A DNA stretch of 64,000 bases, taken from contig JAAXIF010000098.1 in the NCBI GenBank assembly GCA_012270485.1, forward strand, positions 142,909-206,908, in the 5' to 3' direction. The stretch is from Sphingobacteriales bacterium (lineage in GTDB: Bacteria > Bacteroidota > Bacteroidia > Chitinophagales > Chitinophagaceae). Numbering within the stretch: position 1 is the first letter of the stretch; the number at the start of each line of letters is the position of its first letter. This document shows, one piece after another, positions 1 to 64,000 of the stretch. A model generated the notes under the pieces. That model was not told the origin of the DNA and did no database searches. It saw only the letters and a program-made list of their open reading frames with translations. Both the position numbers and the translations under genes were made by a program.

Positions 1-1
1 T

Positions 2-3000
2 ATTATTACTGTTACGGTACTACCTGCTGTAACTACTGCCAATGCAGGTACTGATCAGTCAATTTGTAATGTTACCGGTATACCCCTGAATGGCAATAAT
101 CCTACATCGGGAGCAGGTACATGGTCTGTACTTCCAGGAGCACCTTCAACTGTTACTTTTACCAATGCAGCTAGTCACAATACCACTGTAACAGGTATGG
201 TTGCAGGAACTTATCAATTTGTATGGACGATTTCTAATGGTACCTGTACCGATTCAAAAGATACCGTTCAAGTAGTAATTCATCCTCCTTCTGTACCCGG
301 TAATATCACTGCTGAAGCCACTGTTTGTGCAATCGCAAACAATGGAACACTGACTTTGATGGGTAATACAGGTAATGTTATCAGATGGGAATCTTCTACT
401 GATTATGGAACTTCTTGGACCAATATTCCGAACACTACCAATACACTGGATTATAATAACCTCAGTTCAACAACTACATTCAGAGCTGCTGTTCAGAACC
501 AAAATTGTCCGGCATTATATACCAATCTCAACACCATTACAGTTCTACAACCTGTAACACCTGCCAATGCCGGACCGGATACTACATTCATCAATGGTGT
601 ATCTAGCTATACACTCAATGGTAATATACCAAGTTCAGGAACAGGTGTATGGTCAGTTGTGCCGGGTGCTACCTCACCACTTAATTTTTCAGGAATCACC
701 AATCCGAAAGCAACCATTACGGGTCTTGATTATGTTCATGGTACGCCACCAACAGACGGAAAATATTTACTGGTATGGACAATCTCAAATGGTTATTGTC
801 CTGTTTCGACAGATACCATGCAGATTACAGTACAACCACCAACAAATCCGGGTATCATCGGACCCGATGCAGTGGTTTGTACTGGTAATAACAGTGGCAC
901 TTTACAGCTCACAGACTATCTCGGAACCATTCTTCAGTGGGAACTCTCTGTTACTAATGGTGCTACATGGACTGTGATTTCTTCTACCATAGGTACCAAT
1001 CAAGATACATACACGTATAATAATCTTACGCAGACAACTTTATTCAGAGCGCTGGTAAAAAATGGTGTGGGTGCTGAATTGTATTCAGGTATTGCAGCCA
1101 CTGTTACAGTGCTTGAATTGGTAACTCCAGCCAATGCAGGTCCAGATCAATTCCTGTGTAATACAACATCTACAACACTTGCTGGTAATAGCCCTACTTC
1201 GGGAATGGGAACATGGTCTGCACTTCCCGGTAACCCTACCGCTGTATCTTTTTCGAATGCTGCAGATCCGAATAGTGTAGTGAGTGGTTTAAGCTATGGC
1301 ACTTATCAATTTGTATGGACGATCTCAAACGGTATTTGTTCAGATTCACAGGATATAGTCGCTATCACTATTCAACAACCAACCATTGCCGGTTCCATCA
1401 GTGCAGATAATACTGTATGTGTTACCAGCAATAACGGAACTTTACAACTTACCGGTTATTTTGGAAGTATCATACAAACCGAATATTCTACGGATAATGG
1501 TATCACATGGGCAGGTGTTACAAATACTGCCAATCAAAGTACGATCAGCTATACCAATCTTACACAAACTACACAATACCGTAGCCAGATAAAAAATGGC
1601 GTTTGTCCTGCATTGGTTACGAATATTGTTACGGTTACCGTATTACCGGAAGTTACTCCAGCCAATGCAGGTGCAGATCAGGTAATATGTAATACAACGG
1701 CTGCAACATTGAATGCTAATAACCCTACTTCAGGAACAGGTATATGGACCGTTCTTCCCGGAGCACCCTCTACTGTAAGCTTTACCAATGCTGCTGACCC
1801 AGCAACAACTGTAAATGGGCTTACACATGGTACTTATCGTTTTGTATGGACGATCTCGAATACACTTTGTGCCAGTTCTTCCGATATTGTTGAAATACGT
1901 ATTGTACAACCAACTATTGCCGGTAACCTTGTAGCTTCTGCTACTGTTTGTGCTACCAATAATACTGATATACTCACTTTATCAGGTAATAATGGTAGCA
2001 TTATCCGTTGGGAATATTCAACCAATAATGGTGGTTCTTGGAATAATATTTCCAATACTACCAATACTTATACTTATAACAATCTCAATACCACCACTAC
2101 ATACAGAGCACTGAATCAAAATGAAATTTGTCCCGCATTGTATTCCAATGATGTTACCATTACTGTGATTCCACCTGTTACTCCGGCCAATGCTGGTACT
2201 GATCAGGTATTGTGTAATGTAAATGCAATAACACTCAACGGTAATACACCTACATCAGGCACAGGCACATGGACACTGGCTGCCGGTGCTCCTTCAACAG
2301 TAAGCTTTACCAATGCCAATGATCCAAATACAACAGTGAATGGACTTACACACGGCATCTACCATTTCATCTGGACGATCGGTAATGGAATGTGTGATCC
2401 TTCTACTGATATGGTTGAAATACGCATCGTACCTCCAACCATAGCGGGTAGCCTAGTAGCTTCTGCTACTGTTTGTGCTACCAACAATACTGATATACTC
2501 ACACTGTCTGGTAATAACGGAAACATTATTCGCTGGGAATACTCAACTAACAATGGTGGTTCTTGGAATAATATTTCCAATACTACCAATACTTATACTT
2601 ATAACAATCTCAATACCACCACTACATACAGAGCACTGAATCAAAATGAAATTTGTCCCGCATTGTATTCCAATGATGTTACCATTACTGTGATTCCACC
2701 TGTTACTCCGGCCAATGCTGGTACTGATCAGGTATTGTGTAATGTAAATGCAATAACACTCAACGGTAATACACCTACATCAGGCACAGGCACATGGACA
2801 CTGGCTGCCGGTGCTCCTTCAACAGTAAGCTTTACCAATGCCAATGATCCAAATACAACAGTGAATGGACTTACACACGGCATCTACCATTTCATCTGGA
2901 CGATCGGTAATGGAATGTGCGCGCCTTCTGCTGATACGGTTATAGTAAAAATTGATTCGCTTACCATTCCGGGATCATTGGTTGCCGATGCTACTGTATG

Positions 3001-6000
3001 TGCTACCGTCAATGGTAATATCCTTTCACTTAGTGGATATACCGGTGATATACTGAGATGGGAATTATCCACTCTAGGAAATGCTTCATGGATAAATATC
3101 ACCAATACTACCAACACACTCACTTATACCAACTTGAATACAACTACAACTTATCGTGTTGTTGTACAAAGTGGTTCATGTACTCCGTTGTATTCAAATG
3201 AAGTTACCATTACCGTTTTACAACCTGTTACTCCAGCAAATGCAGGTGCAGATCAGCTACTATGTAATGCAGTAACTACTGTATTAGAAGGTCACCAGCC
3301 GGTATCTGGTACAGGTGCTTGGACTCATGTATCAGGACCTACTATTCCTGTTTTTGCCAATGCCACGGATCCACGTACGGCTGTCAATGGGTTAACTGTT
3401 GGAACTTATGTTTTTGTATGGACCATTACCAATACCCTTTGTATTGATTCAAAAGATACTGTTCAAATTACGATTGCGCCGGTGACTGTTCCGGGTGTAT
3501 TATCAGCTAATGCCACTGTTTGTTCCGGTACCAATAACGGTTCTCTGGAATTAAGCGGAACAACCGGCTCCGTTTTACATTGGGAATATTCTACTGATAA
3601 TGGTATTTCATGGACAGTATTCGCTAATACTAGCAACACATATACTTATACTAATCTAACCGCTTCTACCTTATTCAGGGTATTGGTACAAAATAGCGTT
3701 TGTGCAACGGCTTATTCAAACCCAGTTCAGATTACAGTAATGCCACAGGTTACACTTGCTGTTGCTGGTTTAAATCAGGCTTTGTGTAATAGCAGTATCG
3801 CCAGATTGGAAGGCAACACTCCGTCTTCTGGTGTGGGTATGTGGAGTCAGACTTCCGGACCTACTACAGCCATTTTTGCTGATGCAGGATTTGCAGCTAC
3901 CAATATTTCGGGTCTCAGCACTGGCACTTATCGTTTTGCATGGACCATTTCGAATGCTGTGTGTGCTTCTTCTAGAGATGAAGTTGAACTTAGAATAGAT
4001 CCTTCTACTTCAGCAGGTATCTTATCTGGTAATGATACCGTATGTACCAATATCAATACGGGTACACTATCTATTGCTAATTATACCGGAACCATCATCA
4101 GATGGGAAAGCTCTATTGACAATGGTGCCAACTGGAGCTCATTCAATAGCACACAGAACACTTATAATTATACAAATTTAACAGCCACTACCAGATTCAG
4201 AGTATTGGTACAAAGTGGTGTTTGTGCTTCCTTGTATTCAAATACAGTTACGATTACTGTAAACCCGTTAACAGTAGGTGGACATATCGTGGCGAATGAT
4301 ACGGTTTGTGTTACATCCAATAACGGCACACTACAACTTACCAATTATGTTGGCGACCTTATTCGTTGGGAGTCTTCAATAAACAATGGTAATAGCTGGA
4401 CACTGATTAATTATACCAGTGATCAATATAGTTTCAGTAACCTGCTTTCAACAACCTTGTTTAGGGTAATGGTACAAAGTGGTGTTTGTTCTGCAGCATT
4501 TAGTGATACCGTAAATATTGTTGTTGATGCAGCCACTGTTGCCGGAACACTTAACGGAGCAGATACAGTTTGTTATAACAACAATTCGGGGCAAGTCATA
4601 TTATCAGGTAAACTGGGTAGTGTTATTCAGTGGGAATCGTCTGAAAACAGTGGAGCTATCTGGAGTCCGATCAATACAGCACTTACCGATACAATCCGTT
4701 ACAATAATCTTCAGCGTACTACTTTATACCGTAGTCTCGTGAAAAATGGCACCTGTGCAGTAATGTATACAACGCCTATAGAAATAGCAGTTGTTGAACC
4801 TGTTACCACTGCCAATGCAGGTGATGATATAGTCGTATGTAATGCAGCAAGTTTCTCAACATTAAGAGCAAATACAGCTTTATCAGGAACCGGTATGTGG
4901 AGACAAATAGCAGGACCTAATAATGGTTCCATTGCTGATGCAACCAATCCGAATACTACTGTTTCCGGATTGATACCAGGTACCTATGAATTTGCGTGGG
5001 AAATATCAAATGGTATTTGTGTAAGTTCTTCTGATACAGTATCTGTAAAAGTAGATCGGACAATTGCAGACTTTACTTTGTCTGGAGCTAATAACTGCGG
5101 AAATACAGTTTATCGATTTAATGACCGCAGCCAATCTAATTTCGGCATCGCAGCGTGGAAGTGGAGCATCGCTCCCGGAGATACTGTTTATCAAAAAGAA
5201 AACAATATCAGGTTTACTTCTGAAGGCACTTATACCATGAACTTGAGTGTAGTAAGTAATATAGGATGTGTGAATACTTTGCAAGCACAGTTCTCAGTTA
5301 ATGTCTTTGAGTTTCCGAAGGTAGATATTGATGCGATCAGAGATGTTTGTAAAGGTCAATTAACACAGCTAGCTCCTATCGTCAATTCAAAAGATACCAT
5401 CGCCATGTTGTTATGGAATCTGGGTAATGGTACCAGAAGCTCTGATTCTGTGATTGCTGTTCGCTATCTCATAGACGGACAATATACAGTTCGATTAACT
5501 GCCACAACAGTAAATAACTGTTTTGATTCTGCTTATAAAGCAATGACAGTACATCCACTTCCCGTGATTAATATTACTCCCAACAGTACTATCTGTAAAG
5601 GCGATTCTATTCGCTTGATTGCATCGGGTGCTAGACATTATATTTGGTTCGATCAACTCAACAATATCACTGCAACTGGTACAAATGCAAATATTGTTCG
5701 TCCAACCGGAACCACTACCGTTCGCGTAATAGGTTATGATGAACATGGCTGTAGTGAAATTAAATCTACCAGCATCCGTGTTATACAACCTTTGAAAATG
5801 CTTGCTGCACAAGGTGATACATTGTGTATCGGCGAAAGCAAACAACTGATCGCTACAGGTGCTAGCAGCTACAGATGGTATCCTGAAACCGGATTAAACA
5901 ATACTCAGGTAGCCAACCCTGTTGCAAGACCTGTTGAAACAACAGTGTATAATGTTATTGGTAAAGATGCTTATAACTGCTTTACAGATACTGCACAGAT

Positions 6001-6574
6001 CAAAGTAGTAGTAGGTCATCCTACACCAATCAATATTGGCCGCGATACCATTATTACGGCAGGTACCAGTTTCCAACTAAGGGTTTTATCAACCAATACT
6101 ATCAATGGTGGTAATGATCAAATCAAAAAATGGCGCTGGGGTGGTGATGTTTCTATTAGTTGCCCTACCTGCCCGGCTCCTGAAGTAAAACTTTCCAATG
6201 ATGCCTGCATATCCTGCACAGTAGTGAACAATTACGGCTGTGTTAGTACCGATACCATTTGCATTAAAACACTTTGTCCTGCTACCGAATTATTCGTTCC
6301 AAATGCGTTTTCACCTGATGGCGACGGCGTAAACGATGTTTTACTGGTTCAGGGTAAGGGTATTAAACTGATCAAAAGTTTTAAAATATACAACAGATGG
6401 GGACAGTTGGTTTTCGAGAAAGCCAATTTCTCTCCCGGTGATCCAGCGTATGCATGGAATGGAACAGCATTTGGCAAGGCAGTAACACCGGATGTATTTG
6501 TATATGTATCTGAAGTCATCTGTGAAAAAGGATTACCAACCATATTTAAAGGAAATATAAGCATATTAAAATGA
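2..6574 (+). CDS. Giant repetitive T9SS-secreted adhesin, 5' partial
   Basis: The frame is open from the left edge of the window, so the N-terminus and signal peptide lie outside; the internal ATG at 197 is not the start. The visible part is about 2,190 residues. It is built from a module of about 175 residues made of two Ig/PKD-like halves, one marked by VTPANAG..DQ and WTISN, the other by a TVC motif and RWE.ST.NG.SW. About ten TVC halves are visible. A different PKD-like stretch follows, then a C-terminal domain starting LFVPNAFSPDGDGVND and continuing with IYNRWGQLVFE, the hallmark of gliding-motility-associated (type B) T9SS sorting domains. The protein should cross the outer membrane through T9SS and stay on the surface or be released. 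Its stop overlaps the start of the downstream PorP/SprF gene by an ATGA, which indicates translational coupling with its dedicated partner. The ligand is unknown. Confidence 0.9.
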   Translation: MITVTVLPAVTTANAGTDQSICNVTGIPLNGNNPTSGAGTWSVLPGAPSTVTFTNAASHNTTVTGMVAGTYQFVWTISNGTCTDSKDTVQVVIHPPSVPGNITAEATVCAIANNGTLTLMGNTGNVIRWESSTDYGTSWTNIPNTTNTLDYNNLSSTTTFRAAVQNQNCPALYTNLNTITVLQPVTPANAGPDTTFINGVSSYTLNGNIPSSGTGVWSVVPGATSPLNFSGITNPKATITGLDYVHGTPPTDGKYLLVWTISNGYCPVSTDTMQITVQPPTNPGIIGPDAVVCTGNNSGTLQLTDYLGTILQWELSVTNGATWTVISSTIGTNQDTYTYNNLTQTTLFRALVKNGVGAELYSGIAATVTVLELVTPANAGPDQFLCNTTSTTLAGNSPTSGMGTWSALPGNPTAVSFSNAADPNSVVSGLSYGTYQFVWTISNGICSDSQDIVAITIQQPTIAGSISADNTVCVTSNNGTLQLTGYFGSIIQTEYSTDNGITWAGVTNTANQSTISYTNLTQTTQYRSQIKNGVCPALVTNIVTVTVLPEVTPANAGADQVICNTTAATLNANNPTSGTGIWTVLPGAPSTVSFTNAADPATTVNGLTHGTYRFVWTISNTLCASSSDIVEIRIVQPTIAGNLVASATVCATNNTDILTLSGNNGSIIRWEYSTNNGGSWNNISNTTNTYTYNNLNTTTTYRALNQNEICPALYSNDVTITVIPPVTPANAGTDQVLCNVNAITLNGNTPTSGTGTWTLAAGAPSTVSFTNANDPNTTVNGLTHGIYHFIWTIGNGMCDPSTDMVEIRIVPPTIAGSLVASATVCATNNTDILTLSGNNGNIIRWEYSTNNGGSWNNISNTTNTYTYNNLNTTTTYRALNQNEICPALYSNDVTITVIPPVTPANAGTDQVLCNVNAITLNGNTPTSGTGTWTLAAGAPSTVSFTNANDPNTTVNGLTHGIYHFIWTIGNGMCAPSADTVIVKIDSLTIPGSLVADATVCATVNGNILSLSGYTGDILRWELSTLGNASWINITNTTNTLTYTNLNTTTTYRVVVQSGSCTPLYSNEVTITVLQPVTPANAGADQLLCNAVTTVLEGHQPVSGTGAWTHVSGPTIPVFANATDPRTAVNGLTVGTYVFVWTITNTLCIDSKDTVQITIAPVTVPGVLSANATVCSGTNNGSLELSGTTGSVLHWEYSTDNGISWTVFANTSNTYTYTNLTASTLFRVLVQNSVCATAYSNPVQITVMPQVTLAVAGLNQALCNSSIARLEGNTPSSGVGMWSQTSGPTTAIFADAGFAATNISGLSTGTYRFAWTISNAVCASSRDEVELRIDPSTSAGILSGNDTVCTNINTGTLSIANYTGTIIRWESSIDNGANWSSFNSTQNTYNYTNLTATTRFRVLVQSGVCASLYSNTVTITVNPLTVGGHIVANDTVCVTSNNGTLQLTNYVGDLIRWESSINNGNSWTLINYTSDQYSFSNLLSTTLFRVMVQSGVCSAAFSDTVNIVVDAATVAGTLNGADTVCYNNNSGQVILSGKLGSVIQWESSENSGAIWSPINTALTDTIRYNNLQRTTLYRSLVKNGTCAVMYTTPIEIAVVEPVTTANAGDDIVVCNAASFSTLRANTALSGTGMWRQIAGPNNGSIADATNPNTTVSGLIPGTYEFAWEISNGICVSSSDTVSVKVDRTIADFTLSGANNCGNTVYRFNDRSQSNFGIAAWKWSIAPGDTVYQKENNIRFTSEGTYTMNLSVVSNIGCVNTLQAQFSVNVFEFPKVDIDAIRDVCKGQLTQLAPIVNSKDTIAMLLWNLGNGTRSSDSVIAVRYLIDGQYTVRLTATTVNNCFDSAYKAMTVHPLPVINITPNSTICKGDSIRLIASGARHYIWFDQLNNITATGTNANIVRPTGTTTVRVIGYDEHGCSEIKSTSIRVIQPLKMLAAQGDTLCIGESKQLIATGASSYRWYPETGLNNTQVANPVARPVETTVYNVIGKDAYNCFTDTAQIKVVVGHPTPINIGRDTIITAGTSFQLRVLSTNTINGGNDQIKKWRWGGDVSISCPTCPAPEVKLSNDACISCTVVNNYGCVSTDTICIKTLCPATELFVPNAFSPDGDGVNDVLLVQGKGIKLIKSFKIYNRWGQLVFEKANFSPGDPAYAWNGTAFGKAVTPDVFVYVSEVICEKGLPTIFKGNISILK
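2027..2919 (+). repeat. Perfect 368-bp direct repeat inside the adhesin gene
   Basis: Positions 2027-2394 and 2552-2919 are identical base for base by eye and lie 525 bp apart, exactly one 175-codon module. The sequence just before each copy (about 1930 and 2455) is similar but has diverged. Neighbouring modules differ much more, so this points to a recent in-frame duplication or gene conversion between modules. Confidence 0.93.
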
Positions 6575-7605
6575 GCAAAAATTCTACCCTTCGCTTTATT
6601 GCTTTAGCAGCAATACTCATCACCGGTAAAGTTCATGCACAGGATTTTACCTTCTCTCAGTTTTATGAACAGCCGCTATTGCGCAATCCTGCTTTGGCGG
6701 GTGTGTTCACAGGCGATATTAGGGCTTCTGTAGCACACAGAAGTCAGTGGGGAAGTGTTACCGTTCCATTTAAAACATCTGCCATGAGTGTAGAACACAA
6801 AATTCCCATGGGCGGTAAAAATGATTTTCTCACCATCGCTTCACAAATGAGTATTGATGTTGCCGGAGATCTTCGTCTGAGAAGAACGCAAATACTTCCT
6901 GCTATTAATTATCACAAATCATTGAGCAACGACAACGATACTTATCTTTCTCTGGCATTCATGGGTGGACCCGTTTCTAGTCAGTTTGATGCTTCAAAAT
7001 TAAAAATGGGTGACCAGTTTCGTGGCGGAGAATACAATGCCGCCAACCCTAGTGCACAGCCCATCACAAATTCGGGTTATTCCTATTGGGATCTCAGTAC
7101 AGGCTTATCATTGAGTACTTCCTTTAATGATAAAACCAGGGTGTATGTAGCAGCCGGCTTATCACATGTAACCAACCCAACCATCAAATCTGTTACAGGA
7201 TCAACAGAAAATTTTCTTTCACCCAGACTCTCTTTCAATGCAGGCATTAATGCACCATCAGGCGAACGGAGCCGAATCATGGGTTTCATAGATTATTTTA
7301 CACAGAACAACAATAAACAAATTCTCGGAGGCCTGTTATATGGAATGACCATTAGAGAATATGATGATGGTAATGAACCTGATTTGTTCTATATCGGTAG
7401 TTTTATGAGATGGGGCGATGCTTTAATACCCACTGTAAAAATGGAATTTGAGCATTTCAGTATTGGCGTAAGTTATGATGTGAATATATCTAAACTAAAA
7501 GTAGTTTCAAACTGGAGAGGTGGACTCGAATTAACAGCAACCTACCGTGGATTCCTAAAAATCAGAAACTCTAGCATTGATAAAACAAGATGCGTAAGAT
7601 TTTAA
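6571..7605 (+). CDS. PorP/SprF family type IX secretion system outer-membrane protein
   Basis: 344 residues with a signal peptide (cleavage probably after KVHA, before QDF). The opening FTFSQFYEQPLLRNPALAGVF is the typical start of the PorP/SprF family, in which asparagine and proline sit in a LNPA-like motif. The rest alternates short amphipathic strands, as expected for an outer-membrane beta barrel. Family members are needed to export or anchor partner adhesins that carry type B sorting domains. Its ATG overlaps the stop of the giant adhesin by four bases, so the pair is almost certainly one transcription unit. A second paralogue lies at 10942-11931 with a different adhesin, consistent with one PorP/SprF per adhesin. 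Which PorP protein serves which cargo is inferred from position only. Confidence 0.92.
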   Translation: MSKNSTLRFIALAAILITGKVHAQDFTFSQFYEQPLLRNPALAGVFTGDIRASVAHRSQWGSVTVPFKTSAMSVEHKIPMGGKNDFLTIASQMSIDVAGDLRLRRTQILPAINYHKSLSNDNDTYLSLAFMGGPVSSQFDASKLKMGDQFRGGEYNAANPSAQPITNSGYSYWDLSTGLSLSTSFNDKTRVYVAAGLSHVTNPTIKSVTGSTENFLSPRLSFNAGINAPSGERSRIMGFIDYFTQNNNKQILGGLLYGMTIREYDDGNEPDLFYIGSFMRWGDALIPTVKMEFEHFSIGVSYDVNISKLKVVSNWRGGLELTATYRGFLKIRNSSIDKTRCVRF

Positions 7606-7610
7606 CAGCA

Positions 7611-8309
7611 TCACATCACAAACAAATAGGAAATGAACTGACAAGCGGCTCCTACCAACAGGCCATAATAGATTTCTGCATGGGTATGATCACTTACCAG
7701 TAATCTCGATGTACAAATCAGGCCTGCAAGAAGAATAGCCATGCTGATGAAAAAGCCAAAAGGAAGTTGATAATAATAGGAAAATAGAATCACTGCCATC
7801 ACAGCACCACCGGCGGCCATGGCATGAAGACTGATTTTAATAAAATTATTAAAGACCAAGCCAATTGATGTTGCAACAAATATGCCCATGAAGAAAAATT
7901 TAAGCACTATTGGCTGGTCAGTAAAATTGCGGCTTAGATAATACATCCACCAATAAAAAAACATCGTGATCACAAAAGGAATGATTCTTTCTTTTTGCGT
8001 CCTCAAAAAAATACTTTCACTGAATTTCAAGCGCCATAAAAGAAAGACTGCAAAAGCAGGAAAAAAAGCAGTTAGCCAAAATAAGCCGAACAACCTCATC
8101 TTTAACTGCCAGGGTGAAATACCGGCAAACTCATAAGGTACTTGTTTCATCAAAAAGAAGAAAATATAGGTAGGGATAAACAGTGGGTGAAACACATACG
8201 AAATAATCTTCGCAGGTATTACCAGCAATAATAACTGCTTATCATTTTTTTCAACAACTTCATTCATGATCATCCTTATTTCGGTGCATGATTTTTTTCG
8301 ACACCGCAA
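7611..8309 (-). CDS. PAP2-like integral membrane protein
   Basis: 232 residues, strongly hydrophobic, with about six membrane segments. The C-terminal half carries KISLHAMAAGG and then SRLLVSDHTHAEIYYG, which resembles the second (S-x-H) and third (SR...H...D/E) motifs of PAP2-type lipid phosphatases. The first motif (K-x6-RP) is not clear; RTQKERIIPF is the nearest stretch. It may therefore act on a lipid phosphate such as undecaprenyl pyrophosphate or a phosphatidylglycerol phosphate, or be an inactive relative. It lies 8 nt after the stop of the OmpA-family gene and is probably the last gene of the 14278-7611 minus-strand operon. Met13 or Met15 (8273 or 8267) are alternative starts that remove a charged N-terminus. 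It converges on the plus-strand PorP gene with 5 nt between stops. Confidence 0.6.
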   Translation of the reverse strand: MRCRKKSCTEIRMIMNEVVEKNDKQLLLLVIPAKIISYVFHPLFIPTYIFFFLMKQVPYEFAGISPWQLKMRLFGLFWLTAFFPAFAVFLLWRLKFSESIFLRTQKERIIPFVITMFFYWWMYYLSRNFTDQPIVLKFFFMGIFVATSIGLVFNNFIKISLHAMAAGGAVMAVILFSYYYQLPFGFFISMAILLAGLICTSRLLVSDHTHAEIYYGLLVGAACQFISYLFVM

Positions 8310-8317
8310 TACTACAA

Positions 8318-10957
8318 CTACTTATTGACTTTGATGAAGTATACTACCGTATTAAAGTTGAAATCGCTTGAAATATTCACTTCGGTACGCTTATTTGCAC
8401 CATCTGTAATCACCATTAATGCCGAATTAGGCGGTGTAATTCCCAGACTCTCCGCAAAAAATATCATTTCATTTTTACTTTGATCGCTACTAAGCTTCAC
8501 ATAGAATGTAACGGGTTTGTTGGTACGCAATAACTGTTTATAAACAACAATTTCTTTGTTATAAATAACAGATAAGGAATCATAATCAAAACTTCCATTA
8601 TCAAAAAGATCCACTCGTACAGAATCAGATGTCGTATATACAAATAAGGGCTTACTCGGTATACGCATCTTCATTTCATCTACGAGATTATTGGCCTTAA
8701 CCTTTGGAACAAATTCTAGCAACTCGCTGATGTCTAGCTTCTGCTGCTGATTAACCACTTTATTTGTATTTGCATTCGTTTTCTGATCAGGTACAGATGC
8801 AGGCTGTTGAACCGCTATCTTATTGGGAGATTTTTCTTGTCTGATTTTTTCTTTTGCCGGCAATACAGAATCTGCTTTAATGATATTCTTTTCAGCTGTC
8901 GTACGCGCACTACTTCCTTTTTTATTTTTTTGATGCCTGCTGTTGGTACGCTTATTCACAGAAGATTTGTCCGATTGTGTATTTACGAATAGATTACCGC
9001 CTTCAGCAGTAGTGGCAACTAGAGACTTATTATTAAAAGAATCTGCATCTATTTCTTCGCCCGATGGCATCCAACGTGGATTTTTATCGGTTGTAAGTAT
9101 AAGGTCTGATCTTCTATTGGCTATTTGTACAGCTTTATCATAAGAAGCATCTTCCTTACATGCCATTAAGAAATATCGTTTGGCATAATAATCTGTATTA
9201 AGTCTCGCTGGATCAATACCTTTTTTTATCAAGTATGCTCGTACAGATGCTGACCTCTTTTTTGACATGTTTATATTGGCTTCGCGGGAACCTATACAGT
9301 CTGTAAAGGAAGCAACCGCAATATTCAGCTCAGGATTTTCTTGTAACTGCTTCACGACTTCATCTAACACAGGAACATCTATACTTCTGATTTTTGCGCT
9401 GGCGAAGTTATAATTCACATACATTCTTTTTGTGGTAATAGCCTCTATAGAATCAGGTGTGAGTTTGATGGTTTGAACGGTATCTTTTTTAATGAATGGT
9501 TGTACAACAGGCTGTACCGGCTTCACAGTATCCTGTCTTGGTTGTTGCGGCTTCACTGGTATCGATAATACCGTATCTTTTTTTGGAGTATAGGGCAGCA
9601 GTATAGCATTAAATATTTCAAGACAGCAGGAAGATGCTCTGTCTGAACTGAAATATACTGTATCAGAGCCTTTGTATTTTTTGTAGTATAGATCGTTCTT
9701 ACCGGAATTGATGGGGTGTCCTAGGTTAACCGTTTTTGACCAATTATTTTGAAAAGGAGTGCCCTGTGCTTTATAAATATCCATTCCTCCCATGCCGATC
9801 GCACCGTCTGAACTAAAATATAAACTACTATCAGTGGCGTCAAAATAGGGCGACACTTCTTCTCTCACCGTATTCACATGTACTCCTGCATTGATGGCAG
9901 CACCTTGAGGTATTTTACCATTCATTTTTACCATCCAAATATCATAGCTACCCTTAGTTCCAAGCTGATTAGATGAAAAGAAAAGATATTGTCCATCAGG
10001 AGTAATAAAAGGTTGTTTAGAACTATAGCCCTTAACATTTACAGGTGCCGGTAATACCATAGGTTTACCCCACTGCGCTGATACTGAACCGCGTTCTAGG
10101 TAATAGATCTGGTATTCATCTGTTGCACTACTCTTATTTTTTTTCCAACCGGTAAAATAAAGCGTTAATCCATCAGCGGACAAAGAGGAAGCCCCCATGT
10201 TCAGTTGATCATCGGCACTCGAAACCAGTTTTTTTACCAATCCGGTATAATCATTTCCGGTATAAAGTCGTACAGGATATGTTTTTTGTTTTTTGACCAT
10301 TTCATGCCTCGAACTCGTGAACCATACGATACTATCATTTGTTTTTTCGAGCGCAAAATTGGAACCATCGGAAGAACTGGTCGTGCTGCTTTTTATAACT
10401 GTTGCCCGCTGATTTTCTTTTAATTCTTGAACGGTATACAAACAAGATGCAATACCCAAGCGAGCCATACTTGCATATTCATCTTCTTTGGGGTATCTAC
10501 TTAAAAAATTGTTGTAAGCATTTTGTGCGTTGATGGGATCATCATTCGCCAAAAGACTATTAGCGTACCATAGCTGAGCCAGTGGAAATCTGCTATCCCT
10601 AAAATTCAGGTAATCCTTGTATGCCAACAACGCTGCCCCATTGTTATTGTGTAAACGATAAGATTCAGCTAACTGATAAGTAGCCCTAATTCTTTCTGTC
10701 GGTTTTAATTTTCCTCTTCGACTTACAGCTTGATGCGGATAGACAAGACCTGTATTTGATTTTACCAATGGACTATCATACAAAACAACTGCATATAATT
10801 TGGATGCCTGATAATAATCTGCTGACTTGAATGCAGCATCGGCCGTTTTCAATATTTTTTTGGCACGCTGTGCATACAATATTTGTTTACTGTTTACTAA
10901 AGACAACAATACAACAATAAATGGCAAATAATATTTAGGGTTTACAATCTTGGGCAT
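8318..10957 (-). CDS. OmpA-family protein with TPR-like, PD40 propeller and OmpA domains
   Basis: 879 residues. In order: a signal peptide ending near LYAQ (residue 29); a TPR-like helical region to about 180; WD40-like (PD40) blades to about 460, with repeats such as YLFFSSNQLGTKGSYDIW and LYFSSDGAIGMGGMDIY; an OmpA-like peptidoglycan-binding domain around 515-640 (NFASAKIRSIDVPVLDEVV, then ANRRSDLIL); a basic low-complexity linker; and a C-terminal beta domain of about 120 residues containing FDNGSFDYDSL and ITPPNSALMVITDG. Proteins of this build are regularly coded beside PorP/SprF genes and are thought to tie the outer-membrane complex to the cell wall. The start overlaps the end of the PorP/SprF gene by 16 bp. 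OmpA domains are usually C-terminal; here about 240 residues follow it. Confidence 0.88.
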   Translation of the reverse strand: MPKIVNPKYYLPFIVVLLSLVNSKQILYAQRAKKILKTADAAFKSADYYQASKLYAVVLYDSPLVKSNTGLVYPHQAVSRRGKLKPTERIRATYQLAESYRLHNNNGAALLAYKDYLNFRDSRFPLAQLWYANSLLANDDPINAQNAYNNFLSRYPKEDEYASMARLGIASCLYTVQELKENQRATVIKSSTTSSSDGSNFALEKTNDSIVWFTSSRHEMVKKQKTYPVRLYTGNDYTGLVKKLVSSADDQLNMGASSLSADGLTLYFTGWKKNKSSATDEYQIYYLERGSVSAQWGKPMVLPAPVNVKGYSSKQPFITPDGQYLFFSSNQLGTKGSYDIWMVKMNGKIPQGAAINAGVHVNTVREEVSPYFDATDSSLYFSSDGAIGMGGMDIYKAQGTPFQNNWSKTVNLGHPINSGKNDLYYKKYKGSDTVYFSSDRASSCCLEIFNAILLPYTPKKDTVLSIPVKPQQPRQDTVKPVQPVVQPFIKKDTVQTIKLTPDSIEAITTKRMYVNYNFASAKIRSIDVPVLDEVVKQLQENPELNIAVASFTDCIGSREANINMSKKRSASVRAYLIKKGIDPARLNTDYYAKRYFLMACKEDASYDKAVQIANRRSDLILTTDKNPRWMPSGEEIDADSFNNKSLVATTAEGGNLFVNTQSDKSSVNKRTNSRHQKNKKGSSARTTAEKNIIKADSVLPAKEKIRQEKSPNKIAVQQPASVPDQKTNANTNKVVNQQQKLDISELLEFVPKVKANNLVDEMKMRIPSKPLFVYTTSDSVRVDLFDNGSFDYDSLSVIYNKEIVVYKQLLRTNKPVTFYVKLSSDQSKNEMIFFAESLGITPPNSALMVITDGANKRTEVNISSDFNFNTVVYFIKVNK

Positions 10958-11931
10958 ACAAACTTCGAATCCGTAATTTTTCTTCGTCCGATAAAACTGA
11001 TGGATAATTCATATCCCCCGTTACCAGAGGATGCACTTTTCATTTTCGACATATTGATATCATAACTGAAACCTATCGTCAGTCCATTCAGGTGAATACC
11101 AATATTAGGTGCCACTGCATCATTTAAACGATAAGTCGTTCCTAAAAGCAGATCAGCTCCCTCCTGCAGTTGCATATTCATGGATAACCCACCGGTAATT
11201 TCACTGGCATCACCCTGTTTCAGCAAAACTGCATGTGGTGTGAGATCTACACGATCACTCATCCGCATCCTTACTCCGCCATGAAGTGCATATCTCATTG
11301 GAATTTTATTGTTGTTGCCATTAGCAAGAAATTGATTGCGGGGTTGTGTAGGATGATAAGCACTTACACCAAAAAATGCGTTGGCCGCTTTATCAGGTTC
11401 TGCATCAAAATACATAAGACCCAGACTTCCATCCAAAGCTGTAGCATTGATACGCATAAATTGTTCATTGGATGGGATGGTTGGGTCGTAGCCTATGAAT
11501 GGATTGTACTGATTCCCATATTGAAACTTACCCGGATCGATGCCCCGATTCAACATACCTACCTGAAATCCACCACTAATCATTTTGTATTCTGTTAATC
11601 GGGCTTTATAGGAAACAGATAGATAACCATTGTTATAATAATATCCTCCATCACCTGTAGTTTGACTCAGCACTGTCATTCCAACTGAAAAAGCATCAGA
11701 TACACTGATATCACCTGAAATACCTTTGGTAATAAATGGAGAAGCAATAGAAGGCCACTGGTATCTATAATTTGCCGTTACCCTGTAAAAGCCATCATTC
11801 ACTCCTGTAAGAGCCGGATTCAGCCATAATGGATGCGCATAATACTGAGTAAAATGTGCATCGACCTGCGCTGCTGATCTGTTGATGAATAATACCACCA
11901 CCAGATTCAATATGAGTAAACATCTACGCAT
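10942..11931 (-). CDS. PorP/SprF family type IX secretion system outer-membrane protein (second copy)
   Basis: 329 residues with a signal peptide (cleavage after RSAAQ or nearby). The mature start VDAHFTQYYAHPLWLNPALT is the classical PorP/SprF N-terminus. The remainder reads as beta strands of a barrel and ends with the family motif GFSYDINMSKMKS. It is the middle gene of a minus-strand set: adhesin (11951-14278, 19 nt upstream), this gene, then the OmpA/PD40 gene, which it overlaps by 16 bp. This adhesin-PorP-OmpA order is a recurrent Bacteroidota arrangement. Compared with the copy at 6571-7605, the two share length and motifs but are clearly different sequences, so they are old paralogues. 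The role in exporting the neighbouring adhesin is inferred. Confidence 0.92.
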   Translation of the reverse strand: MRRCLLILNLVVVLFINRSAAQVDAHFTQYYAHPLWLNPALTGVNDGFYRVTANYRYQWPSIASPFITKGISGDISVSDAFSVGMTVLSQTTGDGGYYYNNGYLSVSYKARLTEYKMISGGFQVGMLNRGIDPGKFQYGNQYNPFIGYDPTIPSNEQFMRINATALDGSLGLMYFDAEPDKAANAFFGVSAYHPTQPRNQFLANGNNNKIPMRYALHGGVRMRMSDRVDLTPHAVLLKQGDASEITGGLSMNMQLQEGADLLLGTTYRLNDAVAPNIGIHLNGLTIGFSYDINMSKMKSASSGNGGYELSISFIGRRKITDSKFVCPRL

Positions 11932-11950
11932 GCATGGATCTGTTTTAAAT

Positions 11951-14278
11951 TTATCTGACCAGGTTAAAAGAACCTGATTTTGTTATTTTATTACCGCTTT
12001 GTGATTTTACTTCCAGCGCATAAGAATACCTTCCTGCAGGCGATTGATGGCCTCTAAAAGTTCCATCCCAGCCTTTCTGCCTATCTGTACTGATGAACAG
12101 TTCTTGTCCCCACTGATTATAAATCACCAATCGCATGGTTTCAATGGTATTGCCATACACCTGGAAAAAATCGTTGATGCCATCTCCATTCGGAGTAAAA
12201 ACATTGGGCACATAAATACCATCCCCAAAAGGATTCAATGAAGTGGCAACAGCTTTCACACTATCGCTGTTTTCACAGGTATTTCTACCGATGGCTTTTA
12301 CCCATATCTTCACGGTTTGATTGGGCTGTAATCCGCTGATCGTATGCTGTAGTCCTTGAAAGCCCGATGAAGGATCATTGTATGTGATACCACTATCCAT
12401 ACTTTGTTTGTAGCCAATAGCATTTTCAACACTATTCCACCTAAACCGTACAGAACTTCCGGTAATATTATCTGCTTGAATCATGGGCGAAGCTGTCTTT
12501 TTTCTCAACACGATCGTTGCATTGGCAGCTTTTGCCGGACATATATCAGGATTGCCGGTTGCACGCACCATAAAAGTGGTATCAGCCACAACTGAATTCA
12601 GCTTCAGGTATTCACCGGTATGTACTGCCAACGGATTACCTGTAACATACCATTTATATGTAACGCCATTTTGTGGTGAGGGAATAAACAAAGAATCTGA
12701 TTCCCCATTACAAACAGAATCTTTCTCAAGTCTGATGATAAAGTCATTTACCACCACACCAAGCAATACCTCGGTTGAATCTTTAACAGAACAGATACCA
12801 TCAGAAACCGTAACGATATACCGACTACTTTGTTTTACCCAGATAGTTTGAGTTGAAGATCCACTATTCCATAGATAAGAAGTAAGCCCCAAACCTGCAT
12901 CTAATAAAGCACTGTCGGCACAAATTTTTACGGTATCGGTTAACGGTGTAGTTAAGTTGTTTACAGTAATGAGAATACTGTCTTTTGAAACAGTTGTACC
13001 AATGGTTCTTGTAACCGTATACCTGGTTGTTTGCTCCGGTTGTACTTGAATATTTTTTGTAGTGGCTCCATTAGACCATCTATAACTGGTATCGGGAATG
13101 GGAGCTGTAGAAGAATCCGGATAATATGCCCAGATACCATCAAACCGAGCCCAAATAACACGTTTACCTATTTCATCATAATAGGCATAATTGGGTAATG
13201 ATGTCCTTGCCATTGCCGGAGGTTGTACAGAACCATCTGCTTGAAACTCTGTAAATCCACCATCTTTCGATGGATGAAAACGAAAAGTTTTGTTCGTGTT
13301 ATTTAAGAATTGATTGCGGATATAATCTCCTGTTGGCTGAAATCCACCAAAAAGAAAAAATCGCGATTTGTCATAATCATAAGCCAATGCTCCTTCATAC
13401 TGAATAGACGGTTCATTAACAGGCAGTATATTCTTGAATTGATAAGTATTAAGATCCAATTCCCATAAGTCTTTCAGCCAGCAGAAAATTCCTGTAGCAG
13501 TAGCCCATGGACTTCCCAACGTACAAGATCCTGTTAGTTCACTGCCGCTGTAATTACCTTGACCGGAAAAAAGATACAGTTTAGAGCCATCTTTATTTCT
13601 GGCAACAATATTGCCACCTTTAGGAGGAGCCATATCAATCGCAGGATTATTTTTTTTCATCTGCCATGCAGTTCCATTGTGTTCGAAAATCCAACTCTTC
13701 ACTTGTGCAGAACCATAACCGCCATAAATACCCAGCTGATTCAGCAATGGATTCCAGTAAGCAGAAGCCCCATAACATTCATTATCTGCAACGCCTGCTC
13801 CAATTTGTGTCCAAGTACCACCATTGGCAGGCAGCGCATAAATATTATCTCGTCCACTTCTCCAACACAATAAACGGTTATTGGTAAAATCGTATACAAA
13901 GTCAGAATAATCACCTGGCCAGTTAGTGGCAGGAATAATGGTTACTTCATTTTTTTTCAGATCATAACGTGTAACGGTTCTGTTGATAATGGAATAGAGA
14001 TACTGATTCACCTTATCGTATCCGAAAGGTTTGATATTAAATGATGATGGATTGATTTGGTTAGCACTAATGAGTTGTTTCCATACACCCGGTAATACAG
14101 TGTCTTTAGGTAAAGGATTTCTAAGCTCAAGTTGTATAGATACTCCTTTACAAATAGTGGTGTCAGACTGAATAATAAAACGGCTTGTATCTGCAGCAGA
14201 AGACGCATACAGATGGAAGGGAGACATGGCTATATATAAAGCCATGAATAAAGCAAATAATACATTTCGCTTTTTCAC
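11951..14278 (-). CDS. Kelch-like T9SS-secreted surface protein with type B sorting domain
   Basis: 775 residues. A signal peptide ends around HLYASSA. Residues of about 100-390 contain kelch/galactose-oxidase-like blades (for example NQLGIYGGYG, KLYLFSGQGN, SRFFLFGGFQ). Two Ig-like stretches follow, then an FN3-like domain at about 600-690 (VRFRWNSVENAIGYKQS). The end is a type B sorting domain: IYVPNVFTPNGDGINDFFQV followed by IYNQWGQELF and WDGTFRGHQSPAGRYSY. It is therefore predicted to leave the cell through T9SS. It heads the operon that continues with PorP/SprF and OmpA genes. A gap of 129 bp separates it from rpoN upstream; no promoter box was confidently read there. The ligand is unknown. 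Confidence 0.88.
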   Translation of the reverse strand: MKKRNVLFALFMALYIAMSPFHLYASSAADTSRFIIQSDTTICKGVSIQLELRNPLPKDTVLPGVWKQLISANQINPSSFNIKPFGYDKVNQYLYSIINRTVTRYDLKKNEVTIIPATNWPGDYSDFVYDFTNNRLLCWRSGRDNIYALPANGGTWTQIGAGVADNECYGASAYWNPLLNQLGIYGGYGSAQVKSWIFEHNGTAWQMKKNNPAIDMAPPKGGNIVARNKDGSKLYLFSGQGNYSGSELTGSCTLGSPWATATGIFCWLKDLWELDLNTYQFKNILPVNEPSIQYEGALAYDYDKSRFFLFGGFQPTGDYIRNQFLNNTNKTFRFHPSKDGGFTEFQADGSVQPPAMARTSLPNYAYYDEIGKRVIWARFDGIWAYYPDSSTAPIPDTSYRWSNGATTKNIQVQPEQTTRYTVTRTIGTTVSKDSILITVNNLTTPLTDTVKICADSALLDAGLGLTSYLWNSGSSTQTIWVKQSSRYIVTVSDGICSVKDSTEVLLGVVVNDFIIRLEKDSVCNGESDSLFIPSPQNGVTYKWYVTGNPLAVHTGEYLKLNSVVADTTFMVRATGNPDICPAKAANATIVLRKKTASPMIQADNITGSSVRFRWNSVENAIGYKQSMDSGITYNDPSSGFQGLQHTISGLQPNQTVKIWVKAIGRNTCENSDSVKAVATSLNPFGDGIYVPNVFTPNGDGINDFFQVYGNTIETMRLVIYNQWGQELFISTDRQKGWDGTFRGHQSPAGRYSYALEVKSQSGNKITKSGSFNLVR

Positions 14279-14407
14279 GTGGATGGATATTGAATTTTAG
14301 CTGCCCTTGCAGATAAGATAAAGATACTAAAACACAACAAGATTATTGCCTTGAAATCGAGAAAAATCAAGCATTTCGGGAGATTCTATAAAAAAGTAGG
14401 GATATCA

Positions 14408-15898
14408 CTACAACTCTTTGCGCAACCTCGCTACAGGTATATTCAGTTGCTCTCTGTATTTGGCAACCGTTCTGCGTGCAATATTGTATCCTTTTTCCTG
14501 TAGCATTTCTGTTAATACCTCGTCGCTTAAAGGTTTACGCTTGTCTTCAGCTTCTATAATATCACTTAATATTTTCTTTACTTCTCGGGTACTCACTTCT
14601 TCCCCACTGTCGGTACTCAGTGATTCACTAAAGAAAAATTTCAATCGATAGGTACCAAATTCTGTTTGTACAAATTTACTATTGGCTACACGACTAACGG
14701 TAGATATATCTAACCCGGTAAGCTCTGCAATATCTTTTAAGATCATGGGGCGCATCGTCGTTTCATCACCAGTAAGGAAAAATTCTTGTTGGTGTTTCAT
14801 GATGGCACTCATGGTGCCAATCAAAGTATCCTGACGTTGCTTGATCATATCAATGAACCACTTAGCAGAATCGATCTTTTGCTTGATGAAAAGAACGGCT
14901 TCTTTCTGACGCTTATCCTTTTTACTACCTTTATCATACTCCTTCAACATATCTCGATAACCTTCACTGATACGAAGATCAGGCGCATTTTTAGCATTGA
15001 GGGTTAACTCCAGCTTACCATTATTATTCAGGATAAAAAAGTCAGGAACAATATAACTCTCGGCTTTATTGATTTCACCAATATTCCCTCCTGGCTTGGG
15101 ATTCAACTTGATGATCTGATTGATGACATCACGAATTTGGTCATCTGTTAAATTTAATCCACGCTGAATTTTCTCATAATGCTTTTTGGTAAACTCATCA
15201 AAATATTTGGAAAGCACTTGAACTGCCAGTTCTACAGAAATACCTTCACTCAACTTTCTTTTCAGTTGCAGCAATAAACACTCCTTCAAATCTCTTGCAC
15301 AAACTCCCGGTGGATCAAACTGTTGTATTTGCTGAATGATATCTTCAATTTCTTTTTCCTCCACACTCAAACCCTGACGAAAAGCCAAATCATCTGCAAT
15401 GGAAGTCAATTCGCGACGCAAATACCCATCATCATCCAAGCTCCCTACAATTTGTTCTGCAATCTTATAATTTCTTTCATCCAATTCCAGCATACCCAAT
15501 TGGTTCAATACCAATTCATGAAAACTAGTCTCTACCCGAATAGGAATCACTTTTTGATCATCCATTTCCGGATAATTATCATCCTTCATTTTATAATCGG
15601 CTATTTCACCGTCATCATCCATTACATATTCACTGATATCTACATTATCATATTCATCTGAACTCCCATCAGGATCTAATTCATCTTCAGGCGAGTTTTC
15701 GAACTCATCTTTCATGTCGTCTCCAAAATCATCCGTATGACCTTCTTCATCCATTTCCAGTGCGGGGTTCTCTTCCAATTCTTCTTTGATGCGTTCTTCC
15801 AGATTGGCAGTAGGTATCTGCAACAGTTTCATTAACTGAATCTGTTGTGGAGATAATTTCTGCAATAATTTCTGTTGTAACGACTGGCTTAACGACAT
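14408..15898 (-). CDS. rpoN: RNA polymerase sigma-54 factor
   Basis: Sigma factor for promoters that need ATP-driven enhancer-binding activators. The proposed start gives 496 residues beginning MSLSQSLQQKLLQKLSPQQI, the glutamine- and leucine-rich region I. A very acidic region II follows (residues of about 60-115). The core-binding region, a helix-turn-helix (LDISTVSRVANSKFV) and the C-terminal RpoN box ARRTVAKYRE (about 474-483) are all present, so it looks fully functional. The start at 15898 was chosen over an ATG at 15937 because homology to region I begins there and a purine-rich AGGAAG lies just upstream. It is followed by the surface-protein operon but after a gap of about 130 bp. No enhancer-binding activator is coded in this window. 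Confidence 0.96.
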   Translation of the reverse strand: MSLSQSLQQKLLQKLSPQQIQLMKLLQIPTANLEERIKEELEENPALEMDEEGHTDDFGDDMKDEFENSPEDELDPDGSSDEYDNVDISEYVMDDDGEIADYKMKDDNYPEMDDQKVIPIRVETSFHELVLNQLGMLELDERNYKIAEQIVGSLDDDGYLRRELTSIADDLAFRQGLSVEEKEIEDIIQQIQQFDPPGVCARDLKECLLLQLKRKLSEGISVELAVQVLSKYFDEFTKKHYEKIQRGLNLTDDQIRDVINQIIKLNPKPGGNIGEINKAESYIVPDFFILNNNGKLELTLNAKNAPDLRISEGYRDMLKEYDKGSKKDKRQKEAVLFIKQKIDSAKWFIDMIKQRQDTLIGTMSAIMKHQQEFFLTGDETTMRPMILKDIAELTGLDISTVSRVANSKFVQTEFGTYRLKFFFSESLSTDSGEEVSTREVKKILSDIIEAEDKRKPLSDEVLTEMLQEKGYNIARRTVAKYREQLNIPVARLRKEL

Positions 15899-15974
15899 AT
15901 CTTCCTCAAAATACAAATGAACAATCCCATTTAGCACTTTTTTTTGTTTAACATCTCATAATGCTAAAACGCCG

Positions 15975-15982
15975 TAAATTTA
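15975..15982 (+). promoter_or_regulatory. Possible -7 promoter box (TAAATTTA)
   Basis: TAAATTTA matches the Bacteroidota -7 consensus TAnnTTTG except for the last base. It lies 17 bp before the ATG at 16000 and supports that start over the ATG at 15961, which would be upstream of the box. Confidence 0.35.
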
Positions 15983-15999
15983 CGTACAATCATTGCAAG

Positions 16000-16323
16000 A
16001 TGTTAGCGAAACGGATTTGTTTGTTTGTGAATTTATTCCTAATTACTGCAGTTTCCACGAAAGCGCAATTCATTACGTCTGTGCAGTCAAAACCTATATT
16101 GACAGATAGTTTACGAAATACAGGCTTTCGTTTACTGTCTGAAGATTACTACTGCAAAAACTTATCATTTTTTTGTAAAAAGGAATTGCAACTTGAAAAG
16201 ATCACTAAAGTGCCATTTCGTTTTCGATTAGGCAGCTTAGATCACGTTAATCTATTGGAAGGAAAGCAGTCTACATTCATACCGGCTTCTCTTAAGCGGC
16301 CATCCGGTTTTCGTAAGGAATAG
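16000..16323 (+). CDS. Small conserved secreted protein, function unknown
   Basis: 107 residues from the ATG at 16000, beginning with a clear signal peptide (MLAKRICLFVNLFLITAVS, cleavage near TKAQ). The mature part contains LSFFCKKELQLEKITKVPFR and FRLGSLDHVNLLEGK. To the reader this resembles a small uncharacterised protein common in Chitinophagaceae and relatives, marked by FCK.E...EK.T..PFRFRLGS. No enzymatic motif is seen. An upstream ATG at 15961 would add 13 basic residues before the signal peptide and is less likely. The gene is divergent from rpoN and its 3' end overlaps the convergent gene at 16292 by 32 bp. Confidence 0.7.
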   Translation: MLAKRICLFVNLFLITAVSTKAQFITSVQSKPILTDSLRNTGFRLLSEDYYCKNLSFFCKKELQLEKITKVPFRFRLGSLDHVNLLEGKQSTFIPASLKRPSGFRKE

Positions 16324-16798
16324 AGCGATGTTGAATCTGGTCATTCAAAGCTTCGATCAATAAATTTTTATCTTCTTCAGCTAATTTTTCAAAAGGAATA
16401 CTATCTGAAAAGTAGGTTGACATGTACTTAATTGTGATCTTTTTATCATCGACTACTATTTTCCTTACATCACTCCAAACAATAATTTCACTTTCTCTTA
16501 CATGATAACTAGCCTCATATACACACCATTTGATGCCTTCAGAGTCAACTTGAATAAAACAATTATTAACCTTACTATTTTTATACTTTTTATAAGACCT
16601 TTCAAGAAAACTGTAAAAAAGAATGACATGGGCAGATGGTACAAACCACTGATCCAAAAAATCATCAGAATCAAAGGGTACTGCCATTCGGAAAATATTG
16701 TATCCAATGAGTAGCAAAAAGATAATTACCCCAAAATAAAACCAGAAATTAAGGGGCACCGGTTTATAATAAGCAGTATATGATTTAGGCTCAGGCAT
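16292..16798 (-). CDS. Two-helix membrane protein with a PH-like cytoplasmic domain
   Basis: 168 residues. Two hydrophobic segments (FWFYFGVIIFLLLIGYNIF near 18-37 and a second near 55-66) are followed by a soluble domain with alternating strands: VDSEGIKWCVYEASYHVRES, then IIVWSDVRKIVVDDKKITIK, then a helix. The layout resembles YcxB-like proteins (membrane hairpin plus PH-like fold), but no diagnostic motif proves it. It overlaps the upstream aminotransferase gene by 8 bp and so is probably co-translated with it. Its tail overlaps the convergent small secreted protein by 32 bp. The function is unknown. Confidence 0.7.
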   Translation of the reverse strand: MPEPKSYTAYYKPVPLNFWFYFGVIIFLLLIGYNIFRMAVPFDSDDFLDQWFVPSAHVILFYSFLERSYKKYKNSKVNNCFIQVDSEGIKWCVYEASYHVRESEIIVWSDVRKIVVDDKKITIKYMSTYFSDSIPFEKLAEEDKNLLIEALNDQIQHRSIPYENRMAA

Positions 16799-18008
16799 TC
16801 ACTGTAGCATTTGCCAATACTTTTTTAATAACTGCTACCATTTTTTCACCCTTCTCTTTGATCTGCTCTTCTGTCCATAACAAGCTAATAGCGGTTGAAA
16901 TACATCTACTCATTACAGCATCGCTTGCAGCAAATGAACTGTCTTTCAGTTTCAATAATGCTTGTTGTTGAACATCACTCAATCTATTTAAGGTAATTGC
17001 ATTTTTCAGGTGATCCCATTTGCTGATATAGTGCCAGTTATTCGCATACCAATAAAAATTACCTGCTAATATTCCTTGCTCTTTCATTTCAGCGATCACC
17101 GCTTTTGTCAACGCTTCAGTTGGTAAAAACCAGCTCAAGAAACTACAACTATCACCTGCTTCATCAGGTACTCTTCTAAAACTTAGTTCCGGTATGTTTT
17201 CCAGATATGCTCGTAACGCTTTATTATTTTTACGCTGCAAACTCAAAAAAGTATCCAGCTTTCTGATTTGTGCCAATCCCACAGCAGCATGCAATTCACT
17301 GATCCTAAAATTGTATCCAATGAAAGGATGCAGATCTGCACCGCGATCAACACCCTTGTGGTCATGTCCATGATCTGTATAACCATCACATTTAGTCCAA
17401 ACATCTTCACTGTTGGTCATCACCACACCGCCTTCCCCACAAGTAATGGTTTTTACAAAATCAAAGGAGAAAGTACCTGCATGACCAATGGTACCCAATG
17501 CTTTTCCTTTATAAGTTCCACCGATACTTTGACAAGCATCTTCTAATAAGATCAGGTTATGTTCAGTACAAATTATTTTCAACGCATCCAGATCGGCCAT
17601 ACTACCACACATATGAACAGGCATCACACATTTTGTCTTTGGGGTAATGGCTGCTCTCACTGCAGCAGGTGAAAGCGTCAATGTTTCATCCACATCCACC
17701 AATACCGGTACCGCTCCCACACTCAATACCGCTTCAAAACTGGCCACAAAAGTGAAAGAAGGCATGATCACTTCATCGCCTGCTCCAATATTCAAAGCAG
17801 ACATAGCCGTGGTTAATGCAGCGGTTCCGCTGGACGTTAAATGAGCATATTGACAATCAAATACTTCAGTGATGGCTTTTTCCAACTCCTGGGCTTTCCA
17901 CATCCCTTTCCTTGGACCATCAAACCCATAACGCATCAGGATGCCTGTTTCCAGCACATCATTCACTTCTTTTCTTTCCTCAGCACCAAATAATTCGAAT
18001 CCAGGCAT
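16791..18008 (-). CDS. DegT/DnrJ/EryC1/StrS family PLP-dependent aminotransferase
   Basis: 405 residues from the ATG at 18008 (MPGFELFGAEERKEVNDVLE). Family landmarks: HLTSSGTAAL for phosphate binding, EDACQSIGGTYKGK, and FDFVKTITCGEGG with the predicted Schiff-base lysine near residue 186. Such enzymes transfer an amino group to keto-sugars, often for surface polysaccharides or antibiotics. No other sugar-nucleotide gene is adjacent, so the substrate cannot be inferred. The frame continues upstream to 18098, but that extension only translates the repeat array described at 18041. A TATTTTTG box (18026-18033, minus strand) lies 17 bp before the start. The gene is divergent from the DsbA-like gene. 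Confidence 0.9.
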   Translation of the reverse strand: MPGFELFGAEERKEVNDVLETGILMRYGFDGPRKGMWKAQELEKAITEVFDCQYAHLTSSGTAALTTAMSALNIGAGDEVIMPSFTFVASFEAVLSVGAVPVLVDVDETLTLSPAAVRAAITPKTKCVMPVHMCGSMADLDALKIICTEHNLILLEDACQSIGGTYKGKALGTIGHAGTFSFDFVKTITCGEGGVVMTNSEDVWTKCDGYTDHGHDHKGVDRGADLHPFIGYNFRISELHAAVGLAQIRKLDTFLSLQRKNNKALRAYLENIPELSFRRVPDEAGDSCSFLSWFLPTEALTKAVIAEMKEQGILAGNFYWYANNWHYISKWDHLKNAITLNRLSDVQQQALLKLKDSSFAASDAVMSRCISTAISLLWTEEQIKEKGEKMVAVIKKVLANATVNA

Positions 18009-18025
18009 AGTTGCAAAGTTTGATG

Positions 18026-18033
18026 CAAAAATA
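18026..18033 (-). promoter_or_regulatory. -7 promoter box (TATTTTTG) for the aminotransferase gene
   Basis: Reads TATTTTTG on the minus strand, an exact TAnnTTTG match, 17 bp upstream of the ATG at 18008. No clear -33 TTG is seen; the place where it would lie is taken up by the repeat array. Confidence 0.5.
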
Positions 18034-18040
18034 AGGAAGA

Positions 18041-18118
18041 AGTTGACAGATGACAGAAGACAGATGACAGAAGCAAAAAGATTCTCGTTATCTATCATCT
18101 GTCAACTATCAACTGTCA
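18041..18118. repeat. Inverted array of heptamer units between divergent promoters
   Basis: The left half (18044-18071) is four direct heptamers: TGACAGA, TGACAGA, AGACAGA, TGACAGA. The right half (18091-18118) is four heptamers in the opposite sense: TCTATCA, TCTGTCA, ACTATCA, ACTGTCA. The 16-nt arms 18041-18056 and 18092-18107 pair with one mismatch. The array lies exactly between the two divergent -7 boxes at 18026 and 18121. Confidence 0.8.
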
Positions 18119-18120
18119 CC

Positions 18121-18128
18121 TATCTTTG
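18121..18128 (+). promoter_or_regulatory. -7 promoter box (TATCTTTG) immediately before an ATG
   Basis: TATCTTTG is an exact TAnnTTTG match and ends only 4 nt before the ATG at 18133. With normal spacing the transcript would begin at or next to the start codon, giving a leaderless or nearly leaderless mRNA. Confidence 0.55.
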
Positions 18129-18132
18129 CCCC

Positions 18133-18783
18133 ATGACTCCAACACTCTTCTACTGCTACGACGCCTATTGTGGGTGGTGTTATGGATTTAGTCCGGTAAT
18201 GAAAAAAATACAAGAACAATATCCTCAATTACCCATTGAAGTATTATCAGGTGGGATGATTTTACCGGAAGAACCCGTTTCCATTGCTGCTACGGCCGGA
18301 TATATTCAAAAAGCATACAAAACAGTAGAAGAATATACCGGTATTACATTCGGACCCGACTATTTGTGGCATATCAACAATCCGGATCTGAGCGATTGGT
18401 TTCCGCATTCTGAAAAACCGGCCATTGCTCTTTGTATTTTCAAAGAGTTCTATCCGGATCAACAAGTAGGTTTTGCATCTGATTTACAATACGCTTTACA
18501 TTTTGAAGGTCGTGATTTAACAGATGATGAAGCTTACAGACATTTACTAGAGAAATACAGCATCCACCCTGAAACTTTTTATGAGAAACTGAAAAGTGAT
18601 ACGTACAAAGAACAGGCCTATTATGAGTTCTCATTGGTAAAACAATTACAAGTGACAGGTTACCCTTGCGTATTGATACAAATCAGTGAAACAAAATTTC
18701 ATCTGTTGGCAAGAGGATATACCGATTTTGATACACTGAAAAGCAGACTGGATAATGTTTTAAATGAGTTACAACAGGGCTAA
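18133..18783 (+). CDS. DsbA-family thiol oxidoreductase-like protein (cytoplasmic)
   Basis: 216 residues from the ATG at 18133. The N-terminus reads MTPTLFYCYDAYCGWCYGFS: a first beta strand followed by the active-site CGWC (Cys13, Cys16). The cis-proline loop is in TGYPCVLI near residue 175. The helical insertion between these fits the DsbA/FrnE/2-hydroxychromene-carboxylate isomerase group. There is no signal peptide, so it acts in the cytoplasm, perhaps as a disulfide isomerase or glutathione-dependent enzyme. The frame is open to 17941, but the extra 64 codons run through the repeat array and antiparallel to the aminotransferase, and the promoter box at 18121 would lie inside the gene. 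The substrate is unknown. Confidence 0.85.
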   Translation: MTPTLFYCYDAYCGWCYGFSPVMKKIQEQYPQLPIEVLSGGMILPEEPVSIAATAGYIQKAYKTVEEYTGITFGPDYLWHINNPDLSDWFPHSEKPAIALCIFKEFYPDQQVGFASDLQYALHFEGRDLTDDEAYRHLLEKYSIHPETFYEKLKSDTYKEQAYYEFSLVKQLQVTGYPCVLIQISETKFHLLARGYTDFDTLKSRLDNVLNELQQG

Positions 18784-18869
18784 CACTAACACAAAGAAAC
18801 GTTAAGATATAAGAGTGGTTGTTGCTTATCGATTCATCAGAATAGTTTTCGTTTTCAAATCATATACAC

Positions 18870-19991
18870 ATGAAGTTGATATTTACCATCACAGCGCTAA
18901 GCTGTGCAGTTGCTTTAATGGCACAGAATGCCAAAATGGATTTTGAAAAATATGAACCGAAAAGTACACTCGTAGTACCGGAACACAAAGTCGCCAAAGC
19001 CAAATTCCCTTTTATTGATGTACACAATCATCAATTCAATATGCCCTCACAAGATGTAAAAGCATTATTGAAACAAATGGATGAACTGAACATGCGTGTG
19101 ATGGTGAATTTAAGTGGCAGGGGATTCAAATCGGTGAATGGACAATTTGGTTTACAGGATCCACAATATTTGGCTGATGCCATTGCCAATGCAAAGAAAG
19201 CAACGCCCAACAGGATCATTCATTTTACCAATGTGTCATTCATTGGTGTGGGAGAACCCGGATGGGCAGAAAAAGCGGTGAAGGAATTAGAGAACGATGT
19301 AAAAGCGGGTGCCAATGGTCTGAAAGTGTATAAAAACTTAGGGTTTTCCTTTAAAGACAATACCGGCAAGTTATTGCGCATAGATGACCCCAGATTGGAT
19401 CCGATTTGGGCAAAATGTGGCGAATTAAAAATACCGGTGCTGATCCACAGCGCAGACCCAGAACCATTCTGGCAACCTTTAGATGATCAAAATGAACGTT
19501 GGCTGGAATTGGCCACCAGACCAGATCGTAAAAGAACTGATACCGATCCGGCACCTTGGGCTGATCTCATTCAACAACAGCACAATATCATCAAGCGTCA
19601 TCCAAAAACCAATTTTATTGCAGCACATTTTGGATGGTATCCAAATAATCTCGCTAAACTCGGCAGCTTATTAGATAACATGCCCAATATGTATATAGAA
19701 TTTGGGGCAGTGATTGCAGAACTAGGCAGACAACCAAGAACAGCCAAAGCTTTTTTTGATAAATATCAGGATCGTATCATGTTTGGAAAAGACAGTTGGG
19801 TACCTGATGAGTATGCTACTTATTTCCGTGTATTGGAAACAACAGATGAATACTTCCCCTATCACAAAAAATACCATGCTTTTTGGAAAATGTATGGGAT
19901 GGGATTGAGTGATGAAGTGTTGAAGAAAGTGTATTATAAAAATGCACTCAGACTGATTCCGAATATTGATAAGACTTTATTTGCTGATTAG
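18870..19991 (+). CDS. Secreted amidohydrolase-family metal-dependent hydrolase
   Basis: 373 residues with a signal peptide (MKLIFTITALSCAVALMAQ). FIDVHNHQFNM near residues 49-59 is the first metal-binding HxH-type motif of the TIM-barrel amidohydrolase group (COG2159-like). HSADPEPFW, AAHFGWYP and FGKDSW fit the later metal-ligand strands (His, His, Asp). The family contains decarboxylases and hydrolases acting on cyclic or aromatic acids; the substrate here is unknown. It is transcribed alone, about 86 bp after the DsbA-like gene, and is closed by a large hairpin at 19998-20053. No promoter box was read in the gap. Confidence 0.82.
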   Translation: MKLIFTITALSCAVALMAQNAKMDFEKYEPKSTLVVPEHKVAKAKFPFIDVHNHQFNMPSQDVKALLKQMDELNMRVMVNLSGRGFKSVNGQFGLQDPQYLADAIANAKKATPNRIIHFTNVSFIGVGEPGWAEKAVKELENDVKAGANGLKVYKNLGFSFKDNTGKLLRIDDPRLDPIWAKCGELKIPVLIHSADPEPFWQPLDDQNERWLELATRPDRKRTDTDPAPWADLIQQQHNIIKRHPKTNFIAAHFGWYPNNLAKLGSLLDNMPNMYIEFGAVIAELGRQPRTAKAFFDKYQDRIMFGKDSWVPDEYATYFRVLETTDEYFPYHKKYHAFWKMYGMGLSDEVLKKVYYKNALRLIPNIDKTLFAD

Positions 19992-19997
19992 TATAGT

Positions 19998-20053
19998 AAA
20001 GAATTAGCCACAGATTCGTCCACCTTGGTGGATGTATCTGTGGCTAATTCTTT
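19998..20053 (+). terminator. Nested perfect palindrome after the amidohydrolase gene
   Basis: Two 18-nt arms (19998-20015 and 20036-20053) are perfectly complementary. Inside the loop a second perfect hairpin TCCACC-TT-GGTGGA (20019-20032) is nested. It begins 6 nt after the stop codon. The tail is only a short T run, so it may terminate transcription or protect the 3' end. The next 224 bp (20054-20277) are AT-rich with nothing recognisable. Confidence 0.65.
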
Positions 20054-20277
20054 TAAAACAATCTTTTATCCGGTAGCGTCACCCTTTGTAAGCGAATATA
20101 AATAGTAAATTGTCTACGATGATGTGTTTGGTATTCAAAACTTTTTATAATCCAGCTGTATGAATTTATTTACACTTTTATTCTTAACAATTTTTCCTGA
20201 TTTATTAATATTTTTATCTACAGCAATAAGCATCACTATAACAGAACTAAGTGCAATCTGACATCATTATAAATAAT

Positions 20278-20472
20278 TTACTTTCTTGAACTTTGCACAT
20301 TGTGGCTTTTTATCAAATAATAGATTATTGAACCCGCTACCGGTAACAGTATGATCAAGTAAGTCATATTAGCCTTATACCTTTTTGAGAAGCTCTTTTG
20401 TTTTTGTAAGTCAACTATTGAGAATATAATCCCTGTTACGAAAAGTAAGAATATAATGATAGCCATCGTCAT
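20278..20472 (-). CDS. Small two-helix membrane protein, PLDc_N-like
   Basis: 64 residues (or 62 from Met3 at 20466). Two hydrophobic segments (AIIIFLLFVTGIIFSIVDL and YLIILLPVAGSIIYYLI) flank a short charged loop. The second, with LLPVAGSIIYYLI, resembles the PLDc_N module that also occurs as stand-alone small membrane proteins. It lies 5 nt after the stop of the Cys-rich lipoprotein gene, so the two are almost certainly co-transcribed. The function is unknown; a protective (immunity-like) role for a peptide made by its neighbour is only a guess. Confidence 0.6.
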   Translation of the reverse strand: MTMAIIIFLLFVTGIIFSIVDLQKQKSFSKRYKANMTYLIILLPVAGSIIYYLIKSHNVQSSRK

Positions 20473-20477
20473 ACAAT

Positions 20478-21257
20478 TTAATAAATACTAGATAAAATGA
20501 CACATGCTGCTGAAATTGATGTCCAACAAGAGACCCAGCCAGCAACAGGAGCATCACACCACCATTCACCAAATGTTCCTTTTACTTCTGAGGCTTCTTT
20601 AAAACAACCATAACATTCCCAAAAACCTAGATTTCCATTATGATTACTATCACAAGGTACTGCCTTATTGGATATTTTGTTTTCACTCGCTACAATAGTT
20701 TTTATTTGTTCTGTGTTTCTTCCTGGCATCCTTATTGAGTGAAACTTTACCGAAAGCTCATATGTGAGGCTTTTATATGTTCTTTTCTCAATTATATTGT
20801 CTTTTATGTTAAAAGTAGAATGATGGAAATTATCATAATTAACATCAATTGATCTTATTTCGCCATTTTTAGTTTCAAAATCAAAATTTGACAAATCACT
20901 TATGTTCATAGCGTATTTATCATTGTAAGGTAAGTACCTAGTATCATGGAGATCTACAACATCTAAAGTAGCTGTAATTTTATCTCCCTTTTTAATTTCA
21001 ACGGTGAAAAAGTGATACCATTCGTTTCTAACTTTAATACTATCTACTTTAACATTTTTGAAATCAAATTCTCCATATTTTTCAATATCATTCTTAGCGC
21101 GACTAAATGTTTCTGACTTTAGGAAATTTTCAATAGTAGGGTTAATACTTGCTGGAATAGCATCTTCCTTTTTACACCCATAAATGATAAAAGAAAAAAT
21201 AATAATGACAAATGCAGCAGAGAAAACTCCCTTGTTAAATGTTTTTACGTTTTTCAT
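20478..21257 (-). CDS. Lipoprotein with a Cys- and Trp-rich C-terminus, unknown function
   Basis: 259 residues. A long hydrophobic signal ends in IIYGC, giving a lipid-modified Cys28. The middle (40-195) is a charged, strand-rich domain with no recognised family. The last 55 residues differ in character: six cysteines, several Trp and Gly (GFWECYGCF, GEWWCDAPVAGWVSCW), ending in a hydrophobic tail SAACVILSSIY. The coding region and its surroundings are AT-rich compared with neighbours, which suggests an accessory region. It shares a transcript with the 64-residue membrane protein downstream. I do not recognise the family. The C-terminal block could be a disulfide-rich domain or a processed peptide. 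Confidence 0.65.
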   Translation of the reverse strand: MKNVKTFNKGVFSAAFVIIIFSFIIYGCKKEDAIPASINPTIENFLKSETFSRAKNDIEKYGEFDFKNVKVDSIKVRNEWYHFFTVEIKKGDKITATLDVVDLHDTRYLPYNDKYAMNISDLSNFDFETKNGEIRSIDVNYDNFHHSTFNIKDNIIEKRTYKSLTYELSVKFHSIRMPGRNTEQIKTIVASENKISNKAVPCDSNHNGNLGFWECYGCFKEASEVKGTFGEWWCDAPVAGWVSCWTSISAACVILSSIY

Positions 21258-21363
21258 TGGATATCTATTTTAGAATTTAAAATTAAACTCTAAAATAGAT
21301 TCAGTCAGTATATTAAACGACTGTGTTTTTTCGCAGTTTTTATAGACTCATGTAAAACTATAT

Positions 21364-21741
21364 TTAAGAAATACAATGTAAAGCAACACGGTTTCCTTCA
21401 GAATCAATGAACACAGCCATGAAGCCATATTCAGGAGATATTTCTGTTTTTGGAACGATGATCTTTCCACCTGCAGCTTCCACTCTATTTAAGATAATCT
21501 GAAGATCTGGATTGCCATTTAGATATACCAATGGACCATCTGTTGCAGATACTTTATGAAAGCCGCCACTATCGCAAAGTGCGCCTCCAACGGCAACACT
21601 ATTATCTACCGGAAACATGCGCATTTTGATATTGGGCAGATCCAATGGAATCATTTTAAAATCAAAAATCGTTTCATAAAACTGTTGTGCGCGGTTGATA
21701 TCCGTTACTGGAATTTCAAACCAACTGATCGCATGTTCCAT
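21364..21741 (-). CDS. VOC (glyoxalase/bleomycin-resistance fold) protein
   Basis: 125 residues. It starts ISWFEIPVTDINRAQQFYET, the typical opening strand and helix of the vicinal-oxygen-chelate fold, and ends MAVFIDSEGNRVALHC, the matching closing strand. One VOC domain with two beta-alpha-beta-beta-beta halves fills the protein. Members bind a metal and act on small molecules such as lactoylglutathione, or bind drugs; the substrate cannot be told. The gene lies 26 bp after the ankyrin-repeat gene upstream, on the same strand, and may share its transcript. Confidence 0.88.
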   Translation of the reverse strand: MEHAISWFEIPVTDINRAQQFYETIFDFKMIPLDLPNIKMRMFPVDNSVAVGGALCDSGGFHKVSATDGPLVYLNGNPDLQIILNRVEAAGGKIIVPKTEISPEYGFMAVFIDSEGNRVALHCIS

Positions 21742-21767
21742 AAATATCTGTTTTAGGGTGTTAAGTA

Positions 21768-22265
21768 TTATAGCTTAGATCTTGTTTCTTTTAGTCCTTT
21801 CATTTTTAAATATTCCAATAACTCTTTGGCATCTTCTCCTCCTCTTTGTGCATGATGCAGCAGCGTGAATCCATGAGGTCCTCGAGCTGTTAAATAAGCC
21901 GGGAAAGCTTCTATAAATCCTTTCACTATTTCCGTTTTACCCAACATGGTTAATACAAATAAATTGGTTCTGGCTCCTTTTTCGATCAAAAATTGAGCGA
22001 TTTCTTTATTACCCACATGACCGGCTCCTTCTATGGCTGTTTCAAAATCACCACCTCCCAAATCATGTGCTGCATACACCAGCGCAGGCTGCTCTTCATA
22101 GAGTTTTTTTACTTTATCAAGGTTATTATGTCCCGCTCCCACAAATTCTTGAACCAATAACTTATCCAAGGGCGGAACTTTTTCTGTTTGTGCCACCAGT
22201 CCGGAAGGCGCATATAATACAGCGGTTCCAAATGATAAAGTCTTTAAAAAATCTTTTCTTTTCAT
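21768..22265 (-). CDS. Exported ankyrin-repeat protein
   Basis: 165 residues. The N-terminus MKRKDFLKTLSFGTAVLYAP resembles a short signal, possibly for the Tat route although only KRKDF precedes the hydrophobic core. Two to three ankyrin-type repeats follow: GDFETAIEGAGHVGNKEIAQ, FLIEKGARTNLFVLTMLG and GFTLLHHAQRGGEDAKELLEY. Such proteins usually mediate protein-protein contacts. It is probably first in a short operon with the VOC gene. The 283 bp between its start and the DUF5606 gene hold only a possible promoter box for the latter (22522). Confidence 0.8.
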   Translation of the reverse strand: MKRKDFLKTLSFGTAVLYAPSGLVAQTEKVPPLDKLLVQEFVGAGHNNLDKVKKLYEEQPALVYAAHDLGGGDFETAIEGAGHVGNKEIAQFLIEKGARTNLFVLTMLGKTEIVKGFIEAFPAYLTARGPHGFTLLHHAQRGGEDAKELLEYLKMKGLKETRSKL

Positions 22266-22521
22266 ACATGGATCAGTACCTCTGCAGGGGGATTAAATAT
22301 TAATATGATTTGTTAAAGAATTTTCTGATGAAAAATAGCATAAGTCATTTCAGGAAGACAAAAAATATGGGCTTCTCAGTGCTTCACTCATCACAAGTTA
22401 TAACCACCTGTCGATGAATACAACCATTGACGCTGAAATCTTCGATCATACAGGATGGTTTTACTGTATTTATCCGTAAGAACTTAGTTGTATAGACCTG
22501 CCAACTCTGATGCTTTTTCCC

Positions 22522-22529
22522 TTACTTTG
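22522..22529 (+). promoter_or_regulatory. -7-like promoter box (TTACTTTG)
   Basis: Seven of eight bases match TAnnTTTG; it ends 19 bp before the ATG at 22549. Confidence 0.4.
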
Positions 22530-22548
22530 CAGCCCTAACATTTTGTAT

Positions 22549-22959
22549 ATGGAGTATAGTAAATTGATATCTATTACCGGACTTCCCGGATTGTTTGAAA
22601 TGCTTGGAAGCAAGACTGATGGCGCTATTGTGCGTTCATTGGATGATAAAACCACCAAGTTTGTCAGCAGTCGTGTACATAACTTTTCTCATTTGGAAAG
22701 TATTGAAGTATATACGGTACGCGAAAACGTGAATCTTGTAGAGGTATTTCAGGCCATGGAAAAAAGCAAGGAAAAATTACCTGCAGAAAATGATGCTAAA
22801 GCAGTGAAGACGTATTTTGAAAAAGTATATGCTGATATGGATTTTGATCGTGTATATGCCAGCGACATGAAAAAGATGGTGAAATGGTTCAATATCCTGA
22901 AAGCCAATCAGGTAGAGCTCAAATTATCTGAAGAAGAAACTGAAGAAGGAGAAGCATAA
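22549..22959 (+). CDS. DUF5606 family protein
   Basis: 136 residues from the ATG at 22549. The opening SKLISITGLPGLFEMLGSKT, then IVRSLDDKTTKFV and VHNFSHLESIEVYT, follows the DUF5606 pattern of a small Bacteroidota-specific cytoplasmic protein that starts with an SH3-like strand set. A helical part follows, with an acidic tail (SEEETEEGEA). Its biochemical role is not known. The frame extends to 22510, but the promoter box at 22522 and family length favour 22549. It is a single gene closed by a strong terminator. Confidence 0.85.
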   Translation: MEYSKLISITGLPGLFEMLGSKTDGAIVRSLDDKTTKFVSSRVHNFSHLESIEVYTVRENVNLVEVFQAMEKSKEKLPAENDAKAVKTYFEKVYADMDFDRVYASDMKKMVKWFNILKANQVELKLSEEETEEGEA

Positions 22960-22978
22960 TCTTTTCCAACCGCCTTAA

Positions 22979-23007
22979 AACCCGCAGTCAGTAGCTGCGG
23001 GTTTTTT
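22979..23007 (+). terminator. Rho-independent terminator of the DUF5606 gene
   Basis: GC-rich arms AACCCGCAG (22979-22987) and CTGCGGG (22995-23001) around a 7-nt loop, followed by a run of six T, 19 nt after the stop. Confidence 0.9.
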
Positions 23008-23082
23008 ATGCAGTAGTATTTAGAACCTGCAAAAAACCGCAAATAAAGTAGAATCCTTAACTTGTGCCCAGAACCTCACCAT

Positions 23083-25983
23083 ATGAAAAAACTTTTTCTG
23101 TTCTGTCTTTCTGCATTGATTTTCACAGGTATCGCTGCTCAACAATTTTATGAGCGTACACCCGAAGCTGATAAATGGGTACGCAAACAATTCCGCAAAT
23201 TATCGAAAGACCAACGCATCGCTCAGTTGATGATCATCCGTGCACATAGCAATCTTGGAGCTGATCATGTAAAGGAAGTGACCGATCTCATCAAAAAATA
23301 CAATGTAGGTGGTCTGTGTTTTTTCCAGGGCGGACCTGTTCGCCAAGCCAATCTCACCAATGAATATCAGAAGATCGCTAAAACGCCTTTGATGATTGCC
23401 ATTGATGGTGAGTGGGGTTTGGGTATGCGATTAGACAGCGTGATCAACTTTCCTCGACAACTGATGATGGGCGCAGTTCCGGATGCAAAACTGATTTATC
23501 AATTCGGATTAGCTGTGGGTGAACAATGTAAAAGAATAGGCATCCATGTGAATTATGCACCGGATATTGATATCAATAATAATCCTATGAATCCTGTGAT
23601 CAATGATAGGAGTTTTGGCGAAGACAAATACAAAGTGGCGCTCTTTGGTGTACAATACATGAAAGGCATGCAGGATGTAGGTGTGATGGCATGCGCAAAA
23701 CATTTTCCGGGTCATGGTGATGTAAGTGTAGACTCTCATTATGATCTACCTGTGATCAATAAAACACGTGCACAATTGGATCAGTTGGAATTATATCCTT
23801 TTCGCGAGTTGATCAAAGCGGGTGTAGGCAGTATGATGATTGCCCATTTGGCCATTCCTTCCATTGATACCACTGCCAATCTTCCTACTTCTTTATCCGC
23901 AAAAAATGTAACAGACCTACTGCGTAATGAATTGGGTTATCAAGGCATTTCGTTTACGGATGCATTGGAAATGCAGGGTGTTGCGAAATTTTTCCCTAAA
24001 GGAGATGCATCTGTTATGTCGTTGATAGCAGGTAACGATATGCTTTGTTTGCCTGGAGATATCCCGGGAAGTATCCAAAAAGTAAAACAAGCCATCAAAG
24101 AAGGAAAACTTACTTGGGATGATCTCAATGCAAGGGTTAAAAAAGTATTACTGGCAAAATACCATCTCGGATTACATAAAAAACAAGTGATCAATACTGA
24201 AAATTTAGCAGAAGATCTCAATGCAAAAACCAATGAAATCAAAAAGGCATTGGCAGCCAATGCATTGACTTTACTTCGCAAAAACAATGAAAACTTATTA
24301 CCCCTTAAAAGTAATAAAGTAGCTTTCATAGGCATTGGCATCAATAAAGCCAATACTTTTGCAACACGTGTACAGCAAGCGTTTAACGCAGATCTCTTCT
24401 TTTTTGAAAACAAGGATACCATTACAAAAGTCAACAGTATTCTTGAACAACTCAAGAATTATGACGCAGTTGTGGTAGGATTTCATAATTACAATCGCAG
24501 ACCCGCCAGTCAATTTGGTTTGAGTAAAAACAGTCTTGATTTATTGAACAAATTACAAGGAAACAACAGCATCACATTTGCTTTTGGAAACCCTTATGCA
24601 GTTCAATACATCTGCAATAGCAATAATCTAGTTGTTTGTTACGAAGATGATGAGATCACACAACAGGCTGCTGCTGATCTGTTAATGGGCAAAATCAATG
24701 CTAAAGGAAAATTACCGGTAACCGTTTGTGAAGGATTTCGTTTTGGAGATGGTATTGTTTATGATAATATGCTTCCGCTTGCCAAACCAGAAACTGTAGG
24801 CATGCGAGGTGAAACACTTCAACAAATCGAAGCCATTGCAAAAGCCGCCATCGATAGTGGCGCTGCTCCGGGTATGGTAGTACTAGCCGCCAAGAACGGG
24901 AAAGTAGTGTATCACCAGTCATTTGGTCATACCAATACCGATCGTTCAATACCTATGAAAAATGATATGGTATTTGATCTGGCATCGGTTACAAAAATTT
25001 CAGCGACTACCATGGGTATCATGAAATTGTATGAAGAAGGAAAAATTGATCTCAACAAAACTTTAGGTGATTACCTCAGTTGGACAAAAGGCACTGATAA
25101 AGCACCTTTAAAATTGGTTGATATTTTACTGCATCAAGCCGGATTAAACCCCTTTATTCCTTTTTATCGTGAAGTGATTGATACGGCAACAGGAAATCCT
25201 TTTCCACTATATTTCACTCAAACAGCTACAGCACAATATTCTTATCGCGTTGCAGAAAATGTATACTTACGCAATGATTGGAGAGATACCATGTTCAGCA
25301 GGATTTTATCCAGCAAACTCACCGAACAAGGTAAGTATGTTTACAGTGATAATGATTTTATTTTTTTAGGTCAAATCATTGAAGCAGTGAGTGGAATGAG
25401 CTTAGACAATTATGTTCGTAAAACTTTTTATGAACCCTTGGGCATGACTTCTACCATGTACAAACCAAGAGAGTCAATGCCATTAAGTGTATTGGTACCC
25501 ACAGAAGTAGAAACACATTTTCGCAAACAACAAATGCATGGTGATGTACACGATGAAGGTGCTGCCATGTTTGGAGGTGTTGCCGGACATGCAGGTTTAT
25601 TTAGTAACGCCTATGACCTCGCGAAGCTGTCTCAATTATTACTGAATGGAGGAGAGTTGAATGGCATTCGTTTGTTGAATAAAACAACGATCGATAAATT
25701 CACTGCCTATAATAGTGAGATCAGCCGTCGTGGATTGGGTTTCGATAAGCCCGAAAAAGACAATGCCACCCGAAAAGAACCTTATCCATCGCTGAGTGTT
25801 TCCCCTGCTACTTTTGGACATACCGGTTTTACAGGAACCTGTGTTTGGGTAGATCCGGCTCAGCAACTGATCTATATCTTTCTTTCCAATCGGGTAAATC
25901 CTAGCCGAAATAGTAACAAACTAGGCCGCTTAAATGTGCGTCCAAACATACAGGAAGCCATTTATGGAGCTATTGTGAGGTAA
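23083..25983 (+). CDS. GH3 beta-N-acetylhexosaminidase fused to a beta-lactamase-type serine hydrolase
   Basis: 966 residues with a signal peptide (MKKLFLFCLSALIFTGIAAQ). The first 580 residues are a family 3 glycoside hydrolase of NagZ type: KHFPGHGDVSVDSH (206-219) supplies the His/Asp dyad (Asp217, His219), and FTDALEM contains the likely nucleophile Asp293. A beta-sandwich domain follows. From about 590 a class C beta-lactamase/penicillin-binding-like domain has SVTK (Ser635, Lys638), YSDN (Tyr754) and HTG (His913), all catalytic elements. The pairing suggests one periplasmic protein that trims GlcNAc and hydrolyses or transfers at peptide parts of the cell wall, but the activity of the second domain is inferred. 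The start at 23083 places the signal peptide first; the ORF to 23062 adds 7 residues. It is transcribed alone. Confidence 0.92.
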   Translation: MKKLFLFCLSALIFTGIAAQQFYERTPEADKWVRKQFRKLSKDQRIAQLMIIRAHSNLGADHVKEVTDLIKKYNVGGLCFFQGGPVRQANLTNEYQKIAKTPLMIAIDGEWGLGMRLDSVINFPRQLMMGAVPDAKLIYQFGLAVGEQCKRIGIHVNYAPDIDINNNPMNPVINDRSFGEDKYKVALFGVQYMKGMQDVGVMACAKHFPGHGDVSVDSHYDLPVINKTRAQLDQLELYPFRELIKAGVGSMMIAHLAIPSIDTTANLPTSLSAKNVTDLLRNELGYQGISFTDALEMQGVAKFFPKGDASVMSLIAGNDMLCLPGDIPGSIQKVKQAIKEGKLTWDDLNARVKKVLLAKYHLGLHKKQVINTENLAEDLNAKTNEIKKALAANALTLLRKNNENLLPLKSNKVAFIGIGINKANTFATRVQQAFNADLFFFENKDTITKVNSILEQLKNYDAVVVGFHNYNRRPASQFGLSKNSLDLLNKLQGNNSITFAFGNPYAVQYICNSNNLVVCYEDDEITQQAAADLLMGKINAKGKLPVTVCEGFRFGDGIVYDNMLPLAKPETVGMRGETLQQIEAIAKAAIDSGAAPGMVVLAAKNGKVVYHQSFGHTNTDRSIPMKNDMVFDLASVTKISATTMGIMKLYEEGKIDLNKTLGDYLSWTKGTDKAPLKLVDILLHQAGLNPFIPFYREVIDTATGNPFPLYFTQTATAQYSYRVAENVYLRNDWRDTMFSRILSSKLTEQGKYVYSDNDFIFLGQIIEAVSGMSLDNYVRKTFYEPLGMTSTMYKPRESMPLSVLVPTEVETHFRKQQMHGDVHDEGAAMFGGVAGHAGLFSNAYDLAKLSQLLLNGGELNGIRLLNKTTIDKFTAYNSEISRRGLGFDKPEKDNATRKEPYPSLSVSPATFGHTGFTGTCVWVDPAQQLIYIFLSNRVNPSRNSNKLGRLNVRPNIQEAIYGAIVR

Positions 25984-26002
25984 AACCAGATTTCTATAAA
26001 TA

Positions 26003-26010
26003 TTACTTTG
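26003..26010 (+). promoter_or_regulatory. -7-like promoter box (TTACTTTG)
   Basis: Same seven-of-eight match to TAnnTTTG as at 22522; it ends 41 bp before the ATG at 26052. Confidence 0.35.
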
Positions 26011-26051
26011 TAGGCTTTAACTTCGTATACTATAATCATTAATGTATACAT

Positions 26052-27785
26052 ATGAAGTCTGCTCTGCAATCTGTTTTAGCCGTAATTGTTATTGCGGTAG
26101 TATTTACTTCCTGCTCAGGTGGTGGCCCGAAAGAGGCTCGCTTTATTCCTAAATCATCCAGTGCTGTGATCGTTTTAGATCCGGGAGCGATGCAAGACAA
26201 GCTCACTAAAGGAGGTATCAGCATCGATACATTACTGAGTCGTGTATTTAAGAACGATTCTATTGATGCAAAGGACAAAGAAAAATTGAATGAGTTTAGA
26301 ACCAATGCAGGTGTGAATTGGCAGAGTCAGTTCTTCTTCTTCCTATCACAAAAAGGCAATCCATCTACACCTGAAGGTGGTACTACGGTTATGAACCTGA
26401 TGGGCGGATTAACAGATGCTGCCAAATTTGAAGCATGGCTGAAAAAACAAGATGATTTCAGCAAAAAAACGGTTGTAAAGGAAAAAGACTATACATATTT
26501 AGTAGCAGAAGACAATACCATCGTTTCATGGAGCGATAAAAATGTAATCGTAACCATTTACAATTTTAGCCAGCAACCTACCTATGATACAGTAACCATG
26601 CAATTCAAGATTCCTGAAAAGAAGAATGTTGAAGCTGAAATGAAAGAGCAGGTAAAGACTTACTATACACAGGCGAAAGATGCATCGATGGCTAGCGTGA
26701 AAGAATTTACCGGCATGTTTAAAGAGAAAGCAGATGGTTATGCATTCACATCTTCAAACAGTTCATTGTCTGCCCTCAGCATGTTACCTGTTTCTTTACC
26801 GAAAGTAGAGGAGCTACTGAAAGACAACTATTCCGCTTCAACGCTGAGCTTTGAGGACGGTAGAATTGTGGCTAAATCTAACACTTTCACCAACCCATTG
26901 GTAAGTAATATTTTAAAGGAATATGCAGGACCTACGGTTAATTTATCGATGATCGAGAGATACCCATCTGATAAAATCAATGGTATTGTGTTGGCATCTT
27001 TTAATCCGGAGATCTTTGGCGGCTTCTTGAAGCAACTCGAAGTAGAAGGATTGGTAAATGGCATGATGGAAAAAACAGGTTTCTCCGTTCAAGACTTGTA
27101 TAAATCATTAAAAGGAGAGATTGCAGTAGTGGTATCTGATCTGGGTTCTTCTCAGCCTGAACCTCAGGAAAGAAAAGATGAAAAAGAAATGACCATGAAA
27201 AAACCAATGGGTAAAATGATACTGAATGCACCTGTTGGCGACAAAGCCAGTTTTACCAAGCTCATGGATAAAGCCACCGAATTGGGCTATTTCACGAAAA
27301 ATGGCAGCACTTATAAAAGTGGTGAGTTGATGAAAGTATTGGGTATTTATATGCAGGCTGATGATAAAAATTTGGTTATCGCTAGTGATTCATTAACGTA
27401 TACACAGTATATGTCTGGCAATAATAAAGCTGTCATCAATACCGAAACACTGAACAGATTCAAAGGAAAATCAACCGTTTTCTATTTCGATATCGCCAAT
27501 ACGATTGGTGGATTTTATGGTAATGGCGGAGATTATAACCAATCTATGAAAACTGCCAAAGAAACTTTCAAAGACATTATCGGCACTTCAGATAATTTCG
27601 ATGGCAAGAGTATTAAAGGCACATTTGAAATTCGCATGCAGAACGAAAAACAAAACAGTCTGGTTACCCTTACCAGTCTGATCACAGATATCGCAGTAGA
27701 CATGAGAGTAGCAGCACGCAGACAAAAAGAAATGGAGGAGAAAATGTTCCCCGGGGGTTTCCCAGCGATCATCCGCACGAACTAA
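26052..27785 (+). CDS. DUF4836-like lipoprotein
   Basis: 577 residues. The signal sequence ends in FTSC, giving lipidated Cys21, followed by a Gly-rich linker. The opening ARFIPKSSSAVIVLDPGAM fits DUF4836-type proteins (an Ile-Pro-Lys motif followed by a strand about 'values at zero'), which are envelope lipoproteins of unknown function in Bacteroidota. Two similar alpha/beta halves appear to repeat: residues of about 30-300 and 300-540. The C-terminus ends in a basic amphipathic helix (RVAARRQKEMEEKMF). It stands alone between a promoter-like box and a strong terminator. Confidence 0.72.
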   Translation: MKSALQSVLAVIVIAVVFTSCSGGGPKEARFIPKSSSAVIVLDPGAMQDKLTKGGISIDTLLSRVFKNDSIDAKDKEKLNEFRTNAGVNWQSQFFFFLSQKGNPSTPEGGTTVMNLMGGLTDAAKFEAWLKKQDDFSKKTVVKEKDYTYLVAEDNTIVSWSDKNVIVTIYNFSQQPTYDTVTMQFKIPEKKNVEAEMKEQVKTYYTQAKDASMASVKEFTGMFKEKADGYAFTSSNSSLSALSMLPVSLPKVEELLKDNYSASTLSFEDGRIVAKSNTFTNPLVSNILKEYAGPTVNLSMIERYPSDKINGIVLASFNPEIFGGFLKQLEVEGLVNGMMEKTGFSVQDLYKSLKGEIAVVVSDLGSSQPEPQERKDEKEMTMKKPMGKMILNAPVGDKASFTKLMDKATELGYFTKNGSTYKSGELMKVLGIYMQADDKNLVIASDSLTYTQYMSGNNKAVINTETLNRFKGKSTVFYFDIANTIGGFYGNGGDYNQSMKTAKETFKDIIGTSDNFDGKSIKGTFEIRMQNEKQNSLVTLTSLITDIAVDMRVAARRQKEMEEKMFPGGFPAIIRTN

Positions 27786-27798
27786 TTGAAATTGTTGC

Positions 27799-27840
27799 GT
27801 CAAATAAAAAGTCCTGTTGTAGCAGGACTTTTTATTTGAC
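27799..27840. terminator. Long perfect hairpin terminator
   Basis: Two 18-nt arms (27799-27816, 27823-27840) pair perfectly around a 6-nt loop, and both sides carry A/T runs, so it can end transcription in either direction. It begins 14 nt after the DUF4836 stop. Confidence 0.9.
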
Positions 27841-27864
27841 CCTATAGAATGATAACTTAGCGTC

Positions 27865-28512
27865 ATGATCCTATCACTACATAATGTTGTACCTACCCCT
27901 CTGAAAGACAAAGTGCTGCAGCAAGGTTCTGATGTATGGAATCGTGAGGTTCGTTTTTCTGCTGGGCAATGCACAAAAATCAAAGCTCCCAGTGGTACCG
28001 GAAAAACTACATTGATCCATTCTTTATACAAATTGCGCGAAGATTATAGTGGTATAATAGAATGGGATGGCATGAGCTTACAACAATTACCTGCTGAACA
28101 ATTGGCGCAATACAGACAAGAAAAAATCAGTATTATTTTCCAGGATCTGCGTTTATTTCCCAACCTAAGTTCCTTTGAAAACATAGAACTGAAAAGGGTT
28201 TTACAAAAACCATATTACGATCAGGAAAAAATTTTTAGCATGGCAACGGAATTAGGTGTTCAACATATTCTACACCAAAAAGCCGGTATTTGCAGCTATG
28301 GAGAACAGCAAAGAGTTGCTATTATCAGAGCCCTGATTCATCCATTTTCCATGTTGGTGATGGATGAGCCCTTTAGTCATTTAGATCAGGCAAATACAGC
28401 AAAAGCTGCTGCGCTGATCATGAGAGAATGTAAAGACAGAAATGCAGGTTTTATCATTACTGATCTTGATGATGATCATCATTTTGCATACGATCAAATA
28501 TTGAATTTATAA
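27865..28512 (+). CDS. ABC transporter ATP-binding protein, LolD-like
   Basis: 215 residues, one nucleotide-binding domain. Walker A is PSGTGKTT (42-49), the Q-loop is IIFQDLRLF, and Walker B is MLVMDEPFSHLD with its D-loop. The signature motif reads CSYGEQQRV in place of the usual LSGGQQQRV: the last Gly-Glu/Gln-Gln part is kept but the first glycine is replaced by tyrosine. The switch histidine after Walker B is not obvious (TDLDDDHHF). The length and partner (FtsX-like permease, 10 nt downstream) fit the LolD/MacB class, which moves lipoproteins or peptides or works in cell-wall control. The substrate is unknown. Confidence 0.88.
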   Translation: MILSLHNVVPTPLKDKVLQQGSDVWNREVRFSAGQCTKIKAPSGTGKTTLIHSLYKLREDYSGIIEWDGMSLQQLPAEQLAQYRQEKISIIFQDLRLFPNLSSFENIELKRVLQKPYYDQEKIFSMATELGVQHILHQKAGICSYGEQQRVAIIRALIHPFSMLVMDEPFSHLDQANTAKAAALIMRECKDRNAGFIITDLDDDHHFAYDQILNL

Positions 28513-28522
28513 GTAGACAACC

Positions 28523-29710
28523 ATGAATGATCTGAATATCCTTCTAAAAAAATTAATCAAAACAGCTACGGGCAGAGCTAGGTATGCTATGGCCATCATG
28601 GGGTTATCTGTTGCCTTGTTATTGATACTGGCAGCGGTACAGATACAGGTGAACTACAATGAACTTTTACAAGGAAAACAGAACAAAGACAGTATAGCCA
28701 ATTTTTTAGTTGTCAATAAAATACTGACCGATCAGAATATAGGAAAAGCGGTACTCACACAAGAAGAAATTGATGATATCAAAGCACAGCCATTTACAGA
28801 AGCAGTAGGTGTTTTGGCAACCAGTCGCTTCAAAGCTTCTATTCAAAGCAGCAGTGATGTTTTTCCATTTTATACAGACATTGCTTTTGAAAGTGTTCCC
28901 GATGCGTTTTTAGATGTAAACACAAAAGAATGGAATTGGAATGAAAACAGTGCTTATGTACCCATCATTGTGCCGGGTATGTTTCTAGACATTTATAATT
29001 TTCAATTCTCATTATCACAAGGCTTACCACAATTAACACGGGAAATAGTGAAAATGATTTTTTTCAATGTAAATGTGTATGCTGTTGATGGTACAACACG
29101 TGTATTCAGAGGCAAAGTAGTAGGTTTCAGCGACAGGGTATCCTCTTTATTAATTCCACAATCATTCATGGATCATGCCAATGCATTGTATGGAAAAAAT
29201 ACAGGTAGTGCTCCATCCAGAATCATCATTAGAACCAAGGATCCCGGACATCCGGATTTGATCAGCTATTTGAAGAAAAAACAATTGACAACAGATCAAG
29301 ATAAAACCAGGTTTAGTAAGTACAGACAAATTGTAGAAATAGTGGTGAATATTACCGGTGTAACAGGATTGCTCATGTTTTTATTTGCGATGTTGATCTT
29401 CTCCTTGTTCATACAACTCACCATCAGCTCTTGCAGAGAAGAAATAAAACTATTGATTAGTTTAGGTGCTTCGCCATCACAATTGCGCTCATTTCTAGCA
29501 CGTCAATTTTTCCCATCCAATATTTGGATTGTGCTGTGTTCGTTATGTGTTATATCTGTTGCACAGTATGCATTGGCCCTATTTTTACAACAACAATCTG
29601 CTTACATTTCCCCGTTCATATCTTCTATCACAATAAGCATTTCTGTTTTAGTATTATTAATCATTTATATACTTAATCGAAAGAGTATTCATACTAATAT
29701 TTCAAAATAA
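28523..29710 (+). CDS. FtsX-like ABC transporter permease
   Basis: 395 residues. One membrane helix near the N-terminus (AMAIMGLSVALLLILAAVQI) is followed by a large extracytoplasmic domain (about 45-270) and three C-terminal helices (VVNITGVTGLLMFLFAMLIF, NIWIVLCSLCVISVAQYAL, ITISISVLVLLIIYIL). This 1+3 pattern is that of FtsX/MacB/LolCE permeases. The cytoplasmic loop ISSCREEIKLLISLGASPSQ contains the helix that usually contacts the ATPase. It works with the ATPase coded 10 nt upstream. The following 238 bp (29711-29948) are AT-rich without a gene. Confidence 0.85.
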   Translation: MNDLNILLKKLIKTATGRARYAMAIMGLSVALLLILAAVQIQVNYNELLQGKQNKDSIANFLVVNKILTDQNIGKAVLTQEEIDDIKAQPFTEAVGVLATSRFKASIQSSSDVFPFYTDIAFESVPDAFLDVNTKEWNWNENSAYVPIIVPGMFLDIYNFQFSLSQGLPQLTREIVKMIFFNVNVYAVDGTTRVFRGKVVGFSDRVSSLLIPQSFMDHANALYGKNTGSAPSRIIIRTKDPGHPDLISYLKKKQLTTDQDKTRFSKYRQIVEIVVNITGVTGLLMFLFAMLIFSLFIQLTISSCREEIKLLISLGASPSQLRSFLARQFFPSNIWIVLCSLCVISVAQYALALFLQQQSAYISPFISSITISISVLVLLIIYILNRKSIHTNISK

Positions 29711-29948
29711 TGATTATATAAATTGTTTATCAACATATTTATAAATAAATATTTTATATATTCGTTTTAAAAACGGTTTAAAAATTCAGTGAAAACACCT
29801 GCCTATATTCCGTGAATAAATAGTGCATTCATAAGAAAAAAAACAGAACTTTGTATCTGATGGGAAAAAAAACTGGATAAGTCTCATCTTAACAACTTGT
29901 AGCACCCATTTCGTTAAACCTTGGTCAAAACCTATTAAAAATAGACAG

Positions 29949-30407
29949 ATGAAAAAGTTTCAAATTTTAGGCACAGTTTTACTACTGTCAGTAGTTACCA
30001 TCCTTCTGGTAGCCTGCCAGAAAGAACAGGATGGTGTTGCAAACGAAGTTAACAGCACAAGAAATAACGAATCCATTGCTGCTGTGGAAGTCAATGCGTC
30101 TGACATTCCAGGTATCATTGACAGAAATGAAGCTGCTAAACTTGCTGCTAATTATGCAAATGCAAATATTAACACATCTACCTCTGTTAGATTTGATATA
30201 AAAGACATCCAAAACTTTTTAAGCGTTTTGAGAAAAGAGGGGTCTAAAAGTTTTACTGTGAATTTCGGAATCTACAAAGGAGGTAGCCACGACGGAAGAC
30301 TTACTGTCTTTTTCTCAGGTGACAAGAAAACCAGTAGTGGAAATGTTCGAGGTAATTTTGAAGATGGATCAGAAAAATACTTAAACCATGGTGGTTTAGT
30401 TCCTTAA
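29949..30407 (+). CDS. Small lipoprotein of unknown function
   Basis: 152 residues. The signal peptide ends in LVAC, so Cys23 should be lipidated. The mature part has a short Asn/Glu-rich linker, a helix (NEAAKLAANYANANI) and a C-terminal strand-rich region with several glycines. I recognise no family. It is preceded by a long AT-rich region and closed by a perfect hairpin, so it appears monocistronic. It lies 84 bp upstream of the seven-helix protein and sensor kinase, but the terminator in between argues against one transcript. Confidence 0.7.
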   Translation: MKKFQILGTVLLLSVVTILLVACQKEQDGVANEVNSTRNNESIAAVEVNASDIPGIIDRNEAAKLAANYANANINTSTSVRFDIKDIQNFLSVLRKEGSKSFTVNFGIYKGGSHDGRLTVFFSGDKKTSSGNVRGNFEDGSEKYLNHGGLVP

Positions 30408-30445
30408 TAGAATAATTACTTAAAATAGTTGATTCAAAAATTAGA

Positions 30446-30474
30446 TAAACCCCTTCCATGTTGGAAGGGGTTTA
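30446..30474 (+). terminator. Hairpin terminator after the small lipoprotein gene
   Basis: Perfect 13-nt arms (30446-30458 and 30462-30474) with a 3-nt loop; the GC-rich stem sits on flanking A/T runs. The next gene begins 17 nt later, so that gene's transcription start must lie inside or before this hairpin. Confidence 0.85.
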
Positions 30475-30491
30475 TTCCTTAATTTAAGTGC

Positions 30492-31190
30492 ATGTCCGAA
30501 CATTTCAGACAATATCTACACCTATATCTAGAAGTCCTTAGTCTACTGATTAGTTTACTCTTTTTAAAGGATCTGAAAAGAAATAAAGCGTTTATATATT
30601 TTGTACCATTTCTGATAATAACTGTTGCAGTTGAATGTATTGCTAAACTATTGACAAATACTGAAAACCCAAATGAATATCGATCAGTCAGATATATGAT
30701 TTTTAATGTTTTTACGACTTGCGAATTCATTTTTTATTCTATCCTATTTTTGATTTACCTCTCCAACAAAACACTTAGAAAAATAATTACCATATTAATT
30801 CCTGTTTATATCATTTCAGTGGCAATCAATATTGGCTATATTCAGGGTACTGACAAGTTTCATCGTTATACATTTTTGTTAGGTGCCTTTCTAATGGTTG
30901 TATACAGTTGCTTCTTTTTATATGAATCCATTTTACCTGATTCAATCAATATCAAATTATCAGAGCACCCTTTCTTTTGGGTAGCAATTGGTTTGCTAAT
31001 TTTTTATTTAGGTTCTGTTATTATTAATGCACTTTTTGAATATCTTACAAGCGCAGCCTTAGGGAAGCAGGGAACTGAGATATATTCTTACATTAATAAT
31101 GGTTTGAACGTAGTATTGTACGGATCATTTATTATTTCATTTATTCTATGCCGAAAGAACAGGAAGACATCCTCATCACCATCGTTATAG
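30492..31190 (+). CDS. Seven-helix membrane protein, putative sensor partner of the histidine kinase
   Basis: 232 residues with seven hydrophobic segments at roughly 11-25, 33-54, 68-90, 97-116, 125-147, 159-184 and 202-220, and only short loops. The sixth segment region reads PFFWVAIGLLIFYLGSV. No known domain is recognised, but small seven-helix proteins of this look often precede histidine kinase/LuxR-regulator pairs in Chitinophagaceae-like genomes (from memory, not checked). The 3' end overlaps the kinase gene by 43 bp in another frame, so the two are translationally linked. The kinase has only one membrane helix and no sensor domain. I therefore infer that this protein supplies the sensing part. 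Confidence 0.75.
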   Translation: MSEHFRQYLHLYLEVLSLLISLLFLKDLKRNKAFIYFVPFLIITVAVECIAKLLTNTENPNEYRSVRYMIFNVFTTCEFIFYSILFLIYLSNKTLRKIITILIPVYIISVAINIGYIQGTDKFHRYTFLLGAFLMVVYSCFFLYESILPDSINIKLSEHPFFWVAIGLLIFYLGSVIINALFEYLTSAALGKQGTEIYSYINNGLNVVLYGSFIISFILCRKNRKTSSSPSL

Positions 31191-31927
31191 CATCGGTATT
31201 TCTGGTTTTAATCGGATTTTTCTTGTTGCTGATCGTATTTGTTTTTTTACGCAGACAAAGAAAATTTCAACTGGAAAGGGATGAGATGAAAAACAAATTT
31301 GAACAGACCATTCTGAAATCACAACTAGAGATCCAGGAACAAACTTTTAGCCATATCAGTAGAGAAATCCACGATAATATTGGACAAGTATTAAGTCTGG
31401 TCAGACTGAACTTAAGTACCTTTACGAATATTGAAGAGCACGAGAAACTGGAACATACCGATGAATTGTTAGGGAAGGCAATCAAAGATTTACGCGATCT
31501 GAGTCATAGTTTACAAACGAATAGGATACAGGATATAGGAATTGTTGAGTCTATCAGACAACTCTTGAATAACTTACAGAAGAGTGGTCGATATAAAACA
31601 GATCTTTCAGTAGCAGAGAATTTTACGGGTATTGATAAGAATACGGACCTCATCATGTTTAGAATGGTTCAGGAAATTATCAATAATATCATGAAACATG
31701 CCAAGGCTGACCAGATATCTGTAAAAATCGAGGGCAACGAAAATGAAGTTCAGCTGATCATAAAAGATAATGGGATTGGATTTGACATGGAAAAATTTAA
31801 AACTGCCGGACCAGGTATCGGTTTACAGAACATATTTAACAGGGCAAAAATGATTCATGCCACTGTTGATATAAAAAGTGAGCCGGGAAACGGAACAGCC
31901 ATTATATTGCAGGCGAAATCGAAATAA
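31148..31927 (+). CDS. Sensor histidine kinase, NarL/DesK-type (HisKA_3 and HATPase)
   Basis: 259 residues. One membrane helix (about 8-34), a short coiled region, then the HisKA_3 dimerisation helix with HISREIHDNIGQVLSLVRL, in which His75 (motif HDN) is the predicted phospho-acceptor. The HATPase domain has an N-box-like MVQEIINNIMKHAKA and the G1 box DNGIGFD. It autophosphorylates and passes phosphate to the LuxR-type regulator coded 7 nt downstream. There is no extracellular or PAS domain, so the signal must reach it through a partner, probably the overlapping seven-helix protein. Confidence 0.93.
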   Translation: MPKEQEDILITIVIASVFLVLIGFFLLLIVFVFLRRQRKFQLERDEMKNKFEQTILKSQLEIQEQTFSHISREIHDNIGQVLSLVRLNLSTFTNIEEHEKLEHTDELLGKAIKDLRDLSHSLQTNRIQDIGIVESIRQLLNNLQKSGRYKTDLSVAENFTGIDKNTDLIMFRMVQEIINNIMKHAKADQISVKIEGNENEVQLIIKDNGIGFDMEKFKTAGPGIGLQNIFNRAKMIHATVDIKSEPGNGTAIILQAKSK

Positions 31928-31934
31928 CCTTAGT

Positions 31935-32585
31935 ATGACCTTTGTAGCACTTGTGGACGATCATGAATTACTTCGTAGCGGTCTCGCTTCAATGATCAAT
32001 TCATTTGAAGGCTTCAAAGTAATTATGGAAGCCGGTAACGGTAAGGAATTCATAGAGGCGTTGAAAAACAATAAGCCACCGGCCATTGTTTTACTGGATA
32101 TCAATATGCCATTAATGGATGGCTTTGAAACCGCTGAATGGATCAAAGCCAATATGCCAGAAACCAGGGTATTGGTATTAAGTATGTTGGAAAATGATAT
32201 TGCCATTATTCGTATGCTGAAAAATGGTGCCCGTGGCTATTTACTCAAAGACAGTAAACCCAAAGTCTTTAAACAAGCCCTCGAAAACATACGCGATACA
32301 GGTTATTTCATCAATGAATTAGTGAGTGATAAACTCATGCACTATATCAGCAATGAAGACTCCTTCCTCGGTGATGGATCTCCACTCAGCAGCCTAACAG
32401 AAAATGAAACCATTTTCTTACAATGGATCTGCTCCGATAAAACCTATAAAGAGATTGCTGAAGAAATGCATATCAGTCCACGTACCGTTGATACCTATCG
32501 CGATAATCTCTTTAAGAAATTAGACATCAAAACACGGGTTGGACTAGCCATTTTTGCTATCAAGCATGGTATTGTAAGCGTATAA
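31935..32585 (+). CDS. LuxR/NarL-family response regulator
   Basis: 216 residues from the ATG at 31935. The receiver domain has the acidic pair in ALVDDHELL, phosphorylated Asp55 in IVLLDINMPLMDG, and the conserved lysine in YLLKDSKPK. The C-terminal LuxR-type HTH is recognised by LTENETIFLQWICSDKTYKE and ISPRTVDTYRDNLFKKLDIK. It should be phosphorylated by the neighbouring kinase and bind DNA as a dimer. The ORF extends to 31878 within the kinase gene but the domain begins at 31935. Its stop is 3 nt from the stop of the convergent peptide exporter gene. Confidence 0.95.
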   Translation: MTFVALVDDHELLRSGLASMINSFEGFKVIMEAGNGKEFIEALKNNKPPAIVLLDINMPLMDGFETAEWIKANMPETRVLVLSMLENDIAIIRMLKNGARGYLLKDSKPKVFKQALENIRDTGYFINELVSDKLMHYISNEDSFLGDGSPLSSLTENETIFLQWICSDKTYKEIAEEMHISPRTVDTYRDNLFKKLDIKTRVGLAIFAIKHGIVSV

Positions 32586-32588
32586 GCG

Positions 32589-34736
32589 TTAACGCTGATT
32601 CCACATTGTAGCATACAGGCTTTTCTTTTGTATCAGGTATTGATGTGAACCCCTCTCTATTAGTTTACCCTCTTGTAATACCAATATTTCGTCACAGAAC
32701 CTAAGTGTTGTTAACCTATGTGCTACAAGAATGATTGTTATACCCTTTCGACGATGGTATTGCAAACATTCCTGCACTACCGATTCACTGATGGTATCTA
32801 ATGAAGCCGTGGCTTCATCTAATAATAATATAGATGGTTGACGGTACAACGCACGCACAATACCAATTTTCTGTTTTTGTCCGCCAGATAAGTTTGTTCC
32901 CTGCTCTTGTAATACGGTATGATACCCATCCGGTAAGCTGCGAATGAAATGATCTAATCCTACTTGCTGACAAAGTTTTATTACGCTATCCATATCAACA
33001 GCTGTATTCAAACAGATATTTTCAAGAATAGTACCTGAGAGTATATCCGTCTCTTGTGGGACTATGGCGATTTTCTGTCTTAATTCGTTAAGACTTACAT
33101 CATTGATATCCGTGTCACCAATGCGTATTTGTCCACTTTGTAATGGATATAAACGTAATAATAAATGTAACAAAGTAGATTTTCCTGACCCACTTTCACC
33201 AGCTATCCCAATACAAGCAGCCGAGTTGATCTGAAAAGACAAATCAGTAAAGACTATTTGCCTGCTACCATATCTAAAACTGACTTTATCAAATACAATG
33301 GCACCTGCTGTAAAAGAGCATTGATAACGACCGATCAGAGTAGCTTTTTCAGTTTCTAATTCCATGATCTCAAAAAGACGATCTGATGCTATCATGGCTT
33401 CCTGAAAGCTTTTGGTACTTCCTATTAATACCAAAACAGGACCGGTAAAATACCCGATAATACTATAAAAAGACAGCAAAGTACCGGGTGTAAGTGTTCG
33501 CTCAATCACTAATATTGAGCCTATCCACAAAATGAAGAGAGTAAAAAGTTTTGTCGAAAATTCTGCTATAGAGGAAACTGCAATATTCCTGGTACCGGTA
33601 GCATACAGGGTACGCAATAAACCGACAAGCTGCATCTCATTTTTTTCCATCATTACATATTCCAGTCCAAAACGTTTGATAGTAGCTGATGCTTGTAAAG
33701 TACCTACTAGTTCTGTTTCCATGGCAGCACTTCTTTCCATCAATTTTCTTTGCCAATACTTGTTGATTTTATTGCTCAGAAAATAGAGTGCCAAATAAAG
33801 CGGTAATAATACGAGCATCCATAAAGCCAACTTACTGCTATAAAAAAACATCAATAAAAAAGAACAGAGCAGGATCAAACTATTCACTACTACCTGCATG
33901 ATTGTATCACTGATAAAATTCCTGATCATAACAGCATCATTAATTCGACTCAATACTTCACCCGTTCGCATAGTATCAAAGAAAACCTGTGGGAGTTGTA
34001 AGAGGTGACGCAGATAATGGGTAATGAGTGCTGCATCCATTCTTTGCCCCACCTGCAATCCAAGTACCGCCTTAAACGTACCTGTATATTGTTGAACACA
34101 CAACAATAAAATCATCATCATACTGATCAGATTCAAAAATCCCAGATCTCCATCCACAAATATGGTATCCACTAGTTTCTGAATATAGATACTGACTGAA
34201 AGACCCAAAATAGTATATACCAAGGCCCCCATAAACCCTTGTAACAATAAGGATCGATTGGAGTATAGTAAATGAAATAGCCTTTGTCTTGTACTGATGA
34301 TGGCCGTAGAACCGGATACTGTTATTGAAGGTTCCAGTAAAAGAAGTACACCGGTCCAAATTTTGGCAAAAGCATCCGGATTTGTCTTCACTAGTGTACC
34401 CGTTCCCGGATCCATATACACGAGCTGATGTTTGTTGATTCGATAGAGTACTACAAAATGTTGCAACCCATTTTCCAATAATACATGTGCAATAGAAGGA
34501 AGTGGAATCTGACGAATCACTTCAGAATTTGCACGTACCGCCTTTGCTTGAAAACCCATTTTCTGCGCAGCCTCTACCATACCTAACATACTGGTACCTC
34601 GTTTATCTGTTCCGGCAATTTGTCTGATTTTACTAACCGAAAAACGATACCCATAACTACCGGCAATGGATACCAAACAGGCGGCTCCACAATCGGTAAC
34701 ATCTCGTTGCTTCACACAAACCATCTTCCTCTTCAT
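32589..34736 (-). CDS. C39-peptidase-containing ABC exporter for double-glycine-leader peptides
   Basis: 715 residues, three parts in the usual order. (1) A C39 cysteine peptidase: QRDVTDCGAACL with catalytic Cys16, His93 in LQHFVVLY and Asp109 in YMDPGTG; it cuts leaders after Gly-Gly. (2) A six-helix membrane domain, about 160-440. (3) An ATPase with Walker A GESGSGKST, signature LSGGQKQKIG and Walker B ILLLDEAT. This is the PCAT/bacteriocin-exporter type, which processes and exports small peptides. Two candidate substrates with double-glycine leaders are coded upstream at 36443 and 36667. Its start overlaps the stop of the HlyD gene by four bases (ATGA). Confidence 0.95.
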   Translation of the reverse strand: MKRKMVCVKQRDVTDCGAACLVSIAGSYGYRFSVSKIRQIAGTDKRGTSMLGMVEAAQKMGFQAKAVRANSEVIRQIPLPSIAHVLLENGLQHFVVLYRINKHQLVYMDPGTGTLVKTNPDAFAKIWTGVLLLLEPSITVSGSTAIISTRQRLFHLLYSNRSLLLQGFMGALVYTILGLSVSIYIQKLVDTIFVDGDLGFLNLISMMMILLLCVQQYTGTFKAVLGLQVGQRMDAALITHYLRHLLQLPQVFFDTMRTGEVLSRINDAVMIRNFISDTIMQVVVNSLILLCSFLLMFFYSSKLALWMLVLLPLYLALYFLSNKINKYWQRKLMERSAAMETELVGTLQASATIKRFGLEYVMMEKNEMQLVGLLRTLYATGTRNIAVSSIAEFSTKLFTLFILWIGSILVIERTLTPGTLLSFYSIIGYFTGPVLVLIGSTKSFQEAMIASDRLFEIMELETEKATLIGRYQCSFTAGAIVFDKVSFRYGSRQIVFTDLSFQINSAACIGIAGESGSGKSTLLHLLLRLYPLQSGQIRIGDTDINDVSLNELRQKIAIVPQETDILSGTILENICLNTAVDMDSVIKLCQQVGLDHFIRSLPDGYHTVLQEQGTNLSGGQKQKIGIVRALYRQPSILLLDEATASLDTISESVVQECLQYHRRKGITIILVAHRLTTLRFCDEILVLQEGKLIERGSHQYLIQKKSLYATMWNQR

Positions 34737-35914
34737 GCGGCGGATTGACTAAGTGTGGCAGGATTGAACCAATCGTATAATTGCTGATAAAGCAGTTGCC
34801 AACAACTTTTTCTAGCTAAAAGGAATCTTGTCTCCAATAAAAGTCCACGACCTAATGCATACGAAAACCCATTTTGTAACTGAACCCTTGTTTGGTTCAA
34901 ACTACATTTAACCCTAAACATGGGCTTATTATTAACAAGCGTATAATCCTCTGCTATGAAAATAATTTTTCCCTGTAATGGCGTAGACATCTGATTGCGG
35001 ATTTCGGGAATTGAATAGGTAATGCTTTGTCCATGATAAATGGTTACTCTATTTGAAGGAGATATCCAACATTCAACAATCAGATCTTGTGCGGGAGAAA
35101 TAGATAAAAGTTCTCCGGAAGGAATAACAGCAGTGCCTACATACAAGGGTTCTTGCATCAATACGGTACCCGTTATGGGGGCTTTAACGATATAAGACTG
35201 TGCGTTCGATAGCAGATGACTATTTTCCGTTTTGTATTCCACTAACAATTTTTGTTGCTCAATCAATTCATGTTGCCATTGGCTGATTTGTTTACTAATC
35301 TGTAACTGAAAAACCGCCGATGCTTGTAGTAACTGAAACCTAATATCAGAAAACTCATTAGGTGCTATAACCTTCTCCCGAAGTAACGGATCATACAGTA
35401 GTATATCTTTCTGTAATTTTTTACTAAGTATATCTTTCTCTTGTAATTGATCATAAAAATGGAGGAATTGAGAACGATAAACTGCCGTTTGCAAACGGTT
35501 AGGGATGGTTGTGTCTTTCCACACATCCAGTTGAGTAAGCACTAGTAGATCATTTATCAGTTTTTTACAGTTGTTTATTTTTTGTGCGATATATTCTTTT
35601 TGTGCTCTATAATTCAATTGCTGAAACAAGATGAGGGTATCGCCTTTTTTAACCACACTTCCATCTTTACAATGAACAGACTGAATCGTAGCGCTGATCA
35701 AGCTTCGAACAACAGTTCGCTCCTGAAAGGGTCGGATGATTCCTTCAGTACGGGTGATGACGTTGACATAACAAAAAGGAAGCATGGCAAGTCCGATCAA
35801 TATGATCAGGATCAGTGATATATAAAAGAGTCTGGCATGGGCTGAAAATCCTGCGAGATAGAATTGGATGCTCCTATTGGCTTCCAGTAATCGCTCCTTT
35901 TCCTTATCCATCAA
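34733..35914 (-). CDS. HlyD-family membrane-fusion (adaptor) protein of the peptide exporter
   Basis: 393 residues. A cytoplasmic N-terminus and one membrane helix (LFYISLILIILIGLAMLPFC) are followed by a lipoyl-like strand set (GIIRPFQERTVVRSLISATI, then KKGDTLILF), a long coiled-coil hairpin (about 110-260) and the second half of the barrel domain (VKAPITGTVLMQEPLYVG). It links the inner-membrane C39 exporter to the outer membrane, probably to a TolC-like protein coded elsewhere. It overlaps the exporter gene by 4 bp and the CPBP gene by 11 bp, so the three are one translation-coupled unit. Confidence 0.92.
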   Translation of the reverse strand: MMDKEKERLLEANRSIQFYLAGFSAHARLFYISLILIILIGLAMLPFCYVNVITRTEGIIRPFQERTVVRSLISATIQSVHCKDGSVVKKGDTLILFQQLNYRAQKEYIAQKINNCKKLINDLLVLTQLDVWKDTTIPNRLQTAVYRSQFLHFYDQLQEKDILSKKLQKDILLYDPLLREKVIAPNEFSDIRFQLLQASAVFQLQISKQISQWQHELIEQQKLLVEYKTENSHLLSNAQSYIVKAPITGTVLMQEPLYVGTAVIPSGELLSISPAQDLIVECWISPSNRVTIYHGQSITYSIPEIRNQMSTPLQGKIIFIAEDYTLVNNKPMFRVKCSLNQTRVQLQNGFSYALGRGLLLETRFLLARKSCWQLLYQQLYDWFNPATLSQSAA

Positions 35915-36371
35915 TAAAATAATTGAAGATTAACGCAGTCAAGTTATGAAGCATGTGCACCATCGATGTCCATAAAAAGCCATTCCATTTTCGAATCATA
36001 CAAACAAAATAAACTGACGTATATACAGTTCCGGTAATCAATGTTTTCAACATATAAGGAACTGAATAATGATGTAGAACTGAAAACACAACAATACTTA
36101 TTAAGATACCCGGCCAATATTTTTTTGTCCACTTATACCCATATTCCATGATTGTATATTGAACCAGCCAAGTTTCGAGAAATGGCGCCACAATTATTGA
36201 AGCAATAAAATATATATTATCCGGTAGTTGATTCGGGTTAGCATCTTGCTCCGGGAATAATACGTACCCAAATAAGACCGAAACAAAAAAATTAATAAAA
36301 TACGCCCCAATGACCAACTTAAAAATTGTGAGCCTTTCGATGAGCTTTGATAGACGATTACTAATTGACAT
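35904..36371 (-). CDS. CPBP-family membrane protein, possible peptide immunity protein
   Basis: 155 residues with about four membrane helices. Three CPBP (Abi) motifs are visible but the first is altered: APFLETWLVQ (Glu66, Thr67, Gln71) stands where the family has EExxxR. Motif 2 is FSVLH (Phe96, His100) and motif 3 is HMLHN (His139, Asn143). CPBP proteins include membrane proteases and the immunity proteins of several class II bacteriocins (PlnI/PlnL-type). Its place between precursor peptides and exporter fits immunity or a processing role. The loss of the second Glu and the Arg leaves protease activity uncertain. It is preceded by a hairpin (36403-36433) and overlaps the HlyD gene by 11 bp. 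Confidence 0.82.
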   Translation of the reverse strand: MSISNRLSKLIERLTIFKLVIGAYFINFFVSVLFGYVLFPEQDANPNQLPDNIYFIASIIVAPFLETWLVQYTIMEYGYKWTKKYWPGILISIVVFSVLHHYSVPYMLKTLITGTVYTSVYFVCMIRKWNGFLWTSMVHMLHNLTALIFNYFIDG

Positions 36372-36402
36372 ACTAAAATAAGTTTTGAGAATGTATTGTA
36401 AT

Positions 36403-36433
36403 GAATGACCTCACTTGAAACATGAGGTCATTC
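36403..36433 (-). terminator. Intra-cluster hairpin between peptide and export genes
   Basis: Perfect 11-nt arms (36403-36413 and 36423-36433) with a 9-nt loop, starting 9 nt after the stop of the second peptide gene. No clear U run follows on the minus strand, so it may be a partial terminator or an mRNA-stabilising end that lets the peptide genes be expressed above the exporter genes. Confidence 0.6.
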
Positions 36434-36442
36434 TCATATCGA

Positions 36443-36640
36443 TTATTTTTTCAAACTTGGTGGTAATGAAGCCTGATACTCCCCTGCAGTTTTTGTAAAC
36501 TCATAAAAGCTTCGAAACGTTACACCAACTTTGTAGAATAAATCTCCCCAAAAGCCACCACCCTCAATTGTTTTCAACTCTTTTGAAGACAGTGACTGAC
36601 ATTCAAATGAATGCCTACTAGATTGATTTTTGGTTTTCAT
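36443..36640 (-). CDS. Double-glycine-leader peptide precursor (peptide 1)
   Basis: 65 residues from the ATG at 36640 (an ATG at 36646 would add two). The leader of 28 residues ends SLSSKELKTIEGG, the classic LSxxEL..I.GG pattern recognised by C39 peptidases. The predicted mature peptide has 37 residues, begins GFWGDLFYKVGV, is rich in Phe/Tyr/Trp, and ends in SLPPSLKK. A third glycine after the GG leaves the exact cut uncertain by one residue. There is no cysteine after the leader, so no lanthionine or disulfide chemistry is expected. It is the second of two such genes and lies just before the CPBP/HlyD/exporter genes. Bacteriocin or signalling peptide; which one cannot be told. Confidence 0.85.
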   Translation of the reverse strand: MKTKNQSSRHSFECQSLSSKELKTIEGGGFWGDLFYKVGVTFRSFYEFTKTAGEYQASLPPSLKK

Positions 36641-36666
36641 GACCATTTGTTTTAAAGGTTTAATAA

Positions 36667-36852
36667 TCATTTATTATCAGCGAAATGCCACCCTCTACTG
36701 AACTCGCTTTTGATCTCGTCCCAGCTTTTTATGGCATCCATAATAAGACCACTCCATCCAAACCTTTTCATCCATGATGGAATTGTTCCTCCTTCTATAC
36801 TGATCAGCTCCTGATCTGATAGGGGCTCCAGTTTTAATGTTTGATGATTCAT
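36667..36852 (-). CDS. Double-glycine-leader peptide precursor (peptide 2)
   Basis: 61 residues from the ATG at 36852. The 22-residue leader ends PLSDQELISIEGG, again the C39 recognition pattern. The predicted mature peptide has 39 residues, begins TIPSWMKRFGWSG and has an amphipathic look with Trp, Phe and Lys, ending HFADNK; there is no cysteine. The frame is open to 36927, but homology to leaders starts at 36852. The stop is 26 bp before the ATG of peptide 1. The two mature sequences are not obviously similar to each other, while the leaders are, as expected for a pair that shares an exporter. Confidence 0.85.
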   Translation of the reverse strand: MNHQTLKLEPLSDQELISIEGGTIPSWMKRFGWSGLIMDAIKSWDEIKSEFSRGWHFADNK

Positions 36853-36925
36853 ACAAACAGTTTTAGTTTTTAATGTCGCTTCTTCTGTACCAGCGCGGGA
36901 TACAAGGCATACCGACAATACTCCC

Positions 36926-36942
36926 ATTCATGGCCTATGAAT
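36926..36942. promoter_or_regulatory. Candidate operator upstream of the peptide genes
   Basis: Perfect dyad ATTCAT-GGCCT-ATGAAT, 74 bp before the start of peptide 2 and 55 bp after the HTH gene. No TAnnTTTG box was found in this 144-bp gap. Binding by the neighbouring HTH protein or the LuxR-type regulator is speculative. Confidence 0.3.
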
Positions 36943-36996
36943 CTGATGCTAAACTAATATTGTTCAATACGAGCCCTACGGAGTATGAAAAAAACT

Positions 36997-37230
36997 TTAC
37001 CGCGCAATAAAGCCAATTACAAAATCTCCCTCCTCTTCATAGTAATAAGTCTGCTTAAATTTATTGTACCGAATGGGTGCTCCCATCGTTCTCATCATTG
37101 AGAGATACGTGAATAGAGTTGTGAGCGAACAATCAAGTTTTACAGCCATTTCAGCAGGCTTGCCTGTGTTCTTTTTCACAATCAGCTGATTGATATTCTT
37201 GATTTGGTCAATAGCGATTCGAGTGGACAT
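36997..37230 (-). CDS. Small winged-HTH-like protein upstream of the peptide genes
   Basis: 77 residues. The sequence NTGKPAEMAVKLDCSLTTLF followed by MMRTMGAPIRYNKFKQTYYY reads as a helix-turn-helix (GKPAEMAVKLDCSLTTLFTY) and a beta wing (IRYNKFKQTYYYEEEGDFVI), like the DeoR/HTH_11 type. It lacks any effector domain. Small proteins with this pattern (TGTP..LA..L..S..TLY..L..M..LGAPI.Y......YYY) occur next to secreted-peptide genes in Bacteroidota, from memory. It is the first gene of the minus-strand peptide cluster, 144 bp upstream of peptide 2. A regulatory role is inferred. Confidence 0.72.
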   Translation of the reverse strand: MSTRIAIDQIKNINQLIVKKNTGKPAEMAVKLDCSLTTLFTYLSMMRTMGAPIRYNKFKQTYYYEEEGDFVIGFIAR

Positions 37231-37353
37231 AGTATCATATTTAGAATGCCAAAATAGACCGCTTTCTCTTTCACAAAAACCGCAAAAACACCTGATTTTT
37301 ATGATAAAACTTCGTCGTAGAATTACCTATATTTTTATCCTGTAACTTTACTT

Positions 37354-39687
37354 ATGACGATGAAACATCGCTTGTATACTTGTAGAACTTTACTGCTAAT
37401 AGCGATATCGCTGATGGGCTATTTACTCATGAGTCATAACATCTGTGCACAAGTACCTCCGATTGGACAATGGCGTGAACACTTGAACTATCAGCAAACC
37501 ATTCAGGTAGTGAAAGGATCACAGTTGTATTGCGCTACAACCAAAGCTTTGTTTTCCATTGATGATAAGAATGAACTCACCCGTTATTCCAAAGTAACGG
37601 GACTCAATGATATAGGCATACGCTGTATAGGATGGGATGCCGGTACCAATCAATTAGTGGTTGCGTATAACAACAGCAATCTCGATCTACTCAAAGGCAG
37701 TATTGTTCATAATATTCGTGATATTGCCAATAGCGCCATTGCCGGCGATAAATCGATCCAACAGATTTTTTGTAATAATGGTCTGGCTTATTTGGCTAGC
37801 GGACTTGGTATCATTGTTACTGATCTCAATCGAAGAGAAATCAAGGATACTTGGATCATTGGTAATAATGGTAACCAAGTAAAAGTGAACGGATTTACCT
37901 TACACAATAATTTTTTTTACGCAGCTACGGAAGAGGGACTTAAAACAGCGAGCACTACTGTCAACAATCCCGCTAATTTCAGCAACTGGACTTTGGTAAG
38001 TGGTACCCATCAACTTCCGACAGGCAGTATTAAAAATGTAATCGTTGCCAATAACAATGTGATTGTTCAAAAAGGAGATTCTTTGTTCATTCAAAACGGA
38101 AGCAACTGGCAGCTCTTATACCATGATAGCAACTGGCTCATTGTTTCGATCACTGCTGCCGATAATCAGTTAACTGTTTGTCAACGTACAAACACCGGGG
38201 CTGCACGGGTTTTGTTATTAAATACCAATGGAACCATCACTAGAACCATCGGTGCTAGTGGTATCATCTCATTGCCATTATCTGCTATTGTAGACAACGC
38301 ACAAATCTGGGTGGCCGATCGCTTTGGTGGTCTATCAAGAACCGATAATACCACAGATCGATTCATTCCCAACGGACCTCCCGGTGTTGCTGTTGGTGAA
38401 TTAGCTTCTAATGGTAATATAACAGTTGCTACAGCCGGTAGTGTGAATGATGCCTGGAACTATTTGTTTAATAGAGATGGGTTTTATGTATTGAAAGACA
38501 ATGCATGGAGTTCCAGAGGTTTTTTCAATACGCCGATACTGGATTCTGTTTTAGATTTTATCACAGTAGCCATTGATCCACGTGATCAAGCGATTTGGGC
38601 AGGTAGTTATGGAGGTGGATTGGTTCGTTTTGCCAATGATCAATTCAATATTTTTAAACAATTCAATAGTAGCTTAAGAGCTGCTATTGGCGATCCGGGC
38701 AGTACACGTGTGAGTGGATTGACTTTTGATAGTAAAGAACAACTATGGGTAGCCAATTATGGGGCACCACAAAATCTAAGCGTACGCAAGCGAGATAATA
38801 ACTGGAGGTCTTTCTCCATTCCTTTTACTCACAGCGAAAATGCCATCGCCCAACTGATTACAGATGACCTTGATCAGATTTGGGCGATCAGTCCGAAAGG
38901 CAATGGCTTGTTTTGTTTCAATCCCGGAACCGATATTGATAATCTGGCTGATGACAGATGGAAGTATTACAGACAAGGAAGCGGCAATGGTAACCTACCT
39001 TCTTCTAATGTATTCAGCATTGTGAAAGACAGAGATGGCGCTGTATGGGTAGGAACAGACAGAGGTATTGGCATCATTCGTTGTCCGGAATTAGCATTTT
39101 CCGCTGCAGGATGTGAAGCCATTCAACCCATTGTACAACAAGATCGTTTTGCAGGATTATTATTCCGCGATGAAGTGGTTCAATGCATGGCAGTGGATGG
39201 CGCTAACCGAAAATGGGTGGGTACTCGAAATGGTTTATGGCTGCTTTCTTCCAACGGAGAAAAAATAGTGTATCGATTTACGGCAGAGAACAGTCCGCTA
39301 TTCAGTAACGATGTTCGAAAATTAACCATCGATCCTGTTACCGGTGAACTGTTTATAGCTACTTCTGAAGGACTTTGTAGTTTTAGAAGTACAGCAACTA
39401 CACCTGCTGAAACACAAAATAAAGTATTGGTATTTCCCAATCCGGTTCCTCCCGGTTTCAATGGCACGGTTGCTATTAGAGGGTTAGTAGATAAGGCGTT
39501 GGTAAAAATTACAGAACTGAATGGAAGACTGGTTTATCAAACCCGCTCCTTAGGCGGACAAGCCGTTTGGGATGGAAGAAATTATCTGGGTACCAAAGTA
39601 GCCAGTGGTGTGTATCTGGTACTGGTAAGAGATGATTCTGGAGAAGAACGTATCGCAACTAAGATTGTGATGACAGCAAACAGATAA
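37354..39687 (+). CDS. porZ: Type IX secretion system protein PorZ
   Basis: 777 residues (775 from Met3 at 37360), matching the length I recall for Porphyromonas gingivalis PorZ. After the signal peptide (ending near HNICAQ) the protein starts VPPIGQWREHLNYQQTIQVV, then LYCATTKALFSID, the PorZ opening. It is built from two seven-bladed propeller-like regions with two-component-regulator-type blades (DGAVWVGTDRGIGIIR, NRKWVGTRNGLWLLSS). A type A T9SS sorting domain forms the end (VFPNPVPPGFNGTVAIRG, then ASGVYLVLV). PorZ sits on the cell surface and delivers anionic LPS to the sortase complex. A TAACTTTA box (37343-37350) lies 3 nt before the first ATG. This protein, the PorP/SprF pairs and the adhesins show an active T9SS. 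Confidence 0.9.
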   Translation: MTMKHRLYTCRTLLLIAISLMGYLLMSHNICAQVPPIGQWREHLNYQQTIQVVKGSQLYCATTKALFSIDDKNELTRYSKVTGLNDIGIRCIGWDAGTNQLVVAYNNSNLDLLKGSIVHNIRDIANSAIAGDKSIQQIFCNNGLAYLASGLGIIVTDLNRREIKDTWIIGNNGNQVKVNGFTLHNNFFYAATEEGLKTASTTVNNPANFSNWTLVSGTHQLPTGSIKNVIVANNNVIVQKGDSLFIQNGSNWQLLYHDSNWLIVSITAADNQLTVCQRTNTGAARVLLLNTNGTITRTIGASGIISLPLSAIVDNAQIWVADRFGGLSRTDNTTDRFIPNGPPGVAVGELASNGNITVATAGSVNDAWNYLFNRDGFYVLKDNAWSSRGFFNTPILDSVLDFITVAIDPRDQAIWAGSYGGGLVRFANDQFNIFKQFNSSLRAAIGDPGSTRVSGLTFDSKEQLWVANYGAPQNLSVRKRDNNWRSFSIPFTHSENAIAQLITDDLDQIWAISPKGNGLFCFNPGTDIDNLADDRWKYYRQGSGNGNLPSSNVFSIVKDRDGAVWVGTDRGIGIIRCPELAFSAAGCEAIQPIVQQDRFAGLLFRDEVVQCMAVDGANRKWVGTRNGLWLLSSNGEKIVYRFTAENSPLFSNDVRKLTIDPVTGELFIATSEGLCSFRSTATTPAETQNKVLVFPNPVPPGFNGTVAIRGLVDKALVKITELNGRLVYQTRSLGGQAVWDGRNYLGTKVASGVYLVLVRDDSGEERIATKIVMTANR

Positions 39688-39694
39688 AAGAGTA

Positions 39695-40285
39695 TTACTG
39701 CTTCACATAATCATAAGTACGCGCAACTTGAAATTTGAACCCGCCCTTTTCGCCCGGGACAATACGATACATCACCTGACGCATTTTCCCGGTGGGTTGA
39801 GCACCTAAACTATCAGTTGTAAAAAGAGGAAATCTTCTGGTAACTACACCCTCCATCACTCTAAATTCATCAAACCCACGATAACCTTCTCTGATTTTGG
39901 GGTCATCTACAATATCTGGAAAACCAATGGGAACAACACTATTATTGGCTTCAGAGCTGATGCAAATAAGATTCCCCTTGTTCAGCGTATCTCCATGATA
40001 GATATACAATAGTAAATCAGGGAAATTATCTCGGTTTACATCATCTACTTCTGCACGTAAAATGCGGCCTTTGATTTCAAAACTGAAATCGCGCACTTCA
40101 TTACTGAACCCTATAGGTGAAATATTAATAGAATTTTTTTCAGGATTACGATTGGTACAGGTTACTCTATATCCCGCTTTACCAATTTTCATGGAACTAT
40201 CATAACGTCTGGCAGGAACTTGCGCTGTTGCACTGATATGCATGCAAAATAAACAACAGAACACAAGAAATAGTGAATACTTCAT
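39695..40285 (-). CDS. Exported PliI-like protein (lysozyme-inhibitor fold)
   Basis: 196 residues from the ATG at 40285, with a signal peptide (MKYSLFLVFCCLFCMHISAT, cleavage near AQ). The mature part contains VDDVNRDNFPDLLLYIYHGD, then YRGFDEFRVMEGVVTRRFPL and PTGKMRQVMYRIV. This order (D.N.D..P..., GY.G.D.F...EG...RRFP, PTG..RQ..Y...) matches what I know of PliI-type inhibitors of i-type lysozyme, as found widely in Bacteroidota and Proteobacteria. A real inhibitor role is unproven. The frame continues upstream to 40372, overlapping icmF, but the signal peptide fixes the start. It follows icmF on the same strand with 43 nt between them. Confidence 0.6.
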   Translation of the reverse strand: MKYSLFLVFCCLFCMHISATAQVPARRYDSSMKIGKAGYRVTCTNRNPEKNSINISPIGFSNEVRDFSFEIKGRILRAEVDDVNRDNFPDLLLYIYHGDTLNKGNLICISSEANNSVVPIGFPDIVDDPKIREGYRGFDEFRVMEGVVTRRFPLFTTDSLGAQPTGKMRQVMYRIVPGEKGGFKFQVARTYDYVKQ

Positions 40286-40328
40286 ACCGGTAAATTTATA
40301 GTAGATTTTACAGAAATCAACATGCTTC

Positions 40329-43300
40329 TTACATATTCCTTCTGTATTGTCCACCCACTTCATACAATGCATGTGTGATCTGTCCCAATGAACAATATTT
40401 CACGGTATCCATCAATGCTTCAAACAGATTACCATTTTGAATGGCTATTTGTTTCAATTGCGCTAACGCTGCTACCGACTTCCCTTCATTTCTTTTCCAG
40501 AAAGCATGCAGGTTTTGGATCTGTTGTTCTTTTTCCTCCGTAGTAGAACGAATGACTTCTCCAGGCAATACTGTTGGACTTCCTTTTTTATTCAGGAAGG
40601 TATTGACGCCAATTAATGGCAGTTCACCTGTATGTTTCAATGTTTCGTAGTGAAGACTTTCTTCCTGGATCTTATTGCGCTGATACATTCTTTCCATCGC
40701 ACCCAATACACCGCCACGCTCACTGATTCTTTCAAACTCTATTAATACTGCTTCTTCCACCAGATCCGTCAATTCTTCAATTGCAAAACTTCCTTGTATG
40801 AAATTCTCTGTTTTTGCACTTCCTAATTCACGGTTAATGATAAGCTGAATGGCCATGGCTCTTCTTACACTCTCTTCTGTAGGTGTAGTAATGGCTTCAT
40901 CATAAGCATTGGTATGAAGACTATTACAGTTATCATAGATCGCATACAATGCTTGTAGTGTAGTTCTGATATCATTGAAGTCGATCTCCTGTGCATGCAA
41001 ACTTCTTCCACTTGTTTGGATATGGTACTTCAATTTTTGTGAACGATCATTGCCCTTGTATTTATTCTTCATGGCTTTGGCCCAAATACGTCTGGCTACA
41101 CGACCAATCACACTGTATTCAGGATCCATACCATTGCTGAAGAAAAATGATAAGTTCGGCGCAAAATCATCAATATGCATTCCGCGACTTAGGTAATACT
41201 CTACATAAGTAAATCCATTCGCTAATGTGAATGCCAATTGTGTTATGGGATTAGCACCTGCTTCTGCAATATGATAACCACTGATACTGACACTGTAGAA
41301 ATTTCTTACTTTCTGATCAATGAAATACGCCTGTACATCACCCATCAATTTCAATGCAAACTCCGTAGAAAAAATACAGGTATTTTGTGCCTGATCTTCT
41401 TTCAAAATATCTGCCTGCACGGTTCCGCGCACTTGCGACAATGCTTCTGCTTTAATTTTTGCATACACATCTGCCGGTAATACTTCATCGCCACTTAATC
41501 CTAGCAAACGAAGACCCAAACCATTATTTCCTTCCGGTAAACGTTCCGGTGAAGATGGGTTATAGTAAACCGGCTTGGTAACCTGTTTGTATTTTTCAGC
41601 AAAGACTTTATCTACTTGTGCCCACAGACCGTTCTCTTCAATGTATTTCTCACACAACTGATCAATGGCTGCATTCATAAAAAATGCCAATAAGATCGGG
41701 GCCGGACCATTGATGGTCATACTTACCGATGTTTTGGGATCACATAGATCAAAACCACTGTATAATTTTTTGGCATCATCCACGGTTGCAATACTCACAC
41801 CACTGTTACCGATCTTACCATAAATATCCGGGCGTACAGCCGGATCTTCACCATATAAAGTCACACTATCAAATGCGGTTGATAAACGAATAGCCGGCTG
41901 TCCGAGTGATACATAATGAAAACGCTTGTTCGTTCTTTCCGGACCACCTTCTCCTGCAAACATGCGCGTAGGATCTTCACCTTGTCTTTTCAATTCAAAT
42001 ACACCTGCTGTATATGGAAATGTTCCGGGCACATTTTCCTGTAACTGCCAACGCAAAATATCGCCCCAGTCTTTGTATTTGGGTAATACTACTTTAGGTA
42101 TCCTTGTATTACTCAATGAAGTTGTGGTCAATGGCTGACGAATGATCTTATCCCTCACTTTGTATTCAAAGAAATCAGCGGCATACTGTTGTACCAATGC
42201 CGGCCATTGCTCAATCAGTTGCTGACATTCAGGATGTAGTTTTTTCTCGAAAGATTTTTTTACTTCCTGTAATCCGGCTGCCACTTCTCCGCTCACTGCT
42301 TCCAGTGCACCTTGAATTTGGTATAATTTACTGGCAATCGTCACCTGTTCATTCACCCACTGATCATAGCCACGATTATTCTCTGCAATCTCAGCCAAAT
42401 AACGAACACGCTTTGGTGGAATGATCTGAGATTTGGTAGTAGTTTCTTTTGTATGCCCTTCTTTCGAAAAATCACCAAATGAGGTTTTTATTTTTTGCTC
42501 AATGGTCAGCATCAACTTTTCAAACAACTCATTCACGCCTGCATCATTGAATTGTGCAGCGATGGTTCCAACAACCGGAAGATCTTCATCTTTGGCTGTC
42601 CATAAATTGTGATTCCGCTTGTATTGTTTACGCACATCATGTAAAGCATCCAATGCACCGGCCTTATCAAATTTGTTGATACATACTACATCAGCGTAAT
42701 CCAACATATTGATCTTCTCTAATTGAGAAGCTGCACCATACTCAGGTGTCATCACATACAAACTCACATCACAAAAATCAAGAATCGATGCATCACTTTG
42801 TCCCACACCTGCTGATTCCAGAATGATAAAATCAAAGCCTGCATTTTTACAGATATCAATCGCATCTTGTACATGCGCACTCAAAGCAGTGTTATCATCA
42901 CGTGTAGCCAAACTGCGCATATACGCTCTGGGGTGTGAGATGGCATTCATGCGAATTCTATCTCCCAATAAAGCTCCACCCGTTTTTTTCTTAGAAGGAT
43001 CAACCGATATCACGGCAATTGTTTTGTCTTCAAACAACTGCAGATATCTTCTTACAATTTCATCGGTTACAGAACTTTTTCCTGCACCACCCGTTCCTGT
43101 GATACCTAATACCGGTGCTCCTATATTTGATTGTTCTTTGTTTACTTCAACACCATTTTCTGCATTGGTAATCTTACGGGCAATGGTTCTGATATCTTTT
43201 ACTTCACCCAGTGTCATTGGCTTCTGATAGACCCCTGTTCCATTCAAATTAAAATCACACTGACGAATCACATCTTCAATCATGCCTTCCAATCCCATTT

Positions 43301-43673
43301 TCCTACCATCATCCGGACTATAAATTCTCGTGATACCATAATTGTGCAATTCACGGATTTCTTCGGGAAGAATGGTTCCACCGCCACCACCAAATATTTT
43401 GATATGACCACAGCCATTTTGCTCCAACAAATCACGCATGTATTTAAAGAACTCTACATGTCCACCCTGATAACTGGTAATGGCAATACCTTGTGCATCT
43501 TCTTCAATGGCACACTCTACTATTTCAGCAACACTTCTGTTATGCCCGAGATGAATGATCTCCGCCCCTTTTGACTGAAGAATGCGACGCATGATATTGA
43601 TGGCAGCATCATGTCCGTCAAATAAACTGGCAGCGGTAACAATTCTGATTTTATGCTGGGGTTGATACGACAT
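40329..43673 (-). CDS. icmF: Fused isobutyryl-CoA mutase (IcmF)
   Basis: 1,114 residues from the ATG at 43673 (a GTG at 43688 would add five; the AAGGAT before the ATG decides). Three parts are fused. (1) A B12-binding domain with [13 protein letters not shown], the DxHxxG cobalt-ligand region, and [12 protein letters not shown]. (2) A MeaI/ArgK-type G-protein chaperone with Walker [10 protein letters not shown] near residue 195. (3) A methylmalonyl-CoA-mutase-type TIM barrel ([29 protein letters not shown]). It interconverts isobutyryl-CoA and n-butyryl-CoA using adenosylcobalamin. The order B12-G-mutase separates it from split MutA/MutB enzymes. A TAAATTTG box lies 22 bp upstream. Confidence 0.93.
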
Positions 43674-43695
43674 ATCCTTACTTTTCACTGAGGTG

Positions 43696-43703
43696 CAAAT
43701 TTA
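43696..43703 (-). promoter_or_regulatory. -7 promoter box (TAAATTTG) of icmF
   Basis: Exact TAnnTTTG match on the minus strand, ending 22 bp before the ATG at 43673. A TTG that could serve as the -33 element lies about 22 bp further upstream (43726-43728, minus strand). Confidence 0.6.
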
Positions 43704-43769
43704 GCAGTTTTATGCCGAATGGTTAACAATCGTTAGTTTTTTGAGGGGTATGTTTACATAAATTCCCAT

Positions 43770-44711
43770 ATGTCATTTTCCATTCAAACAACAGGAGAAG
43801 GAAGTCGTCTGACCATCCGTTTATCAGATACGACGACAGGTACCGTTACCGAAATTTTTGCTTTCGGTGGCTTATTAAATGCTTTTGTGGTACAAACAGC
43901 ACAGGGAGCTTTGAATGTGATTGATGGATTCACCGATCCCGACCATGCCATGGCTCATATTACCGATGGATTTAAGAGTGCGAAAATGAGTCCCTTCGCT
44001 TGCAGACTTCTAAACGGTCGCTATCATTTTGATGACCAGTCATATACCATGGATAGTTTTTATTTGGGCAATCATGCCTTACATGGTATCCTCTATGATG
44101 CGGTATATACCATCAAGGATTGGGTTGCCGATGAAAAGGCAGCCAGTGTTGAACTAGAACATCAATACAAAGGACATTTTTCAGGATATCCTTTTAAGTA
44201 TACCCTTTCTGTAAAGTGGGAGCTTACATCTGCCAATAGTTTAACAGTTACTACCACTGCAATGAACCATAGCGAGAAAGCCATTCCCTTTAGCGATGGA
44301 TGGCATCCTTATTTTACTACCGGTGAATCTGTGGATGCATGTGAACTGAAATTTAATACCAGCCGAAAATTGGTGTTTGATCCTGAATTGATTCCCACAG
44401 GTGAAGAAGAAACAGATGATCGTTTTATAGCAGGTCATTCTTTACAAGATATTTTCCTAGATAACTCATTTATACTCCCAACAACAGAAGAAGGATATTG
44501 TGAGCTAAAAAATAAACAGGTAAGAATAGTGATCCAACCATTGATCAACTATCCTTACCTGCAAGTATATACACCCCCGCATCGGAAAAGTGTAGCCATT
44601 GAAAATCTCAGTGCTGCTCCGAATGCTTTTAATAATGGATTGGGGTTATTGCATTTGTTACCCAATGAACCTGTTTCTTTTGCAACTAGTTATCGGGTAG
44701 ACGTATTATAG
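43770..44711 (+). CDS. Aldose 1-epimerase family protein
   Basis: 313 residues without a signal peptide. Family landmarks: SPFACRLLNGRYHF (the R of the sugar-binding NR-type loop), NHALHGILYD with the catalytic histidine, and SDGWHPYFT with the second histidine. The C-terminal IENLSAAPNAFNNGLGL holds the expected acid (Glu). It should interconvert the alpha and beta anomers of a hexose or hexose-6-phosphate in the cytoplasm. The gene is divergent from icmF; its 3' end overlaps the convergent RidA gene by 6 bp. Confidence 0.9.
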   Translation: MSFSIQTTGEGSRLTIRLSDTTTGTVTEIFAFGGLLNAFVVQTAQGALNVIDGFTDPDHAMAHITDGFKSAKMSPFACRLLNGRYHFDDQSYTMDSFYLGNHALHGILYDAVYTIKDWVADEKAASVELEHQYKGHFSGYPFKYTLSVKWELTSANSLTVTTTAMNHSEKAIPFSDGWHPYFTTGESVDACELKFNTSRKLVFDPELIPTGEEETDDRFIAGHSLQDIFLDNSFILPTTEEGYCELKNKQVRIVIQPLINYPYLQVYTPPHRKSVAIENLSAAPNAFNNGLGLLHLLPNEPVSFATSYRVDVL

Positions 44712-45092
44712 ATCCACTACGGCAATCATACTGATCTCCACATTTACACCGCGTGGCAATTGTTTTACTGCCACTGTTTCGCGTGCTGGAAAATCACCTT
44801 TGAAATAAGAACCATACACTTCATTCACCTGTGCAAAATGTGCCATATCACTCAGGAAAATACTGGTCTTTACCACATGCTCAAAAGTGATATGCGCTTC
44901 TTCCATCACTGCTGCCAGGTTTTTCATCACCTGATGGGTTTCTGTTTGCAGATCACCGATTCGCAACTCACCGGATGCAGGATCAAAGGCAACCTGACCA
45001 CTCAAAAACACCATACCATTGGCTTTTACTGCCTGACTGTAAGGGCCGATTGGCGATGGCGCCTTATCGGTTTTAATGATTTGTTTGGACAT
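44706..45092 (-). CDS. ridA: RidA family enamine/imine deaminase
   Basis: 128 residues from the ATG at 45092. IIKTDKAPSPIGPYSQAVKA and GMVFLSGQVAFDPASGEL are the family signature, and FPARETVAVKQLPRGVNVEI contains the arginine and valine-Glu end of the RidA motif. It removes reactive 2-aminoacrylate-type intermediates produced by PLP enzymes such as serine/threonine dehydratase. The ORF begins at 45116, but the family start is the second Met (MSKQIIKTDKAP). It is convergent with the epimerase gene and divergent from the gene at 45158. Confidence 0.95.
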   Translation of the reverse strand: MSKQIIKTDKAPSPIGPYSQAVKANGMVFLSGQVAFDPASGELRIGDLQTETHQVMKNLAAVMEEAHITFEHVVKTSIFLSDMAHFAQVNEVYGSYFKGDFPARETVAVKQLPRGVNVEISMIAVVDL

Positions 45093-45145
45093 AATAACTT
45101 CTTTAGTGATTGGCAATTTGCTGCATTTCTATCAACCTGCCAACC

Positions 45146-45153
45146 TAAATTTG
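45146..45153 (+). promoter_or_regulatory. -7 promoter box (TAAATTTG) immediately before an ATG
   Basis: Exact TAnnTTTG match ending 4 nt before the ATG at 45158, the same geometry as at 18121. A leaderless or nearly leaderless transcript is implied. Confidence 0.5.
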
Positions 45154-45157
45154 CAGG

Positions 45158-45781
45158 ATGCGAATAGTGTTGAATGCCAGTCCGCAACAGACTGCTGTTT
45201 TTCTTTCCCGAACCATTCCGGATACGGTAACTATTTACCGTAAAGGGATCGATACATTACCCGATCAGGCGGATGCATGGTTCGATCTGTGTTTTGAAAC
45301 TGAAGGTGCCGCTTTTCCTGAGATTAAGACAGCGCCGGTTTTTGTGAACGCTGTATTGACCACCACTGATACATTGGCTGACAATTATATCCGTATCAAT
45401 GCTTGGAATGGTTTTTTGGAACGTACCATTCTAGAAGTGGTTCCTCCAAAAAATAAAATGCCGTTTGAGCAAATATTGGCAACACTTGGATGGAATCATC
45501 AAATTGTGCCCGATGTACCCGGTATGATTGCGGCCAGCGTCATTGCTATGATCATCAATGAAGCCTATTTTGCATGGGGCGATGAAGTAAGTACCAAACA
45601 GGATATTGATACTGCAATGAAATTAGGTACGAACTATCCGCATGGACCATTTGAATGGTGTGATATCATTGGAGTGCAGCCGGTTTATCATTTATTACAA
45701 GTACTGGCAAAAGAAGATGATCGGTACACACCCGCACCCGCTTTAACAGCAGAAGCATTATCCAAAACAAATACACCATGA
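45158..45781 (+). CDS. Stand-alone 3-hydroxyacyl-CoA dehydrogenase C-terminal-domain protein
   Basis: 207 residues. The second half is the helical C-terminal domain of 3-hydroxyacyl-CoA dehydrogenase: VPDVPGMIAASVIAMIINEA, then AMKLGTNYPHGPFEWCDIIG, the substrate- and dimer-forming part. The first half (about 1-100) has alternating strands and helices like the nucleotide-binding domain but lacks the GxGxxG dinucleotide motif. The family usually has about 280-320 residues, so this is a shortened relative. It could be a non-catalytic partner or act on a different substrate. It overlaps tsaB by four bases (ATGA), so the pair is co-translated. Confidence 0.78.
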   Translation: MRIVLNASPQQTAVFLSRTIPDTVTIYRKGIDTLPDQADAWFDLCFETEGAAFPEIKTAPVFVNAVLTTTDTLADNYIRINAWNGFLERTILEVVPPKNKMPFEQILATLGWNHQIVPDVPGMIAASVIAMIINEAYFAWGDEVSTKQDIDTAMKLGTNYPHGPFEWCDIIGVQPVYHLLQVLAKEDDRYTPAPALTAEALSKTNTP

Positions 45782-46464
45782 GTTATTTTCTCAACATTGA
45801 TACAGCCACAGAACAGGCCAGTGTTTGTTTGAGTGAAGACGATCGTGTATTGGAGATGGAGATCAGTACCGATCAAAAAAATCATGCTTCTTTTTTACAG
45901 CCGGCTATTCAAAGCCTAGTTAAAAAAACGGGTTTACAACTCATACAGATAGATGCCGTAGCTGTTACCGGCGGACCGGGCAGTTATACAGGCTTAAGGG
46001 TGGGTTTGGCAAGTGCAAAGGGTATTTGTTATACACTAAATAAACCTTTGATTATCATCAATACTTTGGAAGTTATGGCTACGGCTGCCAAGGAAGGGGA
46101 AAAACAAACAGAAGATTGTCTGATTTGCCCGATGATTGATGCCAGAAGAATGGAAGTCTTTACCGCTGTATACGATCAATCACTGCAAGTAATTTTGGAG
46201 CCACAACCCATGATACTTGAACAGCATTCTTTTTCAGAACTCCTCAAAAAGCAATCAATTTTGTTCTTTGGAAGCGGCGCTGAAAAATTAAAGGGAATTT
46301 TAAGCCACCCCGAAATGCGATTCAAAACCGGTCATCAGCATGCCGGACATTTGGCCCAGCGGGTGTTAAAACCCTTTGCTGATCAAGCCTTTGCAGATCT
46401 AGCCTATAGCGAACCGCTGTATTTAAAAGCTTTTTTTGATACTTCAGGCAAGGTAAAAAACTAG
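45778..46464 (+). CDS. tsaB: tRNA threonylcarbamoyladenosine biosynthesis protein TsaB
   Basis: 228 residues of the ASKHA fold. FLNIDTATEQASVCL is the phosphate-1 loop and AVTGGPGSYTGLRVGLASAK the TsaB signature. It forms the TsaB-TsaD-TsaE complex that puts t6A at position 37 of ANN-decoding tRNAs; TsaD and TsaE must lie elsewhere. The ATG overlaps the stop of the previous gene by 4 bp. An essential housekeeping gene in most bacteria. Confidence 0.95.
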   Translation: MSYFLNIDTATEQASVCLSEDDRVLEMEISTDQKNHASFLQPAIQSLVKKTGLQLIQIDAVAVTGGPGSYTGLRVGLASAKGICYTLNKPLIIINTLEVMATAAKEGEKQTEDCLICPMIDARRMEVFTAVYDQSLQVILEPQPMILEQHSFSELLKKQSILFFGSGAEKLKGILSHPEMRFKTGHQHAGHLAQRVLKPFADQAFADLAYSEPLYLKAFFDTSGKVKN

Positions 46465-46476
46465 TATAGTGCTTAT

Positions 46477-46497
46477 TTGTATATAAATTTTATACAA
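46477..46497. promoter_or_regulatory. Candidate ArsR operator (perfect dyad) and promoter box
   Basis: TTGTATA-N7-TATACAA, a perfect 7-bp inverted repeat, 73 bp before the ArsR-type gene. A -7-like box TATCTTTA lies at 46518-46525, 45 bp before that start. ArsR-family proteins typically bind AT-rich dyads of this size, so autoregulation is likely but unproven. Confidence 0.55.
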
Positions 46498-46570
46498 TAA
46501 ATCAATAAAGATTTTCGTATCTTTATTAATACAATTTTAGTTTGTTAACCCCCCAATCAACTTAATTGTC

Positions 46571-46906
46571 ATGAGTCAATCATTACAATCCGTTGTACTA
46601 AACAATGGCAAATCCCCGATCAAGGTAGATTTTCTTCATACCAAGAAAGCTGCTCTGATACTTAGGTCAATCAATCACAAACTCCGACAGCAAATCATCA
46701 AATTACTTGACGATCATCAAAAAATGACGGTTACAGAAATTTATGTAAAACTTCGCCTGGAGCAGTCTGTAGCCTCTCAACACCTTGCTATTCTCCGCAG
46801 AGCAGGTATTGTAAGTACTACACGTGATGGTAAATTCATCTTCTATTCCGTTAACTATGCACGCTTGAATGAAGTGGTCGGTTTTGTAGAATCACTCGTC
46901 GGCTGA
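46571..46906 (+). CDS. ArsR-family transcriptional regulator without cysteine
   Basis: 111 residues, a winged helix: ILRSINHKLRQQIIKLLDDH, recognition helix QSVASQHLAILRRAGIV, wing STTRDGKFIFYSVN. It contains no cysteine, so it cannot sense sulfide or persulfide through a disulfide as BigR/SqrR do, nor arsenic through a cysteine triad. Its neighbour is an ETHE1/rhodanese fusion, the usual target of sulfur-sensing ArsR proteins. The promoter box at 46969 and the perfect dyad at 46477 suggest it controls its own gene, and perhaps the next one. Confidence 0.9.
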   Translation: MSQSLQSVVLNNGKSPIKVDFLHTKKAALILRSINHKLRQQIIKLLDDHQKMTVTEIYVKLRLEQSVASQHLAILRRAGIVSTTRDGKFIFYSVNYARLNEVVGFVESLVG

Positions 46907-46968
46907 TATTTTAACTGACAGAATGCCTTTTTTAGCCGTGATCTGCTTTTCTGGCTTGATCATTGGAC

Positions 46969-46976
46969 TATCTTTG
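46969..46976 (+). promoter_or_regulatory. -7 promoter box (TATCTTTG) of the ETHE1/rhodanese gene
   Basis: Exact TAnnTTTG match ending 16 bp before the ATG at 46993. No -33 TTG at normal spacing was found. Confidence 0.55.
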
Positions 46977-46992
46977 CCTTAAACTCAGGAAT

Positions 46993-48408
46993 ATGTTTGT
47001 AAAACAATTATATACCGGCTGTTTGAGTGAGGCAGCTTATTATATTGAAAGTGATGGTATTGCAGCAGTAATAGACCCTTTGAGGGATATCGATGAATAC
47101 CTGAAACTGTCCAGAGAAAGAAAAAGTACCATTCGCTATATTTTTGAAACACATTTTCATGCTGATTTTGTGAGCGGTCATCTTGATCTCGCTACAGCAA
47201 CAGGTGCTACTATTGTATATGGTCCGGGTACTACCACCAACTTTCCTGTTCATGTTGCAAAAGATGGCGAAACCTTCTCTATTGGTGCACTGAGCATGCA
47301 AGTATTGCATACACCCGGACATACACTCGAAAGCAGTTGTTATTTGTTGAAAGATGAGAACGGAAAAGACCATGCTATTTTCACCGGTGATACTTTGTTT
47401 GTAGGAGATGTGGGTAGACCCGATCTCGCACAAAAAGGAAAAGAAATTACAATGGAGGATCTTGCAGGAATGATGTATGAAAGCTTACAAGGCAAGATCA
47501 TGTCACTAGCTGATCATGTAATTGTTTATCCTGCACATGGCGCCGGTAGCAGCTGCGGAAAAAATTTAGGGCCGGAGACTTTCAGTACCATTGGTGAGCA
47601 AAAAGCAACGAATTATGCATTACAACAACAAAGCAAAGAAGACTTTATCAAAGCGGTGACAGATGGACTCGCTGCTCCACCACAATATTTTCCAATCAAT
47701 GCCAAAATCAACAAGGAAGGGTATGAAAGTCTAGCTGCTGTTTTGGAAAAAGGAATGCAGGCATTGGATATTCCTGCATTCAAACTAAAACTCAAAGACG
47801 ACAATATTCTCTTATTAGATACGCGCAAAGCTTCTGTTTTTACAGAAGGATTTATTCCAGGTTCAGTGTTTATCGGGCTCGAAGGTCGCTTCGCAGAATG
47901 GGCGGGTAGCTTGTTGTCATTTGATAAAGAAATTCTGTTGGTAACAGAACCCGGTAAAGAAAGAGAAAGTATCGTGCGTTTGGCTAGGGTTGGATTTGAA
48001 AAATTTGCCGGCCACTTGGCAGGCGGATTTGAGCAATGGAAAAACAACGGTGAGCCTACCGATATGATCATTGATGTAGAAGCAGATGAATTGGCAATGG
48101 ATATGCCTTTTGATCCACAACTTGTCATTGTAGATGTTCGAAAAGTTCCTGAATATGCTGACGGACATATCAAAGAAGCATTGAACATTCCTTTGGATGA
48201 ACTTACAGACCCCGGAAGTATGGCACATCTGGAAGACAATCACAATATCTATGTGCATTGTGCCGGTGGTTACAGAAGTGTAATAGCAGCATCCCTCATG
48301 AAGAAACAAGGCATCCATAACCTCAGAAATGTACTGGGTGGTTGGGGACAAATCAAAGAATTAAAAGACAAGTTCAGCATTGAGAAAACAACAGCAGTGT
48401 TGAATTAA
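46993..48408 (+). CDS. ETHE1-like persulfide dioxygenase fused to two rhodanese domains
   Basis: 471 residues from the ATG at 46993. Residues 1-240 form a metallo-beta-lactamase-fold domain: ETHFHADFVSGH (His54, His56, Asp58, His63), LHTPGHTLESSCY, and FTGDTLFVGDVGRPDL. It should oxidise glutathione persulfide. A first rhodanese-like domain (about 265-350) has no active Cys (a GKERES loop instead). The second (about 370-460) keeps HCAGGYRS with Cys423. Such fusions take part in sulfide or cysteine breakdown. The ORF to 46963 adds ten residues but the promoter box lies there. Confidence 0.9.
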   Translation: MFVKQLYTGCLSEAAYYIESDGIAAVIDPLRDIDEYLKLSRERKSTIRYIFETHFHADFVSGHLDLATATGATIVYGPGTTTNFPVHVAKDGETFSIGALSMQVLHTPGHTLESSCYLLKDENGKDHAIFTGDTLFVGDVGRPDLAQKGKEITMEDLAGMMYESLQGKIMSLADHVIVYPAHGAGSSCGKNLGPETFSTIGEQKATNYALQQQSKEDFIKAVTDGLAAPPQYFPINAKINKEGYESLAAVLEKGMQALDIPAFKLKLKDDNILLLDTRKASVFTEGFIPGSVFIGLEGRFAEWAGSLLSFDKEILLVTEPGKERESIVRLARVGFEKFAGHLAGGFEQWKNNGEPTDMIIDVEADELAMDMPFDPQLVIVDVRKVPEYADGHIKEALNIPLDELTDPGSMAHLEDNHNIYVHCAGGYRSVIAASLMKKQGIHNLRNVLGGWGQIKELKDKFSIEKTTAVLN

Positions 48409-48420
48409 TTTCTGATCTCT

Positions 48421-48492
48421 GATGTCGGATGTCGGATTTGAAAGATCACAACAAATCCTACATCCTACATCCTACATCCTACATCCGACATC
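48421..48492. repeat. Inverted heptamer-repeat element between convergent genes
   Basis: Right half: four TCCTACA units (48456-48483), one TCCGACA and TC. Left half (48421-48439): two copies of the complementary unit (GATGTCG-type). The unit differs from the array at 18041, but the plan (7-bp units in opposite orientation) is the same. It ends inside the stop of the acyltransferase gene. Confidence 0.8.
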
Positions 48493-49372
48493 AAACCATC
48501 AAGTGCTTATACTTCTCTGCCTGATCACTATATTTCCATCTTCTGTGGCTCCATAAATAGTTGTCTGGGATTTTACGGACAGAGTCCTCTACTTTTTTTA
48601 CCAATAGCTTGGTTAGTTCGCCGTCTGCAAAATCATGTGGCTTTGTGGTGATCAATTCAAACTCCAATCGATAGTAACCACGTTTCACTTTATAAAAATG
48701 AGCATAGACAATCGCTGTATTGTTCATCTTTGCTCCTTTCTCCGGTCCTCGAGCAAAAGGCGCCGGTTTAGAGAAAAAGTTAGTCCAATAAGCTTTTGCC
48801 GGATTACCCGGGTTTTGATCTGCCACCAATGCTAATGCGTATCGATTTCTGGCGTATTGATGAAAATTTTGCTTGAACTCACTTGCAGGCACCAGTAGTG
48901 TACCAAAACGGGTTCTGAATTTATAAATCAATTGATCAAATACTTTATTGCTCAAAGGCATATATACTGCTACAAATGGAAACTTACTGTCCATAGCAAC
49001 TCCCAAATTCGCATATTCCCAATTGAAATAATGTCCGCTGACTATTTGTACATTCTGGTCACCTGCATACAAATCATTGAGCACTTCAATATTACAGGTA
49101 AATCGTTTCCTCAATTCCTTCTCTGAAACCGAAAATAGTTTGATGGTTTCAATAAATGTGTCAACAAAATTATGATAGAATTTTTTTTCGATCTGTTTTC
49201 GTTCAACTGCCGTCTTCTCCGGAAATGCAATCAACAGATTCGCCGCCACTACCTTTTTCCGATATCCGAACACATAGTACAGCAATACATAAATACCGTC
49301 ACCTATCAAGTATAACAACCACCAAGGCAGTCGGGAGAGTAAATGAAATAAGCCTGATACAAGGGTGTACAT
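48491..49372 (-). CDS. LpxL/HtrB-family lipid A or lysophospholipid acyltransferase
   Basis: 293 residues from the ATG at 49372. One N-terminal membrane segment (LPWWLLYLIGDGIYVLLYYV) is followed by a globular domain with the catalytic SGHYFNWEY, an Hx4E motif of the family, and VADQNPGNPAKAYW. Members add the secondary acyl chains to lipid A in the inner membrane. The ORF reaches 49429, but its extra residues (KSKVKRSRNQKIKNS) only translate the adjacent repeat array. The gene stop lies inside the heptamer element at 48421. Confidence 0.9.
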   Translation of the reverse strand: MYTLVSGLFHLLSRLPWWLLYLIGDGIYVLLYYVFGYRKKVVAANLLIAFPEKTAVERKQIEKKFYHNFVDTFIETIKLFSVSEKELRKRFTCNIEVLNDLYAGDQNVQIVSGHYFNWEYANLGVAMDSKFPFVAVYMPLSNKVFDQLIYKFRTRFGTLLVPASEFKQNFHQYARNRYALALVADQNPGNPAKAYWTNFFSKPAPFARGPEKGAKMNNTAIVYAHFYKVKRGYYRLEFELITTKPHDFADGELTKLLVKKVEDSVRKIPDNYLWSHRRWKYSDQAEKYKHLMV

Positions 49373-49384
49373 GATCTTTGAATT

Positions 49385-49441
49385 CTTGATTTTTTGATTT
49401 CTTGATCTTTTGACTTTTGACTTCTTCAAATCAAAAAATCA
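49385..49441. repeat. Inverted array of 7-8 bp T/A-rich units
   Basis: TTGAT/TTGAC motifs recur at 8, 8, 8 and 7 bp (49386-49421), and the 14-nt arms 49387-49400 and 49428-49441 are perfectly complementary. It fills the gap between the acyltransferase start and the nadB stop. Confidence 0.7.
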
Positions 49442-49445
49442 CAGA

Positions 49446-51041
49446 TCAAAGTATAATATTCTGCAACAATTCACTCTTCTCCTGATGATCTGTATTATAA
49501 TGCAAACCTCTACTTTCTTTTCTGAACTGTGCGCCTTTTACGATGAGGTATCCTACCGTAATTAGGTTTCTCAACTCACAAAGCTGTGGTGATACTTTGG
49601 TAGAGCGATACAATTCTTCGGTTTCTGCATATAACAGATCCAAACGTTTCATAGCACGTTCCAAACGAATATCGGTTCTTACAATACCTACATAATCACT
49701 CATGATCTGCTGCAACTCTTTCAAACTTTGAGTGATGAGGATCATTTCACGAGGTTCTGTGGTTCCGGTGGTTTTCCAATCGGGAATACTGTGTTGAATA
49801 TGGATATTGTGAATGGTTTCAATACTATCCAAATAACAACGATGCCCAAATACCATGGCTTCTAATAAACTATTACTCGCTAATCGATTGGCACCGTGCA
49901 AACCTGTACTGGCACACTCTCCACAGGCATATAAATTACGAATAGAAGTTCTGCCATGCTCATCAGTTTTAATACCACCACAACTGTAATGAGCTGCTGG
50001 AGCTACCGGTATCATATGTTGTAATACATCAATACCCATACTCATACATTTCTCATAAATATTGGGAAAGTGATGAATGAATTTTTCCCGATCCATATGC
50101 CTGCAATCCAAATACACATATTCCGTACCGGTACGTTTCATTTCATTATCGATGGCTCTAGCTACTATATCACGAGGTGCGAGGTCTTTACGGGCATCAT
50201 ACCGTTCCATAAAAGCTTCCCCATATTTATTGCGCAAAACACCACCGTCACCACGTACCGCTTCTGTAATTAAAAAAGAAGGGGAAGTGCCGGGTTCATA
50301 CAAAGCAGTGGGGTGAAACTGAATGAACTCCATGTTCTCTATTCTTCCTTTAGCTCTGTATACCATCGCTATACCATCACCCGTAGCAATCTTGGGGTTG
50401 GTAGTGGTTCTGTATGCTTGTCCACAACCACCTGTTGCCAATAAAGTAATTTTGGAAAGAATTTTCTCAATTTTATTGGTGTGCAGATTGAGTACATACA
50501 CTCCATAACAAGTAATATCTGCAGTAGATTTTGTTACCAGAAAACCCAAATGGTGTTGTGTGAGAATATCTACTACAAAACAGTGATTGATCAATTCAAT
50601 ATTCGATACCTGCGCCATCTCATCCAATAAAGCGCGTTCCATTTCTTGTCCGGTTACATCTTTATGATGTAAAATTCTGTTTTCACTATGTCCACCTTCT
50701 TTACCTAGGCTATACTCTCCTTTTTCATTTTTATCAAACTCAGCACCATAAGAAATGATCTCCCGAATTCTTTCCGGACCTTCTTTCACCACAATCTCTA
50801 CAATCGACTCATTACATAAACCATCACCCGCTATTAATGTGTCTTCAATATGTTTTTCATAACTGTCTCTATTCTCATCCCATACACCAGCAATACCTCC
50901 TTGTGCATATTTGGTATTGGTTTCATCGGCTTGTGTCTTGGTGATGACCATGATTTTCTTATCCGGAAAATGACGTGCTGTTTTCAGCGCATACGTAAGC
51001 CCTGCAATACCTGAACCTATAACAAGAAAATCTGTTTGCAT
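49446..51041 (-). CDS. nadB: L-aspartate oxidase
   Basis: 531 residues. FAD-binding Rossmann motif VIGSGIAGLTYALK at the start, TKYAQGGIAGV (substrate-binding loop), HSENRILHHKDVTGQEME and GGGIKTDEHGRT-like motif (SCGGIKTDEHGRTSIRNLYA) as in NadB, and the C-terminal helical domain starting near residue 420. It converts L-aspartate to iminoaspartate, the first step of quinolinate and NAD synthesis; NadA and NadC are not in the window. It is separated from ispG upstream by a palindromic element. Confidence 0.96.
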   Translation of the reverse strand: MQTDFLVIGSGIAGLTYALKTARHFPDKKIMVITKTQADETNTKYAQGGIAGVWDENRDSYEKHIEDTLIAGDGLCNESIVEIVVKEGPERIREIISYGAEFDKNEKGEYSLGKEGGHSENRILHHKDVTGQEMERALLDEMAQVSNIELINHCFVVDILTQHHLGFLVTKSTADITCYGVYVLNLHTNKIEKILSKITLLATGGCGQAYRTTTNPKIATGDGIAMVYRAKGRIENMEFIQFHPTALYEPGTSPSFLITEAVRGDGGVLRNKYGEAFMERYDARKDLAPRDIVARAIDNEMKRTGTEYVYLDCRHMDREKFIHHFPNIYEKCMSMGIDVLQHMIPVAPAAHYSCGGIKTDEHGRTSIRNLYACGECASTGLHGANRLASNSLLEAMVFGHRCYLDSIETIHNIHIQHSIPDWKTTGTTEPREMILITQSLKELQQIMSDYVGIVRTDIRLERAMKRLDLLYAETEELYRSTKVSPQLCELRNLITVGYLIVKGAQFRKESRGLHYNTDHQEKSELLQNIIL

Positions 51042-51055
51042 AAAATATCCCTTTC

Positions 51056-51107
51056 CATAAATTTCAGATAGCTAGAGGCTTAAGCCCGTAGCTATCTAAA
51101 ATTTATG
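51056..51107. repeat. Palindromic element at the ispG-nadB junction
   Basis: 19-nt arms (51056-51074 and 51089-51107) pair with one mismatch; the loop contains GGCTTAAGCC, itself a palindrome. It includes the ispG stop codon (51103-51105) and ends 14 bp before the nadB start. Without a T run it looks more like a REP-type or mRNA-processing element than a terminator. Confidence 0.7.
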
Positions 51108-53115
51108 ATGCCGGTTCTACCCAGGCTTCATTTTCTTTTAATAAATTGATCAGCTCATCCACCGCCACTTCACTATCTACATTTCGTTTGACTACTTCTT
51201 TTCCTTTGTACAAAGTGATCTTACCAACACCACTTCCCACATATCCAAAATCAGCATCTGCCATTTCACCCGGACCATTCACAATACATCCCATGATGGC
51301 GATCTTTACACCTTTCAAATGATTGGTAACCGAGCGAATCTTTGCAGTGGTCTCTTGCAGATCAAACAAAGTTCTTCCGCAACTCGGACAAGAAATGTAT
51401 TCTGTTTTGGAAATACGTGTTCTTGTTGCTTGCAGAATACTGAAAGCCGTACTATTGATGAATTGTTCGACTGAAGTATTGGTCATATAGTTTCTGCCAC
51501 TGGTATCTGCATGACCTTTTTCTGATTGCTGTAAGTAACTGTTGACAGACATCCCAAAACAAACTCCGTCACCAAAACCATCGAGTAATAAAGCACCTGC
51601 CTCGGTTGCATAATGAATAAGGTGTTCATCAGCTGTTTGCCAGTTACTGTCAACGATCAGCACCACGGGATTATTCACTTGCTGTTGCATCAGCTCTACA
51701 AAAGCCCTGCGCACCGAAGGCATGGCGTGATCATTGGTACTACTCAAACAAAGTACCACGGTTTTATCAGCTGCTAGTTCTTGTAATTCAGCAGGGGTAG
51801 CAAGTGTACCATCATTGTAACAGTCCAGCATCACAAAATTCAACTGTTGGCTTTTTGCTGAACCCTTGAGAAAATTTTTTACATCATCAATGGGAAAGTA
51901 TTTATCATGATCCGCTGCTTTTTTCCAGGTACTCGTATCAACAATCACTTTTAAAGTTCCCGGCAAAGCGAAATCAGGTATTTGGTCTCCGGTGAAAATA
52001 TAATCTGCTGCCATATCGCTGATATTCCATTTATCAGTAGCAGCATCATAGGTATATCCAACAGCACTAAGTTTTTCAGGAGTCAGTGCATCCAGCTTAC
52101 TGAGGTCGGCTATCACAACCGGTACTTGTTTTCCGCCAATATTACTCACTTCAAAACTTTCACGTCTTTGATAGTTGAACGGATCATAGGTGAGCTTTTC
52201 AATAGCCGGAATATGTTGTGTTTGTCTGGTTGAACTTGTATAACGTTTCACAAGATCACGACAAACAGGAATTTCAAACTCTGGATCTTCTGTTAAACTC
52301 ACACGAACAGTATCACCAATCCCATCTTCCAATAAAGTACCAATACCTGCAGCACTTTTCACGCGACCATCTTCGCCATCACCGGCTTCTGTTACTCCTA
52401 AGTGTAGTGGATAACATTCACCAAATTCAGCATCCATCTGTTGAATCAATAATCGATATGCCTGCACCATTACTTGTGGGTTACTGGCTTTCATGCTCAA
52501 TACAATGTTGTGAAAACTTTCATAGCGGGCGATGCGCAGAAATTCCATGGCACTTTCTACCATACCCATCGGTGTATCGCCATATCGACTCATGATACGA
52601 TCACTCAGAGAACCATGATTGGTGCCGATGCGCATGGCAGTTCCATATTCTTTACAAATACGAACCAGTGGTGTGAATCTTTCCTGGATACGTTCTATTT
52701 CTTCTGCATAATCAGCATCGGTATACTCAATCAGTTCAAATTTCTTTTTATCGACATAGTTACCCGGATTTACACGTACTTTCTCTACAATTCTGGCAGC
52801 GATCTCAGCGGCATTGGGTGTAAAATGAATATCTGCCACTAATGGGGTATGATACCCTCTTTTACGAAGTTCATTTTTAATATTGAGCAAGTTTTCTGCT
52901 TCTTTCTTACTGGGAGCGGTAATACGCACCAGTTCAGCCCCCGCTTCAATACAACGAATGCTTTGTTCTACTGTTGCCAGCGTATCCATGGTATCGGTAG
53001 TGGTCATGGTTTGTAACCGGATGGGGTGGAAATTACCCAGCAAAAGATCACCAATACGCACTTCTTTGGTCTTCAATCGGTTGTACTGTGTGAGGGAATG
53101 ACAGTATGCTTGCAT
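51103..53115 (-). CDS. ispG: (E)-4-hydroxy-3-methylbut-2-enyl-diphosphate synthase, long form
   Basis: 670 residues, about 300 more than the enteric enzyme, as in the Bacteroidota form with an extra domain between TIM barrel and iron-sulfur domain. The barrel starts VRIGDLLLGNFHPIRLQTMT and continues with RVNPGNYVDKKKFELIEYTD and LGVTEAGDGEDGRVKSAAGI. The iron-sulfur end has ISCPSCGRTLFDL and GCIVNGPGEMADADFGYVGS, with cysteines for a [4Fe-4S] cluster. It reduces MEcPP to HMBPP in the non-mevalonate isoprenoid pathway. A TAAATTTG box lies 17 bp upstream. Confidence 0.96.
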   Translation of the reverse strand: MQAYCHSLTQYNRLKTKEVRIGDLLLGNFHPIRLQTMTTTDTMDTLATVEQSIRCIEAGAELVRITAPSKKEAENLLNIKNELRKRGYHTPLVADIHFTPNAAEIAARIVEKVRVNPGNYVDKKKFELIEYTDADYAEEIERIQERFTPLVRICKEYGTAMRIGTNHGSLSDRIMSRYGDTPMGMVESAMEFLRIARYESFHNIVLSMKASNPQVMVQAYRLLIQQMDAEFGECYPLHLGVTEAGDGEDGRVKSAAGIGTLLEDGIGDTVRVSLTEDPEFEIPVCRDLVKRYTSSTRQTQHIPAIEKLTYDPFNYQRRESFEVSNIGGKQVPVVIADLSKLDALTPEKLSAVGYTYDAATDKWNISDMAADYIFTGDQIPDFALPGTLKVIVDTSTWKKAADHDKYFPIDDVKNFLKGSAKSQQLNFVMLDCYNDGTLATPAELQELAADKTVVLCLSSTNDHAMPSVRRAFVELMQQQVNNPVVLIVDSNWQTADEHLIHYATEAGALLLDGFGDGVCFGMSVNSYLQQSEKGHADTSGRNYMTNTSVEQFINSTAFSILQATRTRISKTEYISCPSCGRTLFDLQETTAKIRSVTNHLKGVKIAIMGCIVNGPGEMADADFGYVGSGVGKITLYKGKEVVKRNVDSEVAVDELINLLKENEAWVEPAS

Positions 53116-53132
53116 AAATGAGATATGAGGTA

Positions 53133-53140
53133 CAAATTTA
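53133..53140 (-). promoter_or_regulatory. -7 promoter box (TAAATTTG) of ispG
   Basis: Exact TAnnTTTG match on the minus strand, ending 17 bp before the ATG at 53115. Same sequence as the icmF box. Confidence 0.6.
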
Positions 53141-53365
53141 GCGTGAAATCGCCTGATTTAGTGTTTAAAACGGATAGGCTTCGTTACTTGTTCGGGCTTT
53201 TTCGAATTTCCTAGGGACCATGACCGTGCTTGCTTCGGGTTTTCTTCGGGAATACCTTAGATAGATAAGGGGAGTATCAGCTGAGCCCTAGGGGGAGGGT
53301 TGATATAGTAAGAATGGGGATTGGATGAACATCAAATGAAAGTAGAATGAATCCCGCTTGGAATA

Positions 53366-53420
53366 CGGACTTATAACGGACTTGTAGCGGACTTGTAACG
53401 GAGTTATAACGGGGTGTTAC
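53366..53420 (+). repeat. Five tandem 11-bp units
   Basis: Units in order: CGGACTTATAA, CGGACTTGTAG, CGGACTTGTAA, CGGAGTTATAA, CGGGGTGTTAC. The last is diverged. Non-coding, in a gene-free region. Confidence 0.85.
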
Positions 53421-53556
53421 CCGGATCCGCCAAGCACCCCATTTTGCAGGGTAGTTTTCTCAAAGAGAAATCGAGGATCTTTTCTTTTTAAGGGGTTGGC
53501 AGTGTTTTGAAATAATCGTGGCTATATGAGGCTTAAAATGTTAAATCGAAATATAA

Positions 53557-53664
53557 TGATGGAACGCAGATCTTTATGATGGGTTATGATAGTAATAAAA
53601 AATCCGCGCTAACCATAATAATCATGTCCAAAGGACTCCGGTGGAGAAAATCTGCGTTCCATCA
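53557..53664. repeat. Palindromic dispersed element, copy A
   Basis: Ends 53557-53571 and 53650-53664 are perfect 15-nt inverted repeats (TGATGGAACGCAGAT and its complement). The interior and the CGCGAT just outside match copy B at 59239-59330. No coding capacity or transposase. Confidence 0.75.
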
Positions 53665-53676
53665 ATCGCGATATAA

Positions 53677-53710
53677 AACTTTTGGAAAGTTCCGAAACTT
53701 TCCAAAAGTT
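53677..53710 (-). terminator. Perfect 15-bp hairpin after the DUF885 gene
   Basis: Arms 53677-53691 and 53696-53710 are fully complementary around CCGA. It starts 28 nt after the DUF885 stop on the minus strand and is followed there by a short TTTTAT, so it likely ends the hydroxyproline operon. Confidence 0.75.
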
Positions 53711-53738
53711 AATTCGACTCATACAATAAGCAAAAAAA

Positions 53739-55517
53739 TTACTCACTATAAAATCTCCAACTAGTTTTAAAATTCTCAGTCAATGGTTGCTTGGTCAAAA
53801 TAGCTCTTACCATTTCAACAGGCATACTATTCAACGACATCACTGCATCGTGATATTGTTTGTAGGTCATCTTACCAGTATCTACCAATTCTTTTTTCAG
53901 CGCATAGAACTGTCTGCCTCCTGTTAAGTATGCCAGCTGATACAGCGGTGGATAACGACCTGTAAATGAACGACGCACTTCACCTTCTGCATTGGCTCTT
54001 TCATGACCTACTCTGTCTACTAAAAAATCAATACACTCTTGGGGTGTCCATTTACCCATATGATAATTCAAAGAGAAAATAATTCTGGCGCAACGATGCA
54101 TGTGCCAGAAGAGCATACCAATTCTGTCTTCCGGTGTTTTAGCAAACTGCATATCCCATAAAATCAATTCCCAATACAATGCCCATCCTTCGCCCCAGAA
54201 GGGTGTGCCGAAATTGCGATAGGTTCTGGTTCTGGTATTCACAAACTGTTGCAGGTTATGTCCGGCAATCAGTTCATGATGTACTGTTGCTTTTGAAAAA
54301 TGCGGATTGTTACCACGCATACTCATCATCCTGTCTTCATACGTCATGGTATTGGTTGGATAAGAGATGATGATATCAGCACCTCCTAAAAAGAATGGGG
54401 CTATCAATTGTCTTTCAGGAGACATCATCATCATGCCCCAGGTTTCTTCTGCCAATGATGGAATGGTAATGAGGTTGTTCTTTTTGAGAAAATCAATTGA
54501 CTCTGTATATAATTTTAAAATTGCTTCAGGTTGCTTTCCCGGTGGAACATACAAGGTTTTTACTTTCTCCAATGCTGCTTTCCAGTTATCACCAAAACCC
54601 ATTTCTTTAGAAGCTTTCAACATTTCAGCATCACACCATGCAAATTCTTTATTCGCAATATCAATCAACTCTTCAGGAGTATAGGGAATCATTTCACTTT
54701 GTAATTGTTTGATAAGATTCGCTTTTCCAGCTCTTACACCTACAATACCGCTGTTATCACTTGCTGTTAACGAACTACTGGCTTTTGTTTTCCATGCGCC
54801 TGCATAAGCTGTTAAAGCCTCATCCAAAGATTTATGCACCGTTGGTATCCACCAGGTAAACATGGGATCATAACCATTGTAAAAATCAAATACACTTTGT
54901 AATGTCTGACGAAGATTGTTGATCACTTCTCCCGCTGTATACACAGATTCAGCATCGATCACTTTTTCTTCTTTTAATTTTGCTTGTAAGGATTTGATCT
55001 CTGTAATCATGGCGGCCCAATCTTTTGCCACTCCTTCTGCATTGGGCTGATAGCCTCTTCTGCGTTGCTGTTCCAACGCATATACTTTGGGTGCAAAAGG
55101 AAGCCACTGACTCAATTTTGAAACTTCATTGGCTTCTGTTACCAATTGCTCCATTCTTTCGGTCAGATCTCTCTTGAATAAGATATAATCCACCTTACAC
55201 TCTTGTGAAAGATTTTTGAAATCAACAGCTGCCAGCTTTTTCTGATACTCTTGCACCAACTGTTGTAACCGCTTATTTTTTTCCGGAGAACCGATGCTTG
55301 CATCGGCTCCACCACCAAAACCACCACTTCTTGAAGAAGCAGGACTATAATACCTGCTCAGTGTACGATTATCAGCAGCATACTGCTGAATCAATGTTGG
55401 CATTTCCTGACAAGGAACATAGGTCTCTTTTGAAACCTGTGCAAGCGCTTGTTGTGGCAATGCACAGAACATAGTGCCTGTTAGTAGCAGTGCAAGGAGC
55501 AATTGTTGTTGTTTCAT
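53739..55517 (-). CDS. Secreted DUF885-family metallopeptidase-like protein
   Basis: 592 residues from the ATG at 55517. Signal peptide MKQQQLLLALLLTGTMFCAL, cleavage near ALAQ. DUF885 proteins are mostly helical; the metal site is HHELIAGHNLQQF (HExxxGH type), with the downstream EGWALYWELILWD supplying a further glutamate. They are expected to be zinc peptidases. A start at 55553 would place residues before the signal peptide. It is the last gene of the operon 59112-53739, 47 nt after the epimerase. It could release proline or hydroxyproline-containing peptides outside the cytoplasm, which is inference from context. Confidence 0.85.
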   Translation of the reverse strand: MKQQQLLLALLLTGTMFCALPQQALAQVSKETYVPCQEMPTLIQQYAADNRTLSRYYSPASSRSGGFGGGADASIGSPEKNKRLQQLVQEYQKKLAAVDFKNLSQECKVDYILFKRDLTERMEQLVTEANEVSKLSQWLPFAPKVYALEQQRRRGYQPNAEGVAKDWAAMITEIKSLQAKLKEEKVIDAESVYTAGEVINNLRQTLQSVFDFYNGYDPMFTWWIPTVHKSLDEALTAYAGAWKTKASSSLTASDNSGIVGVRAGKANLIKQLQSEMIPYTPEELIDIANKEFAWCDAEMLKASKEMGFGDNWKAALEKVKTLYVPPGKQPEAILKLYTESIDFLKKNNLITIPSLAEETWGMMMMSPERQLIAPFFLGGADIIISYPTNTMTYEDRMMSMRGNNPHFSKATVHHELIAGHNLQQFVNTRTRTYRNFGTPFWGEGWALYWELILWDMQFAKTPEDRIGMLFWHMHRCARIIFSLNYHMGKWTPQECIDFLVDRVGHERANAEGEVRRSFTGRYPPLYQLAYLTGGRQFYALKKELVDTGKMTYKQYHDAVMSLNSMPVEMVRAILTKQPLTENFKTSWRFYSE

Positions 55518-55564
55518 ATAGCTGTTTTGGTAGTTTGTTGTATAAAATTTCAATGACCCAATAT

Positions 55565-56566
55565 TTATATCACTTGAAACCCATGTGCATAGGGATCATC
55601 ATCATCAATGATGATCGTATTATATCCTGTTACCCTTGCCCAACCTTCAATACTTGGAACAATAGCCGGTTGTCCATTTACCGTAGTTTCTGCTTCAATC
55701 CTTCCGGTAAAAGTTGAGCCGATAATGCTTTCATGAATGAATGCATCGCCCTTTTTTAGTTTCCCTTTTGCATACCATTGTGCCATACGTGCCGAGGTTC
55801 CGGTACCACAAGGAGAACGATCGATGGCTTTATCGCCATAGAATACAGCATTGCGTGCTGTTGATGTAGGTACGATGGGTTTGCCTGTCCATAACAAATG
55901 ACTTAACCCTTTGATATTTTCATTTTCAGGATGAATAAAACTATATTGTTCATTCAATAATTTTCTGCAGACCCTACTCCATGAGATCAATTGATCGGCA
56001 GTATAGTGTTCAAGACCCGGGAAATTTTCCTGTGGATCTACAATGGCATAAAAATTACCGCCATAAGCGACGTCTACTTTGATCTTGCCTAGATCCGGGC
56101 ATTCCACTTCTAGATCTGAAGCATATAAAAACGCAGGAACATTCGTGAGCTTTACTGACACGACTTTTTTTCCTTCTTGCTTGTATTCAATGAGTACCAA
56201 ACCCGCAGGTGTTTCGATTCTTAATTGACCCGGTGTTTTGGGTGTTACCAATCCTTCTTCAACGGCAATGGTAATGGTACCAATGGTTCCATGTCCACAC
56301 ATGGGCAAGCAACCACTGGTCTCAATGAACAACACCCCAATATCATTTTGCGGATCATTAGGTGGGTATAGAATACTTCCACTCATCATATCATGCCCAC
56401 GTGGCTCAAACATCAATCCTTTTCTGATCCAATCGTATTCACGAAGAAAATGTAATCGCTTTTCCATCATGGAACCACCTTCCAGTAAAGGACCACCACC
56501 TGCTACGAGACGAACAGGATTGCCACAAGTATGTGCATCAATACAAAAGAATTTTTTATATGCCAT
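55565..56566 (-). CDS. 4-hydroxyproline 2-epimerase (proline racemase family)
   Basis: 333 residues. The two catalytic cysteines of the Cys-Cys class are present: MCGHGTIG (Cys90) and SPCGTGTSAR (Cys253). FCIDAHTCGNPVRLV is the family opening, and HTCG instead of HT-x-G at the start fits epimerases acting on trans-4-hydroxy-L-proline. The enzyme turns it into cis-4-hydroxy-D-proline. The adjacent deaminase and semialdehyde dehydrogenase genes support this substrate over free proline. It is the third gene of the operon, 31 nt after the dehydrogenase. Confidence 0.9.
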   Translation of the reverse strand: MAYKKFFCIDAHTCGNPVRLVAGGGPLLEGGSMMEKRLHFLREYDWIRKGLMFEPRGHDMMSGSILYPPNDPQNDIGVLFIETSGCLPMCGHGTIGTITIAVEEGLVTPKTPGQLRIETPAGLVLIEYKQEGKKVVSVKLTNVPAFLYASDLEVECPDLGKIKVDVAYGGNFYAIVDPQENFPGLEHYTADQLISWSRVCRKLLNEQYSFIHPENENIKGLSHLLWTGKPIVPTSTARNAVFYGDKAIDRSPCGTGTSARMAQWYAKGKLKKGDAFIHESIIGSTFTGRIEAETTVNGQPAIVPSIEGWARVTGYNTIIIDDDDPYAHGFQVI

Positions 56567-56597
56567 TATAATATTGTCGTTGGTCGATCAAACTTAA

Positions 56598-58184
56598 TCA
56601 GATAGCATCACGTGTATAAGCTCCATTTACTTTACGCATAATACCTGCTGTATTTTCATTTTGCAAATACAAAGGCAGTAATTCCTGTGGACAATCCTGA
56701 TAACATAACGGTCTTACAAATCTGCGAATTGCTTCTGTTCCAACAGAAGTAGTTCTTGCATCTGTAGTAGCCGGAAATGGACCTCCATGTACCATTGCAT
56801 GACAAACTTCTACACCGGTAGGTACATTATTGAAAATAATCCTGCCTGTTTTTTGTTGTAAAATATCTACTACAGATGAATATCTTTTCAACTCATCGGT
56901 AGTACCAAATACAGAACCGGTCAATTGTCCATGTAATGTTTGTAAAGCAGTTTCCAATTCTGTTCTGTCATCACATATTACTATCAAAGAACATGGGCCA
57001 AATACTTCGTCTTGTAATGATAAATCTCGTATAAAATCCTGAGCATTCACAGTGAATAAAGCCGCAGTTCCTTGATATACTTGCCCCTGATCTTCTCCAA
57101 TGAACAATGCTTTTACTCCTTTGGTTTGTGCAACTCTTGATCTTTCTGCATAATACGCTTTACAAATATGTTGATTCAACATAGTTGCCGCTGCCGCATT
57201 TGAAAGTGCGGCTATCAGTGATTCAGTAAATGCCTCTGATGCTTTTGATCGGATAACAAATAATAAACCCGGATTGGTACAGAATTGCCCAACACCCAGT
57301 GTAATAGATGCCGCTAAAGTAGTAGCTGTTTCCGCTGTTTTCAATGCCAATGTTTCCGGTAATAAAATAACAGGATTGATGCTACTCATCTCTGCATACA
57401 ATGGTATCGGCTCTTTTCTTTTCTGTGTAACGGTATTGTACAATGCCATTCCTGCGCGATAAGAACCGGTGAAACCAATAGCTTTGATGGATGGCTCTAA
57501 GGCAAGTCTTTGTCCCAATAGGGCCCCTTCGCCATTCAGTGAAGAGAATACACCATCAGGCATTCCTGTTCTTTCAGCCGCTTTTCTAATAGCATGGGCC
57601 ATCAGTTCATTGGTACCTGCATGAGCACTGTGTGCTTTCACGATGACAGGGCAACCTGCGGCCAATGCAGAGGCGGTATCTCCTCCTGCCGTAGAAAAAG
57701 CAAAAGGAAAATTGCTTGCAGCAAATACGGCTACCGGTCCAACAGGCTGCAATATTCTTCTGATATCTGAGCGAGGCAGTGGCTTTCTTTCGGGCATTGC
57801 TGTATCTATCACTGCATCTGCCCAAGAGCCTTCTCGGAGTAACGTAGCAAAAAGTTTGAGTTGATTCATGGTGCGGTCTCTTTCGCCTGTCAACCTTGGT
57901 AAGGGCAATCCGGTTTCCAGGTGGGCACGCTCCAATAAAAAATCTCCGATGTTCAATATCTCTTCTGCTATAGCTTCCAGAAAAATGGCTCTTTGTATAA
58001 AAGCGGTCTTGCTGAAAATTATAAAAGCTGCTACCGATTTTTTGATAGCTACTTCAATTTCTTCATCAGTTGCAACATGAAAATGTTCCGGTAAATAAGT
58101 TCTTTGAAGGGTACTAAAAGACTGGAATGATCCTTTGCCTTTTGCAGTTACTTCAAATCCGATAATGTTATGCCCTTGTAGCAT
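56598..58184 (-). CDS. Alpha-ketoglutaric semialdehyde dehydrogenase, NADP-type ALDH
   Basis: 528 residues of the aldehyde dehydrogenase superfamily. Landmarks: FAASNFPFAFSTAGGDTASA, GFTGSYRAG, the catalytic glutamate in PLYAEMSSINPVIL, and the nucleophile in GVGQFCTNPGLLFV. The pattern and length match 2,5-dioxovalerate dehydrogenases, which oxidise the semialdehyde to 2-oxoglutarate, the last step of hydroxyproline (or pentose/glucarate) breakdown. It starts 1 nt after the stop of the deaminase gene, so they are tightly coupled. Confidence 0.9.
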   Translation of the reverse strand: MLQGHNIIGFEVTAKGKGSFQSFSTLQRTYLPEHFHVATDEEIEVAIKKSVAAFIIFSKTAFIQRAIFLEAIAEEILNIGDFLLERAHLETGLPLPRLTGERDRTMNQLKLFATLLREGSWADAVIDTAMPERKPLPRSDIRRILQPVGPVAVFAASNFPFAFSTAGGDTASALAAGCPVIVKAHSAHAGTNELMAHAIRKAAERTGMPDGVFSSLNGEGALLGQRLALEPSIKAIGFTGSYRAGMALYNTVTQKRKEPIPLYAEMSSINPVILLPETLALKTAETATTLAASITLGVGQFCTNPGLLFVIRSKASEAFTESLIAALSNAAAATMLNQHICKAYYAERSRVAQTKGVKALFIGEDQGQVYQGTAALFTVNAQDFIRDLSLQDEVFGPCSLIVICDDRTELETALQTLHGQLTGSVFGTTDELKRYSSVVDILQQKTGRIIFNNVPTGVEVCHAMVHGGPFPATTDARTTSVGTEAIRRFVRPLCYQDCPQELLPLYLQNENTAGIMRKVNGAYTRDAI

Positions 58185-58185
58185 C

Positions 58186-59112
58186 CTACTTGTGTTTCAG
58201 GTTCAAATAATCTGGTAATGTTGGACGATTGGTCAATGCCGTTTCTATAATCGCAGTCACACGTTTCAACTCTTCCCCTTCCAGTGGCAAACGTGGTGCT
58301 CTGACATGTGTTGATCCAATACCGGTATGCGTTGCGGCCAGCTTGATATACTGAACCAATTTCGGATGAATATCCAGCTCCAATAAGGGCAGGAACCAAC
58401 GATAGATCTTTAAGGCTTCATCGATCATGCCCGCTTTCACTAAACGATAAACGGCTACTGTTTCCTGCGGAAAAGCATCTACCAAACCGGCAACCCAACC
58501 ATCTGCACCCATACACAAACTTTCCATAGCAAGGGTATCAACACCACAAAGAATATGAAAACGATCACCAAAACGATTGATCATTCTTGTTACATTGGAA
58601 ATATCCCGTGTAGATTCTTTTACCGCCTGAATATTTTTGTAGGGCACCATGGCTTCAAACATATCCAATGTAACATGAATCTTATAGTCAACGGGATTGT
58701 TATAGATCATGATGGGTAAAGAAGTAGAAGCTGCTACTGCTTTAAAATACTCCAATGTTTCTTTACTGTCTGCGTAGTAACGCATGGGGGGTAACAACAT
58801 CAACCCATCAGCCCCATTTTTCTCAGAATCCTGCGCCAGCTGAATAGCGGCTTTAGTGGTCTGCTCTGCAATATTGATAATGACAGGAAAATCTTTTGGA
58901 ATATGCTCCTTAGAATACAATAAGAGATCTCTTTTTTCTTCATTGGAAAGAGAACTTGCTTCACCAAGAGAGCCGCCGAGAATGATACCATCAACACCTG
59001 CATCTAACTGTGCGAAAAGATTTTTTTGGTACACTTCAAAATCAACAGCATCATCCTGTTTAAATGGTGTGAGAAGAGCAGGATAAACACCCTTCCATGT
59101 CAAATTAGCCAT
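58186..59112 (-). CDS. DHDPS-family deaminase, probable 1-pyrroline-4-hydroxy-2-carboxylate deaminase
   Basis: 308 residues, a TIM barrel with the family catalytic set: Lys165 in IQAVKESTRD (Schiff base), Tyr137 in IMIYNNP, and GSLGEASSL (50-54) in place of the GTTGE of true DapA. In this operon the likely reaction is removal of ammonia from 1-pyrroline-4-hydroxy-2-carboxylate to yield 2-oxoglutarate semialdehyde. A dihydrodipicolinate synthase or N-acetylneuraminate lyase role is less likely given the neighbours. It is the first gene of the operon. Confidence 0.85.
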   Translation of the reverse strand: MANLTWKGVYPALLTPFKQDDAVDFEVYQKNLFAQLDAGVDGIILGGSLGEASSLSNEEKRDLLLYSKEHIPKDFPVIINIAEQTTKAAIQLAQDSEKNGADGLMLLPPMRYYADSKETLEYFKAVAASTSLPIMIYNNPVDYKIHVTLDMFEAMVPYKNIQAVKESTRDISNVTRMINRFGDRFHILCGVDTLAMESLCMGADGWVAGLVDAFPQETVAVYRLVKAGMIDEALKIYRWFLPLLELDIHPKLVQYIKLAATHTGIGSTHVRAPRLPLEGEELKRVTAIIETALTNRPTLPDYLNLKHK

Positions 59113-59138
59113 ACTGAATAGTTTATAGGTTTAGACCC

Positions 59139-59164
59139 TTGGGAAAGTATTGGAATTTTCCCAA
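59139..59164. promoter_or_regulatory. Candidate operator upstream of the hydroxyproline operon
   Basis: TTGGGAAA-N10-TTTCCCAA, a perfect 8-bp dyad starting 27 bp before the first ATG (59112). No regulator gene is adjacent and no clear -7 box was read. Confidence 0.35.
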
Positions 59165-59238
59165 ATTGAATTCAACATTTTATACTGTAATATTAACGTA
59201 TTGAATTTTTAGAAGAAAGACATTAGTAAGAAAGTATA

Positions 59239-59330
59239 TTGATGGGACGCAGATTTTTATGATTTTTTATGATCAGCGCTGATTTTAGTGCTACTATCCT
59301 AACACATCATAAAAATCTGCGTCCCATCAA
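59239..59330. repeat. Palindromic dispersed element, copy B
   Basis: Perfect 25-nt inverted repeats at 59239-59263 and 59306-59330 flank a 42-nt interior that contains ATCAGCGCTGAT (59272-59283), another palindrome. The first 15 nt of each arm match copy A at 53557. The total of 92 bp has no coding capacity. Confidence 0.85.
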
Positions 59331-59386
59331 CCGCGATGCAAAAAAGTAGCGAATGAATATGTTGATGATTGGCTTTTTGTACTCCT

Positions 59387-60049
59387 TTAACCTTCTATCA
59401 TCGGCACTAAGCTCAAATAATCTTTAGTATACATGATCACATTAGTATACTTTTCAAATTCCTTTGCTTCATGCATTGTGGTCAGCACTACACATTTCAT
59501 TCCGGCATTCAACGCCGCTTCCACACCTTTTGGTGCATCTTCGAAAACGATACAGTCTGCAGGATCTACACCCAATTCTTCTGCACCTTTTAAAAAGGGT
59601 TCGGGATCGGGTTTGCTGTGTTTTACATGTTCTGCACCAATCACAGAATCAAAATAGTGTCTGATATTGAGACCATCAATCGCAAAATCAATATTGAATA
59701 AGATAGCGGCTGAGCCGATTCCCATTTTGATTCCTTTTTGTTTGGCGGTGGCAAGGAATGGTTCTAGTCCGGGTAAGGTTTTCATTTCAGGTCGATAAAG
59801 TGCCTGGTATTTTTTCTCCTTTTCCATTGATATATGATCCATTTCTTCTGCTGTAAAACGATCCGGACCAAAGATGCGGATCAGCAACTCCGTATTCTTA
59901 CCATACATCTGATGAGCAACTTCATCCCAAGTCAAGTTTGCACCCAGTTCTTTGGTCAGCACATCAAACCATACCTGTTTGTGATAATGCATATCATCGA
60001 TCATGGTTCCATTCAAGTCAAAAAGAAAAGCTTTGGCACTATGTAACAT
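59387..60049 (-). CDS. HAD-family phosphatase, beta-phosphoglucomutase-like
   Basis: 220 residues from the ATG at 60049. Motif I is FDLNGTMIDD, where the usual DxDG becomes DxNG: the first Asp (nucleophile) stays but the second is Asn. Motif III is KHSKPDPEPF and motif IV is IVFEDAPKGVEAALNAGMKC. A cap domain lies in between. The D-to-N change at the acid/base position is expected to weaken phosphotransfer from substrate. It could act as a phosphatase or mutase. The ORF extends to 60088 with a basic stretch unlikely to be translated. Confidence 0.85.
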   Translation of the reverse strand: MLHSAKAFLFDLNGTMIDDMHYHKQVWFDVLTKELGANLTWDEVAHQMYGKNTELLIRIFGPDRFTAEEMDHISMEKEKKYQALYRPEMKTLPGLEPFLATAKQKGIKMGIGSAAILFNIDFAIDGLNIRHYFDSVIGAEHVKHSKPDPEPFLKGAEELGVDPADCIVFEDAPKGVEAALNAGMKCVVLTTMHEAKEFEKYTNVIMYTKDYLSLVPMIEG

Positions 60050-60129
60050 CCGATAAATTTTGATGCACAAATTAATGCATGATGGCACAACAAATGATTA
60101 ATTTATTGATCAATACTTACCGATAGCTA

Positions 60130-61185
60130 TTATTGGGAGATTTTTTTAACCAAAGCAGTATTGGCTTTTAACATAGCCAGTCCTTCCGCTTTTGTCATAT
60201 AAGGCACGCCCTTTGCATGATTGATCATACTGATCTTACACATGAGATACCAGTGTCGCGCAATTTCACGCCATGCAAAAAATACCGAATGTCTCGGATC
60301 ATACATATGTGTAGGTTCGCTTCCTGAGCCATTGAGTTCAACAATCATAAAATTTTTACCTTCTCTGAGCAATTCAATCGATTCATAACGAATATCCATT
60401 CTGCCATAATAAAATCCTTCAATCTTCTTGGCCAGTTGATCAATCACTTGGTTCAATGATTCATCAGCTAAATAGCTAAGATCAATAAACTTAGCCCCGC
60501 GAGCATGATTACCGTAGGGTACTAGTATTTTTTGCTCCCCTTTTTGTAGAACAATAGATAGTTCTTCAGCCATAGTTCTACGCAATACCGACAATTGTAG
60601 AATGTATCTAGGGTCCAACTGTAATAACTGATCAATGGTTGATATCCCATCACCAGATACAGTTAGAAACTCTTTTCCAACAATACCTGTAATTGTTCCT
60701 TTTTCCTCACCCGGTATGCGATAATAAAATATCCCTACTTCCTCTTCAAAAGGTATATAAGCCTGTATGAGAAAATCAAAATCTGCTTGCGCAACATAAT
60801 TTTTTACTTCTGACTCACTTTCTAGTTTTTGAACACTCATTCCCCGCATACCAATATCAGGCTTTCCGATCAAAGGAAAGTGCAAACGCTCATTCGTAAT
60901 TGTCTTCCATACAATTTCTGCATTTGTTCCGGCAGGAAAGAAAAGTGTAGTAGGATAAGTGCCTTCCGGCAGAATATCATAAATCTCTTTTTTACTCTCC
61001 ATCAAAAATCCGCCATTACGTATGCCGGGATTGGCAGCATTGATATAAAAAAAAGCCCTAGCTTTTAAACATAGCCAAAACCAATAAGGATATAAGGGCG
61101 CATAGAGCACATTAAAAGACCAATACTCCCAGTTGAAAAGTTTGATAAAAAAAGGATGAAACTTGAGTTTCCTGATCAAAGACAT
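60130..61185 (-). CDS. ATP-grasp-like protein
   Basis: 351 residues. FPLIGKPDIGMRGMSV (about 98-113) resembles the ATP-grasp lysine/glycine loop, FLIQAYIPFEEEVGIFYYR the next strand, and YYGRMDIRYESIE with FMIVELNGSGSEPTHMYDP holds the Asp and Glu/Asn metal ligands at the end of the fold. The N-terminus has a short hydrophobic part (YAPLYPYWFWLCLKARAFFY) that might attach it to the membrane. Members join a carboxylate to an amine or other nucleophile. I do not know the substrate. It is 10 nt before the NRDE gene on the same strand. Confidence 0.72.
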   Translation of the reverse strand: MSLIRKLKFHPFFIKLFNWEYWSFNVLYAPLYPYWFWLCLKARAFFYINAANPGIRNGGFLMESKKEIYDILPEGTYPTTLFFPAGTNAEIVWKTITNERLHFPLIGKPDIGMRGMSVQKLESESEVKNYVAQADFDFLIQAYIPFEEEVGIFYYRIPGEEKGTITGIVGKEFLTVSGDGISTIDQLLQLDPRYILQLSVLRRTMAEELSIVLQKGEQKILVPYGNHARGAKFIDLSYLADESLNQVIDQLAKKIEGFYYGRMDIRYESIELLREGKNFMIVELNGSGSEPTHMYDPRHSVFFAWREIARHWYLMCKISMINHAKGVPYMTKAEGLAMLKANTALVKKISQ

Positions 61186-61194
61186 GCCTGAAAG

Positions 61195-61923
61195 TTAAGA
61201 AACCGGCTGTTGCTGTACAAATGAAAGCGATAACTGGTGCTGTTCCTGATGAATAATATCATTATATAACATGGTAGCAGACTGTTCATCACAAACAATA
61301 TTGGTAACACTTACTGTTAGCATTTCATTATTACGATTCATACGTATATCATTTTCTGCATCCCCATTGCCGCCAAACAAATGAAAAGATAGAATATCAG
61401 CAGAATTCGGATGTGGGTGCTGTTGCAACCATTCAGCAAACCACTGCTCTCTTTTTTGAATAATATCTTGTGTATATAATGTAACCGAAGACCATATATG
61501 TGGCTGTGTTGTATCTACTTCACGAATGTATTTTTCCTCTCCACTCCATCTGCATTCATATAAATAACCTGCTTCCCAAATGATCAGGGTAAAGGGTTCT
61601 ATGCCAAGCAAATTGATTTTCTTATAAGCAGCTAACGAATTTTGTTGAGAAAGGATATCCAGAAATATCAGCCCTCTACTTTTCCGGTATTCGGCTGCGG
61701 GTTCATGTTTAATAAAACCACCGTTTAATAACACCATGGTAGTATCTGTTTCAGAAGCGCCGATCCAGGTACCGCCAGCCTGTGTGTCTTGGGGAAACAA
61801 TAGTTTGTATTGACCAACCATGTGAACAACAGGTGCCGCTGCTTTCTTCCGAACTCCTTTTTCATCTCTGTTAGAAGTAAGCATTACTTTACCCTTCACG
61901 GGTATAAAAGTTACTGTGCACAT
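61195..61923 (-). CDS. NRDE family protein
   Basis: 242 residues with the diagnostic TSNRDEKGVRKKAAAP (NRDE motif at about 17-20) right after MCTVTFIPVKGKVML, with the leading cysteine typical of the Ntn-hydrolase-like group that includes TANGO2. An Ntn-type activity with Cys2 as nucleophile is possible; substrates are unknown. The gene overlaps the DinB-like gene by 13 bp and precedes the ATP-grasp gene by 10 nt. Confidence 0.88.
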   Translation of the reverse strand: MCTVTFIPVKGKVMLTSNRDEKGVRKKAAAPVVHMVGQYKLLFPQDTQAGGTWIGASETDTTMVLLNGGFIKHEPAAEYRKSRGLIFLDILSQQNSLAAYKKINLLGIEPFTLIIWEAGYLYECRWSGEEKYIREVDTTQPHIWSSVTLYTQDIIQKREQWFAEWLQQHPHPNSADILSFHLFGGNGDAENDIRMNRNNEMLTVSVTNIVCDEQSATMLYNDIIHQEQHQLSLSFVQQQPVS

Positions 61924-62411
61924 GTATCACGATGTTTCATAGTAGAGGAAGCTACACCAAAGCCATCAGGTAGAATGATATCAGATACTTCTGACACACC
62001 TACACGTATCAATGCCATATGATGTACAGTATGTTCAAGATTATAGACCACTTCACGATAATAATTACTATTGACCACTACTGTCTCATTAGAGAGATCA
62101 TCATAGCTCATTTCCAGCTGAATGATCTTGTCTTCACGAATCAGTCGACTACTGATTTCATGTAATAGTTGAATGGCCAGCTGCTTATCCGTTTCAATGC
62201 TTTTGTCTCTTTTTCTTTGCTCATAATTCACAAAACCCTGCTCATAGCCATTTTCCAAACACTGAAACAATTCAACAATGTGTCGAACATGTTGACCAAT
62301 GGTTGCATTGAATAATGCTTTACTGGGTTGTGTGTATTGATCAGGATTTAGCTTATCTAAAGTTTCGTGCAGTTGTACAAACACGTTTTTTATAGCAAAA
62401 GCAATTTGCAT
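61911..62411 (-). CDS. DinB-like four-helix protein
   Basis: 166 residues, mostly helical. ATIGQHVRHIVELFQCLENG, YREVVYNLEHTVHHMALIRV have the histidines at the positions of the DinB/YfiT metal site (three His: H in QHVRH and HTVHH). Members are often thiol-S-transferases or damage-related enzymes of unknown substrate. No signal peptide. It is upstream of the NRDE gene, which it overlaps by 13 bp. Confidence 0.8.
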   Translation of the reverse strand: MQIAFAIKNVFVQLHETLDKLNPDQYTQPSKALFNATIGQHVRHIVELFQCLENGYEQGFVNYEQRKRDKSIETDKQLAIQLLHEISSRLIREDKIIQLEMSYDDLSNETVVVNSNYYREVVYNLEHTVHHMALIRVGVSEVSDIILPDGFGVASSTMKHRDTCAQ

Positions 62412-62428
62412 AGATAGGGTTTCTTTTG

Positions 62429-62965
62429 TTAGTTTTTTCTTGCCAAAACTGAGAGGTTAACTGATAGTTGATCAGACAATATCAGGCTTTTTCCGCCAAC
62501 TTTAAAATCTTTTCTATTGATTTTAAATCCGCCTTTAAATACGTATCCATCCGACACAGGGTTTGCGGTAAATGGAAAACTAACCTCTTTGCCGATCCCT
62601 TTTATCTCAAGTATTCCTGTGATTTTGTATTGTCCGGCACCTTCTAAGGTTATACTTTTTGATATAAAGCTAATCCTTGGATGTTTCTCTACATAAAAAT
62701 AATCCTCTTTTTTTAAATGATTATCGCGGGCTTTAATATCGGTATCCACAGTGCCCGCATTTACAGATACTGAAAACTTGCTTTCTGCTAAGTTGGCAGG
62801 ATCAAAATTGATCAATCCGGACAAGCTTGTAAACTTACCTGTAACATTTATGCCCAAATTTTTGATGGTAAAATTCACCGATGATTCCGCGTCAATAGGT
62901 GTAAGTTTCTGTGCAGAACTGAGTAGCACATTCAGTAGCATCATCCCAACTAATATTATTCGCAT
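62429..62965 (-). CDS. YceI-family protein, exported
   Basis: 178 residues from the ATG at 62965 (MRIILVGMMLLNVLLSSAQ, a signal peptide). The fold is the lipocalin-like YceI barrel: SSVNFTIKNLGINVTGKFTS, TVDTDIKARDNHLKKEDYFY and FKINRKDFKVGG. YceI proteins bind isoprenoid-like lipids in the periplasm. An ATG at 62998 overlaps the DM13 stop (ATGA) and would add 11 residues, two of them acidic, before the signal; both starts remain possible. The pair is probably one operon. Confidence 0.85.
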   Translation of the reverse strand: MRIILVGMMLLNVLLSSAQKLTPIDAESSVNFTIKNLGINVTGKFTSLSGLINFDPANLAESKFSVSVNAGTVDTDIKARDNHLKKEDYFYVEKHPRISFISKSITLEGAGQYKITGILEIKGIGKEVSFPFTANPVSDGYVFKGGFKINRKDFKVGGKSLILSDQLSVNLSVLARKN

Positions 62966-62994
62966 CACACTGTTATATTCTTTTAATTCAATAA

Positions 62995-63420
62995 TCATTT
63001 AATGGTTGCAAAACCGAAAACCCGGTTAAACTGTTGACAATGTATGACTGCGAATTTATAGGTATTAAAATCAGGATTTCCCGGAATATCATATAATTGG
63101 TTTCCTTGAACAGATCTCAATCTTCCTAATTCGATGAAGTTCACCGGTTGCATTTCTTTTGATATGTATACACGCAAATCAGGTCCATTGGTACTTTTAA
63201 AATTTTCTAATGCCAAAACCAGTTTACCATCTTTCTGATATACTCTTACATTACCTGTAACTGTATATGAATTTGCCGAAGTAAATGCCATCGCAGAAGT
63301 TACAGGTATTCTTGAACTACCAACTTGCTCATTTAGCTGATCAGATGATGTAGCAGTTTTTGTACAACTATAAAAAAGAACTGATAATATAACAGCTATG
63401 AGATAAATATGTTTTTTCAT
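62995..63420 (-). CDS. DM13-domain lipoprotein
   Basis: 141 residues. Lipobox FYSC gives lipidated Cys19. VLALENFKSTNGPDLRVYIS and KFAVIHCQQFNRVFGFA follow the DM13 domain, with the conserved cysteine in HCQQF; this domain is thought to take part in electron transfer in the envelope. The stop overlaps the alternative YceI start. Upstream (right) is the outer-membrane barrel gene, 11 nt away, so the three may be one operon. Confidence 0.85.
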   Translation of the reverse strand: MKKHIYLIAVILSVLFYSCTKTATSSDQLNEQVGSSRIPVTSAMAFTSANSYTVTGNVRVYQKDGKLVLALENFKSTNGPDLRVYISKEMQPVNFIELGRLRSVQGNQLYDIPGNPDFNTYKFAVIHCQQFNRVFGFATIK

Positions 63421-63431
63421 GATTCAAATTT

Positions 63432-64000
63432 TTAAAAATGTCTGGATATTCCAATACCAAATGCATTTACTTTATTTCGAAATCTGTTAATAATAGTGCC
63501 ATCTGAAGCCACTTGATTCAAGTTATTGGTTTTATATTCTGAGAAATAGAACTGATAAACACCTCTTAAAGACCATTTATCAGATAGCTTATAGTTGATG
63601 AAAAGCTCAGAATTCAAACTACCCAGATCATGATCGCCTGTAAGCAGTAGATTAAAGGCAGAAGGTTTTACATCAGCATCATTTCTTGTAGTACCATTAC
63701 TCGTGAGAATACCATTGGTGGTTCTTCCTAGGGTAAGACCAATCACATCGATATTAAAACCTGCAGACCATTTCTTATTAAAATGATACCCGATATTAAC
63801 CGTTGCATTCAAAGCAGTTGTAAAAGGTCTTTGCACGTTGAGCGTATCCCAATTTTCCGGTTTTTGATCAGCAAAGAATATCAAAAATGGAATGGAATGA
63901 TTTCTGGTTAGTCTGGCAGGACCTGCTGTGATATAATCTCTTTTAGTTCCAAAGTAGCTAGTTAGTCTTCCTCCAATTCCGATTTCCCATTTTTGTTTTT
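63432..64000 (-). CDS. Outer-membrane beta-barrel protein, 5' partial
   Basis: The frame is open to the right edge, so the start and signal peptide are outside; about 189 residues are visible. Alternating short strands (VNIGYHFNKKWSAGFNIDVI, NSELFINYKLSDKWSLRGVY, FGIGISRHF) and a terminal phenylalanine indicate an outer-membrane barrel. Upstream residues translated in the same frame include WEIGIGGRLTSYFGTKRDYI. No specific function is recognised. Confidence 0.75.
   Translation of the reverse strand, partial: KQKWEIGIGGRLTSYFGTKRDYITAGPARLTRNHSIPFLIFFADQKPENWDTLNVQRPFTTALNATVNIGYHFNKKWSAGFNIDVIGLTLGRTTNGILTSNGTTRNDADVKPSAFNLLLTGDHDLGSLNSELFINYKLSDKWSLRGVYQFYFSEYKTNNLNQVASDGTIINRFRNKVNAFGIGISRHF

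Follow-up and report, generated by a model that had tools for sequence, protein, structure and literature searches.

Our analysis of a 64,000-nucleotide stretch of a Sphingobacteriales genome (hereafter the window) identifies a four-gene signalling unit that recurs across many Bacteroidota and consists of a small partner protein (X), a seven-helix membrane protein (7TM), a histidine kinase and a response regulator. The unit is a widespread variant of the two-component system that is unnamed in the literature we searched; the portions of that literature open to us, a scope that leaves aside most subscription papers and preprints, contain no description of an X-7TM-kinase-regulator arrangement. 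On balance, we think it probable that the unit operates as a split sensor, in which the 7TM protein reads X and drives the kinase. The features of the window that bear on this proposal are collected in Table 1.

Table 1. Features of the signalling unit and its surroundings in the window.
Feature	Position	Strand	Basis or remark
ABC ATPase and permease pair	27865-29710		
X, small lipoprotein-like partner, 152 aa	29949..30407	+	homologue upstream of 7TM in orthologous loci
Terminator- or attenuator-like hairpin with a stem of 15 pairs, separating X from 7TM	30444..30476	+	
7TM, receptor-like protein, 232 aa, separate chain	30492..31190	+	ORF, AlphaFold2
Histidine kinase HisKA_3/HATPase_c, 259 aa, one TM helix, without input domain	31148..31927	+	Pfam
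NarL/LuxR-type response regulator, REC + GerE	31935..32585; longest ORF from GTG 31878	+	Pfam
Exporter cassette: C39 ABC, HlyD, CPBP-type membrane protein, two small ORFs with double-glycine-like leaders	32589-36927		
PorZ of the type IX secretion system	37354-39687		NF052228, 555 bits against a cut-off of 260

In their domain content, the kinase and regulator form a two-component system of the HisKA_3/NarL type. The HisKA_3 (residues 69-124) and HATPase_c (170-255) domains of the kinase both exceed their Pfam cut-offs, as do the REC and GerE domains of the regulator. Pfam found no input domain in the kinase, whose single hydrophobic stretch is N-terminal, and this bears out the initial annotation, which had described a kinase with one helix and no sensor domain. 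Its reading of the gene boundaries was also correct: the membrane protein ORF overlaps the kinase ORF by 43 bp (31148-31190), and 3 nt (32586-32588) separate the regulator stop from that of the convergent peptide exporter ORF, which lies on the minus strand and ends at 32589. Absent from that annotation was X, the fourth gene of the unit. Judging from the sequence, the ATG at 31935, 7 nt past the kinase stop, is a likelier start for the regulator than the GTG at 31878. The scan for hairpins like the one between X and 7TM gave 5 sites, where shuffled sequence would lead one to expect 4.8, and thus only its stem length is unusual. This genome contains two further X-7TM-kinase-regulator units (G000:C104; L251, 4087-5060, and L252, 4596-5572), whose X proteins are short, lack a signal and end in CPPxC.

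That receptor and kinase sit on separate chains, as had been proposed at the outset, is supported by the conserved adjacency and overlap of the two genes and by the sensor-less kinase. A profile search of 40 family genomes, picked by hand, mostly near-complete, and including genomes with and without matches in a single-sequence search, returned 77 7TM places in 32 genomes; three places were not fetched and two had no ORF, leaving 72 mapped genes, from which two more at contig ends were dropped for the X scan described below, leaving 70. A HisKA_3 kinase starts within -150 to 250 nt of the 7TM stop in 70 of the 72 mapped genes and overlaps the 7TM gene in 48, the two exceptions being the leading gene of a 7TM tandem in L172 and, in L212, an additional 7TM gene situated after a complete unit. 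Among 65 7TM ORFs from 60 loci that were chosen for their likeness to the window 7TM, the kinase starts within 200 nt in 58 and overlaps in 51. The two ORFs also overlap in all 20 further loci, which were picked among high-scoring matches of a Bacteroidia census; two of these loci belong to this genome, and the remaining 18 represent 17 other families. Tandem 7TM genes with one common kinase occur in four loci (L071, L076, L081 and L172), and in L199, L205 and L212 a complete unit has another 7TM gene after its regulator.

Relatives of the 7TM protein are common well beyond these loci. A single-sequence search found them in 139 of 244 family genomes; the Bacteroidia census, in which scoring covered the 8 top candidates of each genome, placed the family in 118 of 346 genomes and 70 of 185 genera; and a phylum-wide draw recovered it in 64 of 296 genomes, 8 of the 64 lying outside the class Bacteroidia. 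Wherever loci from these two surveys were examined for one, a kinase adjoined 7TM. The AlphaFold2 model of the window protein, built with 71 sequences, has seven helical spans (mean pLDDT 91.2, pTM 0.86). Searches against Pfam, NCBIfam and PDB sequences gave no relative above cut-off or with a convincing E-value, and 26 7TM proteins compared with Pfam yielded sub-threshold matches only. Across 71 relatives, lysine plus arginine counts are higher on the inner segments (2.87, 2.04, 1.61 and 3.25) than on the outer ones (0.11, 1.31, 0.48 and 0.90), which places the N terminus outside and the C terminus inside. Compared with PDB structures, the model is closest to GPCRs and some rhodopsins, a resemblance of the seven-helix fold that comes without sequence similarity and without a G protein. 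The top VIA score (Z 12.4, rmsd 4.0, 216 residues aligned, 7xp6_R) falls in a range where the typical best for helical models extends up to about 14 and may, for a helical bundle, reflect only a common arrangement; the best Foldseek match had an E-value of 0.019, and none fell below 0.001. Microbial rhodopsins carry their retinal lysine in the middle of helix 7. The two lysines of helix 7 in the 7TM protein (residues 191-222), K192 and K222, lie at its two ends, so that by this criterion it is no rhodopsin.

X, encoded directly upstream of 7TM, is small and fast-changing. In the window protein, Cys 23 follows a hydrophobic stretch, the core covers about residues 55-125, and the chain terminates in LNHGGLVP. 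The core approximates to F-helix-(x)GxRhYhGhY...TVhhV; at the C-terminal end the window protein has N-x-G-x-x-P, whereas many other X have CPPxC. Comparison of the window X, other X and a set of 28 X with Pfam and NCBIfam produced sub-threshold matches only. Of the sub-threshold names obtained for X or 7TM, DUF485, DUF4006, DUF4397, DUF7382, DUF7139, LHC, YabQ and LolB1 were dropped as chance matches, as was a Shiga toxin B identity for one X, for which two models gave about 16 bits against cut-offs above 200. The structural model of X is weak (mean pLDDT 69.1, pTM 0.52), and with it Foldseek found no match at an E-value of 0.001, the best VIA result being Z 4.5 (rmsd 2.9, 61 residues aligned); no solved sequence relative had a convincing E-value. 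A comparison with defence systems gave no match for X, 7TM or the kinase and one for the regulator, at an E-value of 0.0093.

The linkage of X to 7TM is strong, if not absolute. In 44 orthologous loci (L091-L134), which come from near relatives labelled Sediminibacterium, the order permease, X, 7TM, kinase and regulator is kept as far as the contigs reach, and a homologue of X precedes 7TM in 42, both misses being loci that start at a contig end. The ABC ATPase and permease pair lies upstream of X wherever the orthologous contigs extend there. At the level of the family, searching the 40 genomes with a profile built on 20 X yielded 17 places, all 17 just upstream of a 7TM gene as read from the coordinates, three of these places being rows of the profile itself. 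One X model had been built on the same likeness-chosen loci in which X was counted. Another, which started from only 13 X proteins, all of them from other families, and was then iterated, detected X upstream of 50 of the 70 family 7TM genes against 3 of 981 control ORFs; the three control matches (L185, L197 and L230) each overlap or just precede a 7TM start. The 20 loci without a profile match comprise some second 7TMs, some with an X-like gene visible by eye and others with none. X was also found upstream in 19 of the 20 further loci, partly by eye, three of them reaching an E-value of 0.01 with the family X model.

Across 52 genomes of the class (34 with a known 7TM and 18 without a match, some of them contributing rows to the X profile), 39 of 49 X places lie upstream of a 7TM gene. 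The ten without a detected 7TM downstream include L278, with a divergent second X, and L274 and L275, where X stands alone. Also among them are L272 (3360-4995) and L273 (3099-4742), in which X and a divergent 7TM-like protein are followed by a membrane protein of 237-242 aa in the kinase's place, that of L272 having no Pfam match. In L277 (3369-5834), three tandem X domains precede a bestrophin-family protein, and no 7TM was seen.

In one locus, L271, X and 7TM are fused. A single ORF of 516 aa comprises a signal-like start (recognized by eye), an X domain at residues 166-292 that ends in LCPPHC, and a 7TM domain at 307-510; the kinase and regulator genes come after it. Between the end of X and the first transmembrane helix there is no ATG, GTG or TTG, so the loss of a stop codon ahead of a functional start does not by itself account for the fusion. 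Given the outside location of the 7TM N terminus, the X part of the fused protein would be outside too. L271 is the single case of fusion, a second candidate in L130 having been rejected because its ORF spans N-masked bases.

Because X is linked to 7TM and in one case fused to it, the N terminus of 7TM faces outward and no other input domain is present, we infer that 7TM is the sensor of the unit and X what it reads. The 7TM protein, with its N terminus out and C terminus in, would serve as the kinase's sensor on a separate chain. Since gene order and overlap are conserved and the kinase has a single transmembrane helix, 7TM would directly contact that helix in the membrane, as sensory rhodopsin does its transducer. 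X would be the cognate partner read by 7TM, an input and not an output of the unit, either as a ligand or as a clamp that is released when X meets an outside stimulus. Control would run from there to the kinase, which would set the phosphorylation of the NarL-type regulator and, through it, the expression of presumptive target genes. A comparable division of labour is seen in sensory rhodopsin II and HtrII, in which, according to the portions of the descriptions available, a seven-helix receptor and a helix-bearing transducer also occupy separate chains; the unit differs in that 7TM has no retinal lysine in helix 7, the kinase itself is the partner, and no sequence relation was found. Sensor-less kinases are hard to pair with a stimulus, and here the missing sensor would be a separate seven-helix protein. 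X then becomes a candidate ligand for every unit, amenable to purification and testing, and the fused L271 protein offers a single-chain version for structural work. If 7TM is indeed activated by X, the unit would be a bacterial receptor arrangement parallel to GPCRs, with a histidine kinase replacing the G protein.

A different possibility, which we regard as open to serious consideration but not as probable, is that 7TM senses a small molecule, a lipid or the state of the envelope, and that X, instead of being a ligand, is made as part of the regulon's output or as an auxiliary protein from the same operon. Known systems lend this reading some weight, as two of those with a kinase of this type work through an accessory membrane protein (LiaFSR; PMC3543457, in the part available). 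The LiaFSR-LiaX system of Firmicutes is also the closest arrangement that we found, as far as the accessible parts of its descriptions go: it resembles the unit in combining an accessory membrane protein, a kinase and a regulator (PMC10269926, PMC3543457), and in enterococci the surface protein LiaX is proposed to act on LiaF and LiaS, restraining them (PMC10269926). The components differ, however. The LiaS model NF052531 scores 90.2 bits with the window kinase, far under its cut-off of 450; the LiaF domain (PF09922) has no Pfam match in the window 7TM or in 26 7TM proteins; and LiaX, in the excerpted account, is a large protein of two domains whose gene belongs to another operon (PMC10269926), whereas X is small and lies just upstream of 7TM. 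The same reading is favoured by the many X without an export signal, by the long hairpin that parts the window X from the rest of the unit and by the fact that X and 7TM do not always co-vary. The L271 fusion and the rarity of X away from 7TM, on the other hand, fit a physical partner better than an output.

The sequences of X raise a further question, and the main difficulty for the split-sensor proposal, that of the side of the membrane on which it acts. No hydrophobic N-terminal stretch was found in 31 of 50 family X by a crude test, and outside the family the usual X has about 100-130 aa and, by eye, no hydrophobic N terminus. Many family X may therefore stay in the cytoplasm, which is the wrong side for a ligand of the outer face, and X could be a cytoplasmic modulator, either of the kinase or of 7TM from its inner face, its lipoprotein forms being derived. 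We consider this unlikely, since the X domain of L271 follows a signal-like segment and precedes the first helix of an N-out protein, and since 44 of 46 genus-group X have either a lipobox (39) or, by a crude test, a hydrophobic start (5 more); of the remaining two, one is a fragment at a contig end and the other is borderline.

Comparison of the orthologous loci indicates that the four genes do not share one history. Mean pairwise identity over 38 complete loci is 0.39 for X, 0.57 for 7TM, 0.58 for the kinase and 0.70 for the regulator. Distances correlate at 0.87 between kinase and regulator, at 0.46 between X and 7TM, at 0.37 between X and kinase and at only 0.32 between 7TM and kinase, so that 7TM has evolved along a separate course. 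L104 and L031 illustrate this point, being 95.3% identical in the permease, 98.9% in the kinase, 99.5% in the regulator and 93.4% in PorZ, as against 63.8% in 7TM and 85.0% in X; their DNA identity drops within the second half of X, is no more than 39-77% across 7TM and is back at 96% where the kinase starts. The 7TM ORF of L031 (8690-9359) has a frameshift near its start and is otherwise open. Similar dips are present in L095/L122 and L091/L131, and none in L106/L112 or L126/L129. Over 72 close pairs, X is less conserved than the kinase in 70 and 7TM in 55; 7TM falls below PorZ in only 39 of 67 pairs and, in 28 of 48, below the permease. Some pairs have 7TM as their most conserved gene, and in L099/L125 it is more conserved than the kinase. 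The comparison with PorZ and the permease weakens the idea of a general hypervariability of X and 7TM, which we dropped. What the sequences indicate is that 7TM has been exchanged in some lineages, without a uniform excess of change; a pattern suggestive of joint exchange of signal and receptor is confined to certain close pairs, where it chiefly concerns 7TM.

These exchanges bear on the earlier suggestion of an Agr-type circuit, of which one part stands, namely receptor and kinase on separate chains, and another does not, namely a double-glycine peptide as the partner, the variable partner being X. The regulator AgrA is of the LytTR type, and in Agr systems an AgrB-like peptidase is encoded beside the precursor. 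The regulator of the unit is instead of the GerE type, and Pfam gave no match to an AgrB-like peptidase in any of ten ORFs between 29949 and 37230. Unlike in Agr, the receptor is off the kinase chain, and X is a folded protein, whereas the Agr signal is a cyclic peptide precursor. A possible likeness lies in the exchange of signal and receptor genes around a common regulator: in the part of the account available, allele-specific signal and receptor genes of staphylococcal Agr are exchangeable and the regulator is shared (agrBDC versus agrA; PMC8768832). X could be a self-made protein signal and 7TM a GPCR-like receptor on its own chain, together forming a protein-based circuit for self- or kin-recognition that is spread over Bacteroidota. 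Each genome would then have several units of different tuning, and strains would exchange receptor alleles but keep kinase and regulator. We offer this broader version of the split-sensor proposal as speculative and rather doubtful.

The peptide exporter is an occasional neighbour of the unit and not part of it. The initial annotation had suggested that the 7TM-kinase pair senses the double-glycine peptides of the neighbouring C39 system, and had proposed co-occurrence across genomes as a check. The exporter itself is well defined, its C39, ABC_membrane and ABC_tran domains each scoring above the Pfam cut-off, and the smaller peptide scores 22.9 bits with the model of the pheromone BlpC, a weak match given the cut-off of 70. 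It adjoins the unit in the window, L031, L092 and L104, and in a tree of kinase and regulator these four carriers fall in one clade of 7 loci (support 100/97). The same clade, however, contains L091, L109 and L131, which have no exporter and intact units, L091 being the nearest relative of the window, and the distribution of the exporter within it needs at least three gains or losses. Among the orthologous loci with more than 2.3 kb past the regulator, only 2 of 35 (L092 and L104) have the exporter; no full-length exporter-like ORF was found in 67 loci of the 40 family genomes, where flanks measured roughly 4-8 kb and were in some cases truncated by the end of the contig, and the two further units of this genome lack such a neighbour as well. 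Inspection by eye for a DNA motif upstream of both X and the peptide genes gave nothing convincing. The unit thus occurs mainly without the peptide cluster, and sensing of the exported peptide, unsupported by these counts, is very improbable as its function. Within the clade of 7, a local and secondary coupling of unit and exporter may exist. In the window, the cassette is flanked by the regulator on one side and by a small HTH-like gene on the other; PorZ lies beyond the unit in most of the orthologous loci that extend far enough.
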